Origin: Coptis chinensis
Taxonomy: Eukaryota > Streptophyta > Magnoliopsida > Ranunculales > Ranunculaceae
Assembly (NCBI GenBank): GCA_015680905.1
Contig: CM027378.1
Location: forward strand, 106,723,501-106,787,500
Length of the DNA stretch: 64,000 nucleotides
Direction: 5' to 3'
The stretch's first letter is position 1; each line of letters starts with the position of its first letter. Below the pieces are notes generated by a model. It saw only the letters and a program-made list of their open reading frames with translations, was not told where the DNA came from and did no database searches. Both the position numbers and the translations under genes were made by a program. Below, in pieces: positions 1-64,000 of the stretch.

Positions 1-588
1 ACACCTGAATATCAAATATAACTTCATCAGATCTAAGATAGGAGATTTGTACCTTAAGCCAGAGCATATAGACATGGGGGTGGCATGTAAAGGATGAGGA
101 GTACTTGTGTAGGATGATCTAGCCGGAGGTCTTTGTATCTCTTGTGGATTCTCTCCAATAATGTTTTCTTGATTCCTTAGGTGGACCCTTTTTTCTGTAC
201 CATTTTATCAGAGCTTCAGACCTTCTATCATTTTACTTGATTCTCTTATAAAGTGGTCTTTTGTCATTCTCTGTGACTTCCATACAGATACAAATCAGCT
301 CTCTGAACTCTTGAAACAATAGTTTTCGGCGTCAGTAAGGAAGATGTACGTCCTCAGGAGAAAAATCTCTACTAATCACAGTATCACACCCGGCTCAAAA
401 ATATGGCAGAGTTGATCCCTATCCCCACAAAAAGATAACTCTTACCCCCAATACAGAATACTACTTCCACAACGAGAACTACACTTTTTATTTGCGTCCT
501 ATTTCTATCTTGAAGATAAGTTGATTTTTGTATGTACTCTAGTTCAGTAATCTCTGTACACCCCCTTTTTTTTTTAAGTGAGCAGTGT
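1..588. other. Flanking DNA, no gene recognised
   Basis: This is AT-rich sequence left of the TA tract and the large MULE. I looked for reading frames and splice-like blocks on both strands and found nothing that resembles a known protein. It may be the outer part of the same decayed CACTA element seen to the right of the MULE, because the bases just before the TA tract (cagtgtta) loosely resemble a CACTA end. That is a weak inference. Confidence 0.3.

Positions 589-617
<29 letters not shown>
589..617. repeat. (TA)n microsatellite at left edge of MULE
   Basis: An uninterrupted TA run of about 29 bases directly abuts the first base of the left terminal inverted repeat. A shorter TA tract (17768-17774) abuts the other end of the element. 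This suggests insertion into a TA repeat rather than a normal 9-bp MULE target duplication. Confidence 0.9.
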
Positions 618-621
<4 letters not shown>

Positions 622-2684
622 TTGTCTAGGGTGGCACTCTTATACTGACACCCTTATCTCACTCTTCTCTTGAGCCGTCGGATCTCGCACTCAAGATCTG
701 AAGATCTCAATGAGGGTAAAAACGTATTTTCCTCATCATCTTCTCAAAAAAAGAAAAAAAAAAACCGATCTAACAAAAAAAAAAAACCGAAATTGGGTTC
801 TCTCTCTCTACGGCTCTCTCGGCTTCTTCTTCTCATCATTTGGCAATTCGGTTTCTTCATTTGGTTTCTTCTTCTCTGACAGGTATCATTTGGCAATTCA
901 ACTATAGTGCACTTTTGGTTATGGTGCTTGCCTATTGGAACGTTTTAATTGACACTTGGATTGTCATTATACCATAAAAACTTGAATTTTGATTTAATTT
1001 AGGTTGCTATGATTATAGTTATGATTGATCAACTCGTTTAAAGACGGCGACAATTTCGGTGAACTCTGTCGTATTCTTCATGCCGTATTCTGTCAGAGTT
1101 CGGTGAACTCTGTCGTATTCTTCATGCCGTGATACTCGCCAGAGTTCGGTGAACTCGTCAGATTCTTCATGCCGTGATTCGGCCGAGAGTTTTGAACTCT
1201 TTCGAAGTTCGGTGAACTCGTCGTATTCTTCATGCCGTGATTCGTCAGAGTTTTGAACTCTGTCAGAGTTCGGTGAACTCTGTCGTATTCTTCATGTCGA
1301 TTCGCCGAAGTTCGGTGAACTCTGTCGAAGTTTTGAACTCTTTCGAGTTCGATGAACTCTTTCGTATTCTTCATGCCGTGATTCTCGTCGGAGTTTTGAA
1401 CTCGTCGGAGTTCGTGAACTCTATCGAGTTTTGAACTTTTCGAGTTTTGAACTCTGTCGAGTTCGTTTAAAGTAGCATATTCGGTAAACTCGTAGATGAT
1501 ACGTAAGAGTTTTAAACTCTTTCGAGTTCGTGAACTCGTGTCGTATTCTTCATGCCGATTCTCAGCCGAGTTTTGAACTCGTCGAAGTTCGATTGAACTC
1601 GTCGTATTCTTCATGTCGATTCGCCGAGTTTTGAACTCGCCGAAGTTCGGGTGAGTTCGTGAACTCGCCGAGTTTTTTGAACTCGCCGAGTTCGGTGAAC
1701 TCGTCAGTATTCTTCATGCCGTATTCGCCGAGTTTTGAACTCTGTCGCCGAAGTTCGGTGAACTCTATCGAGTTTTGAACTCTTTTCGAAGTTTTGAACT
1801 CTGTCGAGTTCATGAATTTATCGAGTTTTGAACTCTGTCGAGTTCGTTGAAGTTAGCATATTCGGTAAACTCGCCGAGTTCGGTGAACTCGTCGAGTTTT
1901 GAACTATGTCGTGATTCGCCGAGTTTTGAACTCTTTTCGAGTTCGTTTGAACTCGCCGTATTCTTCATGCCGATTCTATTCGCCGAGTTTTGAACTCTTT
2001 TAGAGTTGATGAACTCGTCGTATTCTTCATGCCGTGATCTCGCCGAGTTTTGAACTCGCCGAAAGTTTGAACTCTTTCGAGTTTTGAACTCTTTCAGAGT
2101 TCGTGAACTCGTCGTATTCTTCATGCCGAGTTGAACATCAGAGTTTTGAACTCGTCGAAGTTCGATTGAAGAGCATATTCGGTGAACTCTTTCGAAGTTT
2201 TGAACTCGCCGTATTCTTCATGCCGATTCGTCCGAAGTTTTGAACTCGTTCGAAGTTGATGAAGTAGCATATTCGGTGAACTCTTTTCGAGTTTTGAACT
2301 CGTCGATTCTTCATGCCAGATTCGTCGAAGTTTTGAACTCTGTCGGGAGTTCGTGAACTCTAATCGAAGTTTTGAACTTCGTCGAAGTTCGAAGTTTTGA
2401 ACTAACATATTTGGTGAACTTTGTCAGAGTTTTGAACTCTGTCAGAGTTCGGTGAACTGACAGAGTTCGGTGAACTAGCATATTCGGTGAACTCTGTCAG
2501 AGTTTTGAACTCGGCGAGTTCGGTGAAGTAGCATATTTGGTTAACTCTCGGTCAGAGTTTTGAACTCTTCGAGTTTTGATGTTTAAGTTATTTACACTGT
2601 TTATGTACATTGGGATTTTTGACTGTTTAAGTTATTTATATTTTTAATTTTTTCGATTTATAGAAATGGAGACAGAGACATCAA
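618..2684 (+). repeat. Left terminal inverted repeat of MULE
   Basis: About 2.07 kb. From outside inward it holds the conserved terminus, a purine/pyrimidine-rich block with GAAGATGAG-like motifs, the palindrome array (about 1040-2590), and a unique segment ending with the transposase start codon at 2666. The inner boundary is where the match to the right TIR stops, just after gagacatcaa. The inner 180 bases match the right TIR closely, while the arrays differ in length between the two sides. Confidence 0.85.
1040..2590. repeat. Palindromic short-repeat array in left TIR
   Basis: Dense irregular tandem array built from three small units: gagttttgaactc, gagttcggtgaactc (both imperfect palindromes, gagtt..aactc) and gtattcttcatgccg. 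Several dozen copies occur with variable spacing, often joined by gtcg or gccg. The long open frames on the minus strand here are a by-product of the repeat and carry no recognisable protein. Such an array can form many small hairpins. It lies between the TIR terminus and the transposase start, where the promoter would be expected. Confidence 0.9.
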
Positions 2685-5600
2685 TCAATATCGAAGAAGA
2701 CGTAGTTAGGTCTTCGTCTACTAAAGCCCCTATTCAAGGCACGCAAACATTAGCTGCTCCTTATATAGGAATGACTTTTACAAGTGTTGACGAGGCAAAG
2801 ACTTATTACAAAGAGTATGGTTAACAAGAGGGATTTGAGACTCGTGTTCGGACGACTTCCAAGCAACAAAATCAGGTGGATTTGGTTAGTGGTTGTTTAC
2901 TGGTTTGCTCACGTGAATGGGTTTGAGATGAAGTCCGATCAAGAAATACATCAACTATCGATGTGGTTGCCAAGCTAGAATTAAATTATTAAGAAAAGAA
3001 TGCATGAAGAGATATATGAGAGGTTGCTCATAATGACCATAGTCACGGTCCGGTGACCCCATCGAAGAGAATTTGCATGAAAACTAACAAACATATGCCC
3101 GAAGCGGTGAAGTGCTTGACCGAGATATTTAGTGATAAATGGTTTATCCGTTGGGGAAAGTGGCATCTGTTTTCCATGGAAAGGAAGTTGGGTTTACACG
3201 CGAAGAAAGATTGTTGGAACCATTATTATGGTTTGACCGTAAAGATGCCTAAAGAAGGTGATGCAAAGCTGCCGCGGTTGCAATATTTTATGCAGAAGAG
3301 TCTTTGAGGATCTCCGGTTCTATTACGCTTATTGATTTAGATGAAAATGGGATTTGCGGTGAACTTTTCCGGGTTCATGGGAGGTCTCGATGCCGTATAT
3401 GAATATTTGGGGATGTTGTGTCTTTTGATACCACATATCGTACCAATGCATATTCCATGCCTTTTGCCCCTTTTACTGGAGTCAACCATCATTATCAGTC
3501 GATTCAGTTTGGTTGTGCATTGTTGCTTGATGAGACAGAAGATACATTCATATGGCTATTTAAGGCCTGGCTTGCAGCCATGGGTGGTCGTGCGCCAACT
3601 GCAATCATCACTGACCAGGATAGAGCGATGACAGCAGCCATTGCCAAAGTGTTTCCTAATACTCGTCATCGTTACTGTCTTTGGCATATTATGCAGAAAT
3701 TCCAAGAGAAGATGTCATTTACCAAATTTGAGACATTGGTGGCGAGGTTGAAGAACACTATTTCTTTTAGTATAGGATTGTTGATTTTGAGAGAAGATGG
3801 TGTACAATCATTGAGAAGTATGAGTTGTCCGAAAATCCTTGGTTGACAGAGATATATTCAATGCACGGGAGAAATGGGTTCCTTGTTATCTCAAGATAGC
3901 ACCTTTTTTCTTTGGTACTAATCGGGTCGAAGTGAATCGATGAATGCTCATTATGACTAGTTTGTCAATTCGACGACTAACGCTTTATGCGGTTTGTACA
4001 TGGTAATGAGAAGTCTTTGGCTTTGCTTGCTAGGAAAGAAAGAGATTCTCGATTACCACACCGAAAGCATAGTTCACTTGATTGTGCCTAACGATGCTTT
4101 CATCCTTATGCATGCCTTGAAGGTCTATCGATCTCAATATTCAATAAATTTAAAGAACAACTAGAAAAGGCAAAGATGGAGTACAAAATTGATGGGGAAC
4201 AAATTGGCCAATGTATGGAACCGAAGCTACATGGTGAAATGGAGAGACCCGTTTGAAGAATTCTGTTTGGAGAGTGAGTTTCGATAGAGGAACCTTAGAG
4301 GAGAATGAATGCAAGTACTTTCAGTTTATGGGTTTGCTTTGTGGTCATATCTTAAAGGTTTTATGCGCTTCTGAGATTGAAGAGATTCCAAACCATTTTA
4401 GATTGACGCGGTGGATGCAAAAGTCTAACACTTATAGATGGGAGTTTGATCTTTGGATTTGTGGTGGGGAATGTCTCAAATGAACCTTTGAGAGTGGCTC
4501 ATTCTATCAAGGTTGCTTCAAGTGTGAAACTTACGATCGTCGCGATACTTTTGAGGGTTATTCATATTTTATTGAAAAGATTGGTGAAATGGCTATTGAA
4601 ATTTCAAAGTTTAATGAGACTTCCTACAAAGGAGGCTTGAAGTTCAGAGCCTCAATTCTTGAGCCTCGGTTCTGAGAGCCTTGATACCTTCGGTTAATAC
4701 ATCACGAGGTTTTTTATTTGAATGTTTAATTTGATATAAATTTAGTGTTTAATTCGGTGTTTAATTTGATATAAATATTTATTTTAATTCGGTCTTTATT
4801 TCAGCTATTGATTTTGAATCCCAACATTTTTCAAACAAAGGGAAGAAGAAAGCGGATAGATGGAAATCCCCCAAAGAGATAGCCCTAAACAATTCGGGGA
4901 AGAAAGTGTCACAGATGTGGACGATTGCTAACCATGACTCCTCGAGAAATTGTCGAGAGGAGAAAAATAATAACGTAATCTGTCGATTGTAAGTATAGCT
5001 TTATTCAAAACTCTTTGATTCTAAATGTTCACTAGTTCTAATGATATTTTATCTGGCGTCATGGACTTCATTGATGTTTGGACTTGTTAAGAGTGGTTTA
5101 GATATGGCACCTTGTTAGAGTTTTATCAAGTGTTGTTAAGTTGAACTATGTCGAGGGTTGTGTTCCATTGCATCATTATGTCCATTGGATAGTATCTAAT
5201 GTTGTGCGCTAGCTAGGCTCTAGATAGGAAACATCATAATGATAGACCGGTGCTTTTTGATAACTTCTTTCTCCCTTTTTATTTTCAAAGTTCAATATTC
5301 TTGGTTTAGGTTACATTTGGGGAGTTTAATTAGAATGATGTTCTAATCTCATTGATGTTGTAGAAAAGAGAAGTATGGCTCAAGGAGAAATGGAGAATCT
5401 GGGAGGCAAAGCTTTGCTTTAGGTAAAAATACTGCCTACTCATCCATTTCGTTTCCAGCATTTTCGACTTTGCATCGGTCGATCTTCAGTCTTTTCATCA
5501 TTCTTTGCGGTTATGTTTTCGATTGCTTCTGAGTTCCACAAGATGCCACGTATCACTTTGCCACCTTGACTATGCACCATTTGAAGAAAAGGCGTCAAAA

Positions 5601-5760
5601 TTGAGTTATTAGCTACAACGGGAGAAATTGTCGTGAAAAGAGCGCAGAGAAGAAGCGAAGTGTTGAAAGAAGCCGGAGAAGTTGAAGAGCTGAAACTTGG
5701 AGTGAAAGGCTTGAACAAGCCAAAGCTAGGTGTCAAAAGGCGAGGCTATACTTGTTGCTA
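2666..5760 (+). pseudogene. FAR1/FHY3-type MULE transposase (decayed)
   Basis: A MULE transposase of the lineage that gave rise to the plant FAR1/FHY3 regulators; an active protein would cut and paste the element in the nucleus. Starting at ATG 2666 (METETSINIEED), the frames read an N-terminal FAR1 DNA-binding region (about 2780-3080, TPSKRICMKTNKHMPEA at its end). The MULE catalytic core follows (3420-3710) with FDTTYRTNAYSMPFAPFTG and AIITDQDRAM, which carry the first two acidic catalytic residues, then the conserved RHRYCLWHIMQKF. The tail of the core is SESMNA-like at about 3940. A SWIM-type zinc motif (CKYFQFMGLLCGHIL, 4310-4360) and a frameshifted zinc knuckle (CHRCG .. NHDSSRNC, 4910-4960) come next. 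The frame weakens after about 5030, and the end near 5760 is approximate. Many stops and shifts make it non-functional. A related intact FRS host gene is excluded by the TIR context and the decay. Confidence 0.85.
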
Positions 5761-6059
5761 ATTCATTCCGATGTGCTTAAATGTTGTAATACGAACAATA
5801 ATATTTGGGATTGCATAAAGCATTTTGATGTGCTTATTATAAATGTTATTGTTGTTTGTTAAAGCGTGCCCACTTGCAATTTTGTTTCGTAAGTTGATAT
5901 GATGTATTGATGCGGATACTATACCACCAATTATAATGCTAACGTTTTGTCAATAACAAATTTACCTCAACTCATATGATCATCAATGAACATCAACACA
6001 AACAAACCAAACCGATAAATTGCCAAAACATCAACATCAACGATATGGACTTAATACGG

Positions 6060-7230
6060 CCATATCGTTTGGATTTAATTTGGATAAAAATGGGCGTGTA
6101 ATCTGTTTGGAAAATGGCATAGCCACACCGTTTGGACTTAGTCCCAAAGCGGCATGCCACACCGTTTGGTACTAAGGCCAAACGGTAGCCATGCCGTTTG
6201 GTACTAAGTCCAAGCGGTGTGGCCATGCCGTTTGGGACAAAGTCCAAAGCAGACACGCCATTTTTTGCAAGTTCAAAGTCCAAACGGCATGGCTGAACCG
6301 TTTGCCTTAGTCTCAAAGCGGCATGGCCACACCGTTTGGAACTAAGGCCAAGCGGTGCTGGCCATGCCGTTTGGACTTTGAACTTTGTCCCAAAATGGTG
6401 TGTCTGTTTGGACTTTGTCCCAAACGGCATGGTTACACCGTTTGGCCTTAGTTCCAAGCGCCATTTTTTTTGCACCGTTCAAATACTAAAAACCAAGCGG
6501 CAATTGTGGCCATGCCGTTTGGGACTAAGTCAAACGGTGTGGCCATGCCGTTGGGGACAAAGTCCAAACAGACACGCCATTTTTTGCAAGTTCAAAGTTC
6601 AAAGTTTTGGTTTTTTAGTCTCAACGGCATACACCGTTTTGAACTAAGGCCAAAAGCGGTCCGCCATGCCGTTTGACTTTGAACTTGCAAAAATGGCACA
6701 CCGTTTGGACTTAGTTCCCAAACGGCATGGCCACACCGTTTGGTACTAATACCAAACGGTGTGGCCATGCCGTTTGGGACTAAGTCCAAACGGTCTGGCC
6801 ATGCCGTTTGGGACAAAGTCCAACCGGAACCGCCATTTTTTTTCAAGTTCAAAGTCAAACGGCATGGCCACACCGTTTGGCCTTAGTTCCAAACGGTGTG
6901 GCCATGCCGTTTGAGACTAAGGCCAAACGGTGTGGCCATGCCGTTTGGACTTTGAACTTGCAAAAAAAAATGGCGTGTCTGTTTGGACTTTGTCCCAAAC
7001 GGCATAACCGCTTTGGACTTAGTACCCAACGGCTTGGACTTAGTACTAAGCGGTGTGGCCATGCCGTTTGGGACTAAGTCCAAACAGACACGCCATTTTT
7101 TTTGCAAGTTCAAAGTCCAAACAGACACGCCATGCCGTTTGGGACAAAGTCTGAACAGACACGCCATTTTTTTTGCAAGTTCAAATCCAAACGATATGGC
7201 CACACCGTTTGGTGTGACCACACCGTTCAA
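6060..7230. repeat. Palindromic satellite (CCAAACGG ... CCGTTTGG)
   Basis: About 1.17 kb of irregularly repeated, near-perfect palindromes of the form ccaaacggtgtggccatg followed by ccgtttgg, separated by short spacers such as gactaagt or gacaaagt. A second recurring unit, ttgaacttgcaaaaaaaatg, is interspersed. Because the repeat reads almost the same on both strands, long open frames appear on both strands but encode only repeat-derived peptides. It lies just downstream of the transposase pseudogene inside the MULE and is unlike the palindrome array in the TIRs. Confidence 0.9.
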
Positions 7231-8490
7231 GAGGCAAAAAACATATCTTTTGTGTTTTGGCAAAAACATTCGCGTCATCGCATTAGATTTTTGTGTTTTG
7301 GTAAATAACATTGGGATTTTTGCAAATAACATTGGGATTTTTGTGTTCATTAGAGATACTAATAGAGATAACATTGGGACATTAGAGATAATATTGGGAC
7401 AATGTTCGCATTAGATTATTAATAGAGATACCGATCGACAAATTAAAATGCGCAAATTGTCGGAGAGCACAAGAAGAGCCATTGAATGGATATAAACTGA
7501 GATCTAAGCAAAGCACATACGCGCAGCCCTGGTAAGTAGTATAACTGTTTACTCCACTGACAGCAGACGTCCTATTAAAATCAATGCCTGCTAATAGCAG
7601 AAACATAACCAAAGGCAATGTGACATGAAATACATGAAACCCTAGGATCTTAAGTGAACATGAAAAGAATGACAAGTCCAAAGCAAGATCACTATCATTT
7701 CATATTTCAACAATGTGAAATACATTGTCTGAATTACATTGTCTGAATTACTGAACATAAAGTTATACATTGCCATGTGAAATACATTGTCCAGACTGAA
7801 CATAAAGCTAAGTTGCTACATATCAACAACTTGCACTTACAAAAGAGTCCTAACATAACATTTTTTTACTACAAAGAGATTTCCAATCTAACTTTCTGAC
7901 TTTATCTCCTTCCTGCAAAACAAAAAAATTGAATAAACAGATCAGTCAAGCAAAGTTAAATCAAACTGCTTTATTAAGGTATGACAGAAAAACTAACCTC
8001 TCCACTTGCTTCCTCATGTTCACCATCTTCCGCCACCACCATTTGCCTAATTACCCCCCAATAAAAACACATGAATCAGTATAAATAGTACCACATATGT
8101 CAAATCCAACACCAAATCTAGAAACCTCATTGATTGGAAAACTCTTGAACTTAAGTCATGATCAACTCTCAAAAGAACAAAGAAAGACAAATGCCAATAA
8201 ACACTCCCCGCATCATCTCAACTAACACAAACTGAAAAGTAAAGCAAAACCCGCATCATCTCAAATGCCAATAAACACTCCCCGCATCATCTCAACTAAC
8301 ACAAACTGAAAAGTAAAGCAAAACCAGCATCATCTCAAATGCCAATAAACACTCCCCGCATCATCTCAACTAACACAAACAAACCATTTCCATTTCCAAC
8401 ACTCGTCCCAACACAAGATAAAAGGAGGTAAACTAACCAAACTAACCACTAAACCCTAAACTAACCAAACTCAACATACCTAAATCCTAT
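7231..8490. other. Non-coding interval with small direct repeats
   Basis: No supported gene. Short direct repeats occur at 7290-7410 (variants of aataacattgggatttttg) and around 7710-7800 (variants of gtgaaatacattgtctgaa). The interval may contain the 3' end or untranslated region of the minus-strand PMD gene. Confidence 0.5.
8187..8390. repeat. 74-bp tandem repeat, about 2.7 copies
   Basis: The unit beginning atgccaataaacactccccg recurs at 8191, 8265 and 8339, an exact 74-base period with very little divergence, ending with a partial copy. The near identity suggests recent slippage or unequal exchange. Confidence 0.95.
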
Positions 8491-10940
8491 GCTCCTTCAC
8501 GATATCGTCCGCCAATGAACTTGCACCGGGTCAAATTGTATGCCTCCATGAACTCGTTCTGTGCATCCTCTGGAATCGCCCACCCTTTGATTGCGGGCCT
8601 TGATTGAGCAAGCGAGAAATTTCATCGACGACGGGTCTTTGTCAAAATTAAAACACAAAACTACATTAGTATATACATTTACATTTATAAAATACCAAAA
8701 CAAAACAAAACAAAAATTAACGTTGTAAGATATTAACTCTTTGGGATTATGATATGGAAGACTCGTAGGGAGTAGTGACTAAGATGATCGGGGTTTATCA
8801 TTCGAATATGACTATTGTTTTCATTACCAACTCATGTATCTACTAACACACTCCCATGGATAAGGCGGAATGGGTCCGCGTTGTTCAAGTTGAATCAAGT
8901 GATTACGCCAATTACTCCGGTAGGAAGACGCAATATTAAATTTCATCATCATACCAGCGTCCGAAGTAGTTAAGCGTCGAAGTCTTTGGTTTGGGGGATC
9001 CGAGGGTACAAAACGCATATATGACCCAAACCGGCCGACACAACCCTCGCAGAACATTTCTTGCTTCGACATTATCAAGAAAGCATATAAATCCCTCGAA
9101 AAATGCTATTTCATCCACGGCCGTGTAGCTCGGACTTCAACATAGGGATACCATTCAACTGTCAAATAGCATATGATCGAGGAAATTAATCATTAATCAC
9201 ATACTAATAATATTAATTAATAAATAAAACTATTTACATACAAAAATGCTTACATCGGTACAAGTCATATTATCAATGGTGGCTCGGGTATACTTCAAAT
9301 GCATTTGTTGTGCTAGCATAAAAAAGATCGAGTAAGCGAAAGTACCTATTAGCACGGGACATGCTCAAATGATAGTCCTCATTTGGGTATGGCACGAACA
9401 CTTTGAGGAAGTACTCATAAATCCATGCCTACATTAATATAGACATCGAAGTTAATATTGTAATAGATAGATAAAATTGACATTGAAAAGAAAAACAAAA
9501 AACTAATACGTAGGAGAGTGAAATAGCACGAAACACCCTTCACCTTGGCACTTGTGGCAGTCCCAAGACCCCGGTACAAGTAAGCCCGACGGCGCACCCC
9601 ACGCGTAGTCTCGATCTCGGCAAATTTCGAAAAAAGCGATCTCGGATAACAAAGCGGAACTAGGTTCAGGCGTGTCGGTGAAGGTGGTACATCCAAAGAA
9701 AAATAACGGATAAGCTCTCACAGCAAACTGCACCTCTTTTTGGGTTGACGCCTTCTTCACAACAACCCCATTTTCATCACGTAAATCTTCATCTCTTACC
9801 TTCCCAGCAAACTGCTTCATCAAGAAATCCATCCTAACTTTGGAAGTGAACTTATTGGATTTCATCTCCGCATCTATCTTATCCATGGGTATGCCAAGAT
9901 TTTTGTGGAGGAGTCTTTTTGTTTGTTCCAAGGTCAAATCAGTGTCCCCGATCCTTTGCTTTTGCCCTCGATCGAACTCCTAAGAGTTGGGAAACATCGC
10001 CCAACGTGATTGTCATCTAAGCCCCACGGCATATGAAGCGTGTTGGTCTGCGGATGCCACCTCTCCACAAACGCAGAGACCAACCACGGGATCCGATGCT
10101 GTATACACCTAAGACCAAAGCACATAAGCCGGTCCTTTGAAGCTCCACGTGAAAAGTAGAACCGGTCGAACACTCTCCTCTGATATCCCATTGTACCAAC
10201 TTGTTGAGGTGCCCATGGCACTTCAACACCCCTCGCTCCGCCTAAAACAACAAAAACTTAGTATTAATGTATGCACAAGTTTTAAGTAATACAAAATTTA
10301 AATACTAATAGACACTATATGATAATATTACCACCCCTCCCAAACATCACGAGCCGTTGCTGCTTTGCATAGTCATACAACGGATGTGACACACAAGGGC
10401 CACCTCCATAAACACCTCTCTTGAACTCCAAGTCATTGTTAGACTTTCTCACAATATTCACCGGAGGTGCGGTACATGGACTTCCTCGTCATCCTCATCC
10501 TCCTCCTCCGTCCTCTTCCTCCTTCGTCGGTCTCCTCTTACGCATCATCAACACCCTCTTCTTCACTATCGGATGACTTAGAACTACACTCTTCCCACGA
10601 TCCATATTTACGTCATGGTCATCTACATCTACATCTACATCTACATCTACATCTAAATCTAAATCTACATCTACATCTACTACATCTACATCACTCATCT
10701 CTCCCCCCCTTTCTTCTCTTTTAATTTCCTAACTCTACACCACTTACAACATTCTTTGGGATCATCCGCTTTCCGATCCCCTAATTAACCGATGCGAAGT
10801 GGTTGTTCTCCTTCCTCTTTTTCTCGGGCTCCTCATCGCGACCGAACTACTACTCCCCCACCTAACAACTTCTTAGCACCCGTGAAAACACTTTTTTTGC
10901 TGCATTCTTCACATTCAGATTCTTTGTTCGAGGCATTGCT
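8490..10940 (-). pseudogene. Plant mobile domain (PMD, aminotransferase-like) gene, degraded
   Basis: Members of the PMD family include the nuclear proteins MAIN and MAIL1, which partner a PP7-like phosphatase; many copies ride on transposons. Reading the minus strand from the right, a possible start MPRTKN lies near 10937, then an acidic stretch of Asp-Val repeats (10690-10615). Family motifs follow: FVERWHPQTNTLHMPWG at about 10080-10030, a segment ending SIEGK (about 9970), FAVRAYPLFFFGCTTFTD (about 9720-9670), DYAWGA (about 9600), AWIYEYFLKVFVPYPNEDY (9430-9375), VEWYPYVEVRATRPW (about 9160-9115) and PYPWECVSRYMSW (8865-8825). Splice-like junctions occur, for example before AWIYEYF. Frameshifts and stops break it. 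It lies opposite to the transposase inside the MULE, so it is transposon cargo or a transposon-associated copy. The N-terminal start and the left boundary are uncertain. Confidence 0.75.
10615..10690. repeat. (ACATCT)n hexamer repeat
   Basis: About twelve copies of acatct with a few aaatct variants. In the PMD gene on the minus strand they encode the Asp-Val repeat of the acidic region. Copy number is likely unstable. Confidence 0.9.
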
Positions 10941-11400
10941 ACAAAATAAATAGGAGTTAAAAATAAGACATTCAACTAATTCAAATTGTTGCAATACCAA
11001 CGTGAAAAAAAACAAAGAGCGAAATAAAAAGGTGTGCATGCCAATCTATATCTAAGGTGTGCATGTATCTAGGCAAACTATACTCCTCTATTAAATCCCC
11101 TCCACACACTAACAAAAAACCCAATCTAATTCAAGCATGCGAAATCGACTAGGAAAACTTTTGCGAGAAGCGACTCATGTAAAACTTTAAAGCCGCCATG
11201 GAGATAATGAACATCGAAAAAAGAAGCACATTTGTAAAAGCGAAAATAGTCGACGCGGCATAAGAGAAAGACAATATAAGACATCGTGATTAGGAAAACT
11301 AGCAAGTCGGGTAACCTCTTTTAGTTTATGCGGCGTGTGAGTTGAAATTTTACAACATCTAAACTTAAAAGAATTTCTTAGGCCATAAGCTTTTATTAAG
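10941..11400. other. Interval without recognised gene
   Basis: Sequence right of the probable start of the minus-strand PMD gene, where its promoter or 5' untranslated region would lie. I see no motif that I can name. Short duplicated words (ggtgtgcatg at 11030 and 11056) are present. Confidence 0.4.
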
Positions 11401-13250
11401 GGGTGGGACTTTTTCAAAGCCTTTAAAGCTTTGTGGAATCTGCTTTGCTAGCAATCAATGTATGTCATCAAGCATCAATAAACCAACTTTGAAAGCCTGC
11501 GCGCGAAGTTCGATTATTTCTTTGAAAGCCTGCCTAATCACTTGAGATCTTTGGGGGTGCCCTTAGAATAGAATTCTAAAACCGGCGTGGCGCTTTTGAT
11601 CAATAGGAAGAGGATCACTCCGCCATGGTGAGCGTAACTCTTGGCAACTTCCATCTGCCGTAGCAAAATGACCTTCCAAGACAAGATAAGAAATAGGGTC
11701 GGCCAACATCGTCATTCCTCTTAATTGAATGGGACTATACTTGGTCATTGCCGTACAAAATCCGGATGGATGGAACATTTGTCTACCCGACTCATAAAGC
11801 GAAAGTGATAAATGTTAAAGCGGAATCTCAGATTCCTAGATAACATAGCGCCGCGATGTAAATAGGCGTTGATTTCGATCTAAGAAGCATGGCGACGGTC
11901 GGCTCTCTCTCAACACGAACAACTGGCCTCACCGCCTTTAACGGAACTCGCTTAAGATACTCTTGAATGAGAAACCGGGCTATTTGAATCGAAAGCACTT
12001 TCGTAGATTAGCTACTTGCCTCGGGTTTCACTATCGAGCTATCAAAAGAAAAAGTAGATCATACTCTTTAGGCGTTACGCTCCTCCCCTCTAGATAGAGG
12101 AGGGACCTCGCTTCACTCCCCTTAGAGGCTGCAAGCTAGTTACTGAAGTGAGGCTACATCCTACTTCCCAAAAGGGAAAGCCCAATCTAATACATTCTTG
12201 TCTTTCCTTATCTGTTATAAACTTAAAAAGAGAAACTCTGACAAACTCATGGAAGTTAATCTAAGTACTACAACTCACTAGGAACATCCATTTAAGAAGG
12301 AATAACCACCTTAGAGAGCTTACGGGCAATAACTAACGTGAGGAAAGAAGAAGCGAAAATCCATAGGAAGATAGCTTGCATCTCCTTCTAGAATAGATGC
12401 GATAAAGGAAATGAAGCTACTGACTACCGGACTATAGGGAAGATAGAGATTCTCCTTGCTTGCATACCCTTTTTACTTCTTTTCCTTTCTTACGCTCTTC
12501 GATAGTTGCAATCTTGGATTACTGGGAAGAACCGGATGGCTACATCTAATAGGTTAGAATCTATCCTAACTTCCTATAAACCTACCTTGTAGGAGGAAGA
12601 TCTTGCTCTCTCCTAGGGTGAGGAAGCAGGGAAGAATGCGTCAACAAGAAGAGATTCGATCCTTCATGCGCCTAGCTACGAGGACCCACGCCCAACCAAT
12701 TCTACAAGGACTGCCCTATCTCAATCAAGGTACTTATCTCTCCAAGGAGGAGCCTACTAGGCCCCTTCACTCCTGAATGGGTATAGAGATGTCTTCAACA
12801 AAGCATGTCCCCGAAAAGGCGACTTTCGCACCTACCCGCCCCTGCCTAAATTAGATATAAGTTGCATGCGGGTTGGGGTAAAGCTAAGCCAAACTACCAC
12901 CTACCCTCATTGAGGGATGTTGTGGAGCGGTAGTACCCCTTCTTGGCGAGAGCGTGCATAAATGATGTGGTCCCCGGATTACGAATATTAGTAACAAGAG
13001 ATTGGTCTTTTGTAGTGTGATGAGTAACTATAGAGATCGAGGTTGAGATCAAATCACATCTTGTTTTACTAAGGCTTGGCCCGACCCGAGTAAAGGCGAC
13101 TCTTTCCCTCTTTTGTTTTCATCCCCGCATCTTTGGTATGCGCAAGACCCTAAAGCAAAATATAATCCTCATCAAGTTCCCTAGGGACTCTCTCTTTACT
13201 TGTAGTTAAGTAACTTTAAAGGCAACGACAAACCGCCGGTGTAAGCACCG
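11400..13250. other. Candidate mitochondrial-DNA insertion (NUMT-like)
   Basis: Base composition changes here to a visibly less AT-rich mix without long A/T runs. The texture is that of plant mitochondrial intergenic DNA: mixed purine/pyrimidine words such as gcaagctagttactgaagtg, ggcttggcccgacccgag and ctcctcccctctagatagag. No intact mitochondrial gene was recognised. A minus-strand open frame at 11778-11563 is of unknown identity. The assignment is by style only and edges are approximate. If correct, organelle DNA has been carried inside, or has inserted into, the MULE. Confidence 0.4.
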
Positions 13251-13369
13251 GTTCTAAGCTGTGACTTAGAATCGGACCTTGGTTACGTTTTTGGAATTTT
13301 TGTACTTAAATCATACAAAAATGGGCTTTATTCAACAATTTTGAGTATATATGCCATCGTTTCCGGATA

Positions 13370-13600
13370 CAAGCTCATGACCTACGAAGTCTCGAGCTCG
13401 GCGATCAAAAGCTTCACTTTCGAGCTCGTTTTGTAAAACGAGTCGAGTCGAGTCGAGCTCGAGCTAATTATAATTCAAATCGAGTCGAGTTTGAGCACAA
13501 AGTGGAGCTCGACATTGAGTTTGACCTCGGCTCGAACTCGACTCGAAAACTCACGAGCCGAATCTGAGCATGCCAATACTTCGGCAAACGACTCGATGAC
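13370..13600. repeat. GAGCTCG/CGAGTCGAG-rich palindromic block
   Basis: About 230 bases dominated by overlapping ctcgagctcg, gagtcgagtcgag and their complements around a central AT core (taattataattc). It can fold back on itself. Similar blocks are common in dispersed plant repeats; no coding capacity is seen. Confidence 0.7.
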
Positions 13601-13646
13601 CACCCCTAATCAAAGGGGAACAACTGTCGATACTCGATCTTAAGTC

Positions 13647-13800
13647 TCTAACTCAAAAACTAAATTGAATCAAACATAACATTATATATATATAAAAAAA
13701 GATAGAAAGATAGAACAGTTACCTGAAACAGAGCTATATATTTATTTTGAATCAAGCAAGCAGTACTCCAGTCGATATGGCCTCAAATAAAAATCTAGTG
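13647..13800 (+). repeat. Direct repeat copy A (about 150 bp)
   Basis: Shares with 15565-15725 the ordered words gaatcaaacataacattata, gatagaaagatagaa, gctatatatttattttgaat and gtcgatatggcctcaaataa. The pair brackets about 1.75 kb that includes LTR-like sequence, so the two copies may be remnants of duplicated target or terminal DNA. Confidence 0.9.
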
Positions 13801-15564
13801 ATACACATACACACACAAAAGAGAAAAAGGAAACTGAATAACTCTTCTATTAATTAGTGTATTTAGCTCTGACTTTGGAAAACTCAATTTTCTGCACTTT
13901 GTTTGCTAAATAGTGGGATATTATGTATCAAGATTGTATTGTGTGGATAAGATTTTTGGGGTGTTTGCTTAGTTGGATCTGCTATTGGATTTCTCTTGTT
14001 CTCTATGTGTGAGTTACCTAAATCTACTTTGCTTAACAAACGTTTTCTTTACTAATAATGTACTAACATAAAAGAATGAGTGTTTACATTTGGTGTGTGT
14101 GAAAAGGATCTTTGTTCTATGATATCATTCCTCTGCCATGAATGCCAGCCTATAACTGTCAGTGCGCTTTGCTAGAATGCTACCCTACATTACTGAAAAT
14201 ATCCCAAATAAATAATATATGTGATGTCGAATTAGTGCTCAAGTGGTGTCTTGTCATCTTTTTCACCTTTGATCGATCTGTATGAACTCTATGTTGAATT
14301 TGGTATCGTTTCTACATTTCTCTTGATCACATCTTTGTTGGAAGATTTAGACTTTGGATTCGGTTAGCTTTTTGAGAAATATTTCGGAATAAGGTTTGTG
14401 ACTTTGTACAACTTAAAGATTTAATTTAGTTGGTGAGATCGGTACCATAAACTAGTAATCGATGAGAATTTGAAGAGTAGTAACCGATTAGTTACCTTTG
14501 AGAGTTTATCGGCGTTGAAGTGTTCGATTTTACTATGTATTGGTGCCGATCGGTTAAGCTGAAACACAATAAGCATCTAAGTATATTGGTTGTATATAAA
14601 GCACTGACGCTTTGGCTTGATTCAGGACAATGAATTGGTCATTAGTTCACATAAGGGTTTGTTGTACTCGTAGTACCTAGCTTTATTCACCGTTCCTGAG
14701 AAGGAAGTAAGCCCAAGTAGCAGGATTGACTCCTCGCGATAAGCCAAAGTGATGACGAAACATTCAATCGAAAGTCCAAGATATAGCCCAAATAAGTCTA
14801 ATTTGGATTGGCGGTCGGTTTGACAACATACGACAAAATGATCATAACTTTCTCTAGAAACCTTTGTTTTGCGAACCGTAAATTTGGTTGGAAACTAGAC
14901 TTCATGAGCTTTCTAGTGGTGTGTGTTATGTATGGAGAAACGTCCTGTTCAGATTCAAGTTTGACTTTGAACTTAGAAGAAAATCAGGGAATAGTTTTAA
15001 TGCTTGTCTCTTCAAGATCCGAAGTTTGTATTTAGCTATAAATTCTCTAAGACTTGTAATGGAAGTAGAGCAGTATTTGAATGAAGATATAGGACTTTTA
15101 TTGAGAAGAAGTGGTTCTTCTTGGTGAAACAACTCTTATCTCTTTGGTGGATTCCATAGAGTGGTGAGTTCTAGTAACACAACTCTTATCCCTTTGGTGG
15201 ATTTCCATAGGGCGTGAGTTCTTTGTTTTCTCTTAGTTTGTGCTTGTATTTACTTCCTATTACACCATTCTAAATGGTGTCACAAAGAGCTTGTCTAACT
15301 TCACTTTCTCGATTATCAACTAATTTATCCTTCCGAGTTTGGTGAATGCAAAACTCGATATCATTTGATGTGGATCTTACTTTAACGATATCTATATATA
15401 TCTGCTATACTTATAAAATATAAATTTTGTTATACTTTCGAAATCTTGTGAAACTTGTGTTAGATGGATGACCACTAGCTAGGTTAAACTTTATTTTGGT
15501 TTTCATGCATTCTTAACTTCATTTTAAGAATGGGTGATATCAACAGGAAAGTACAAAATGGGTG
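13801..15564 (+). other. Interval with LTR-retrotransposon-like debris
   Basis: No intact gene. Features reminiscent of an LTR and leader are a stretch ending ttaaagatttaatttag, the phrase aactcttatctctttggtgg repeated at 15127 and 15182, and a degenerate tggtgtcacaaagagctt at about 15277 that resembles a tRNA-Met primer-binding site (tggtatcagagc). The order fits the 3' part of an LTR followed by a primer site, but no second LTR or gag/pol was found. The call is weak. Confidence 0.3.
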
Positions 15565-15725
15565 TCTAGAATTCAAAAGAATTGAATCAAACATAACATT
15601 ATATATATAAAAAAAAAAAAGATAGAAAGATAGAAAGATTACGAAGCGAGCTATATATTTATTTTGAATCAAAGCAAAAGCGATCTCCGGTCGATATGGC
15701 CTCAAATAAAAATCTAGTGATATCA
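15565..15725 (+). repeat. Direct repeat copy B (about 150 bp)
   Basis: Partner of 13647-13800 in the same orientation, diverged mainly in the A-run and around gaagcgagc. It ends just before the right TIR of the MULE. Confidence 0.9.
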
Positions 15726-15904
15726 GCGGGAGACAATAAGTTCATAACTTCATTGTTTGATTTAATGATTTATTTATTTTGAACTTGGATAAACATAACA
15801 TTGATGTCTCTGTCTCCATTTCTATAAATCGAAAAAATTAAAAATATAAATAACTTAAACAGTCAAAAATCCCAATGTACTTAAACAGTGTAAATAACTT
15901 AAAC

Positions 15905-16690
15905 ATCGAAACTCTGACAGAGTTAACCAAATATGCTACTTCACCGAACTCTGTCAGAGTTTTGAACTCTGACAGAGTTCACCGAACTCTGACAGAATTT
16001 AGAACTCTGACAGAGTTCAAAACTCTGAGTTCAAAACTCTGATAGAATTCAAAACTCGGCGATGAAATTCACGAACTCGGCAGAATTTAGAACTCGACGA
16101 ATTTAAAACTCGACAGAGTTCAAAACTCGAGAATTCACCCGAACTCGACAGAGTTCAAAACTTCGGCGAAATTCAAAACTCGACAGAATTTAAAACTTCG
16201 ACGAGTTCACCGAACTTCCTCGAATTTAGAACTCGACAGAGTTTAAAACTCGACGAGTTCACCGAACTCGACAGAATTTAGAACTCGGCGAGTTCAAAAC
16301 TCGACATAATTCAAAAACTCGACAAAATTCACCGAACTTCGGCGAATTTAGAAGAACTTCGACGAATTCACCGAACTTCGACGAGTTCAAAACTCGACGG
16401 AATTCAAAACTCGACGAGTTCACCGAACTCGACGAATTTAGAACTCGGCGAGTTCAAAACTTGTTTCATACCCAATTCATACTTGTTTACTTGTCTAAGT
16501 TCATAAACAGTTGAACCAAGCGTTAACCAAGCTCACTATAAGGTTTAAAACGCTTTGGTTCAGCTGTTCAAACTAACTCGACAGTTCAAAACTCGACGAG
16601 TTCACCGGGATATGCTACTTCACCGAACTCTGACAAAGTTCACCGAATGTGCTACTTCACCGAACTCTGACAGAGTTCATCAAATATGCT
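15905..16690. repeat. Palindromic short-repeat array in right TIR
   Basis: Complementary version of the left array, with units such as aactctgacagagtt and gagttcaccgaactc. It is interrupted at about 16465-16590 by a different sequence. It is shorter and richer in gaattt variants than the left array, so the two copies have diverged or changed in copy number since the TIRs were identical. Confidence 0.85.
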
Positions 16691-16772
16691 AACACCTAAT
16701 TAAACACATTTAGCTCCTTGAACTGGACTTGCACCAACACCTAATTAAACACATTTAGCTCCTTGAACTGCT
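16690..16772 (+). repeat. 47-bp-spaced direct duplication
   Basis: The phrase acacctaattaaacacattt plus tagctccttgaactg occurs at 16691 and again at about 16738 with perfect identity. A small, recent local duplication inside the right TIR. Confidence 0.9.
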
Positions 16773-17767
16773 AAGCATAAGAGTAGCCGCGATTCAAAAG
16801 CAGTTAAAGCGACTCTAAAGCTAATACAAATAGGGGTGGTGTCGAAAGTATTCAAGGATATTGGATAGGTTAGTTGTTGCTTCTAGTCATATTGCATTTG
16901 GATCTTCCAAATAATACGAGAAGCAAAATGCTCGAATCCAATATTTCTATCGGTTATTAGTTGTTGCTTCTAGTCATATGACATAGATGCAAGTTAAATC
17001 ACATCCACTTCATAAGCAAATTTTCATTCTTAAAACAAAAAGAATATTACCGGGTTTAATTTTATTACGAATAAGGTTCGGTTTAATATAAGTTAAAGAT
17101 ATATGAAATGCTATCGAAAAAGGAAGTATCAATACAGCTTCTATCCTTTTGATTTCAACGCGAAACGTCTTGAGCCACCAAATATACATTTGCAACAAAA
17201 ATAACCTTTTTAGAACCTAACAACATAAGCGGAAAACATTTCTTAAATTAGATGTGGTGAATTAGACCCGGTAAGTTCACATACCCAAGTGAAGGCATGC
17301 GACAAAAAGAAGAGTCGACGAGATGGAAATCAAATCGACAAAGCAATATATGTATTCTTGCTTGAATACCACCACAACACCAAAGATTAATAACCGGTAC
17401 TAAACAAATCCCGACCAAACCTTAATAACAATTCCAGGGTGGAAAGCTTAAGGAACTTATTTATATTTGTAGATCTGGTTTTTTTTCTTTTGTTTTTGAG
17501 AAGATGAGATGTGTAACGACACTCCAAAAGCAAAGTCAGGTTGGTTGTTTTTGTAGATCCCTCAGATTAGTCGATCCCTCTCTTTTTTTGGTAGATCTGT
17601 TTTTTTTTTTCTTTTTTTGAGAAGATGAGAAAGAAAAGACGTTTTTACCCCCACTTGATTGGTTAGAATTTGAAGTGTTAGATCATGAGATCTTGAGGTG
17701 GATCCGACGGTTCAAGAGGAGAGTGAGATAAGGGTGGCACTCTAAGAGTGGCACTCTAGATAAACCG

Positions 17768-19517
17768 ATATATAAAACATAGTGGCGACAAATAGCAGTC
17801 AAAGTTATTTTTATGAACCGTCAGAACTAAAACACGTGTTAGGCATGTGACACGAGATGAGGCATCAACTAAAACAGTCTCATCTTTCTTCTTCACCTCC
17901 CTCTTTGTTTAGCAAAAAAAATAGACCTTCCGCCAGAATTTGTTCATCCCCCCTCCCCTCTCAATCTCGTCTCATACTCGAAGTCTAATCTTTCTTCTTG
18001 TGTCCTCTCTAATTATGAAGAAAGTGAGGGTTTCCTCGGTTTTATTACAAAATTGTTATTAGGTATTTCCTTTCCTTAAAATTTAGTTGTCTTTGTTTAA
18101 TCTTAACCGAAATTTGATTTGAGACGGTGCATGAGGAAATTGGTTTGAAGTTTTTTTTTATAGTGTTTGCATTTTCCTCCTATCACTGTCTCTGATGGCT
18201 ACAATTATGTATTTTGATACTGATTAGTTTCTTTTCTTTCACGTGCTCTACATTTCCTGTGTGGATCTCAACATTTGTGTTATCAGAAGATTGGCTCCCA
18301 AACTTTCTCTTTTGGCTCGCAATCAAGTAGTCTTCTCTAATTTCGTTCTTTACAAGTTTCTTCTCCATTTTGCTAGTTTTTTTGGAGGGTATGTTCTTGG
18401 CGCGTAACAATTTTCCAACATTATTGAAGTCTCTCTGGAACTCTATCTTTGACAGATAGCTTTCGACTTTTGGAGGGTATGTTCTTAATGCTTGTTCTTT
18501 TGCCGTTATTTTGTTTTTGTTTACAAAATTTTTATGTTTGACAGCATCTCTATATCAAGTTAGGCAATGTTTTTGCGTAAAAATCGTAGCTTTAAGGATT
18601 TGAAGTTATGGAGTTCTGTTTTTTTTTTCTTGATTGTTTGAAGCTAGCCATTCATAATTCATAATTAGTGCCTGAATTAGCTAGCCAAGTTTCAAGATTC
18701 GTTACAACATTCTTGATAGCGATAATTTTTGAGTATCTGACTGTTATTAAAAATTTAGTATTCGTTCTCTCTTTGACAATGGGCTATGTAATACATTGTT
18801 GTTAAGGGTGAGGCGAGGCCTAGGTTTTAGTACTACCTTCTTAGGCCTCTTTGGCAATGGCCTTCACTAGTAAGCTGGTGTTGGTTAGTTTTCATGAAAG
18901 CTTGTTTTTGTTCTGTAGCTGTTTTTAGCTCTTGGATAATAACATGGTTTGATTATTATTTATTCATGTGTTTACTTGAATATCATTTATTTTGTGCTGT
19001 ACTCTTTCTGTGATGTGGTTAGATAGAGAATTGGGTATTTATAACAGTGTTAGTAATGAATTCTGTTGGATCTTGGAGGTTTAGTGATTGTTTTGAATTT
19101 TGGTTAGGTTCTTGTTGAGATTATATGGAATTTTGGTTTGTAATGTTTGTATATGGTGGTAAATTGATTTGTTCTTCTGGAATTATGGAATTGATACTTC
19201 CTCGTCTGTAAACATAGTATACGCTGGTAACTAATGAGTGTGTATGTTGCTATAAAATGTTTTACGAAAGCAGATAGATCTTAAGTTTTCTTATTAGCAG
19301 TATAATGTCTTTTTACTTTGTGAATCCTTTGAAGTTTGACATAGTTTAATTGTGCATGTGCTTTTGAATGGCTTTGAACTTTGAAGTCATTGTCTCCCTG
19401 ATTAATGATGCTAGAATAGTGGCTCAAAAAATTGTCAAGTCTCTATGTTGAAAAGATTTCAAGACATCAATTGAGCTTAGTAGTAATAGTGTCAACTCAT
19501 TTATGATTGCTTCAAAC
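17768..19517 (+). other. Probable 5' part of degraded CACTA element, before the hAT insertion
   Basis: The bases just right of the MULE (tataaaacatagtggcgaca) resemble CACTA-type terminal and subterminal sequence, with the word accgtcag shortly after, and they loosely mirror the CACTA-like end at 32889-32909. A pyrimidine-rich leader at 17877-18060 ends in a plausible splice donor at 18061, followed by long T-rich intron-like DNA up to the hAT target site. No protein is recognised before 19517. I infer that this is the promoter, leader and first intron of the element's gene at 23173-25681. Confidence 0.35.
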
Positions 19518-19559
19518 CACTGTTCTAAAAATCGGTCTAGGCGGCCGCCAGGGCCTAGG

Positions 19560-20433
19560 CGATGCCCAGGCGACTCACCTAAGCCTATAATCGGTGGACA
19601 AGTCGGTTAATCGACTAGGCGGGCTAATCGGTCTAGTCGGGCCCATATTTTTTTTTTCCGAAAAAAGATGTTCAATGAAATAAAAGCCCAAGAAGGTCCA
19701 ATAGAGCTTATAAGATTAAAGGCTGTATTGCATAACTGCTTAACATCTTAAGAGATCAAAGCAGTATTCAACTCCAACTTTCTTTAACAACTCGTCAACT
19801 CCAACTTCTTTCAGTAGCTAGTATCCAAGTCTTCCAAGTTCCAACTTCGTTCAACAGTAGCTCCCCCCATAAGGTACTAATGTAATACACCACTAGTCAT
19901 GTTTTCTTCTTCCTTCAGTAGCTATTTCACATGAGCACAAGTAACCAACAAGCTCATTCTACCAACTACCGTAGCTTTTTTTTATACATTCTTCTACATG
20001 AGCACAAGTAATGACCAATTCTGAAAGCCATCCATTTATCAACAATTCCTCAAGAAATATTTGTCCTGTAAGAATTATTTGGAGTTTGGAACCACAACTG
20101 ACGGTCGAGAAAATGTCTAATAGTTTGTGACAAGAAAGTTTTCTTCTCAAACTTCAATGAACAGAGTAATTACTGTCACTCTGTGATAAGAATAATCCAA
20201 CCCATACGATGAACTAAACCAATTATTACTTAAGGAGGATGGTATCCGGCAAGTAGACTAAACTAGATCAAAAGGACCCAAATCCATAATTGTCCCCATA
20301 TCCCCATAGATCACAAGTAGCTATTTGATAACCCATTTAGCTATTTCACATATGACTGTTCTAGTAACTTATATGGTTGAATTGTCTTTTTAGGTTATTA
20401 ATTGGTTTATGATGCTGTGATATTTTTAGTTCA
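19560..20433. other. hAT 5' non-coding region
   Basis: About 870 bases between the left terminal region of the hAT element and the transposase start. No coding signal. Repeated words such as caactccaacttctttca and acatgagcacaagtaa (19931, 19998) suggest subterminal repeats of the kind to which hAT transposases bind. Confidence 0.5.
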
Positions 20434-22906
20434 ATGGTTGGTAATGTTGTTTCTTCTGCGGCATCTAATGTCGTGCCCGAATCCAAATCCGATCCTTTGA
20501 AACGTGATTTTGACGATGTTGGTTGGGAGTATGGGATGTTGAGAGATGCAAACAACAAAGATAAGTTAAAATGTAAGCTGTTTAATAAAGAAATTAGTGG
20601 GGGCATTTATCGAATGAAGCTACACATTGCAAATATTAAGGGACAAGTAACAGCATGTCCAAAGTTTAACAACGAAGATAAAGCCAAGTGTAAAGTTGCA
20701 CTAGAAGGAGCAAAAGTTAAGAAGGGTAAAAAAGACAAGCACATTGCAGAAGTAAGAGAAGAGCAGAAGTTCAAATTATTGATGAAGAAGATGATGAGGT
20801 GGCGTCGAGGAAGAAGCCACATACTCTAGGGCCTATGGATAAGTTTGCATCCGCTATCACTCCTGATTCCTCAATTGATGCAAGGAAAAAGATGCGTCAA
20901 CAAAATATTAATGATGCACTTTGGAAGGAAAGACCTCATAGCGTGCATCAATATTTGTCTCGATGGGTGTATGAAATCGGTATTACTTTTCATGCTATTA
21001 ACGATGATAGCTTCAAAAGATTTGTTGAAGCGGTTGGTCAATTTGGCCTAGGTTACCTACCTCCAGGTCAATACCAGTTAAGGGAGCCATTGTTAAAGGA
21101 AGAATATGAGCGAACCAAAGTTCACTCAAGAAGCGAAAAAAAGAATGGGCTACTAGTAGGTGTTCTATTATGACGGACGCGTGGTCCGATCGAAAAAGGA
21201 GCATCATGAATTTGTGTCAATTGCAAGCTAGGCACAACTTTCCTTTCTTCTAAAGAAGTTTCAGAGGAGTCACACACTGGAGAATTTATTTTTTCTTATG
21301 TTGACAAGTGTATTGAAAAAATTGGGGCAGAAAATGTAGTCCAAGTTGTGACCGACAATGCTTCGAACAATATGGCCGCGGCGGTTTTACTGAGGAACAA
21401 GAGACCACACTTGTTTTGGAGTTCATGTGCCACTCACATTGAACCTTATACTTGAAGGGATTGGAAAGCTACCAAGGTTCAAAGAAGTGATTGATAAGGC
21501 AAAGGCGTTCACTATTTTCATTTATTCACATCACAAAACATTGTCAATGACGAGGAAAGCTACAAAAAAAACGAGACAGTGAGGTCGGGAGTTACTATAT
21601 TTGCAACTTCTTTCCTGACTTTGCAAAGTTTGATGGATAAAAAAGAGAAGTTGAAAACTATGTTTACTAGTGATGAATGGGGGGAGTGCAAATGGTCCAA
21701 GATTGCAAAGAGAAAAATGGCATATATCACCATGTTGAGTATGGCTTTTTGGAATGGGGTAATACTATGCTTGAAAGTGTTTGCTCCTTTAGTGAAAGTG
21801 CTTCGCGTTGTTGACGGAGATAAGCCATCTATGGGTTTTATACACGGTGAACTAAAGCAAGCAGAGAAAGATATCAAAGAGGCATTCAAAAATGTGGTGG
21901 CTAACTACAATCCAGTCATAGATATTATCGAAGAAAAAAGTGTTGGTCGGCTTGACAATCCATTACATTTGGCTGCCTACCTTTTGAATCCTTATTACTA
22001 CTTCAAAGATCAAGGTATAGGAAAGGATCCAATTGTCATTAACGGAATTTTTATTTGTATAGAGGAGCACTTCTTCCATGGTGACTTTGATATACAAAAT
22101 AAAGTCACAAATGATGAGTTGTTGGTGTATAAGAAAAAAGAAGGTGCATTTGGTAGACCGTTGGCTATGGTGGGATGCGCCAAGAATGATGATAAGTATC
22201 ATCCAGGTAAGATATTTATTACTTAGTTACTCATTTTCATTCCACCTGATATTATTTAATACTAAGTAACACATTAACAGTATTTATATTTGTGTTTATT
22301 GCCTTATCTATTGACTAGTTGGATGGTGGTCTAACTATGGCAATCATACTCCAAACTTGCGAAGAATGGCTTCAAGGATCCTCTCATTGACTACAAGTTC
22401 ATCGGGATGCGAGAGAAATTGGAGCGCTTTTGAGGGGGTAAGTACTAACCAGAAAGTTTGTAGTAAGTGGTTAAATAAATAAAACTAAGAGAGTCAGAGT
22501 ACTAATAGTATTTTAACTTCCATTTTCTTTTGTGTAGATGTTGCATACAAAAAAAAGGAATAGACTTGATACAGCAAGGTTGGAACATCTAGTCTATGTC
22601 CAATTTAATGCCAAACTCATCGACAAGAATAGGAAAGAAAAAGAAGAAGAGGTAGATGTATTACTTGCTAGTGAAGTTAGTAAGACACAAGGATGGATTG
22701 TCCATGGTGGGCATGATGAAGTTGATCCCGGTTCGGGACTTACAGGTGGTATGGTTGGAGAATCATCAAGAGCGAATAATATTAGAGAACTTCATGAAGA
22801 AGATTTTGTGTCGGATGAGGAGAGCGAGGATGAGAGAGATGAAGAGTATGAGTTTGAATTTGATGGAGAGAGAGTGGTGGAAAGATATGGAGAGGAAGAA
22901 TTGTAG
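20434..22906 (+). pseudogene. hAT transposase (BED finger, DUF659, hATC)
   Basis: Begins at ATG 20434. Domains in order: a BED-type zinc finger (WEYGMLRDANNKDKLKCKLF .. GIYRMKLHI .. about 20520-20660), with the usual second Cys of the first pair apparently changed to Asn; a DUF659 segment (GPMDKFASAI, LYQ-like ALWKERPHSVHQYLSRWVYE, MTDAWSDRKRRSIMN, VTDNASNN; 20830-21370); a mid region (21580-22200); and the hATC dimerisation motif WWSNYG .. LSLTTSSSGCERNWS (22320-22430), with canonical introns at 22207-22318 and 22440-22537. The C-terminus is an acidic tail (DEESEDERDEEYEFEFDGER). Frameshifts near 20770, 21150 (an A-run) and in 21240-21560 break the frame. The order and length suit the plant DUF659 hAT family. 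Confidence 0.85.
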
Positions 22907-23172
22907 ACCTAGTGAAGTAGTTCATAAGTCATAATGTTATCTTTTTGTACGTTTATTTGGATGATTATGACTTTATGAGACACGTTTGGTTTGTTGAAAC
23001 TCTTATGTCATTTTGTTTGAGTTATGACATTAGGAGACATGCTATAATTTTACATAACTTTTGTGGTTGGATTACTAATATGTATTTTTAAATAAATACT
23101 GCTTCAAACTAACTAACTCGAGAGTTATCTTTCTTTTTTCTTTCTTATCTTTGTATCTGCGTAGGGGTAGAA

Positions 23173-23520
23173 TGTCATGGCCAATTCAAAAAGAGTGGAT
23201 TCATGAACCAGACCAAGTGAGCACCGTATATAGAGAAGGGGTAGCTGATTTTATTGATTTGGCAAAAAAAAAGTATGAAGGGTTCACAACATGTCCTTGT
23301 CCTTGAGTAGTATGTCGGAATGGGAAAAGATTGGTGTTTGACAAAGATCGAAGGCATATAGTTCAAAATGGTTTTGATCTAACGTATACCATATGGTCTT
23401 TACATGGTGAAAAACGATCGAAGTATCCTGTGGTAGACATAGTTGAAGAAGAAAACATTAAAGATCGAAGTTCGCAAATGATAATAGTTGTAATATGCAC
23501 TTTATTTATTTTTTGTTTGT
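23173..23520 (+). pseudogene. CACTA Transpos_assoc domain exon
   Basis: From ATG 23173: MSWPIQKEWIHEPDQVSTVY, then EGVADFIDLAKKKYEG and a CPCP motif, one in-frame TGA, then VCRNGKR .. HIVQNGFDLTYTIWSLHGEK. This is the pattern of the transposase-associated domain found at the N-terminus of plant En/Spm (CACTA) TnpD-type proteins. The main DDE domain that should follow is absent; the next coding block is of the Ptta (TnpA-like) kind. It lies just right of the hAT target site, which probably fell in an upstream intron. Confidence 0.75.
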
Positions 23521-23683
23521 AATGTACACTTCATGACCTCTATTTTCTTTTATTTATTTATTTTTTTCTTTTTGGTTGATTATATGTTGTGCTAATATCT
23601 CTTATCATGTGACAAGTTTGTGCTATATTAGTTTTTGATGAATTGACATAATTTTCTTCAATTATTAGGTTTTTTTTAATATA

Positions 23684-25681
23684 ATGGCTTCAAGTTCACA
23701 ACATCGTGGCATTTCCCAGTCGTCTCCTTCAAGTTCTTCACACCGTACTTTGCCCCAATCATCTCCTTCAGGTGCACAACACCATACAATGTCCCAATCG
23801 TCTCCTTCGAGTTCACAACACCGTACAATGCTTCAGTCATCTCCTTCAGGGTCACATCAACCTAGTGTGTCCCAACCATCTCAATTAGTGGGAGACAATA
23901 CTTCGCAATCTAGTAATGATAAGCTGCCAATCATAGTACATGCCGATAGTAGGGTCACAGGAGATTATGGTGGCAAATGGAGCAGTAAAGTCGGGTATTG
24001 GATACGAGCTATTGTCCCAATTTCTTATGCAAGTTGGGATAAAGTAGATGATTCCTTCAAAGATGAAGTTTGGTTAAAGTTAATGGTAACTATTTATCTT
24101 ACTGTTTTTTTTTTCCATTTGATAAAATATGATCTTTTATTCTATAACCATACTAGTCATAGCATACCACTCCTACTTGCCATGACTTACCATGATTTTG
24201 TCACTATACCACGTAGAAGTTCAACCCAATGTTAGTCAAGACCGTATACCATAGCTACGTTTTAACTCAATATTGTTTCTTTTCAAAAAAATATTACATA
24301 CATATAAATGTATATATGTGATTTATAGGACCAGTTCCAACTCAATATGAACCCAACAATGGGGGTGCGCAAAAATATAGAGAGAAATGGTTTGCTCCTA
24401 AGTTCCGATATTGGAAATATACTTTGCGAGGTAAAATATTGAAGAATTGTGAATCTGAGCAAGTAGCTATTTCAACATGTCCAACGGGGTTTGATCCAAT
24501 TCATTGGGAAGCATTTGCAATCCATGAGAGCAAACAAGAAGTAAAGGATATTTGTGTGAAGAATGCCGAAAATAGAAGTAATAATCCAATTGACCATACT
24601 TGTGGCAGGAAACCTTAACTTGTATGTATCACTATCACTACCGCATATCTTCCTTTCCTTTGCTATGTTACTACTTAATAACTTTCGATGTAGACTTGTT
24701 TGTGTAGGATAAATCGAACCCAAAGAAGAAGCATAAACGTACGGATGGTTGGAAATATGGTCATAAACATCGAATTGGGACTGTTTTGAAGAGTGCCCAA
24801 GAATGCTATGTGAGTTTGTAAAAAACTGTCTTAAATCATGTACCTTTAAGTCTTGCAGTCTATACTCACAAATAGGCCCCAAAAATTTCAAGATCGAATT
24901 ACAAGTGTTGAAGAACAGATGGCTGAAGAAGCAAGTAAACATGGGGGTGAAGTTGTTTACGACATCACATGTGATCCGCTGGCCCAAGTTTTTGGGAAGG
25001 ATAAAGGGAGTCGACTCGTGGATTGAACTCTTGCATGTCCAACAAACAAGTGCAAAAGTTTGCTATCACAGAGGAGCTAGTTGAACAGGAGAGCTCAAGT
25101 AAATTGAAGCTCAAGGATGAATTAGCTGAGGTGAAGTCTACAGTGGGGAACCTCTTGGCTAGCCAAACGAGAATGGAGACTGATGGCGGTAAGTTATGAC
25201 GTGCCCTGTGCTGCTTCTTGTTTTGCGATAATTGTAACTTCTTTTTATTTATGTAATTGTTGTTGTTCAATGTGTATAGGGTATTCTTGAACATGTGAGA
25301 CTTAATGGATCGGCAAATGGCCAACCATCTACGCCTACAGCTGTAGTTGACTCTACTTCTATCCCTCGTACTCAGCAAGTTCCAAATTCGAGTAATCGAA
25401 ATGGATCTTTGAACCCTCCTTCTAGATCGACTTCTTTCCCCAAGGTGAAGATATTGGGGAGGAAAGGTGAACACGTTGCTAATGGGTATGTTAAGACTGA
25501 CAACCAAAAATGTCGTTTTAGAGATATTATGGTAGATGAAAAGGTTGTCTATATTACCAATGTCTTGGTTGGCGATACTCTTGTGTATGATGGTCCCCAG
25601 GATGATATCTTGTATCTACGAGATATAGCTGATGGAATTTTCTTGATTTGGGCTGGATGCAGGCTGCAATATGAAGATTAA
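23684..25681 (+). pseudogene. CACTA Ptta/En-Spm (Transposase_24-like) gene, degraded
   Basis: Starts MASSSQHRGISQSSPSSSS with five diverged copies of a Ser/Gln-rich repeat. After that comes a conserved core: IVPISYASWDKVDDSFKDEV with the exon ending near 24085, FDPIHWEAF .. NRSNNPIDHTCGRKP (24490-24610), KKKHKRTDGWKYG (about 24720), EEQMAEEASKHGGEVVYDIT .. DPLAQVFGKDKGSRLVD (24910-25015), and a C-terminal block (VKILGRKGEHVANGYVKT .. FLIWAGCRLQYED) ending at TAA 25681. Introns with GT-AG borders can be placed at 24086-24328, 24619-24706, 24810-24874 and 25190-25279. This protein type binds CACTA subterminal repeats and assists transposition. Frameshifts near 24380 and 25015 suggest it is no longer functional. 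Confidence 0.75.
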
Positions 25682-25689
25682 TTTGTATG

Positions 25690-28600
25690 CTTGCTATTAT
25701 AAACTCTTTATTTTGCTTTTATTTTGATCTGTATTAGTTTGGAACTCGAGTACGAGGGACAGACAGTTTATCTGTGGTTATTTTGCGTCTTGTACGGGCC
25801 TCCTGTTCATGGATATTTTCATGGTGAATGGACACCTTTTGTTTATATGTGTGTATGCTCCTTACCATTGATTGTTCATATATATTGTGGTTACTTTTGT
25901 AGGTTAGAGTTGAGTTTACTAACCCTTTTTACACTCTGCCAATGCAACTCATAAAGAATTTGCATTGCTGGTCTCAAGCCCAGATAAAAGAGGAGAGAGA
26001 AAGGTAACTACTTCATAGAGACGCCTGACTTGCAAATCAAAGGTATGGCACCTTGTAGTGAAATACACTAATTTATATGCTCCCAATACTTGAAACATTT
26101 ATAGAACTCACTGTTTGTTTTGACTTTTCAGGTTGTTTTCACTCGTCCTTGCTTTCTTCACACCATCACATGAAAATTTTCTAAGAAAGGTCTGTACTCT
26201 CTATTAGTCTCTTATTTCTGCTTTCTGCTTTTTCTTTGTGTTGGACGTGTTTCTTTTGTGTATATGGGGTTAATACTTTGTACACGTTTTCCCTGTTCTG
26301 GTGTATTACATATTAAACCATTCAATCTATTAAGGGAACAAAGTAAGAGCTGTCAGAGGTGGAATTGTTGTGTCATTGATGAGGCTGCTTACAGATGCTG
26401 CTAGTGGAATGGTAGATGAGGTACTTGCAATACTCGCAATGAGGTAATGAGGACTGGATCAATGTTTGTAAACCAGAACGGCATCACTGCACCAATTTTT
26501 TAATTTTGAATTACAGGAAGTGGGTGCACACCATAGCTTACTTGGCTATTTCTATGGTTTTTTGTATGTTGTTAGTGTTTTGCGAAATCAGGTGATAAAT
26601 GAGGAAACTTCCGTACGGTTATTGATCTGAATTTCGTTATGAAGGAGATGACTTGGTACATCCAAAGGTAACATCTTTAACTATTAAATTTTTACTTGAC
26701 GTTTCTTTTGAAGTGTAGAAATTTATGTGATTGTCAATGCAACTTGTTTGTAGTCTACAAGTCCACTAGTAGATGTAATGGGTCTAAAAATGTCAGACAT
26801 GGGTAAAATAAGGAGGAAGCAAACAGGTAGCATTTCTAAATGTGATGCACCAAATTTCTCTATTTGATTTTCAGATCTACTGCTACTAACGTGGTGTGTT
26901 GGATTTTATGACATGCGGCTTTAAGTAGATTTTCAATGGCGTGTTCTCTTCGCTCTTCCCTGTCCATGGAGGAACACAGGTTTGGTTCTTCCCATTCTTT
27001 TTATTTTTGGTGTTAAATCAAAACTTTGTCTTGATGTTTCCATGCCCATACAATTAAAGGTTTTGGTTAATTTGTTTCTCTGCTTTGGCGCGCTGAAATT
27101 TTGCAGTAGCATATCAATATGTTGTGAGACCCCTTTTATTTTTAAACTATTTTCTCACAATTTGTTTCTCTGTTTCGAAGACCAATAGATATAGGGTTTG
27201 CTTCATACATCAATATTTGAGATTTTCTTTAGTAAGAAAAGTTATGTTCTTTGTACGGTTTCATTTGGGCTGCTGAATTAGGAAAATTAACTTTGCCTGG
27301 GAGTTATAACATTGAAAGCTACAATTTGTTGTTATTGGGTTGGTTGGTTGTTAAAAATTAGAACTGTGAAATATATTATTTAGATCGGTGATAAGGTTCA
27401 AAGTTTAGGCCGGGTAGTCGAGTATCCTAGTATGTACAGTTCAGGGTATCTAGTGTTTGTGTTTAGCCAAGATATGTAGTTAACGTAAATGTTTGGTGCA
27501 ATTGAAAGAGCTGATGACCCTTCACTTAACAATATTTGAGCTGATTAACACTTAAGAGTGTACTTATATCAATTGACTAGCATTCAAAAAAGGTCTGAAA
27601 CTGATGTGCTCTCCAAACAAACCATCTAAATTACTGCCAAGAAAAAAAATTGATTGAAATACTATACTCAGTCCTGAACTCCTGATGGAAAAGTGTTTCT
27701 TAAACAAGTAAAGGATGGTTAGTTCAAGCAAAACCTTGTGGCTTGTAGTATACTGCTTCCTCTAGGCTTGTGGTATTCTAATTTTATTCTAACCATTATG
27801 TTTCTCCTCTTTGTACTTGTAGGTTACCTTAATACACTTCTTGTGTTTATTCTTGTTATCTACTTTTACTGAACTAGGAAAAAATTGTCGTTTAGGGCAT
27901 GAAGTTGCTGCTAGACATCATGACATCATCAACTTGATGCGGTTAGCTTGCACAAAAGGTATAATCCGACTCTCCACCGTAACGATAATTTTCTGGTCAC
28001 TCATGGCAACTAGTTGCCCTTGAATGCATAACCTCCATTATTACCCAGATGTTTCCCAACCTCTCCGGGTCATCATTAGGTAGTTCTTACTGAAAAAGTC
28101 AAGTTCCGGTTTATTCTTACATTATGCCGACTGTTTTTTGAATTTTCACTGTACTTTTCAGCCATCCGGTTTGTTCCTACGAGTTTCTGCCGTAAACATT
28201 AATTAGCTGGATGCTCATTCAGTTGTGGTTATATCTTGGTGTTTATGTAAGGATTCTTTAACTTAATCTTTTATGTGTTCATGATCTTCACGCAAGGCAT
28301 GCAACTACACAAGAGGAGTTCATAAATGGGATTACAGATGTTGGTGGTGTATGTGGTAATAGGAGGAGGCAACCTGCACTTCTCAGACTTGCTCTTGATG
28401 ATGTGGTAATCATCTATCTTTACTGGTTTTACTTTCTTGTCAATAGCATTTCTAAACACCTTGTCAGATTTAAACATGATGAAGCATGCTTTGAACTATC
28501 CCTTCTTAGATTTGCATGTAGATATGCATAAAGTGTACCAAAGCGATGATGCTACAGATAATCAAAATAGTCAAAGTCGGTGCTGATTCATCCTTGTTCA

Positions 28601-29698
28601 CTTGCCTATTTGTTGCATGAGGAGATTTTTACAGCTTATGGTTACAAATCTAATTCATTTTTATGGGTACATATAATTTCTTAGTTCAATCTAATGGAAC
28701 ACTTAAAGATGAGTTTATATCTTAACTTTGGAACACATATAATTGCTTGCAATTATTTAAATGTGTAGAACATAAGCGTTTGAAACTGAATTTTGAGCTA
28801 CCGGAACACAAGTCCTTGCCTTGTTTGTTCACTTTATTTTCCTTTTGAACACAATAATGTGAAGTCTAGTTTAGACTATATTTGAATATCTGTAAGTTGC
28901 CTCTTAGCATTATTTAATGTTTTGTGTTGTTGCATCTTCATGTAGCTAGTTCATAAGTTACATGTATATGTAAATTGACTAGTTATTTACACAAACCAAC
29001 TTCATCTTTTTTATTTGTATCTGTAATATTTTTGATGTAGTACTTGTGAAGTATTGTTGGAAATATTCGTTACTCTACTTGTGAAGTTATTGTTGGGGGT
29101 TGTATTAGATGTTGAGTTAGTCAAAGGGTTATATGTTATATGATATTCTGATTCTACTTTTTGAGTTGGTCCGACAGGTTCGCATTAAAAACCGTCCAGT
29201 TGATGCCTTGAATTCTGTCGGCTAGAGCTACTCCTGCCCACTCATCTTGCCATCGTCTAATACTTTTGCCTTGACCCACTGCCCACTCAGCTTTCATTGT
29301 GCATTTTCGTCAGCAAATGCAGCAGTGTGTCTCATTGTGGGACGGATGGAGCAAGAGCTTGATTGTCTTCAGGAAATGTAAGCATTGTATGTGTTATTTG
29401 AAGTAATTTTTTCTCATTTTTTCAATTGGTAATCTGCACTTAAAATGAACTGCCCCGTAAATGCTTTGTTATTGGCTCATCTGAGTCCACAACTTTGTTT
29501 GTGAGCAAATGTACAGATGCTGTGACTAGCCATTTCACTCATTAGAGTTGCCTTCGAAACATTTTTGTGGTTAGTTAGAAGTTTTCTGGTTTTCCTAGTT
29601 AAGTGAAATATTTTGAAACTTTAGTGCCTTGCTTTTTATTGATGACTCACTTATTCATAGTGTATGTTTATGTTTTTTCTTTTTTCTTTTTTTGTCAG
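25690..29698 (+). other. AT-rich intron-like DNA with scattered exon remnants
   Basis: About 4 kb without a continuous gene. Many candidate GT-AG junctions bound short open blocks (25903-26000, 26136-26190, 26509-26668, 26755-26826), but apart from the U-box/ARM piece at 26334 I cannot name them. The texture, host-like exons separated by intron-like T-rich DNA, is what a CACTA element with captured gene fragments looks like. Confidence 0.45.
26334..26447 (+). pseudogene. U-box/ARM-repeat E3 ligase fragment
   Basis: The frame GNKVRAVRGGIVVSLMRLL followed by TDAASGMVDEVLAILAM matches the armadillo-repeat section of plant U-box ubiquitin ligases (PUB type), where a stretch like NK.RAV.AGIV..LM.LL.D...GMVDEALAILA is conserved. 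It ends in a stop at 26445. No U-box domain or further ARM repeat is seen nearby, so it is one captured or relict exon of about 37 codons. Confidence 0.6.
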
Positions 29699-30053
29699 GA
29701 GTTATTTGCGAATGGGGAGTTCAAAGTTCAATGGTCCCCAAAGTTGAAAATATAATGGCCAATGAGAAACTTGCTGAAATCGCTTCAGCGGACCCCAAAC
29801 GTGCCTAAAGGTAGTCTTTCTTCCAATTTTCAGTTCTGTAGCATTTGGTATAGACTAAAGGGAATGTCATGTTATGATGATGTTAACACTCTATTCTTAA
29901 ACTGATTGTCCCAGGATTTTGGCTAATCGGCAATCATCAGCTCGTTCCAAGGAACGAAAGATGAGGTATATATCTTAGAATTGGCCGGAACACGAAGTTC
30001 AAACCTTACAAACAGAAGCAACTACATTGTCTGCACAGTTGACACTATTACAG
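29699..30053 (+). pseudogene. Group I bZIP transcription factor fragment (two exons)
   Basis: Exon 1 (29699-29810) reads ELFANGEF .. IMANEKLAEIASADPKRA. Exon 2 (29915-30053) reads ILANRQSSARSKERKMRYIS, then after a one-base shift HEVQTLQTEATTLSAQLTLL. This is the basic region and start of the leucine zipper of plant group I bZIP factors (RF2a/VIP1-like), with the invariant N-x7-R (NRQSSARSK). The intron is kept with GT-AG ends. A one-base insertion before the exon 1 donor and another after YIS disrupt the frame. No activation domain or C-terminus is present. Confidence 0.8.
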
Positions 30054-31112
30054 GTGTGTATTCTTTATTTCTCTCTCCCCACACACACGAAACACCGCCT
30101 AGCTACCTTCATTTTTTGTTCTAGTTACCTTCTTTTTACTTTAGTGTGCCTGTAGCGCTTGCCTGACTCACTCTCACTCAACCAAATACAAATTCACTCT
30201 TTTTAGTGTTTTTAAAATAAAGTTTTGATTTCATATATACTAATCTTTTGTTTTAGGGGTGAAGATTCTTGGTCTTTGGATATAAGTGTTGGGGGCCTGT
30301 TTAGTGCTCTTCTTGGTATGTTCACTTATATTTTCTTTTTTGTTCAGTAACTAGTTGATAGTTTCCTAAGGCCATAAACTAATGGCCTTGAATTAGTTTC
30401 ATCAATTAGTGGTGTTGGGCTTTCTGCAGTATGAAATATATCCACTGAAGGTTTCCTTGATTCCGGTTACTTCCCTGTAATTTGAATTCTTAAGTTGCGA
30501 CTTTGAGCTAATATATTAGCCCCAAGTCCCCAACTATACTTCATGATGCTAACTATTGTATTCGTGATGCTAATTATTGTATTTGTGAGCTTCCCAAAGT
30601 CCAATATAGGTCTGTATGTATGTCGGCCGGACTATAAGCTTATGTAAGTTATATAGTTTTTGTTGGTATATTAAGAAATTACCAGCTTTGTGATTTTGCA
30701 GTACATTCGAGTCTGACCTTGCAGAGTTTATTCTTGTTGTCAAACCTCTATTGCTGGCACTACAATAGTTGGGAGGCTCTGTGTTGGTGAGTACTTTAAT
30801 TAGATTACTTGACACCTTTGAGTTTTTTGGCCGCTTGAGTTTAACATGTCTAAAGTTGTTTTTGGCTGTTGTTTCTTGTGACAGGAAAAAAAAAATGGCT
30901 TCTCTTTTCAGCTAGGCAATATTAATGACCAAGGAGCAAATTTATTGAGGGGGTGATTAACTGATTATAATAATGTAGCGTTAATTATTTTTATTTCTTT
31001 GGATATATTCTTAGGATGTGATCTTGAGTTGTTGTATGAGGATTACATTGAAATGGTATGTTGGTAGATTCTGCTATATCAATCTATATATTTTACATAT
31101 TATTCATTTAGC
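30054..31112 (+). other. Interval without recognised gene
   Basis: T-rich, intron-like DNA continuing from the bZIP piece, with GT/AG-bounded short blocks around 30257-30315 and 30700-30785. No protein was recognised. Confidence 0.4.
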
Positions 31113-31114
31113 GA

Positions 31115-31140
<26 letters not shown>
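31113..31140. repeat. (TA)n tract at left edge of 1.1-kb TIR element
   Basis: TA repeat directly abutting the terminal gaaatgct of the element; its counterpart is at 32268-32309. Confidence 0.95.
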
Positions 31141-31145
<5 letters not shown>

Positions 31146-32262
31146 GCTCTTATACGGACTTCCCGTATAAAATATGATCCGGACCAAACTGATAACGTGA
31201 CTAACCCCACTCAATTGTTCTCTCTCCACTAAAGTCAATAAATACTAAATAGTACGTGTATGGTTATTTCCTCACTCTCTCACGTCTCCTCTCAACTCAC
31301 TCCAACAGATGAACATTCCCCTTATTTTTCTCCCAATTAAAATTTTCTTTACGTATTAAATATGCTTCCAAGTTCCAACTGATTTTCAAAGAAAATTACA
31401 ATAGTTGCTCGCTTTTCAGCATCTGTTATTGGTATAATGGTATGTTTAGTTCAACCCTTCCCAATGATTCTCCTCCTCAATGAAGCCACAAGTGCACTTG
31501 ATTTTGAATTTGATCAAGCCTCCATGGAAAAACCACGCTTGAGTAATTGCTCTTGTTCAACGTTAATGCCACCCAAATCTAATTAACTTTGTCAAATTAG
31601 ATAGTTTTACATGAAAACTCTGATTTTTTTTCTTTAATGAATATACTTCCTACTTACTCAAGTCGAGATGCACATGCTCTTACCAAAACCAGAAACGTGA
31701 CTAACCCCATTTCTCTCTAATTCTCTTTCTTCATTTGCAGTTATCAATGATTTACCATTCCTACTTTCTCTCTCTCTCACTGACCAAATAACTCTTTTCA
31801 TTAAATGATTTCTCTCCCTATTAAAACCACTATCCCTCCCAAGAAACCCAAGGGAAAATTAAGAGCAAGTGCTTCTTCTATTGATATCACTTAATCAGTG
31901 AGAATCAAAGAGAAAAATGATCATCAACGCTGGTCAAATGCAGGTAGAAAGCATTCCAATGAGGAATTTTCATTTAATGATTTCTCTCCCCCCATTAAAA
32001 CCACTATCTTTATAAATTCCAATTCAGCGAATTTAGAAGAATTTGTCTGGACCAAAAACAAAATAAACCATTCATATTTCGGAAACAGACGTGAGAGAGG
32101 GCTTGTAGTTGGAGCACGTGAAGACCAAGAGATAGAGAAGTGGTAGTGTTTGTAATGTTTAGTGAAGAGAGAGAAATAGAGAGGAATGGGGTTACGTATC
32201 TAGCATTCTAGTTTGGTCGGTTGGTCCGGATCATATTTTATACGGGAAGTCCGTATAATAGC

Positions 32263-32267
<5 letters not shown>
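31141..32267. mobile_element. 1.13-kb non-autonomous TIR element inside a (TA)n tract
   Basis: Terminal inverted repeats of about 47 bases: left gaaatgctcttatacggact..., right ending agtccgtataatagcatttc, differing at only a few positions and continuing to ggaccaa. Each TIR contains its own small palindrome, tatacggacttcccgtata. TA repeats flank both ends. The interior has no transposase. It carries a short ABC-transporter-like piece and internal direct repeats (acgtgactaacccca at 31196 and 31694; atgatttctctccc at 31806 and 31978). Long TIRs without transposase suit a small Mutator-type element, comparable to rice Micron elements that target TA microsatellites. The superfamily is an inference. 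Confidence 0.85.
31440..31584 (+). pseudogene. ABC-transporter ATPase fragment inside TIR element
   Basis: The frame LVQPFPMILLLNEATSALDF covers the Walker B and D-loop of an ABC ATPase (consensus LLLDEATSALD), with the catalytic Asp-Glu pair changed to Asn-Glu. It ends in a stop about 26 codons later. It is too short to assign a subfamily and is probably captured host sequence. Confidence 0.55.

Positions 32268-32309
<42 letters not shown>
32268..32309. repeat. (TA)n tract at right edge of 1.1-kb TIR element
   Basis: About 40 bases of TA repeat that abut the right TIR, longer than the left tract. Confidence 0.95.
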
Positions 32310-32310
<1 letters not shown>

Positions 32311-32909
32311 TTAATCAAATTTTGGTGATGGTTATTGCTAAGATTTTTCTCGTGTATAATTGCATGTTAAGCTTTAATTATATTATGTATTTGGGGTGTC
32401 TATGGTTGTATTTATGCAGGTGATTTAGGGGGGAAAAAAATATAAATATTAGGATGACAACCAAAAATAAAATATTATTTTTTTAAATAAATGATATTTT
32501 GTGATGCCTGACAAGCATCGATAATCATTTCAAAAAGCGACAAATTTATAATTCTTGATGGTAGTGCTTGAGGCATCAATTTTGGCATTCAAGTTATAGC
32601 GTTAGTTTTTGGGGCTTGGGGCGTTTGAAAGTTCAATAGTGACGGCAATAAACCGTCAGTAATGAAAATCAATTGTGATGGTGCATTGGCGACACAATGT
32701 CTATATTAGTTACGGTAAAATGGCGGCAAAAATATTTCTGACAGCAAACTGGCGTAACAAATATTCTAAATTTTTGACGGGAAAATGGTGTTACAAATAT
32801 GGTTGACGTTAACACAAACGCTAAAATTCTTACACCTTGTAGGCGTCACAAAAGTTAATTCTGACGCTTGGGATCCATCATGTCACAAAAGTGTTGTTAT
32901 AGTGTAGTG
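32310..32909. mobile_element. CACTA-like 3' terminal region
   Basis: Ends gttgttatagtgtagtg at 32909, i.e. cactacactataacaac when reversed, which is a CACTA-type terminus. The 270 bases before it contain repeated words of the type gacggcaataaaccgtcagt, ggcgacacaatg, ggcgtaacaaat and ggcgtcacaaaag, typical of CACTA subterminal transposase-binding repeats. I infer that this is the right end of the element whose gene lies at 23173-25681. A matching left end is not clean, because the MULE sits where it should be. Confidence 0.5.
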
Positions 32910-33099
32910 AATATTATTTTGTAGGACTAAATTCGAGGAAATTGACCTCTTAGAAGAATCATGCGTGATCCACCCGGATCACCCGATCCACGAATCATTT
33001 GGTAAGATAATTTTGCAGTACACGATGTGGTATAATATAAGATAATTGAATATAATTTGATATATAGGTCTAATTTCAAAGTAGAAGCTTCAACTAAGT

Positions 33100-33765
33100 T
33101 TCGATGTGAGTGTGTAGTAGTTCGTGCCAGTTGTGGACAACTACCATTGGTGGCTGTACGCCTTTGCACCTGAATAGAAGAGGGTTGTCATTTTGGATTT
33201 CCTAACTAGTCTAACACAAATATTAGGAGGGGAGCAATCAATGAAAATGGTGGTACAATATATACTAATGACCATTATGCGATCATAATTTTTACTCTAC
33301 TTACTTTTTTGTTTGCTTTATTAGGTCACGTATATGCATTGCATTCTGTCTCTACTTTGAGATGAGTTCGTTGGGAGCTGTATTGTTAAAGACTAGAAGA
33401 TTGAGCAGTGGATCGAGAGCGTTCCACAACATCTAAATGGGTAATCTCTAATTTCAAGTATAAATTTGCAACAACCTTGGCTTGTAGAGTTAGTAATAAA
33501 CTATTTGTCTCTATGTAGATTTGATTATGGAGTCTTCATGATGAAATATATGCAGTTTTGGGATGGTCGCAAACTCTCAAAAGAGTTTTCACAGGTAATT
33601 TACTTAATTTAATTGTTCAAAAACACAATGGTTTTATTTATTCACACATCCATTTTGACTATGCAAGATTGTGCATGCCAACTTGCATGCGGACATGTCA
33701 TATATCTGCCATAAAATTGCCGTCGAGATAGTAATGTCCGAGTTGAACAAATCACGACCACAGCT
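33100..33765 (+). pseudogene. Ulp1-type SUMO protease (C48) remnant
   Basis: Pieces in order: VPVVDNYHWWLYAFAPE then a stop and KRVVILDFLTS (33126-33216), holding the catalytic His (NYHW) and Asp (ILDF); QWIESVPQHLNG (33397-33439); after an intron-like gap, DYGVFMMKYMQFWDG .. LSKEFSQ (33521-33594), where the catalytic Cys of DCGVF is replaced by Tyr; and VEIVMSELNKSR (33722-33758). Plant Ulp1-like genes are often carried by MULE and CACTA elements. This copy is broken and also lacks the nucleophile. It lies just right of the CACTA-like end at 32909, so it may belong to the element or to an older neighbour. Confidence 0.7.
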
Positions 33766-34479
33766 GGACATGTAACTTTAGGAAGTTGTTGGTTATCAAT
33801 GTTGTCGCTAGTTTTGAATGTTTGGGGACCCTCATCATAAGCTTTTGAAAACTCTATTAACTTTAACATGTGAATGTAATGATTTTGGAAACTTGAAATC
33901 TCTAAAGCACAGACGCACTTACCAATGGGTTGTGTCCGCATCGGATGGACACAGATGCAATCAACACAGTCAACTAAACTGGACGCAGATCAAGACGCAG
34001 TCAGGTCGCGGTCAACATGGTCAAGACGTGGATTTTGACCCAAAAAAATAAATAATAAATCAAAATAATATTAAAAAACTCATTTTTTTCCAATTTTTGT
34101 TTTGTTAATATTTATGACATGTTTTTAAAGTTTGATTAGAAAATATTAAACTTAATTTTGTGGCTATTTATCTTTAATAGTTTTAAATTTATGAATGTTG
34201 ATATATTTAATTTAGTTTTTAATGTTCAATTGATATAAAATAAAATTATAAATATTAATTCATTTCCTTGTTCTTTGCTGCGTCCGCGTCCTACCTTTTT
34301 GAGATATAATCGAGTCGCCGCGTTAGTGTTTACATTCGAGTTAGTGCAATATTGCTTGAGATGTATGTTATATCGTATTTTTCACAGTTTCCTCGCTAAA
34401 ACAAGGAAGAACTTGGTTAAGATCAAGTGGTGTAGCTTTTACTGAAGGACTTTGAGAACAGTAAGCGTTTCTCATTTTA
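33766..34479. other. AT-rich interval, no gene recognised
   Basis: Includes ggacgcagatcaagacgcag-like words (33980-34020) and a very AT-rich stretch (34030-34260) ending near gctgcgtccgcgtccta, a loosely complementary motif. The two may be the ends of a small inverted-repeat element. No coding signal. Confidence 0.4.
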
Positions 34480-35290
34480 ATTCCTAGTAATAATGGTATG
34501 AATAGGTGTGCCATTTGTATCAATTTTCAATTTTACCTTTGCAATGCCCTCTCTACAAAATCTACAGTAATAATGTTTTACATTCCGAATTTTTAGAACT
34601 TTCCAAGTAAAATAATCAGCCGAGTTAAGGAAATGAATGAGAGAAAGCATATACTTCAATCCCGAGGGACTAAAAGTCCCAAGTTCACTTGGAAGTGAGA
34701 GAAAGCATAGAGAGGGATGACTACATATTGTTGGGGAAAATGATACCAATCGATCCCCATTAAGATAACTTGCACTTGGACTAACAACCACAATCTAAAC
34801 TATGAATATAACTATCACAAACAAGCAATAGAAATATAAAGCAAGTAACACATACCACAACACAAAGATGTACCGTGGTTAATTTAATGATGTCTACTTC
34901 TACAAAAGCTAATCACTTTATAAGTATGGGAAGGAAGATTACAATCACTCCTCTCAAGTCTCTCCACCTTACTAGATCACTCCTCTCTCCTTACAAGTTT
35001 TTCTCTTTGCAAGAGTTTTCTCTTAATTTTGATTGCTCTCAAAATTGGGTTTCTATCTAAGATTTGGTTTTCCAAAACCTAATTTCTGTTTTTATAGTAA
35101 TCTCCACTTTTGCGGTTACTGTAGAAAAATAGAAGTCTGCAAGTTTAGGCATGAGCTGGGTTAGCCAAGGCAAAAGCAAATCTGGCCGCTTCGAGACCTC
35201 TTCCACACCGAACAATATTTCTTTTCTCCTTCTTCCTCATGTGAGGGATAACTCCAACAAATATCCACCCCTTAAATCTTAAGCAGATAC
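34480..35290 (-). repeat. LTR-like fragment (copia-type style)
   Basis: Contains a run typical of many plant copia-type LTRs or leaders: cacaacacaaagatgtaccg followed by tggtt, then ctcctctcaagtctctccac, and a block beginning tgttggggaaaatgatacca near 34730. No second LTR, primer site or pol gene is visible. The call rests on style only. The minus-strand open frame at 34791-34477 has no recognisable product. Confidence 0.3.
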
Positions 35291-35615
35291 CATTGATATT
35301 TCACTTCCTTCATTGGCATTTTACATTGTTGAAATTGAAAAAACTATTGTCACGACATTTGAACAAGAGAATGAGGCCTACCATATTCAAAACCTGATTG
35401 TTTTAAGTTTTTAACAACATTTTGCCTTACAATCCGATAGATACCATAATGCGCTGTGAAATTTTACATTAGTATACTGTGGTCGACATTTTAACTATAA
35501 AAAATGTTGTGCATGTCATATTTTGCCCTGGTGTAGAAATTTTAACTTGTGAAGGCAGTTGTTTGACAAACTCGCCATTAGGACAGGGCAGGGAACGAGT
35601 CGGATATGGGCAAAT
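35291..35615. other. Interval without recognised gene
   Basis: AT-rich sequence between the LTR-like fragment and the first copy of the duplicated repeat. Nothing supported is seen. Confidence 0.4.
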
Positions 35616-36090
35616 CCGAATAGGGGTGATAATTTGGCCCTCTTGCCCTCAACCCGCCCGACCCGCTCCTCAAAATTGCATGTTCAAACCCTAAAAAATT
35701 AGCCCTCACAGATTTGAGGGGCGGGCCAGCCCAGCCCTCACTTGGCCCTCATATATTTTCTTGTTATTTTACATTATATTTATGTATTATATTCTAATTA
35801 TCTAAGTTGTATAAAATAAAATCACTAAATTAGTTTTCAATAGGGGATAAATTAGAATATAACATAACATATGTGTTTTTTGTAATTGATTTAATAATAT
35901 GTATATAAGTCATACATAAAAACAAATCCAACATAACAAGTAATAACATAGTTAAGTATGAAAAATGTAGATGTTTTAACAATATCATCTCTTCCACTAT
36001 TTCTATCTATCTATTATTTTTTTTTCTAAATGCATAACAATTAGTTTTGTGTATTTAGTTAAAATTGATATACATAATCAAAGTATGATA
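35616..36090 (+). repeat. Dispersed repeat, copy 1
   Basis: Begins taggggtgataatttggccc and runs through ggccctcatatattttcttg to tgatatacataatcaaagta. It is nearly identical in order and sequence to 36626-37153. GC-rich ends (gaggggcgggcc) and an AT-rich middle. It is followed by a poly(A)-bounded retroelement tail, and the same repeat's right end reappears at 36285-36460 and 45900-46130. Confidence 0.85.
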
Positions 36091-36224
36091 AAAAAAAAAA
36101 AAAAAAAAAAAAAAAATCACAAAAAAAAAAAAAAATGCTATGCAGAAAGGGACTTGGTATGAGTTTGTTACACGCTTGTCTTAATTATTTGTAAAATTCT
36201 TTATCAGTATCAATAAAATTTCCA

Positions 36225-36267
<43 letters not shown>
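36090..36267 (+). mobile_element. 5'-truncated non-LTR retroelement tail with poly(A)
   Basis: Between A-runs at 36090-36116, 36121-36135 and 36228-36267 (40 A) lies gcttgtcttaattatttgta through atcagtatcaataaaatttc. The same 3' sequence terminates the large reverse-transcriptase pseudogene at 45850-45898, so this is its 3' tail with a poly(A) track. Confidence 0.75.
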
Positions 36268-36269
<2 letters not shown>

Positions 36270-36284
36270 AGTCAAGTATAATTA

Positions 36285-36625
36285 GATCTGGCCTTCATTT
36301 GGCCTTCAAAAATGAGGGTCGAGGGGCGGTTCATGTTTGACCCTACTCAACCCGCCCCTCAATACAAAATAGAAGGCGGTGACCTAACCCTCAATCATGA
36401 GGGTTTTTATAAGGGGGGGGGGGGGGGGGCTACCCTTTAATCACCCTAAAACCTGAATAGTTTTACCATATCTGAATTTGAACCAAACCGAAATGTTTAA
36501 TCCGAACTTGAACCAAACTCGGTAGATCCGATTGGATAACACTAAATTTTTTTAAAAAAATCCAAAATTTATATCCAAACCCAAACCCAACATACTTAAA
36601 TTTAAAAACAGATATGAAAACTAAC
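36285..36625 (+). repeat. Right part of repeat copy 1 plus homopolymer G
   Basis: Continues copy 1 of the repeat after the retroelement tail (ttcatttggccttcaaaaatg, gaggggcgg) and parallels 45908-46130. A run of 17 G (36413-36429) interrupts it where 46050-46075 reads gggctttttatgatttgagg. No gene. Confidence 0.7.
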
Positions 36626-37153
36626 TAGGAGTGATAATTTGGCCATCAGGCCCTCAACCCGCCCCTCAAAATTGCATGTTCATGCCTTCAAAAGTTGGCC
36701 CTCACAGATTTGAGGGGCGGGCCGACCCGACCCTCATGCTTATAAGGGGTGGGTTAGGGCCTAGGTTATGAAACATGAGCCCGGCCCTTATTAAGCTCTC
36801 ACCAGCCATCACTTGGCCCTCATACATTTTCTTGTTATTTTACATTATATTTATGTATTATACTTTAATTATCTAAATTGTATAAAAAAAAATCACTAAA
36901 TTAGTTTTCAATATGGGATAAATTAGAATATAACATAACATATGCGTTTTTTGTAATTTATTTAATGATATGTATATAAATCATACATAAAAACAAATCC
37001 AACCTAACAAGTAACAACATAGTTAAGTATGAATAATGTAGATGTTTTAAGAATATAATTTTTTCCACCATCTCTATCTATTATTATTTTTTTCTAAAGA
37101 CATAACAATTAATTTTGTATACTTAGTTAAAATTGATATACATAATCAAAGTA
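36626..37153 (+). repeat. Dispersed repeat, copy 2 (interrupted)
   Basis: Second copy of 35616-36090, including cataatcaaagta at its right edge, where the reverse-transcriptase pseudogene begins. Its right-hand part resumes at about 45900, so the retroelement and the CACTA element inside it split this copy. Confidence 0.8.
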
Positions 37154-37847
37154 GCTGTTAGCGGAATTCATTGCGAGTGTTTCGCTTACTTCACTTCTCA
37201 AGCCGGATAATAGTATTCATCCTATAGCCGTGGGGATGGTTTGGCGTCGGCTGGTCTCCAAGATTGCAATGAAAGGAGTTTCCCAAGATGTGGTAGGATA
37301 CTTACAAGATTTTCAATATGGGGTTGGTGTTTCTGGTGGAGCAGAAGTGATTTTGCACGTTGTCAACCACATAGTGTATGCTAACAGTGACAGTACCTCT
37401 CTTTTCGATGCTGCTTGTAGATTTTCAGAATGCTTTTAACATGGTTGATCGGACTACCATGTTGAGAGAGGTTCGTATCCGTTGCCCAGCTATTGCTCCT
37501 TGGGTTGAGTACTTGTATTGTCAACCTGCGAAGTTATATATGGGGGATGGCTACATATGGTCGGCTCTTTGGGGTCAGCAAAGGCGACCGCTTGGGTCCC
37601 TTCTTTTTTTTGACCGGTGTTGCATCCCCGATTCGCAGATCCAGTCCGGTTGTCGAGTTGATGCTACTGAGGCTTGGTATCTAGATGATGGGACTCGATC
37701 GGAGATACAAAGCAGTGGCGGCGGCTTTGGGTATGATTCAGGAAGAAGGACCTTCTTACGGGTTGGTTCTTAATGTCGCTAAAACTGAGATATTTTGGCC
37801 ATCACTGGATCCACGACGCTCCACTCCTGGTCTTTTTTCTTCAGATT
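37154..37847 (+). pseudogene. Non-LTR-type reverse transcriptase, 5' part
   Basis: Frames read LLKPDNSIHPIAVGMVWRRL, GVSQDVVGYLQDFQYGVGVS, VDFQNAFNMVDRTTMLREV, a GDxLGP-type block (frameshifted), AWYLDDGT and LNVAKTEIFWPS. These are the order and catalytic motifs of a plant reverse-transcriptase family: F-QFGVGVSGG, the DFxNAFN Asp, and YLDD. Several frameshifts occur. It stops at the TAT target duplication where a CACTA element inserted, and resumes at 44515. No endonuclease domain is seen, so the copy is 5'-truncated or of an endonuclease-less type. Confidence 0.8.
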
Positions 37848-37850
37848 TAT
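37848..37850. other. CACTA target-site duplication TAT (left)
   Basis: The three bases tat precede the terminal cactacaccataa and are repeated at 44512-44514 after the right end. Confidence 0.85.
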
Positions 37851-38517
37851 CACTACACCATAACAGGCTATTTGCAATGGCAAAAAAACGTTACTAATAA
37901 TTTTCGCAACGCTTTTTAAGCGTTGCAAATATGGCGTGGGTAAAGTGTTGGAAATATTTGCAACGCTTAAAAAGCGTTGCAAACAGAAATTTCCAACGCT
38001 TATTATAATTATTTCGTACACATATTTAAACCCTTTGCAACGGTTTTTTATTTCACAAACGCTTTTTAAGCGTTGGTAATTTGTTAAAATTTTTACCAAC
38101 GGTTTGTAACTGTTGCAAAGTTGTTAGTTAATTTAAAAAAAAATAATTTAAAATTCGTTTGTAACGGTTATAAACCGTTGCTGATGGGTTGCTAATAAAA
38201 AAAAAATATCATATTTTGTAGCGAGACCAGCTAAACCTATAATAAACAATGAATACAAGAATACAATAAACAATGTATCATAGTTGCCAATTGAAATAAC
38301 TGAGTCCACAACCATAGATGTTAAAAATTCTTTTTCACCACCAATCAGATTTGAAAAGAGTGAGGTCTTTTGTAAAAAAACTTTGAAGAGAGTGTGGTAG
38401 CAACAAGTTCCTTAATTTTGCTAATTGCCTGAAATATAAGTAGCAAACTCATGGCTTCTAGAATAATTTATCATGAACATATCCATCCAATCAAACCAAA
38501 AGATCTAAATTCCTTAC

Positions 38518-39050
38518 CAAATTGGAAGCAGCTCGAAAACTACGTACAAGACTTTGAGTGGACACCATCCTCAATGAAAAGTTTGGCCTCCTTTAAAAAC
38601 TCTTCCGCAAAAAGAACTACTCTAGTGGTTCCATCACCCACCTGTAGACAATAAATCCGGTCATTAAAATTACAAGTGAATTCCAAATTTATCCCTAAAA
38701 CCTAACCAATACAATTATTAATGATACCCTCTCAACTTTTTCTGAGACAATGTCCTTGTTAATGGTCATTATCTTCTCTAAAGTATAAGCTGTTAAATGT
38801 TGTAGTAATGCAACCATCATAACCCACTCTAAGATAAATATAAACTTTAGCATAAAAATTTCACTCTTTTAGTCAGCCAATCACTAAAATTAGTAAATTT
38901 GTTTTCTATTGTATACCTCGATTCTTGAGACTTGGCAATATCGACAAGAATCTTAGCAGCAGGATGAACAACATCAAGAAGTTTCATAATAGTAGCACCA
39001 TCATTAGAAATAGTAGCATTGCCCTTGTCATCATGAATCAATTTATCCAT
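38518..39050 (-). pseudogene. CCT-eta (TCP-1 chaperonin subunit 7) fragment
   Basis: Two exons on the minus strand. Exon 39050-38917 reads [40 protein letters not shown] and SQES. After a GT-AG intron, exon 38641-38518 reads [19 protein letters not shown] .. FIEDGVH, then after a shift [12 protein letters not shown]. This is the equatorial ATP-binding region of the cytosolic chaperonin CCT subunit eta, with the GDGTT loop preserved. Single-base losses at the splice junction and near 38560 break the frame. Only two internal exons of a gene of more than 500 codons are present. Confidence 0.85.
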
Positions 39051-39125
39051 TCCTCAATAAGAAACATATCGCAAGCGAGTTGCATAAAAGAACAATTTTA
39101 AATATCATAAATATGAAAGAAAATA

Positions 39126-39250
39126 GATCTACCTCGTTCCCAAAAGTTTCAATGAATTAGCCGCGATAAGTCATATCATAAATGTACTCTTTATGGGCGT
39201 CAAAAGAATTGCAGCAAGCACGTTGCCTTGTATCCCAAACCTATGGAATG
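39126..39250 (-). pseudogene. WD40-repeat protein fragment (WDR55-like)
   Basis: The minus frame VWDTRQRACCNSFDAHKEYI followed by YDMTY, then after a one-base shift NSLKLLGTR, has the WD40 pattern (VWD at the end of one blade, then F.AH..YI.DM). It is close to the WDR55-type family, where WDTRQRTCCNSF..H..YISDMTF is familiar. One exon is left, in the same orientation as the CCT-eta piece, with a splice-like end after GTR. The family call is good; the exact gene is an inference. Confidence 0.65.
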
Positions 39251-39637
39251 AAATTTATAAAGCATCGGGATAAAGAAAAGTAAGTAACTAGTATTTCATC
39301 AACGAGGCATATAAATGGAGTTTAAGATTAGTAATGACTAAATTGGATGATGAAGTCTAACAACAAGATAAGATACTTTCGATCCACTTTTAAGGCATTT
39401 GGTGCATTTGTAATGTGGTTTTGTTGTGGGCATCACCAATTGATGTACCCCTTTCATCATTCACGGTGGACTTGATAAGACCTTAATACTACCATTTGTA
39501 GGCTTTCATTAGCTTTCGTTTGTAACAAAAACGAAGCCGATGTTGGCGTTACACTTTTTTCCTCTACAAGATCTGCAGAACCCACGGTCCATCCTCACCG
39601 TGTTACGCTATACTAGTTGATTTGGAGGTTTTGTTTC
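39251..39637. other. CACTA interior, no protein recognised
   Basis: Between the WD40 and transporter fragments. The last 90 bases before 39638 may be the 5' untranslated region of the captured transporter, since that fragment starts at a good ATG. No coding motif is seen. Confidence 0.4.
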
Positions 39638-40390
39638 ATGGGTGAAGAAGAACTAATGGAACCCGATGCCTAGAAGCCACTATGAAAGCAAATCCAAAAC
39701 TAACACTTTTACCCCCTTATTGCTCTTATCTTCTATGAAGTCTCGGAGGACCTTTTGGGGTTGAAGATTCGATCAAGGCAGGGGGGGTCCCCTTTTATCT
39801 TTGCTTGGTTTTTAATTTTTCCTCTACTTTGGAGTGTTCCGAAGCCTTTAGTTACAAATTTGAACTTGCTACAAGCTATCCACGAAAATGGCGGGTATGT
39901 TCTCTGAATTTTAGCGGCGTTTGGGCCCTTTTGGGTTTTCGGGAAGGATTCCGGAAGTGGTTCGATGGAGTTCGGATAATGCACTTTACCCCCATTTTGT
40001 TTTCGGATTACTTGAAACGTTCTTTCCCAATTTTCAACCGGTTGATTGCTTTCGAATTCCAGCTTTGTTGGGACTTACTTGTGTCTTTGACATATTTGAA
40101 TTCTGAAGAGGACTCAATATTGTTGGGTTTCAATTTGTTTCCCTTTGCCTTCGCTTTTTGCCATTTTTAGTAATGGGACTTCTTTCAATTCCTCGAATAA
40201 GGCCTAAAAATGGCTAGTTGTTGATTTCAGTAAAGGTGGATTGGAGGGATACTTTAATAGTATGTTTTGGAACTTAAATTTTGGGATAAAGCAAGTACAT
40301 TGGCAGGGGAGGTACAAAATCCAAGCCGGATATTTCCAAAAGCTCTTCTTGGGGCTGTGGTTTTGGTGGTTTTATCATATCTTAAGGTAG
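39638..40390 (+). pseudogene. Polyamine/amino-acid permease fragment (PUT5-like)
   Basis: Starts at the natural initiator (MGEEELMEPD). With several frameshifts it then reads PLIALIFYEVS, LIFPLLWSVP, ENGGYV, GFREGFRKWF, DNALYP, DYLKRSFP, RIPALLGLT, LTYLN, LLSIPRIRPK, WLVVDFSK, then FWDKASTLAGEVQNPSRIFP and KALLGAVVLVVLSYL. This is the N-terminal half of a plant polyamine-uptake transporter (APC superfamily, PUT/LAT type), covering about 250 residues without visible introns. It ends at about 40390 with a splice-like aaggtag. It is the only captured piece on the plus strand that I recognise. Indels are frequent, so it is not functional. Confidence 0.85.
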
Positions 40391-40554
40391 TGCACGCTCT
40401 TATGGTATTTACTCCTAATTCAACCCATATTCTAATTCAACCCACACTCTAATTTGAGAGCCCAAACTAGCATTCACGATGACCTACTGTAAACCCAATA
40501 CAAATAAGATGATTTATCAGCAGAAACTACCAATTAAAGAGTAGCATCACTAAC

Positions 40555-40810
40555 CTTGAAAAGTTGGAGGCAGGCAACCCAAAGTAAGTTCTTCAAACTC
40601 CACTGAATCAATTTTATATTTTGGAATTTGCTCAGCTATAATGGGCTTTGCAATATTCTTTGCAGTCTTGCAGATGGCCTAAACAACAAACGTCAACAAT
40701 TAACCCATCAAAAAGAGTATTAGAAGACACTTGCATGATTAATAATTTTATAAGCTTTAGCACACACCTTGTCCAGATAAGGCCACATGAGTTCAAACAT
40801 TCCAATCAAC
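40555..40810 (-). pseudogene. Plant synaptotagmin fragment (SMP domain)
   Basis: Exon 40810-40768 reads LIGMFELMWPYLDK. After an intron with GT-AG borders, exon 40678-40555 reads AICKTAKNIAKPIIAEQIPK, YKIDSVEFEELTLG and CLPPTFQG, ending at another donor. This is the start of the SMP lipid-binding domain of plant synaptotagmins (ER-plasma-membrane contact-site proteins), whose family text LMWPYLDKA and FE.LTLG.LPPTFQG is conserved. Both exons are in frame and undamaged over their length, which points to a fairly recent capture. Confidence 0.85.
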
Positions 40811-40879
40811 CTGAAAATAGTTTAGAGGACTTTTAAAATTCATATTCATGGGTATAAGTTTCCTACATCTAGAGATCTG

Positions 40880-41050
40880 ACTAAAAAGTTTTTTCATGCT
40901 ATTCTTGAACTCACGTTCAAGAAGAAGTAATTCGGAGGGCGCGTATGGTCATAACAATTATAGGTAGAAGAAGCTCGGATCCGTCTAGCAAGGAATGTTG
41001 TCATCTTTGGGAGTTGTTAGCCCAAGCACTACGTGAGATGGTCTCACAGG
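40880..41050 (+). other. Exon-like block of unknown origin
   Basis: The plus frame reads MVITIIGRRSSDPSSKECCH and LWELLAQALREMVSQ, ending precisely at a consensus splice donor (caggtatgt at 41047). It looks like one more captured exon, but I do not recognise the protein. Confidence 0.4.
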
Positions 41051-41243
41051 TATGTTAAATACATGTAAATAAAGGTAATTACAGACGATCATATCTGTGG
41101 TGTCTTGCGTGTCATATTCAAGATTTCAAGTACAAAAAGTAATTTTCATTGCACTACAACTCGGATGGTGCAATGAAAATTGTGGAGAGCACTTATATCT
41201 AACAAGTAATAATCAAACAACTCAAAAAACAATAACAAACTCA

Positions 41244-41525
41244 CCAAACTAGTCTTTTGATTCAGCAACAGCCCAGTAACTCTGAGCCTCACTTCTAGGA
41301 CCAGCATCTTTCCTAGTCTCCCCACCACTAAACAAAACTAAAGCCTCCTTGTCTTTCGACACAATATCAACCCCTTCCTTAATATGCCTCAAAAAAGTAG
41401 TAGCCTGTCCAGGATGTTTCTGATAACTCTCTAAAAACCATGAATCCTCCTTATCAACTTTCCCACAACTACTACTAGTATAAACCTGAATGACCCGGCT
41501 ACCATAGCCCTCGACTTAATTCAAG
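41244..41525 (-). pseudogene. DUF218-type protein fragment
   Basis: The minus frame reads VYTSSSCGKVDKEDSWFLES, YQKHPGQATTFLRHIKEGVD and IVSKDKEALVLFSGGETRKD .. GPRSEAQSYWAVAESKD, then a stop where tryptophan is expected, and a splice donor at about 41243. The SGGETR and RSEA-SY motifs are those of a plant DUF218 (YdcF-like) protein of unknown function. A frameshift separates the upstream LSRAMVAG part. One exon is retained. Confidence 0.65.
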
Positions 41526-41610
41526 CTAAATTTTAATTAGAAATCCTCCAAAAAGGAAAAATATTGGTGTATGAACATTAGCGTGCAATTAAAAAACATA
41601 AGAAACCTAC

Positions 41611-41875
41611 CTGCTTTCGGCATATGCTCTAAGAATAATCTTTGCAATAAAGCACCGGTGCAACTCTACCAATGGTTTCCCTCTCATGAGAAGACCTACC
41701 ACCACCCTACATTTCCAATTTTCAGCAATGTTAAAGAGTGTGCACAAAATCAGATTTACAACGAGTCGACTACTAGAAAAAAGAGGTCACCTGACTTTGC
41801 TCTCACACCGTACTTGAAGACATAGGTTGCATCTGCATGAGATGGCCTATAGGCTAGGGCCATTTCACTATAATC
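41611..41875 (-). pseudogene. Chorismate synthase fragment (two exons)
   Basis: Exon 41875-41791 reads [20 protein letters not shown] and KYGVRAKSG. After a GT-AG intron, exon 41706-41611 reads GGGRSSHERETIGRVA, then after a shift AKIILRAYAESR. Chorismate synthase makes chorismate in the plastid shikimate pathway; RPSHADATY and GGGRSSARETIGRVA.GA are its signature regions, which include active-site residues. A two-residue insertion (His-Glu) in the second motif and frameshifts inactivate it. It sits directly upstream, on the same strand, of the DUF218 piece. Confidence 0.85.
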
Positions 41876-41879
41876 CTGA

Positions 41880-42890
41880 AAAAATAGAATACACGAGGAA
41901 AGTTAAAACTTGAACCATACTTTTGATGACTTGTAAACTCACAAATTCTTCTATTACAAAGGATTAAGACTAGAAAGTGTAAAGGTCTCACAGGCCAATC
42001 AGCTTCCTATTCAAATGCTCCACACCAGCAATAGAATAAACGTCGGTATCATGGTCATGATCGTGAAAGAGAAGTGTCAACACTCCGACAAGACACAAAG
42101 ATTGACCCTACCGGAAGTTTATCATTAAGCTCCATGATGAAACTTGAGCTGGCTTGCTCCATGCTAGAATGAGAGAGCCACCGGTGATGTCATCACAGTT
42201 ATGGTGCTACTGAGATATTTACATCATTGTCGATGCGGGGTTATTTAGAAGACATCAACCGAAGCTGATTATAATTATCTACATAAGAATCCTAAACTCA
42301 AAGATGTTCTCTACTACTTAAAGCTTTAAGAGTTAAAAAGACAAGATATATTTTGCCACAACGTGATTTTTCTTAGAAGTAGGTATGATTGCCAAGCACA
42401 TTACTTAGACCGAGGGCTGGCCAAGGTATGGAATTCATACCTGTTCAACATATTGTGCTACAATTCTTTTTGTGTTTCCTTTAAATGTTTCTCTAGAAAC
42501 TAAGTTATGAGAGGAATCAATTAAAAATATAAAATACGATGATTTAAAGAAAAGCGGTCATAAAAACGAACGTAATATAATTGACTTTCAAATTAATAAA
42601 CCAAGGATAAAAGAAGACCTTCAGAGCACTCCATAGCTTAGACCATTAAAAGTTACTTGATATTTTGTGTGTACTTATAATTTAGAAGCTTGCGCCTCAA
42701 AGTCGACACTACTTCATTTGAACAGTAAATAACACCCTCTGAAGCTTCAATATGACACAAATTAGAAAGATGGTTCATTTATTCTTACATCTTAAAGAAT
42801 AAGACAGAACTATACTAGATAAAAAGTAATTTGGGTCAAATAAAAAATACAAAAGTAAACATAAACAAAAAAAAAAATTTTTGATCTACA
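41880..42890. other. CACTA interior, no protein recognised
   Basis: About 1 kb. A block at 42030-42200 has an exon-like, less AT-rich texture on both strands but no family I can name. The remainder is AT-rich and intron-like. Confidence 0.4.
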
Positions 42891-42894
42891 ATTA

Positions 42895-43235
42895 CCTGAA
42901 TAGGAGCACTATAATTGCAAGAACCATCATAGAGGAGGAGTTTCCAACAAACAAAAATCTGGAAGCGTTGTTGCACAAGGAGGCACGCTAAAGGGAACTA
43001 GGATGAGGGCCATTTTCTCCATAGGGTGGTTGTGAGAATGGCTGTGACCACCTTTACCAAACAAATATAGTATAACATAACCACCCCAAGTATTATGAGC
43101 AATAACAAAGCAAGTTTATGCCTTTGTTTCCTCGCCACGACAATGGTGTTTGCCATTGTAATTGCTGCTATGCCAAGAAGTGAAGTTGAAATGACATGCA
43201 AAAAAGCACCAAAAGCAGCTGCACAAATTCATGAA
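42895..43235 (-). pseudogene. Fragment of a polytopic membrane protein, unidentified
   Basis: The minus frame from 43230 reads CAAAFGAFLHVISTSLLGIA followed by AITMANTIVVARKQRHKLAL and a very hydrophobic stretch (LLLIILGVVMLYYICLV), that is, two or three membrane segments. After a shift near 43010 a third hydrophobic block (MMVLAIIVLLF) ends at a splice donor (caggtaatt at 42896). It behaves as a captured exon of a membrane protein; the family is not recognised. Confidence 0.45.
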
Positions 43236-43845
43236 TTAGAAATTGGCCGATTATAAATCATTCCTCAAAATGAAAAGCATAGATAGATCTACAACTAACT
43301 CCTTTGAGATATGAGAAAATGCTTACTAACGAAAGAGTTCTAGAAAGAGTCCATTTTTAGCACGACCCACAATGGAAAAAGGCAACCAATGTGTCGGAAT
43401 AAAAAGAATGTAGAAACAAAACCGTTTGCAATTCCACCTATTGTTGATACATCTTTCGCTAAAACTCTCCATTTCATCAATCAAATTCCACAAAACTCTA
43501 AGTGTCGATTAAATGAATTGGGTGGTGTGGTTCACCAACCACCGGATCAAAAAGAGGAATTAGATACCAAGTGACGCTTACAACTTGAGACAAAATATGG
43601 GCTGTGGACACTAACTAAAAAACAACCACTAGCTAAACATCCATTTCTAAGACACTAACTAAACAACCCATTTCTTGCAAAATATAAGCTAAGAAAGGAA
43701 TGAAAAAACGGAATTCATCCATTTCTTGCAATGTCGATAATTAGGACTAGTTAATTAAGTTAGTAACTAGAAGAAAATGAAAGATTATTACCTCAAACTT
43801 CAAGAAAAAATATTTGTCCAAAATGGACTTCCAAACTCCTTGTTT
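43236..43845. other. CACTA interior, no protein recognised
   Basis: A plus-strand open frame at 43389-43574 (61 codons) has no recognised motif and may be chance. The rest is AT-rich. Confidence 0.35.
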
Positions 43846-43849
43846 TCTT

Positions 43850-44420
43850 TTTTCTTCTTCTTCTTTCTTTGATTATTTGTTTTACGGTCAATATGGAATT
43901 TGATTTTGAAGAGTCGCGAAAATTAGGGATCTTGAAATAATCGCGGTGGTGAGAGAGAGAGAGAGAGAAAAAAAATATGTTTTATATTTCGATATTTTTG
44001 GTTTCCTACGTTCCACGAAATTTTTAAGTTTGTAACACTTCTCAACGCTTTTTAAAGCGTTAGCAATTAATGCGGAAATTCACCCAAATAAAGCAGCGGC
44101 TTTACAATATTACTAACGCTTATTTAACGTTGGAAACTTACTAACGCTTATTTCTTCTTCTTTCTTTGATTTGATTATTTACTTTCGGTCAATATGGAAT
44201 TTGATTTTGAAGAGTCGCGAAAATTAGGGATCTTGAAATAATCGCGGTGAGAGAGAGAGAGAGGAGAAAAAAAAATTATGTTTTATATTTCGATATTTTT
44301 GGTTTCCCTTTGTTGTGAAATTTTTTTAAGTTTGTAACACTTCTCCAACGCTTTTTAAAAGCGTTAGCAATTAATCACGGAAATTCACCCAAATAAAGCA
44401 GCCTTCTGACAACATTAACA
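43850..44420. repeat. Tandem duplication of CACTA right subterminal region
   Basis: A unit of about 300 bases occurs twice (about 43853-44150 and 44151-44420). Each copy contains ggtcaatatggaatttgatt, gcgaaaattagggatcttga, a gagaga run, caacgctttttaaagcgtta and acccaaataaagcag. The duplication doubles the subterminal hairpins on this side. Confidence 0.9.
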
Positions 44421-44511
44421 AGCGCTTATTTAGCGTTGGAAACTTACTAACACTAAATAACCGTTGCAAATCAAAAAGGTCGTGTTGTAAATATTCTATT
44501 ATGGTGTAGTG

Positions 44512-44514
44512 TAT
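44512..44514. other. CACTA target-site duplication TAT (right)
   Basis: Matches tat at 37848-37850. Confidence 0.85.
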
Positions 44515-45898
44515 CCGTTCACCGGGAGTGATTATTTGGAAGTGCGGTCAACAACGATTCATCCTTTGTCATGGGCCTTGCTTCATGCAAGTGTGTTGAA
44601 AAGGTTGTGACTTTGATGGACCGTTTAGCTATATTGAAAGATCCACGAGTGTGAGTTAGCTTTCTTACGTGCTTATCTTTGGGCTCTCTAAGTTGGTCTT
44701 TGTGATTCGCGCTTGTCCACCATCCCTTTTTAGAGGCAACAAAACTTTTGATCGGCATCTCCGCGATTTGCTCTCTAGGGTATTGTGATTTACGATGGTC
44801 TAACTTTGGTGATTTGCAATGGCGTTTATCAACACCCCCGATGCGTCTTGGTGGGTTAGGTATTTATTTTGTCAGCGATGTCTCTACTTTTGCTTTTGTG
44901 GCCTCTCGTTGTCGGACTTACGAGCTTTAGAACTACATTTTTAGGAGTTGTGGGCGGTGTCTTTAGATGAGATTCTTGATGTTGCTAGCGGTGTATTGAG
45001 TATGTAATGCGCGATTTTGACCTCAGTTTTATAGGTTGTGAATCTTTGTCGTCCCCTCAAAATCACAAAAGTTTTGTGAGCGTTCTGCGATAAGATTGTT
45101 CTGGTCTTGAGGGAGTTTGTATTATGCGCTTTCGTCGGCGATCATTGGATGTTTGCGGTCAGAACGCATAAAGATTTTCTACTTGCTATTAGATGGAGGG
45201 ACTTGGACAATTATGTCGCGGTGGAGTATCGTTCTATTCTCGGTACCGTCTCATGATTCCTTTGTATTACGATGGTGGTCCATGCCTGTTTGCAAAAGAG
45301 TAGACTAGATGCTTTTCGGGGACCATCAAACATTGTATGACATTTTTCGGGTTTCAAATACCGACATGATCATGTCCCGGAGATATTTTATGTGATGATT
45401 GCATTGCGGTTTGGGGTACAAGTAAAAAGGGGAAGCTCCTATTAATTTTCTCAGCGATCCAAATGAGGGAAGATCACACTTTGGCTGCGGATGTATTGAT
45501 CTCTGATTGATTAGTGCGAGGGAGATATCGCGTGTGTTGATATAGCTGGAGCCTAACCCGTTGGTAGGGCTTGGAAATGGAGTCTTTGAGGTGGGAGAAG
45601 CGACTAAAAAAGCGGCGGTAGGAAAGATGGAGAAGCATGAGGAAGCTTGCTTGCGGCTAACCCGGCGTTGTTTCATTCCGTTTAGTTTTGACCAACTTTT
45701 GGTTTCTTGGAACAACGATCGGTTGAGAACTACCGAGAGACTTGAGAAGGTTATGGGCCGATAGCGTTATAACGGTGGTTAACGAGTTTGTTTTAGAAGA
45801 ATAGGATTTCTATTTCGGAAAAGAGTTCTTGTGCCTTGACTTGTTTGGCGTTTGTCCAATTATTTGTAAAATCCTTATTAGTATCAATAAAATTTCCA
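44515..45898 (+). pseudogene. Non-LTR-type reverse transcriptase, 3' part
   Basis: Continues the gene broken at 37847. Frames read NDSSFVMGLASCKCVEKVVT, LMDRLAILKDPRVELAFLRA, FGDLQWRLSTPPMRLGGLGI, VSTFAFVASR, FKYRHDHV, then GLGNGVFEVGEATKKAAVGK, FIPFSFDQ and TTERLEKVMG. These follow the order of the family's C-terminal region after the reverse-transcriptase core. It ends with the untranslated tail ttagtatcaataaaatttcc at 45898, shared with the truncated copy at 36181-36226. Many frameshifts are present. Confidence 0.75.
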
Positions 45899-46135
45899 AT
45901 ATAATTAGATTTGGCGGGCCGGCCTCTCGTTTGACCCTCCAAAATGAGAGTCGAAGGAACCAGATTAAGAATTTGAGTTTTATACTTGACCCACTTCTCT
46001 GCAGGCTCTCGATACAAAATAGAAACAAAATGACCCGGACTCTCAACCACGAGGGGCTTTTTATGATTTGAGGGCGGGCTAGTCCAACCCAACTCTTTTA
46101 TCACTCTAAAACCAACCCAAATCCAACTTATTTGG
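45899..46135 (+). repeat. Right-hand remainder of repeat copy 2
   Basis: Parallels 36275-36460: ataattagatttggcgggcc, aaaatgagagtcgaagg and acaaaatagaaacaaaatga. It confirms that the reverse-transcriptase copy inserted within this repeat. Confidence 0.75.
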
Positions 46136-46239
46136 GTTCAAGTCCAACCTGACCCTGCGCTACTCACCCTATAACTTAGAAATTTCTTAGGCTGAAGACT
46201 GCAATATTCTGACACGCCCATATACTGAATTCAGACCGA

Positions 46240-46420
46240 GTCGGTTCCTCTATAACCGGGTACAGAGATTGATCTCTGTACCACACACACTATTAGCGTC
46301 TCGTATCTCGACGCACACACACACATCTCTCGGATTACACACACAGATATCGAGGCACACACATCTCGATTTGAAATGAACGGTGAGATAATTCTGTAAC
46401 CGGTTACAGAGATCTCGAAC
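46240..46420. repeat. Small inverted-repeat element (MITE-like) with CA repeats
   Basis: The words ataaccgggtacagagattg at the left and gtaaccggttacagagatct at the right share an ataaccgg(g/t)tacagagat core. A perfect hairpin, tacagagattgatctctgta, lies at 46261-46280. CA-repeat patches fill the middle. No target duplication was identified. Confidence 0.45.
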
Positions 46421-47900
46421 CCTTCAGACCCAATAAAGCATAAAACATAAAGCATAAAGCACGGCAGATATTGGGTTTGCAGTCCATATTCTAACACCAA
46501 TTGAGTCAAAAGCTTAAAAGCCTACGTTGGTTTGACATTTCAAGACAAAGAGACAAAAGAACGTGACGTTATTACGACGGCTATACGCAGATTGTGTGGT
46601 TTTAAGACCCATATATAGACACGTCACGTCAGCTAAACGCTAAAGCTCATGTTGTCCCTTCAAAACTTCACTGCTTACTTCTTCGCCGTGTTGTTATTCA
46701 GGAAATGGCTCTTGGTTTCCAATCTCGGCCAGGAAATGTAGGAGATAACTATATTACAGGATTTTTTTCCATGGCTTTCCATGCTTCGTTTTCGTTTTTT
46801 TACAACAAATGAGGAGATCTTCAGCTTTCAACTACAAATACAAGGTAAAGAGAAAAACTACCCACGACAAGTTTGTGTTTTAAGTTTTAACCACGTACCA
46901 AACAACAGTTTTCTACTTTTCTTAGGCATTTTGAGTAGTTATGAGCTATTCCTAAAATTTGGTTTAGCACTTTTATGAGATACGACTATGAGTAAGTTTC
47001 TGATCTGACATAAGGAGATGTTTTTAGATGAGATTGCATGGCACAAAACATTCTTCTTTCGGTCTTCATTCCATTGAATTTCCATTAAAACCCACACTTG
47101 TATTCGCGACCATATAGATGTGTTTCAACTTTCAACATTGTTCGTTATGTCACCACATATTTAAATTCTTTTTATACATGTAATGGGATGAAACCAACAT
47201 CCATATCAATTAATCTTGATATCAACAACAATTTTACTAACTACCATTAAATTGAAATCTCAATTGAATATGCCCAAATCGGTTAATACTTTAATGGTTG
47301 CTGAGAACGATAAAGAAAAACGATTTAGTATGTGGTTTTCAAGTGACAGTGAAAATTGATATTACGAAATCCTTTAGCTGTAAACTATAGTTACTTTTGA
47401 TGCACGGGGTCAAAGCATTTTTGATTTTACAAGCGTGCAAAATTGCAAATTTTGTATTGCTTTTCTGGTTTTCTGTTTCACTTTAAGAGAGGTTCGATAT
47501 GTCAGTTGGGGAATTGTGAATTACTTTTGATGCTTCATGTTGATTAAATTTGATATTTCATGCAGTGTTGATATATTGTTATAATATTTTTCAACAAGTT
47601 CATTTTGTTTATCTAGAAATTGGGCTCTAGACACTTTATTTAGTGTGTTTTGTCTAGAGAAATACTAATATTATATTTTGATTCAAGATCTCTTCTACCC
47701 TCATGGTACCCAGATGAATTTATATATGCTCGTCTAATAGGGTCCGAATTTACATGTCAAATAACAATTTTATTGTTACTTGCTACGCTAAGTCTCTTAC
47801 TAATATTTTATAATATTATGTTATATATACATATTTTTGACCCACCATAGATGCCACTAATTTAATTCCTTATTAGATTCCCCTAGATGATCCTTCTTCT
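46421..47900. other. Interval without supported gene
   Basis: AT-rich. A possible ATG at about 46704 opens a short frame (MALGFQSRPGNVGDNY) of unknown identity. It may be the 5' region of the Helitron gene that follows. No other signal is seen. Confidence 0.35.
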
Positions 47901-47959
47901 CTTGGTGGTGGTGGTCGTGTTACAACAATACATAGCTCGCCTACAACTATGTTAAAATA

Positions 47960-50900
47960 TCAACTTTAAGATTGAGGTGGATGCGTGATCACCGAAGAAA
48001 TAGGGGCTGAACTTTATCAAGGATTGCAAGACTCTTTAAGTTCGGAACTTCATTCAGGTACACTTTGAATTTAAAAACTTATTAAAACTTAGTCAAATGG
48101 AAAACCTTACATTCATTTTTATTTTAAAATTGAAGGCAATGTCGGTCGCCGACAACAATTTTGCCTGCCACTTTTGTGGGCTGTCCCCCGTGACATGCAT
48201 CGTCGATATCATGATGCTATGGCATTGGTTCAAAAGCACGGGAGACCGATTTGTTTATCACAATAACAATCCATCCACCGGTGGAGATCGAGTTTGTTAG
48301 AAGGCCATGTTCCAAAATGATAGACCAGATTTGATAGTCAGAACTTTCGTTGCCAAGCTAGAGAGTTGAAAAATGATCCGTTGGTTAAAGGAATCCTTGA
48401 AAAGTGGCAAATACATGTTCATGTAGTCAATTCCAAAAAGAGGGTTGCGATGCACACATCCTTCTAATCCTTTTGATGAGGTCGATAAGTTAACCGCAGA
48501 TGCTTATAATAAGATTGTTAGAGCAGAAATTCCGCATCCGCTCGGTCGGTAACTATATGAGATTGTTGTTAAACACATGATGCATGGTCCCGTCTCGGTA
48601 ATGTTAATCCTAATTGTGTCCCATGAGAAATCGAAAGTGTTCAAAAATTTCCCAAAAACAATTCATTCAAGCAACTAATCAAGGCACATTGATTCTTATG
48701 CTACATATATGAGGTATGGACAACAACGCTTTTGCTATTGTTAAGAATCATGGTCACATTATTATTGTGTAGATAATCGTTGGGTTGTTTCTTATAATCC
48801 ATGGTTATTGAAAAGTACAACTGTCATATCAATGTCAAAATATGCTCGATATAAAAGTGTCAAGTATTTGTACAAGTATATTTACAAGGGCCGAGTAGCG
48901 ATGGAAGTTATGTCGACAAATAGAGATGAACAAGATGAAATAAAGCGGTTTGCGATGGCCGTTGGATTTGCCCTTAAGAAGCCCTTTGGAGAATCTTGAA
49001 TTTCCACTAAGTCAAATATACCCGTCCCAAGATATTCTTTTGCAAGTCCACATGGAAAATATGCATGAAATAACCTATCAAGGTAACCCGGTGATTGAGG
49101 ATGTTTTGGGCAATGATAGAAACTCGCATTTATGTTAACCCGATTTTTTCAATCAATAGCGTGGACGTTGCTGCTAGACAATATCTTTATCATGAAATTC
49201 GAGCATTATGTGTGGGATAAGTCAACTAAGCATTGGCAACCAAGAGGCCAAAATCATGTCATTGGAAGGCTATTTGCGGTTTGAAGGGAAGGTGAAAGAT
49301 TTTACTTGGAAGATCTTCCTGGCGAACCATGTCAAAGGCCCAACATCATATGAACATTTGGCGCACATTTGGATCTAATTTATAAACCTACATTCAAAGA
49401 AATATCGAGGGAATTGGAATGCTAGAAAGAGATGTTTGACGTTTGTCAATGTTTGCTGTCATATCTAGGACTGCGGATGCCATGTTCTCTGGCAATTATT
49501 TGTTACAATTTGATTTATTGTAATCCTATCGAGTAACGGATTTGTGGAATGAATTTAATAGCTGTATGGCTGAAGATTACGTTAGGGGGTTTTAACACAA
49601 CCTATGTGACAAATCGTTTGCTAGCGAGCTTAAGTTGTTGTTGGAACAATATGGACAATCAATTTTAGATTATGATTTGCCCCGGATCGTTGATCAGGTT
49701 GTCCAAGATGATATATCAAGTTTGGTCACGGAGGAACTTTCTATTCCCGTTACTTGAGGAAGATCTTTCTTCTATAAGTCGACTTAACCTAGAACAAAAG
49801 ATTGCTTTTGACCGCATTCTTAGTTACGTTATCGTGAGAAGAATGGTGGTCTATACTTTGTTGATGGTCTCCGCGAACATATAAAACATACTTATATAAG
49901 TCAATTTTAGCAAGACTCGTATAGCGGACAAATTGCTATTGCAACTACCTCGAATTGTTGCTATCATGATGCTGGAGGTCGCATAACCCACTTCTAGGTT
50001 CAAAATCCCAATTCAATTACATCCACTTCCACTTGCAAAATAAGCAAAGCTAGCAATTTAGGGTTTGTTACAAAGGCCGAGCATACCGATATGGGATGAG
50101 GCTAGGATGGCACATCGTTATGCATTTGAAGCGTAGAGAAAACTTTAAGAGATATTCTGATGTGATTTACCATTTGGAGGAAAGTTTTTTGTAATGGGTA
50201 TGCATTACCGTCGGTGTTGCGATTGTTCCTCGTATTACAAGGGAACAGACTATTGATGCATGCATAACAAGTTCTCCACTTTGGGAGCAAGTTCGTGTAT
50301 TCGTCCCTGGAAAATATCGTGCTAAAATGACCCGAGGCTTTGCAAGAGTTACTCATGGCCATCGGCGTGGGATTGACCAATTATTTGTGATCGACATCAT
50401 TCAACCGCCCAAAGATATTGTCATTCCGTGGGAGAATGAGCATTCACGCCTTAAGCTTATAAATGAAATCTTTCGAGTTAGATTAGAAATGCTGGTAACA
50501 AAGACTACATGATTCAAAAGAGGCGATAGTAACTCCTAAGAATGATATCTTGTCAACCGTTGAATGATGAAATAATTGACCTATTTCCGGTGAAAGTCAC
50601 ATATTACTCTTTTGATTCAGTTTCATAATGACTCTCGTGGTCTATACCGGCAAGAATACTTGAATTCAATGTCCAAGTGGTATACCTCCTCACAAATTGA
50701 AGCTAAAGTTGGGGATCCCATTATCTTGGCCGAGAAATTTGAATCCTAAAATGGCCTATGTAATGGAACAAGACTAATATGCAGAGGATTTGACACACAT
50801 GTAATTGATGCAGAAATTGTCTTTGGAAATTCCGTTTTGATGATTTTTCCTGCCGCGATTCCACCTGTGCCCATCTCGGGGATGCAAAGTTGCCATTCGA

Positions 50901-51156
50901 AATGACTAGGAAACAATTTCCTATTAAGCTTCAAGTTTTGCTCTCGACAATAAACAAATCATTGGGTCAAACCATTCCAAATGTTGGGGTCTATTTGTCC
51001 GATCATGTTTTCCGCGCGACGGTTGACTCTATGTTGCTTTTATCAAGAGGAGTATCCGCATCTAATAAACGAAAAGTTTTAGTTAAAAAGGGACAATCAA
51101 AGGGTCTTCCCTGGAACTTTTTCGAAATGTCGTCTACAAGCGACATCCTAGCTTAA
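47960..51156 (+). pseudogene. Helitron Rep/helicase gene, heavily decayed
   Basis: The Helitron replicase joins a HUH nuclease to a Pif1-like helicase and drives rolling-circle transposition. Frames read AELYQGLQDSL (48010) up to a donor at 48058, then PRDMHRRYHDAMALVQKHGR, EKWQIHVHVV, ADAYNKIVRAEIPHPL, YEIVVKHMMHGP (to 48590), KSVKYLYKYIYKGRVAMEVM, NEFNSCMAEDYVRG, LSRLNLEQKIAFDRILSYV (about 49780), FGGKVF, GKYRAKMTRGFARVTHGHRR, PPKDIVIPWENEH, RGLYRQEYLNSMSPSGIPPH, KLPFEMTRKQFPIKLQ, INKSLGQTIPNVGVYLSDHV and LLSRGVSASNKRKVLVKKG near the end. The HUH motif (expected PHAH after QKRG) reads QKEGCDAH, and the Walker A loop near 49860 is destroyed. Dozens of stops and shifts. No defined Helitron ends were found. 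Confidence 0.85.
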
Positions 51157-51559
51157 CCTAGGTGTTTAGTAACAAGTCGCTTTTACTATTGTCAACTTAA
51201 ATATTACTTTTTTATACACATATATTAATTTTATGTATATTGTTTAATTTATATGGCTTACCAAGTCTCATTATTATATAATATAAACCCAAAGAAGAAC
51301 CATCCTTTACCAAACATCACTTTATTTTGCTTGTGTATGCGTGTGAGAGTATCAAAAATCCAAATGACCAAGTTTAACGATTTTTCTCATTTTTCTGACA
51401 TTAAACATTTTTTCCCCGCTCTAGATATGATTTGAAACTTTTTATATTTACCACAACGCTTTTTATCCTTGCAGTATATTTTGAAAGTGATTCTAAAAAA
51501 TTAAGTTACTTTTCAGAACTTATCAACAATTGGAAATGGCCTAGAATGATACTTTGTAT
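51157..51559. other. AT-rich spacer after Helitron helicase
   Basis: 3' flank of the helicase pseudogene leading into the tandem array. No coding or terminal signal recognised. Confidence 0.45.
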
Positions 51560-54500
51560 GATTCATATGATGTTCTTCATGAGTGAGCAACTTAAACTAA
51601 TTAACCATCTACATTCTAAAAAGGAGTTTGTAAAAAACTTGCTTTCATAAGATATCTTGCTATTTTTAAGTTGGACAATTTCTTAACTTTTCAAGTTTAA
51701 CTATCGGAGAGACATCATTCATAAACAACACGGTCTTAATAAATTAAATTAAACCGATTGAGGGATGGGGTTGTCAAAATGATTACCCAAACTGAAGCCT
51801 CATAAACAAAATCAATGTCAAGATGTAAAATGTCAACAATTCGATATATGCTCATCTTAGCCCAAACCAACTCCACCAAACCTATTATTATGCCACACAA
51901 GAATTGTGCGATAAGTTAATTTTTAAAAAATATTAAACAGTCAGGTCACGTGGGACAACGTGGAATTATATTTTTCACAAGACCTTCTTATTGCTTATGG
52001 GCACATTTGGGTTTCTTTTCATAGGTGTACAAATGTTGACATCGCCAAATGAGCATTGACTAATAGTTTACACGAAGTTAGAAGAAAAATACATAGATCC
52101 GTTATACATTTAATTGTTTTTTTATTCAAGGTTACTTTTTATTAAGACATTTAAGTCTTGACAGTATACTAAATTAGACTTAAATTAAAAGAAAAAATAA
52201 TAATGTATATTGACTATATATTTGTTTTAAAAAAGTAACGGCTTTGGCGTGAAGTTAAAATACCTTCATCAGTATAGTATAGCTCCTACGTGGATGTTAT
52301 TATTGTGAATGTGATTCAAATGTAGATTTATTTAGGTACATGTTTACAACTTAACATCACTAAATTAGAATTTACTAATAGTTAAAAGCCCTGAAAAGAT
52401 ACAAAGCTCAAGTTAGTTATTAAATTTTCTTTAGTACCACTTAAAATTATTAGCTCGATAATCTGGCGGGATCTTTACGTAATGACTAAATTAGACTTAA
52501 ATTAAATAACTACAATAATGTACAATAGTTGAATTTTGACACCAGCTACAAAAACTTACCAAAAAAAGTCGCTACAACGTGAAAACATGACATGGTGTGC
52601 ATAACACATTAAATAATGTTATTTTATATTAAATGAAATTATTGTCTAACCATATATATCATACACAATTGGTACAAACCAACCCTAATAAATCATGCCA
52701 AAAGACAATGAAAAGATTGTAGGGGAGAAAAAAAGTTGAATAAACCAAATTGGTTGGGTATAGTGACAATGGGGTCACCTAACTTTTCCCTATACAGTTT
52801 TAGTACAGATGAGACCTAAATTTACATCAGCCCATATGTAGATGGAACATCACATGAGAATAAAATTATTATTAAAAAACATCATCAGTTGATAGCTAAC
52901 CACCCCACTCAGCTATGATTAGAGTCATTGACTAGCAGGATAACGAAAAAATTAAAAAATAAAAATTAGTTGATTGCATCGTAAGAACAGGCCCAAGCAA
53001 TTGAGCCACATATTCTTCCTGACAGTAAGAATCAATTTTACATACATGAAGTAAATTTCTTAATTTTCCACTTGACAACAAAAATTGTTAAAAAGTTGCC
53101 ACATTGTAAGGCATCATCCTTTGTCAATAACACATTACATAATGCTTGCATATATCAAACAAAATTAGTGTCAATCAATTCTATCATGCACAAGTTACAC
53201 AAGAGCTCCCCCACTCATTCATGGTAACAACCAACAATAATAGTATAGATGAGCAAAAACACTGAAAAAAAACAAGTTGGTTTGTTTTTGTTTGATCCAT
53301 ATGATGTTCTTCATGATGAGCAACTTAGACTAATTAACAAACTACATTCTAAAAAGGAGATTGTAAAACTTTATTTCATAAGATATATTGCTATTTTTAA
53401 CTTGGACAATTTCTCAACTTTTGAAGCTTAACTATCGGAGACACATCATCCATAAACATCATAGTCCTTAAGAAATTAAATTAAACTCGATTGAGGGATC
53501 GGGTTGTCAAAATGATTACCCAAACTGGCTTCCACGCAAGTAAATCAATGTCAGTATGTAAAATGTCAACAATTATGATATATGCTCATTTTAGCCCGAA
53601 GCCCCAAACCAACTCCACCATTCTATGAGGCCACATAGTAATTGTGTTATAGGTAATGTTTTTGTTAAAATATTAAACCGTATTTCACGTGAGACACGTT
53701 GAATTATACTCTTTTACGCCAAGACCTTACTATTGCTTATGGGGCTTACATTTTGGTTTCTTTTCAGACGTGTTCAAATTTTGACATCGCCAAATGAGCA
53801 TTGACTAATAGTTTACACGAAGTTAGAAAAATACATAGATCCGTTATACATTTAATTGTTTTTTTATTCAAGGTTACTTTTTATTAAGACATTTAAGCTC
53901 CTTTGACGGGTATACCAAATTAGACTTATTTTTTTTAAAAAATAATAATGTATATTGACTATATATTTGTTTTAAAAATAGTACGGCTTTATGTTGTTAA
54001 AATACAAATGAAAGTATAGTATAGCTCTTACGTGGATGTTATTATTGTTAATGTGATTCAAATGTAGATTTATTTCCTACATGTTCACAACTTAACATCA
54101 CCAAATTAGAATTTACTAATAGTTAAAATGCCTAAAAAGATACAAAGTCCGTTAGTTATTAATATTTTTTTGTTAGTATCACTTAAAATTAGTAGCTCGA
54201 TAATTCGTTTGACCTTTATAGATTGACTAAATTAGACTTAAATTAAATAACTACAATAATGTGCAATAGTTGAATTTTGACACCAACTACAAAAACTTAC
54301 TATAAAAGTCGCTACAACGTAAACAGGACAAAAAATGCGTGAATACATTAAATAATGCTATTTTATATTAAATGAAATTATTGTCGACCATATATATCAT
54401 ACACAATTTATACAAACCAACCTCGCTAACTCATTCCAAAAAGACAACGAAAATATTGGGGGAGAAAAAATAGAATAAACCAAATTGGTTGGTTGTATAG

Positions 54501-56110
54501 TGACAAGTGGGTTCACTCAACTCTTCCATACACAAGAGATTAGTAACGGATGAGACCTAAATTTACATCAGCCCATATGTAGATGTCGACATCACATGAG
54601 AATAAATTTATTATTAAAAAATATTATCAGTTGATAGCTAACCACCCCAATCAGCTATGATTAGAGTCATTGACTAGCGGGATAACTAAAAAAATTAAAA
54701 TAAAAAATTAGTTGATTGCATCGAAGAACAGCCCAAGCAGCTCTCGAGCCACATATTCTTCCTGACGGGCAGGAGTCAATTTTACATATATGAAGTAAAT
54801 TTCTTACTTTTCCACTTTCGACAACAAAAAGTTGTTAATAAGTTGCCACATTGTAAGGCATTATCCCCTGTCAATAACACATTACATAATGCTTGCCTGT
54901 ATCAAACAAAATTAGTGTCAATCAAATCTATCATGCACAAGTTACACAGCAGCTCCCCCGTCATTCATGGTAACAACCAACAATAATAGTATAGATGAGC
55001 AAAACAACACTGAAAAAAATAAATTGGTTTGTTGCATAGTAATCGTTGGATCGAACAGCTCGGGACAACACCTTATTAGAACGGCATCGCTTTTAAACTT
55101 GCATATCTGCCACACTTACTTAAATCTTAACATAAGTAGCTTGCTAATGGGGGAGCACATTTGGGTTCCTTTTCATGTTGTTCAACTTTTGTCATCGTAA
55201 AATGAGCATTGACTAATAGTTTACACGAGGTAGAAAAATACATAGATCCGTTATACATTTAATTGTTTTCTTTATTTAAGATTAATTTTTTATTAAGACA
55301 TTTGAGCTCCACTTGACTGGTATACTAAATTAGACTTAAAGTAAGAAAAAATCAATAATGTATATTGACTATATATTTGCCTTAATAATAGTAACGGCTT
55401 CATGAAGTTGAAATACTAGTCGAAGTCTAATATAGTTCTTACGTGGATGTTATTATTGTCAATGTGATTCAAATGTAGGTTTTTTTTGTACATGTTCACA
55501 ATTTAACATCACCAAATTAGAATTGACTAATTATTAAAAGCATCAAGAGATACAAATATCCGTTAGTTATTAAATTTTTTTTTTAATGTCACTTAAAAAA
55601 TATTAGTTCGATAATTGGCCTGACCTTTACAGATTGATTAAATTAGACTTAAATTAAATAACAACAATAATGTACAATAGTTGAATTTTGATGACAACTA
55701 CAAACAACTTACTATAAAAAAAAATAGCTACAATGTAAATAGACATCAGTGTGTGTAACACATTAAATAATGTTATTTTATATCAAACACAATTATTGTG
55801 GACCATATATATCATCCACAGTTGATACAAACCAACCCCGCTAAATCATGCCAAAAGACAACGAAAAGATTGTATGGGAGAAAAAAAAAAACTTTGCATA
55901 AACCAAATTGGTTGGTTGTATAGTGACAGTGGGATCATTCAACTCTTAGCGCGCACTATTGTTATTACGGACGACACCTAAATTTACAACAGCCCATATG
56001 TAGATGTTGACGTTACCTGAGAACAAATTTATTATTAAAAAAACATCATCAGTTGATAGCTAACCACCCCCACGAAGCTATGATTAGAGTCATTGACTAG
56101 GAGGATAACG

Positions 56111-56174
<64 letters not shown>

Positions 56175-56700
56175 AGGTTGATTTCATCGTAAGCACTTGC
56201 TCAAGCAACTCTGAGCCACAGATTCTTATCACGGGCGGGAGTAAATTTTACATACATGAAGTTAATGTCTTAATTTTCCAGTCACCATCAAAAGAATTGT
56301 TAAAAAGTTGCCACATTGTGGGACATCATCCCTGTCAATCACACATTACATAATGCTTGCCTGTATCAAACAAAATTAGTGTCAATCAAATCTATCATGC
56401 ACAAGTTACACAACAACCCCCCACTCATTCATGGTAACAGCCAACAATAATAGTATCGATGAGAAAAAAAAACCTGGAAAAAACAAATTAGTTGGTTGCA
56501 TAGTAATGGTGGGATCAAACATTTCTGTACCACACATTCTTATCACCACCAGCCCTTAAATTTGCATATCTACAACACTTATTTAAAGCTTAACGTAAGT
56601 AGCCAACAAATTCATTATACAAAAAACATGTCCTTTGTCTTTTTAAGAATTAATAATCCTCTAAGTTGTATTACATTGACATATAAACAATATTAACTTA
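51560..56700 (+). repeat. Tandem array of about 1.4-1.75-kb units, three copies plus a partial
   Basis: Anchors repeat in order. acatagatccgttatacatt occurs near 52091, 53831 and 55239; gcccatatgtagatg near 52830, 54572 and 55992; and cattcatggtaacaacc (with variants) near 53216, 54963 and 56429. Spacing is about 1.74 kb between units 1 and 2 and about 1.41-1.47 kb between units 2 and 3, so the third unit is shortened. A partial fourth unit runs to about 56700. Units are AT-rich, differ by many small changes, and encode no recognisable protein. The array lies between the Helitron helicase remnant and the RPA-like gene. Confidence 0.85.
56111..56172 (+). repeat. 62-base poly(A) run
   Basis: Uninterrupted A homopolymer inside repeat unit 3. 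The equivalent position in the other units (52947 and 54690) has only short A-rich words (gaaaaaattaaaa), so it expanded or was inserted here. Its exact length may be affected by sequencing. Confidence 0.9.
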
Positions 56701-57057
56701 CTTTGTTGCTTCAAGCAAACTTATATAATCTGTCAACCCTATTTTTAAAGTTCTTATCAGTTCATTAAAGTTATACCTTCGCTTAGAGGGAAAACCCGTT
56801 AAAACCACTTCAGAAAACTTATTCCCCAACCAACCATTATCAAATGGCATCCCAAGCATGTCAATTTCTTGCTAATCTCCATACATGTACATACAAGTGG
56901 GAAGTTAAACTTCGGCGTAACAAGAATGTGGGAGTCAATTCATCGGAATAACAACGACGTTTTAAGCCAAGACTTTTACTATTAGATGCCCGGTAATCGA
57001 TCACATTAGATTTAAGATAATTTTTAAAGAAATAATTTTTTTTTTCTTTATCCATAG
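56701..57057. other. Interval between tandem array and RPA-like gene
   Basis: AT-rich and ending in a polypyrimidine tract and acceptor (tttctttatccatag) for the exon at 57058, so at least its right part is probably an intron. An upstream exon with a start codon was not identified. Confidence 0.45.
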
Positions 57058-57950
57058 GGAACTCATGTACATGCAAAATTGGCATTGGAAAACTTTAAAG
57101 CCTTTGATAAATTTGCAAAAAGAAAAGTGATAGAAGAAGGCAAAATCTACCTCATTCAACGCTTTGATGTGATGTTAGCAACAACCTATCGTCCGGTAGT
57201 TCATCCATTTGTGATTCATTTTAAACCAGAAACATTAATAGAAGCAGTTGATGAAGAAGTGACTGAAATTGCAAGGCACAAGTTCAATTTCACTGACTTC
57301 AAAAACATTCAAGAAAGGTCTAAATGAAAAACTCTTTTATCAGGTTATATATTACAGCTTTAAACTTAAATATTTTTTCTAATTTATATTTTCACATTAG
57401 ATTAAACATTTTTTTCACAAGAGAAATTAAATGCCAGAAGTTCTAATGTTCCTTTGACGTCAACACGTAGATGTTATTGGTGTATTAAAAAAAGTTGGCA
57501 AGCAAAAAGAAAAATCAGGAACAAATTTACAAGAGATCGTGATCATGGATAAGAAGTGAGTTAAACATTGATATCTTTAGTTAACAAATCAAATGTATTG
57601 TTGTAACTTAATGAATTCTTCCAAATTTTTAGTGGCACCGAAATAACAATTGCTTTGTGGGGTGATATCGGTTAATCAATTCCAGAAGACATTATTACAA
57701 AGCATAATGTGATCACTATAGCCACTTCGCTGAATGCAAAAGATTATCAAGGTAAATATACATTTATATTGTTGACAATTTATGCTGGTATCAAATATCA
57801 GTTAATATCAAATTTATTTTACACTGAATTCCATCCAATAAAAGGTGTTTTACTACATTTTTTGTAGGCAAAATTACACTTTCATCTCTTAGCGGAACAA
57901 AAATCTATATCAACCTGGAAATTGACGTTGTTACGGAATACATGCACAGG

Positions 57951-57998
<48 letters not shown>

Positions 57999-59064
57999 AA
58001 AATAATAACATACACTATATTCGTTAGAACTATTAATATATGTGTTACATTGGGTGCAATTTTTTTAACTTCAATTACTATGCATATTTATGCAAATGCA
58101 ATTCATTTACGTTTTTTTTCTATTCCCATTATGATCTGCGCTTTTCTTTCTTGGGTACAAACTAGCTTCCGAGGTACATATATTTCCATTGAAGTTGAGA
58201 GTCCCCTTGAAAATCTATCTGAAGAAGAACTACTTAGAAATAGAAGAGTTATCATAGCTAAATTAAAGGAGCTTGGAAGAGATGAATCACAAAACGGATC
58301 AAGCTGTACTTGTACTGCCATAGTAGACAAGGTATACAGTGTTATTTGGTTCTACAATTGCTGCAAACGTTGTAAGATAACTATCTCACAAAGTGACTCT
58401 GATAAACCATGTTCCAAATGTAAAATGGAGACAGAAAAAAGGTGGGTGAAATTAAACTAACGTCTGTGAACTGTTTTCCCTTTAAGTATCCGACAACATC
58501 CTTCAACACATTCTTATTTCAAAGTAGGTATAAACTTCGAATGTGTGTGAATGATTTCTCCGATATCACCACTTTTGTCGCTTTCAACAAGCATGATGAA
58601 ACCTTGCTAATGAAGTCGGTTGAAGAGTTGGACATAATACAAAAGGCAAGTTAATTCACAATTTATTAATACATCTTTTGACTATAAGTTGAAACATGTC
58701 TTATACAAAATACAGCAAAATGGTCCCAATGCAGCTTCCAAAGAACTCCAAAAAATTGAAGGAAGATCTTTCATGTTCCAAGTTAAAATCAATGGCTTCA
58801 GTGCTAAGGACACTTTTGAATCATTTACCATCGACAAAGTTTACCCTGAAGAAACTGACTTAGATAGTCATGTTGTTGAGACGGTGAGGTTATGCTTTTA
58901 TTTATTAATTATTTCTTTTCTTAAACAGTAATTGTTGTCAATACTTTAACCATGCTACATTTTTAACAAACATAGGGTTATAAGCTCGCAACTTCTGAAA
59001 TGGTTCGAAAAGATGCTTCAGTCGACAAGGACAACTCTGAAATACAAGTAGCAAAAAAAAATTG
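57058..59064 (+). pseudogene. RPA1-like OB-fold protein (Helitron-associated), multi-exon
   Basis: Resembles the large subunit of replication protein A, single-stranded DNA-binding, as carried by many plant Helitrons. Exons with GT-AG borders: 57058-57314 (GTHVHAKLALENFKAFDKFA .. RYPVV-like YRPVVHPFVIHF); about 57420-57555 (DVIGVLKKVGKQKEKSG); about 57632-57751 (GTEITIALWGDIG, a stop, then SIPEDII); 57869-57949 (GKITLSSLSGTKIYINLEID); about 58165-58440, with a four-cysteine zinc motif (CKRC..CSKC, NCCKRCKITI .. KPCSKCKMETEK); about 58486-58648 (YKLRMCVNDFSDITTFVAFN, an OB fold); 58716-58882; and 58977-59064, ending VAKKN then TGA. One TAA at about 57673 and a disturbed second exon suggest early decay or a splicing difference. 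The N-terminus is missing. Confidence 0.75.
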
Positions 59065-59745
59065 AAAAGCACATAATACTCGGTAAATAAACAACAAACA
59101 CATTTGTGTGACATTATTTGAATATTTATTTCCTCTGTTTGTTACCAAGAAGATTTAACTACATCTACTTTTTTTGGTATCCTTTGCAGCCCACACCCAT
59201 GTATGAAGAGTCACCTGTGTTATGTCTTTATCTTTAATTCCTCACAACTCGCCTGTAAAATGGAGAACGAAATGCTACTACGCCTACCTCCATCCGCCGC
59301 TAGGTCCATCTAATAAATGCTACTGATTTTACTCTGTTCAAGTCATGTAGCTCGGCGTGTTATAATAATATTTATGTACATATGTTTATTTTTAACTTAC
59401 TTTTTGCTGTGATCAACTCTAGCAACCTTTGTACATGAGCTTCATATCAATAAAATATACTAATTTAAATATTATTAAACATATAGCTTATCTACATTAT
59501 GCCTCCATTTGATCTTTTTTTTGTTCCAAATTCTTACTACCAACCATACTCAAAGATTTCAAAAGCTTCCTAAGTCTACGCATTTTAGAAAGCATAATTA
59601 CCCAACTTATTCCATTATATTACAAGGAAATTCCGAATTTTAGATTTATTCGACACACCATCTGTAATTACGCCTTCCCCGTATCCTTCGCGTTCAACTG
59701 CAGCCGTACAATTTCCTCCTTTAAACTACATATCGTTGTCTCCAA
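59065..59745. other. 3' flank between RPA-like gene and minus-strand gene
   Basis: AT-rich with a possible polyadenylation signal (caataaaata at about 59450) for the RPA-like gene. The region near 59650-59745 may be the 3' untranslated part of the minus-strand gene. No other feature. Confidence 0.4.
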
Positions 59746-59749
59746 CATG

Positions 59750-60410
59750 TCAATCAGGCTTCACCATGGCGATTTCCATCGGACCATCGAGATCAAACTC
59801 TTGGGCCTCTACCAGACCTTTCAGCGTCATCTGATTTTCTTCTAACTCTTCAACACGTTGATGATACTTATTTAGAGCTCTCTCTATCTGAACTATATGA
59901 CGATTTCTCTCTGGCAAACCACCGGTTGCAACCTTCTTTGTGGCTGCTCCGTCAGTTTCTTTCTTAACACTCCTCACAACATAGGTTCCAAAATCCAGCC
60001 ATTCATCGTCAGCCACTAAACTAACAGTCTGATCATTCTGTATGTCTAAATTTTCTTGATACTGACGTGCGACATCATCAAGCAGCAATTGAACCTATAC
60101 AAAACATTTTACTTTATAAATCTAACAAGAAAAGTCAATAAAAAAAAAAAAAACTTACAGAGGTCAATCCATTTTTTGAGCATTAGTAATTTAGCCAACC
60201 GACATCATCATTGTTCCCATCCCAAACAACCCCATCTATAAAACTAAGTGACCGGCGTTCGACTTCTGTTTTAGTTCGGAGACACTTGAAATGCTTAGAC
60301 AATCCCGCCCGAAGAGGCATGTACACGTTCAACGCGGCGTGTTGAAGACTCTTCCATAGCCTTGCGCTTCATATGCTCCTCGGCAGCTTCACCCTTGCCT
60401 TTTTCCTAAC
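59750..60410 (-). CDS. Hypothetical two-exon protein, coiled-coil rich
   Basis: On the minus strand. The first block (60410-60190) reads EKGKGEAAEEHMKRKAMEES, then after a shift VYMPLRAGLSKHFKCLRTKT and SFIDGVVWDGNNDDVGWLNY. The second block (60088-59750) reads LLLDDVARQYQENLDIQNDQ, TVSLVADDEWLDFGTYVVRS and a Lys/Glu/Gln-rich C-terminus (RNRHIVQIERALNKYHQRVE .. ELEENQMTLKGLVEAQEFD) that should form a coiled coil, ending in a stop at 59750. The family is unrecognised. Its position next to Helitron genes suggests a transposon-associated gene, but a host gene cannot be excluded. At least one frameshift is present near 60330. Confidence 0.4.
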
Positions 60411-60910
60411 AAAAAAAAAAAAAAAACAAATGCATCAAACCATTATATAGCTGTTTTACATCTCTCTCTCTCTCTCTTTGTCTCTTACTACTTTTTTTTT
60501 AAGCGTTTTTCTCTTGAGGGTTATTTCAAACGTCTTTTAAAAATCATATGTATACAAAGCCTTGCATAACTCTTACACGAGACAATTACCATGACTAACT
60601 TAAAATAGCCCAATATAACATATTTAACAAAAAAGCAATAAAAAAAAATAACGCTTTAAACTATAGTTTTGCCATACCTCCTGCTCCTAGCCTTTTACAC
60701 CTCCTTCAACTCAACCCCTTTCTCTCTTTCTGATATTATGATCACAAACAGCACTCTTTAACAACTTATTTTTTCGTATATATCCTTCCATTACCTTGGT
60801 GTTAAAATCGGGCCCATTATATTTTTCCTTTGACCCTTCTTTGTTGGCTCCTCCTTACTCATCATTCTTGAAAATAGTATTTCATCATATAAAATTTTAC
60901 GGATGTTCGG

Positions 60911-60915
<5 letters not shown>
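60411..60915. other. Interval without recognised gene
   Basis: AT-rich with several CT repeats (tctctctctctc at 60462) and A/T runs. Nothing supported is seen. Confidence 0.4.

Positions 60916-60994
<79 letters not shown>
60916..60994. repeat. (TA)n microsatellite, about 39 copies
   Basis: The longest TA tract in the window, followed by an A-run. Unlike those at 589 and 31113, it has no recognisable TIR on either side. Confidence 0.95.
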
Positions 60995-61000
<6 letters not shown>

Positions 61001-61725
61001 AAAAATAAAATTAAAATTAAAACTATCACAAACTGTTAAAGAACAAGAAGCGAATTTATGTATGTCCAAGGAAACTCGGACGTTTCTTAAAGAATCTATA
61101 TTTTTTTAAACTAAAAAAAAAAAAAAAAAACAAAGCAAACCATAATGTTTTAAATAAATTAAATAAAAATCTACAAATCAACTTTATATACTAAAACGCC
61201 TATGATTGAGTTAAGTAGTTTGCCTTTACAAACCAAGTGACTCAATCCAATGAGTACAATAAACGAACTACAGTAACTTTGAATATTGAATAAGGCCCAA
61301 CTACCAAAACATTTAATGATATAAGGCCCACCTCTGTTAGCTAAATTATCATCGACACATTTTCAAACCCAAGATTCCAATGTTGTCTGCGCCACATTTA
61401 ACAAAAAACCCATACAAAAGTCATGGCAATAGGCTCAAGGATTACATCATTGGCAAAGGGAGCATTGTTTACAAAATAGTCAATAAAAACTACTTTAATT
61501 ATAAGTGAAAACATTACACATGTGCCCCTCAATAACAATTCATTCTAACATATCACGCATTTCATCAGTATTGTACTTTTAAAAATATCAAACATGTATT
61601 GAGACATACAAGTATGAACATGTGATAACTTTTAAAATACTATACAAACTAAACTATAAAATTTGCCATATATCATTTCATTATCATACGAGCTTTTCGC
61701 TGTACTAAAACAAGTTTTTTTTTTC
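60995..61725. other. Upstream region of ZF-HD gene
   Basis: About 730 bases of AT-rich DNA with an A-run at 61112-61130. No gene is seen. It presumably includes the promoter of the ZF-HD gene; no specific operator is recognised apart from the TATA box listed next. Confidence 0.45.
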
Positions 61726-61737
61726 CTTTATAAAAGA
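61726..61737 (+). promoter_or_regulatory. TATA box of ZF-HD gene
   Basis: The sequence tttataaaag lies about 45 bases before the ATG at 61776. Spacing would put the transcription start about 10-20 bases before the ATG, so the leader would be short. It is a plausible plant TATA element but unproven. Confidence 0.5.
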
Positions 61738-61775
61738 TGAAATAAGGATTTGATAAGTTTAAAGTTCTTTCATTT

Positions 61776-62153
61776 ATGCAAACAAAAACCGAGTCCAACA
61801 AAAAAAACAATTCCATAAATCCAAAGCATACTGCTGTGAGTTATAAAGAGTGTATGAAAAACCATGCTGCTTCAATTGGTGGATATGCTAATGATGGTTG
61901 TTGCCAATATATGCATATGCCTTCACTTAGTACCACTGTTGTCAATGGAGATTTATCACTTAAATGTGCCGCCTGTGGGTGTCATCAAAATTTTCATCAG
62001 CAGAAGTTCTTGAGTCTGGGTAAGGTTGATAAAAAACGATTGTTAGATGAACCTGGTAATCATATGAGCAAAGAAGTTCGCATCAGTGGTGGTTCTAGGA
62101 GTGTCAAGAGTAAGAGATTTAGAACAAAATTTACAGAAGTTCAGCAGAAGTAG
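61776..62153 (+). CDS. ZF-HD zinc-finger protein, homeodomain cut by an in-frame TAG (MIF-like)
   Basis: Single-exon, 125 codons. The plant ZF-HD dimerisation finger is complete at residues 27-75: YKECMKNHAASIGGYANDGC, then CAACGCHQNFHQQ, with all expected Cys/His. A basic linker and the start of the homeodomain follow (KSKRFRTKFTEVQQK). The frame then meets TAG at 62151, but the same frame continues without any shift as MVVFANILAWKIKKKSDDVA, ISQFCLKNGIEINVFKVWLY and NNKSKR to TGA at 62291. This is the rest of the homeodomain, with helix 3 text FKVWLYNNK close to the family's LKVWMHNNK. The predicted product is therefore a zinc finger without DNA-binding domain, like the natural MIF mini zinc-finger proteins that inhibit ZF-HD dimers. 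It may be either a young pseudogene or a new MIF-like regulator. Confidence 0.85.
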   Translation: MQTKTESNKKNNSINPKHTAVSYKECMKNHAASIGGYANDGCCQYMHMPSLSTTVVNGDLSLKCAACGCHQNFHQQKFLSLGKVDKKRLLDEPGNHMSKEVRISGGSRSVKSKRFRTKFTEVQQK

Positions 62154-62293
62154 ATGGTCGTGTTTGCTAACATATTAGCTTGGAAAATAAAAAAAAAAGT
62201 GATGATGTTGCCATTAGCCAATTTTGTTTGAAAAATGGCATTGAGATAAATGTTTTCAAAGTGTGGCTATATAATAACAAAAGCAAAAGGTGA
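62154..62293 (+). pseudogene. Untranslated remainder of ZF-HD homeodomain
   Basis: In-frame continuation of the gene after the TAG, 46 sense codons then TGA. It still has the tryptophan and asparagine positions of recognition helix 3 (VWLYNN). No further disabling change is seen, so the stop appears to be the only lesion, unless there is a sequencing error. Confidence 0.8.
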
Positions 62294-63825
62294 AACAACA
62301 TTAACACCTACCCTTACACCTCTTATTGCAGTTGCAACATGAATATTTAACCTACTATGTTGATCTCTATTACTCAAAAAAATAAACGAAAACTTTTTGA
62401 TTTTGTCTATTTGTTGTATATATTTTTTTAAAAACTTTTCAATACTAAATATTGCAAATCAATCAAAAAGTTATTTGATATGTAATTTTTTCCAAAAAAA
62501 AATCCCACCCTAACCATTAACTCCATAAGTTTTTTTTTTTTTTTTTTTTTTATAGTTTACCGATTAAGAAAACATTTACGACTGAGTCATTCGAAAATCA
62601 TATATTATTGGATGTTAACAACCGTCTTAATTGTACTTAGCTTGATGTAAACACTTTATACTTAAATTTTATTTTAGTATTGTCAAACTTATCATGATTT
62701 AACTCCTTCTATGTTTTATTGTTTTTTTTATAAACACCCTTTTTCTCCTTATTCAATAACAGTTTTAAACTTCACTTGGTCTTTGTTTTTTGTTTTTTTT
62801 TAATTTTTTAACATTTCTTAAAATTTTATATCGTGTCGTACACTTTAGTTAAAGTTAGGTTACTCTCATAATGGATTGTTTACTACTTCAAAATAAGCTA
62901 ATCTTTGTATAACGTATCAATAACGTATAATACGTTGTGTTTGTTTTGATGCAGAAATGAAAACAAATAAATCAACCTCAATGAGACTATTGCAAGCACT
63001 TCTTCTATAACAGTCCCCTGCTTTAAAAAGAAGGTCAGTCAATAGACCCTTGCATTTGTTTTTTTGCGTCTTCAAACATGTAACTCATGGTGCTCTCAAA
63101 TTGCTTGATACATGTCACATGCATTATATTTACATAAAACGAAGAATGCACTTACAGTTAGTTCTGTTTTTTTTTAATTGCATTTTGTTTTTTTTTAATT
63201 AACTTACTGCCAGGAATTGCTACACAATATATAGTTCCAACATTGTCGATGACAGGGCTTTTAACAAGATTTTCTATGGCGGCGTGCGCTTTTGTATAAC
63301 GTTGATGGCTTCCAAAGGCTGCAAAACCTTTGCCTTATTGTCAATTTTGCAAAGTTAGTTTTGTTAACTATTCGATTCTCATGGGCTTTGGATGACCAAT
63401 TGCTCAAATCGATAGTGGCCAAACTTTTTTATCCATCCATCCAAATTTGTTTTGTAATTTAAGCAAAATATGTGGCATCGTTCTATTAAGTTTTTAAAGC
63501 TTTCTATAATGTTATTTTTTTTATTTATGGGCAGACATCTACATGTTATTTCCTCAATCTAGAACATGCAAATACATACATTAGAATTAAATTAAAAAAA
63601 ATGTGCACATTGCTTGATTGAGATAACTTACAGTTACTGCAGAAATTAGTATCTGTTCTGCACATTTGACGTGGCTTAAAACTATATTATGAAAGTAACC
63701 TTCTCTACCTACTTGACACTTCAACTTTTTCTTTAGAGCCCACCTACGCTTCTAGATATCAACTTAAAATTATTACAGAGTCCCCACATTTTTAATTATG
63801 TCTTAATATTTAATTATTTTTTTGC
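62294..63825. other. AT-rich intergenic DNA
   Basis: About 1.5 kb with T- and A-runs (62530-62552, 62787-62810). No protein or repeat family was recognised on either strand. A short block at 63200-63350 is less AT-rich but shows no motif. Confidence 0.5.
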
Positions 63826-64000
63826 CACTATAAAGCACGACGCTTTTATATTTTGATTCATACAATAATTATATTCCTCATCCAATCTCATTAGTCCTCC
63901 TCATCATAAACCTAACTTCTCAATGACTCCAAACCGTCGAGAATCCCTCCCTCACCTCCGATCCAAATAGATTGCCGGCTGAAAATGCCCCTCAAGATAC
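63826..64000 (+). promoter_or_regulatory. Possible promoter and 5' leader of a gene running off the right edge
   Basis: A TATA-like actataaagc occurs at 63829, followed about 90 bases later by ATG 63923, which opens a 15-codon frame (MTPNRRESLPHLRSK, stop), and by ATG 63984, open to the window end. The pyrimidine-rich leader (cctcatccaatctcattagt) fits a plant 5' untranslated region. The first ATG could be an upstream frame. Only the next sequence can settle whether a gene is present. Confidence 0.35.

Follow-up and report, generated by a model that had tools for sequence, protein, structure and literature searches.

An intact non-autonomous CACTA element with DNA of unlinked host genes belongs to a family of common left end and differing interiors in Coptis chinensis

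How does a short transposon without a transposase come to hold pieces of several unlinked host genes, and did these enter together or in turn? The question is raised by positions 37851-44511 of the window, as we call the whole 64,000-nucleotide stretch of Coptis chinensis DNA analysed here, which lies on C2 of the 936-Mb genome examined (116 contigs). A first-pass annotation had read this segment as a complete CACTA element packed with exons of at least six unrelated host genes. We find an intact non-autonomous CACTA element whose host-gene DNA, introns included, was copied from unlinked loci, and which is one of a family with a common left end and differing interiors, missed by that annotation.

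Termini, insertion site and coding capacity

The element spans 6,661 bp and begins with the 13-bp terminus CACTACACCATAA (37851-37863, plus strand), of which the right terminus TTATGGTGTAGTG (44499-44511, minus strand) is the perfect reverse complement. TAT stands on both flanks (37848-37850 and 44512-44514) as a 3-bp target duplication, and CAACGCTTTTTAAGCGTTG-like units make up the left subterminal repeats (37899-38190). Terminal inverted repeats, subterminal repeats and a 3-bp target duplication are those of the CACTA superfamily; a Helitron was considered and rejected, since the element has terminal inverted repeats and a target duplication. Identical 3-bp flanks, which vary between copies of the family, were present in 15 of the 17 read copies with both ends recognised (at most two mismatches; window copy included), beyond what chance would give, the exceptions being L019 (TCG/TCA) and L024 (ATT/TAT). 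A query made of the window's two flanks joined with a single TAT matched uninterrupted paralogous sites at 86-90% identity over at least 372 of 384 bases (40 listed, the best 40 of 792 candidates). Termini, copy flanks and empty site thus bear out the completeness and the TAT duplication claimed earlier.

The element had also been said to lack a transposase, and this agrees with our searches by blastn and tblastn, which found none in it with the 2,439-bp transposase frame of the sister copy L020 (one transposase family as query). Without a transposase as judged against this one family, with DNA of host coding genes that are still present elsewhere in the genome, and with related copies of conserved ends and differing interiors, it has the make-up of a Pack-CACTA element; the primary paper on Pack-TYPE and Pack-CACTA elements is reportedly Catoni 2019.

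Captured fragments and their source loci

Four pieces could be traced to source loci elsewhere in this genome. The CCT-eta piece (38276-39055, minus strand; element 426-1205) comprises three exon parts and two introns, is contiguous in a host gene at C2:106062850-106063850 (93.4% ungapped identity over 687 bp for the window copy) and matches Pfam Cpn60_TCP1 (E 9.1e-30). Alignment to this gene shows that both introns are retained with GT and AG, which upholds the earlier view that capture was from DNA, and that the exons carry length changes. A permease-family transporter fragment (39400-40380, plus strand; element 1550-2530) has its source within C2:109587001-109591000, to which it is 96.2% identical, ungapped, over 963 bp. 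The source is an intact-looking gene with frames of 346 and 190 aa, and an amino-acid permease by its match to AA_permease_2 (5.4e-29); the transporter naming holds at this level, and 'PUT5' is a putative label for the piece. The chorismate synthase fragment (41513-41929, minus strand; element 3663-4079; Pfam E 1.3e-10) derives from a C5 gene at about 16.446 Mb (94.9% ungapped identity over 409 bp), and its name stands, as does that of CCT-eta. The fourth source, at C4:22515000-22516000, accounts for two parts of an uncharacterised exon on the minus strand, at 40795-40876 (element 2945-3026, 96.3%) and 41174-41506 (element 3324-3656, 97.0% ungapped over 331 bp). The DNA interposed between them (40877-41173) is not in the matching C4 stretch, and much of it is also dispersed elsewhere. 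This exon had been named DUF218; PF02698 had no match in the captured exon, the source exon or the genome, with a control that matched in 8 of 14 genomes, so the name has no library backing.

The other pieces are less firmly placed. A WDR55 exon piece (39157-39240, minus strand) of 25-27 aa matches at E 4.6e-4 to 7.3e-4, under the Pfam curated cut-off, and a WDR55 gene was located at C8:72841368-72841901, where the best stretch starts at profile position 119 and the captured piece at 121; this gene is a candidate donor. The minus-strand piece at 40376-40795 we call synaptotagmin-like after a presumed name that no library supports: Pfam and PDB gave nothing even at E 10, two genome searches (33 of 33 and 35 of 35 candidates scored) gave no close source, and the best DNA outside the element family is 67-84% identical. 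Two loci considered as paralogous synaptotagmin genes, L038 and L039, were dropped as sources because both have a stop in the exon. About 1.6 kb of the interior (41930-43532) had no source among the best 40 of 73 candidates, and NCBIfam gave nothing convincing for one source exon and four peptides of this interior. The recognised pieces lie on the minus strand, which is the sense strand of the family transposase, with the transporter alone on the plus strand, as had been noted earlier.

Sister copies, breakpoints and transposase-bearing relatives

At least 37 loci, the window's own included, have the left end of the window element, and the CCT-eta piece occurs at three further places away from these listed loci. 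We read 24 copies, some of them only in part. They were picked by similarity to the window element, and sharing of the left arm is therefore partly a product of selection. Of these, L002 is full-length and 95% identical; L003 and L004 are ~91% identical over most of their length. By interior, the copies fall into group A (window, L002-L004, L009-L011 and, in part, L012), group B (L015, L018, L019, L021, L024), group C (L020, L022, L023, L025, L026) and group D (L016, L017), with single arrangements in L013, L014 and L028 and only the right part in L027. Diversity varies along the element in a profile that does not follow the exons. Some stretches appear unusually similar between copies (e.g. 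38650-38900, 99-100% identical in most), for which constraint or independent capture was considered.

The sisters carry cargo of their own. Sixteen pieces, chosen by eye from 217 listed frames and run as 10 joined queries, included ubiquitin in L014 (1.6e-11), a protein kinase in L028 (6.4e-10; casein kinase II alpha, CK2-alpha, in PDB, 1.1e-45), XRN_N in L023 (4.9e-17) and a MAPK piece in L013 (MAPK6 in PDB, 6.6e-30; no Pfam match). Pieces of prephenate-dehydrogenase type (8.9e-11) and of GAPDH (3e-18) in L027 may be host flank, because no left boundary could be placed for that copy. In the same scan no family was found for three pieces of L010, L019 and L017 or for a second L013 piece, putatively CSB-like.

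Occurrence of the window's cargo is graded: CCT-eta is in 22 of the 24 read copies (the two others, L012 and L027, lack a left end within the part read), 18 copies have the transporter, 9 have chorismate synthase and 6 have the 41930-43074 part. The fragments hence did not all enter together. Breakpoints are nested. In 11 of 18 copies the transporter piece shares its first source base (1709), but its end varies: 2701 in eight copies, 2274-2328 in five, 2232 in two, and 1975, 1908 or 1846 in single copies. For chorismate synthase the start is at 1412-1419 in eight of nine copies, and the end at 1825 in six, 2078 in two and 1817 in one. The best reading is that older cargo was truncated from inside. 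Strictly one-sided growth was dropped, given loci with mid-segments but without a listed left arm (e.g. C6:38316213, C9:52481330, C7:27199369 and L027). The L016 piece of the C4 source overlaps the window's piece only partly, and this source may therefore have been captured twice.

The order of capture can be gauged from sites at which most copies (at least 80%) depart from the source. There are 20 such sites in 715 for CCT-eta (single copies 3.4-9.5% off source) and 2 in 993 for the transporter (single copies 1.2-5.1% off), from which it appears that CCT-eta was captured first and the transporter later, shortly before the family spread. The corresponding counts were 10/656 for chorismate synthase and 7/523 for the C4 exon, with mostly lineage A sampled.

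One sister joins this cargo to a transposase. L020 has a left arm of the window type (terminus, CCT-eta, transporter) and, in minus-strand orientation within the element, a DUF4216 frame as well as an 813-aa frame that matches Transposase_21 (5.1e-72) and Transpos_assoc (3.7e-20). At least 39 further places have a transposase of this type, 38 at 92-97% identity and one at 77% (best 40 of 507 candidates). Of the 40 listed places, L020 alone is less than 20 kb from a listed left-arm locus; the others are all farther than that from every listed left-arm or CCT-eta place.

The right arm of the window element (43533-44511), which holds a ~300-bp tandem duplication (43861-44461) also present in L002, leads to the same family. 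Its first 130 bp are the sole module matched at 12 listed places, and at four of these they stand ~1.8 kb upstream of a listed transposase frame (best 40 of 507 transposase candidates). On this evidence the transposase family of L020 probably shares its right arm with the window element. Right-arm divergence is 9.6% between lineages A and B, 4.6% within A and 9.2% within B; the corresponding left-arm values are 5.3%, 4.2% and 4.5%. These divergences would fit arms of different origin, and the 9.2% within lineage B means that room must be left for more than one right-arm origin or for faster change.

Origin of the composite element

We judge it probable (about 0.7) that this is a Pack-CACTA family which grows where neighbouring elements fuse, and that it is mobilised by the transposase of a separate autonomous CACTA family. 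The candidate for this partner is the transposase family of L020, a copy that has the left terminus, and the promoter-side end of the partner would have supplied the right arm. Capture would start with two elements near each other that lose their inner ends, after which the outer ends could move as a single element and carry along the host DNA that they enclose. In repeated rounds older cargo would be cut back from inside and newer cargo added beside it, and the captured exons would then decay without coding constraint. No pair of neighbouring elements was seen as a fusion intermediate. More tentatively, we suggest that capture is modular and self-renewing, such that cargo-bearing left arms repeatedly gain new right arms, and at times an entire transposase as in L020, by fusion with the abundant autonomous CACTA family; cargo would then be layered by age, and the family could regain autonomy while carrying host-gene pieces.

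Interrupted gap repair, in which the break left by excision is filled from ectopic host loci by template switching, would bring in several fragments per event with no fusion. In its favour, the fragments are small and abutting and both ends are retained. Three junctions have a 5-bp overlap, a 2-bp overlap and a 6-bp filler, which suit repair with template switching as well as they suit fusion. Against repair, which we hold to be rather unlikely, stand the graded series over the sisters (22, 18, 9 and 6 of 24) and, in L020 and the divergent lineage B right arms, signs that arms of different elements were joined. For all fragments to have lain contiguously in one ancestral host locus, a reading that found no support and to which we attach next to no weight, the sources would have to be linked; they are at two places ~3.5 Mb apart on C2, on C4 and on C5, with the WDR55 gene on C8, and sister copies break between the fragments. 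A single-locus origin is thus refuted, barring linkage in an outgroup, in line with the first-pass claim of unrelated donors.

It had further been proposed that one minus-strand transcript splices the captured exons together. Such a transcript is possible, as most pieces are in the transposase-sense orientation, the CCT-eta introns keep GT and AG, and fragments in Tgm-Express1 are spliced into transcripts (PMC1947982). A functional chimeric gene kept by selection is another matter and seems very unlikely, because the transporter piece, the one piece covered by this analysis and itself on the other strand, has no codon constraint. Over 18 copies its exon changes are spread evenly over codon positions 1, 2 and 3 (73, 88 and 68), with 152 non-synonymous, 56 synonymous and 21 stop changes against expected shares of 0.693, 0.263 and 0.044 (stops 9.2% observed, 4.4% expected), counts that are not independent, as related copies share changes. 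The length changes in the CCT-eta exons also speak against such a gene. C-to-T and G-to-A changes account for 130 of the 309 changes counted in the transporter and for 159 of the 313 in CCT-eta, a share that would suit cytosine methylation.

CACTA gene pick-up is still argued from few examples. Here one genome offers at least 37 loci, four source places, graded breakpoints and a transposase-bearing fused copy, so that neighbour fusion and template-switch repair can be compared directly and captures ordered in time; were modular capture true, the same family could become autonomous again with host-gene pieces aboard. The kind of element is already known; this case contributes a family resolved in detail, with source loci, nested breakpoints and one fused copy. 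The number of donors, which had been called unusually high for one small element, is not exceptional, and that claim was overstated.

Tgm-Express1 of soybean is a 5.7-kb CACTA element that likewise carries exonic and intronic DNA from five unrelated host genes; transcripts are reported for it, whereas the Coptis family is known from DNA, with its many loci of common left end and differing interiors and its four sources (PMC1947982). Pack-CACTA and Pack-TYPE elements, as far as the excerpted accounts go, are non-autonomous, with conserved ends, new DNA placed internally, several donors per element and fused AB-type elements, and fusion between neighbouring elements is predicted for them (PMC8903248, PMC13317346). 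The window family resembles them in being non-autonomous, with conserved ends, internal new DNA and several donors, and differs from these accounts in its fused copy, where a cargo arm is joined to a transposase, and in having right arms that can be traced to a transposase-bearing family. CACTA-like elements of Chenopodium also contain host gene fragments, in the sections consulted as single captured genes beside a transposase, whereas here donors are many and the copies mostly without one (PMC8978399).

Divergence between the element and its full-length sister

Pairwise comparison of the CACTA element at 37851-44511 with its full-length sister locus L002 revealed that the leftmost 1,050 bp are nearly identical, with 2 differing sites out of 1,050, compared to 39 of 1,453 and 100 of 3,117 sites farther inside the element. 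Judged from these differences in sequence, the left arm of both copies looks to have been homogenised recently or newly shared.

Related exon pieces at other loci

In another sister, L016, positions 3764-4044 (element coordinates) derive from the uncharacterised host gene on C4 that is also represented in the window element, but with different limits, and hence a second, separate capture from this gene is possible. Decayed copies of the synaptotagmin-like exon are scattered at 72-80%, including at loci L038 and L039 and similar places, and a stop lies inside the exon in both of the two dispersed copies read.

Other repeats in the window

Two arrays of short units, at 1055-2575 and 15940-16691, are similar in make-up and appear to be mutual reverse complements; simple inspection found no CACTA ends around either. 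The stretch at 23169-23456, which resembles the N-terminal part of the transposase in sister L020 (51% over 97 aa), belongs to a different CACTA element within the window.
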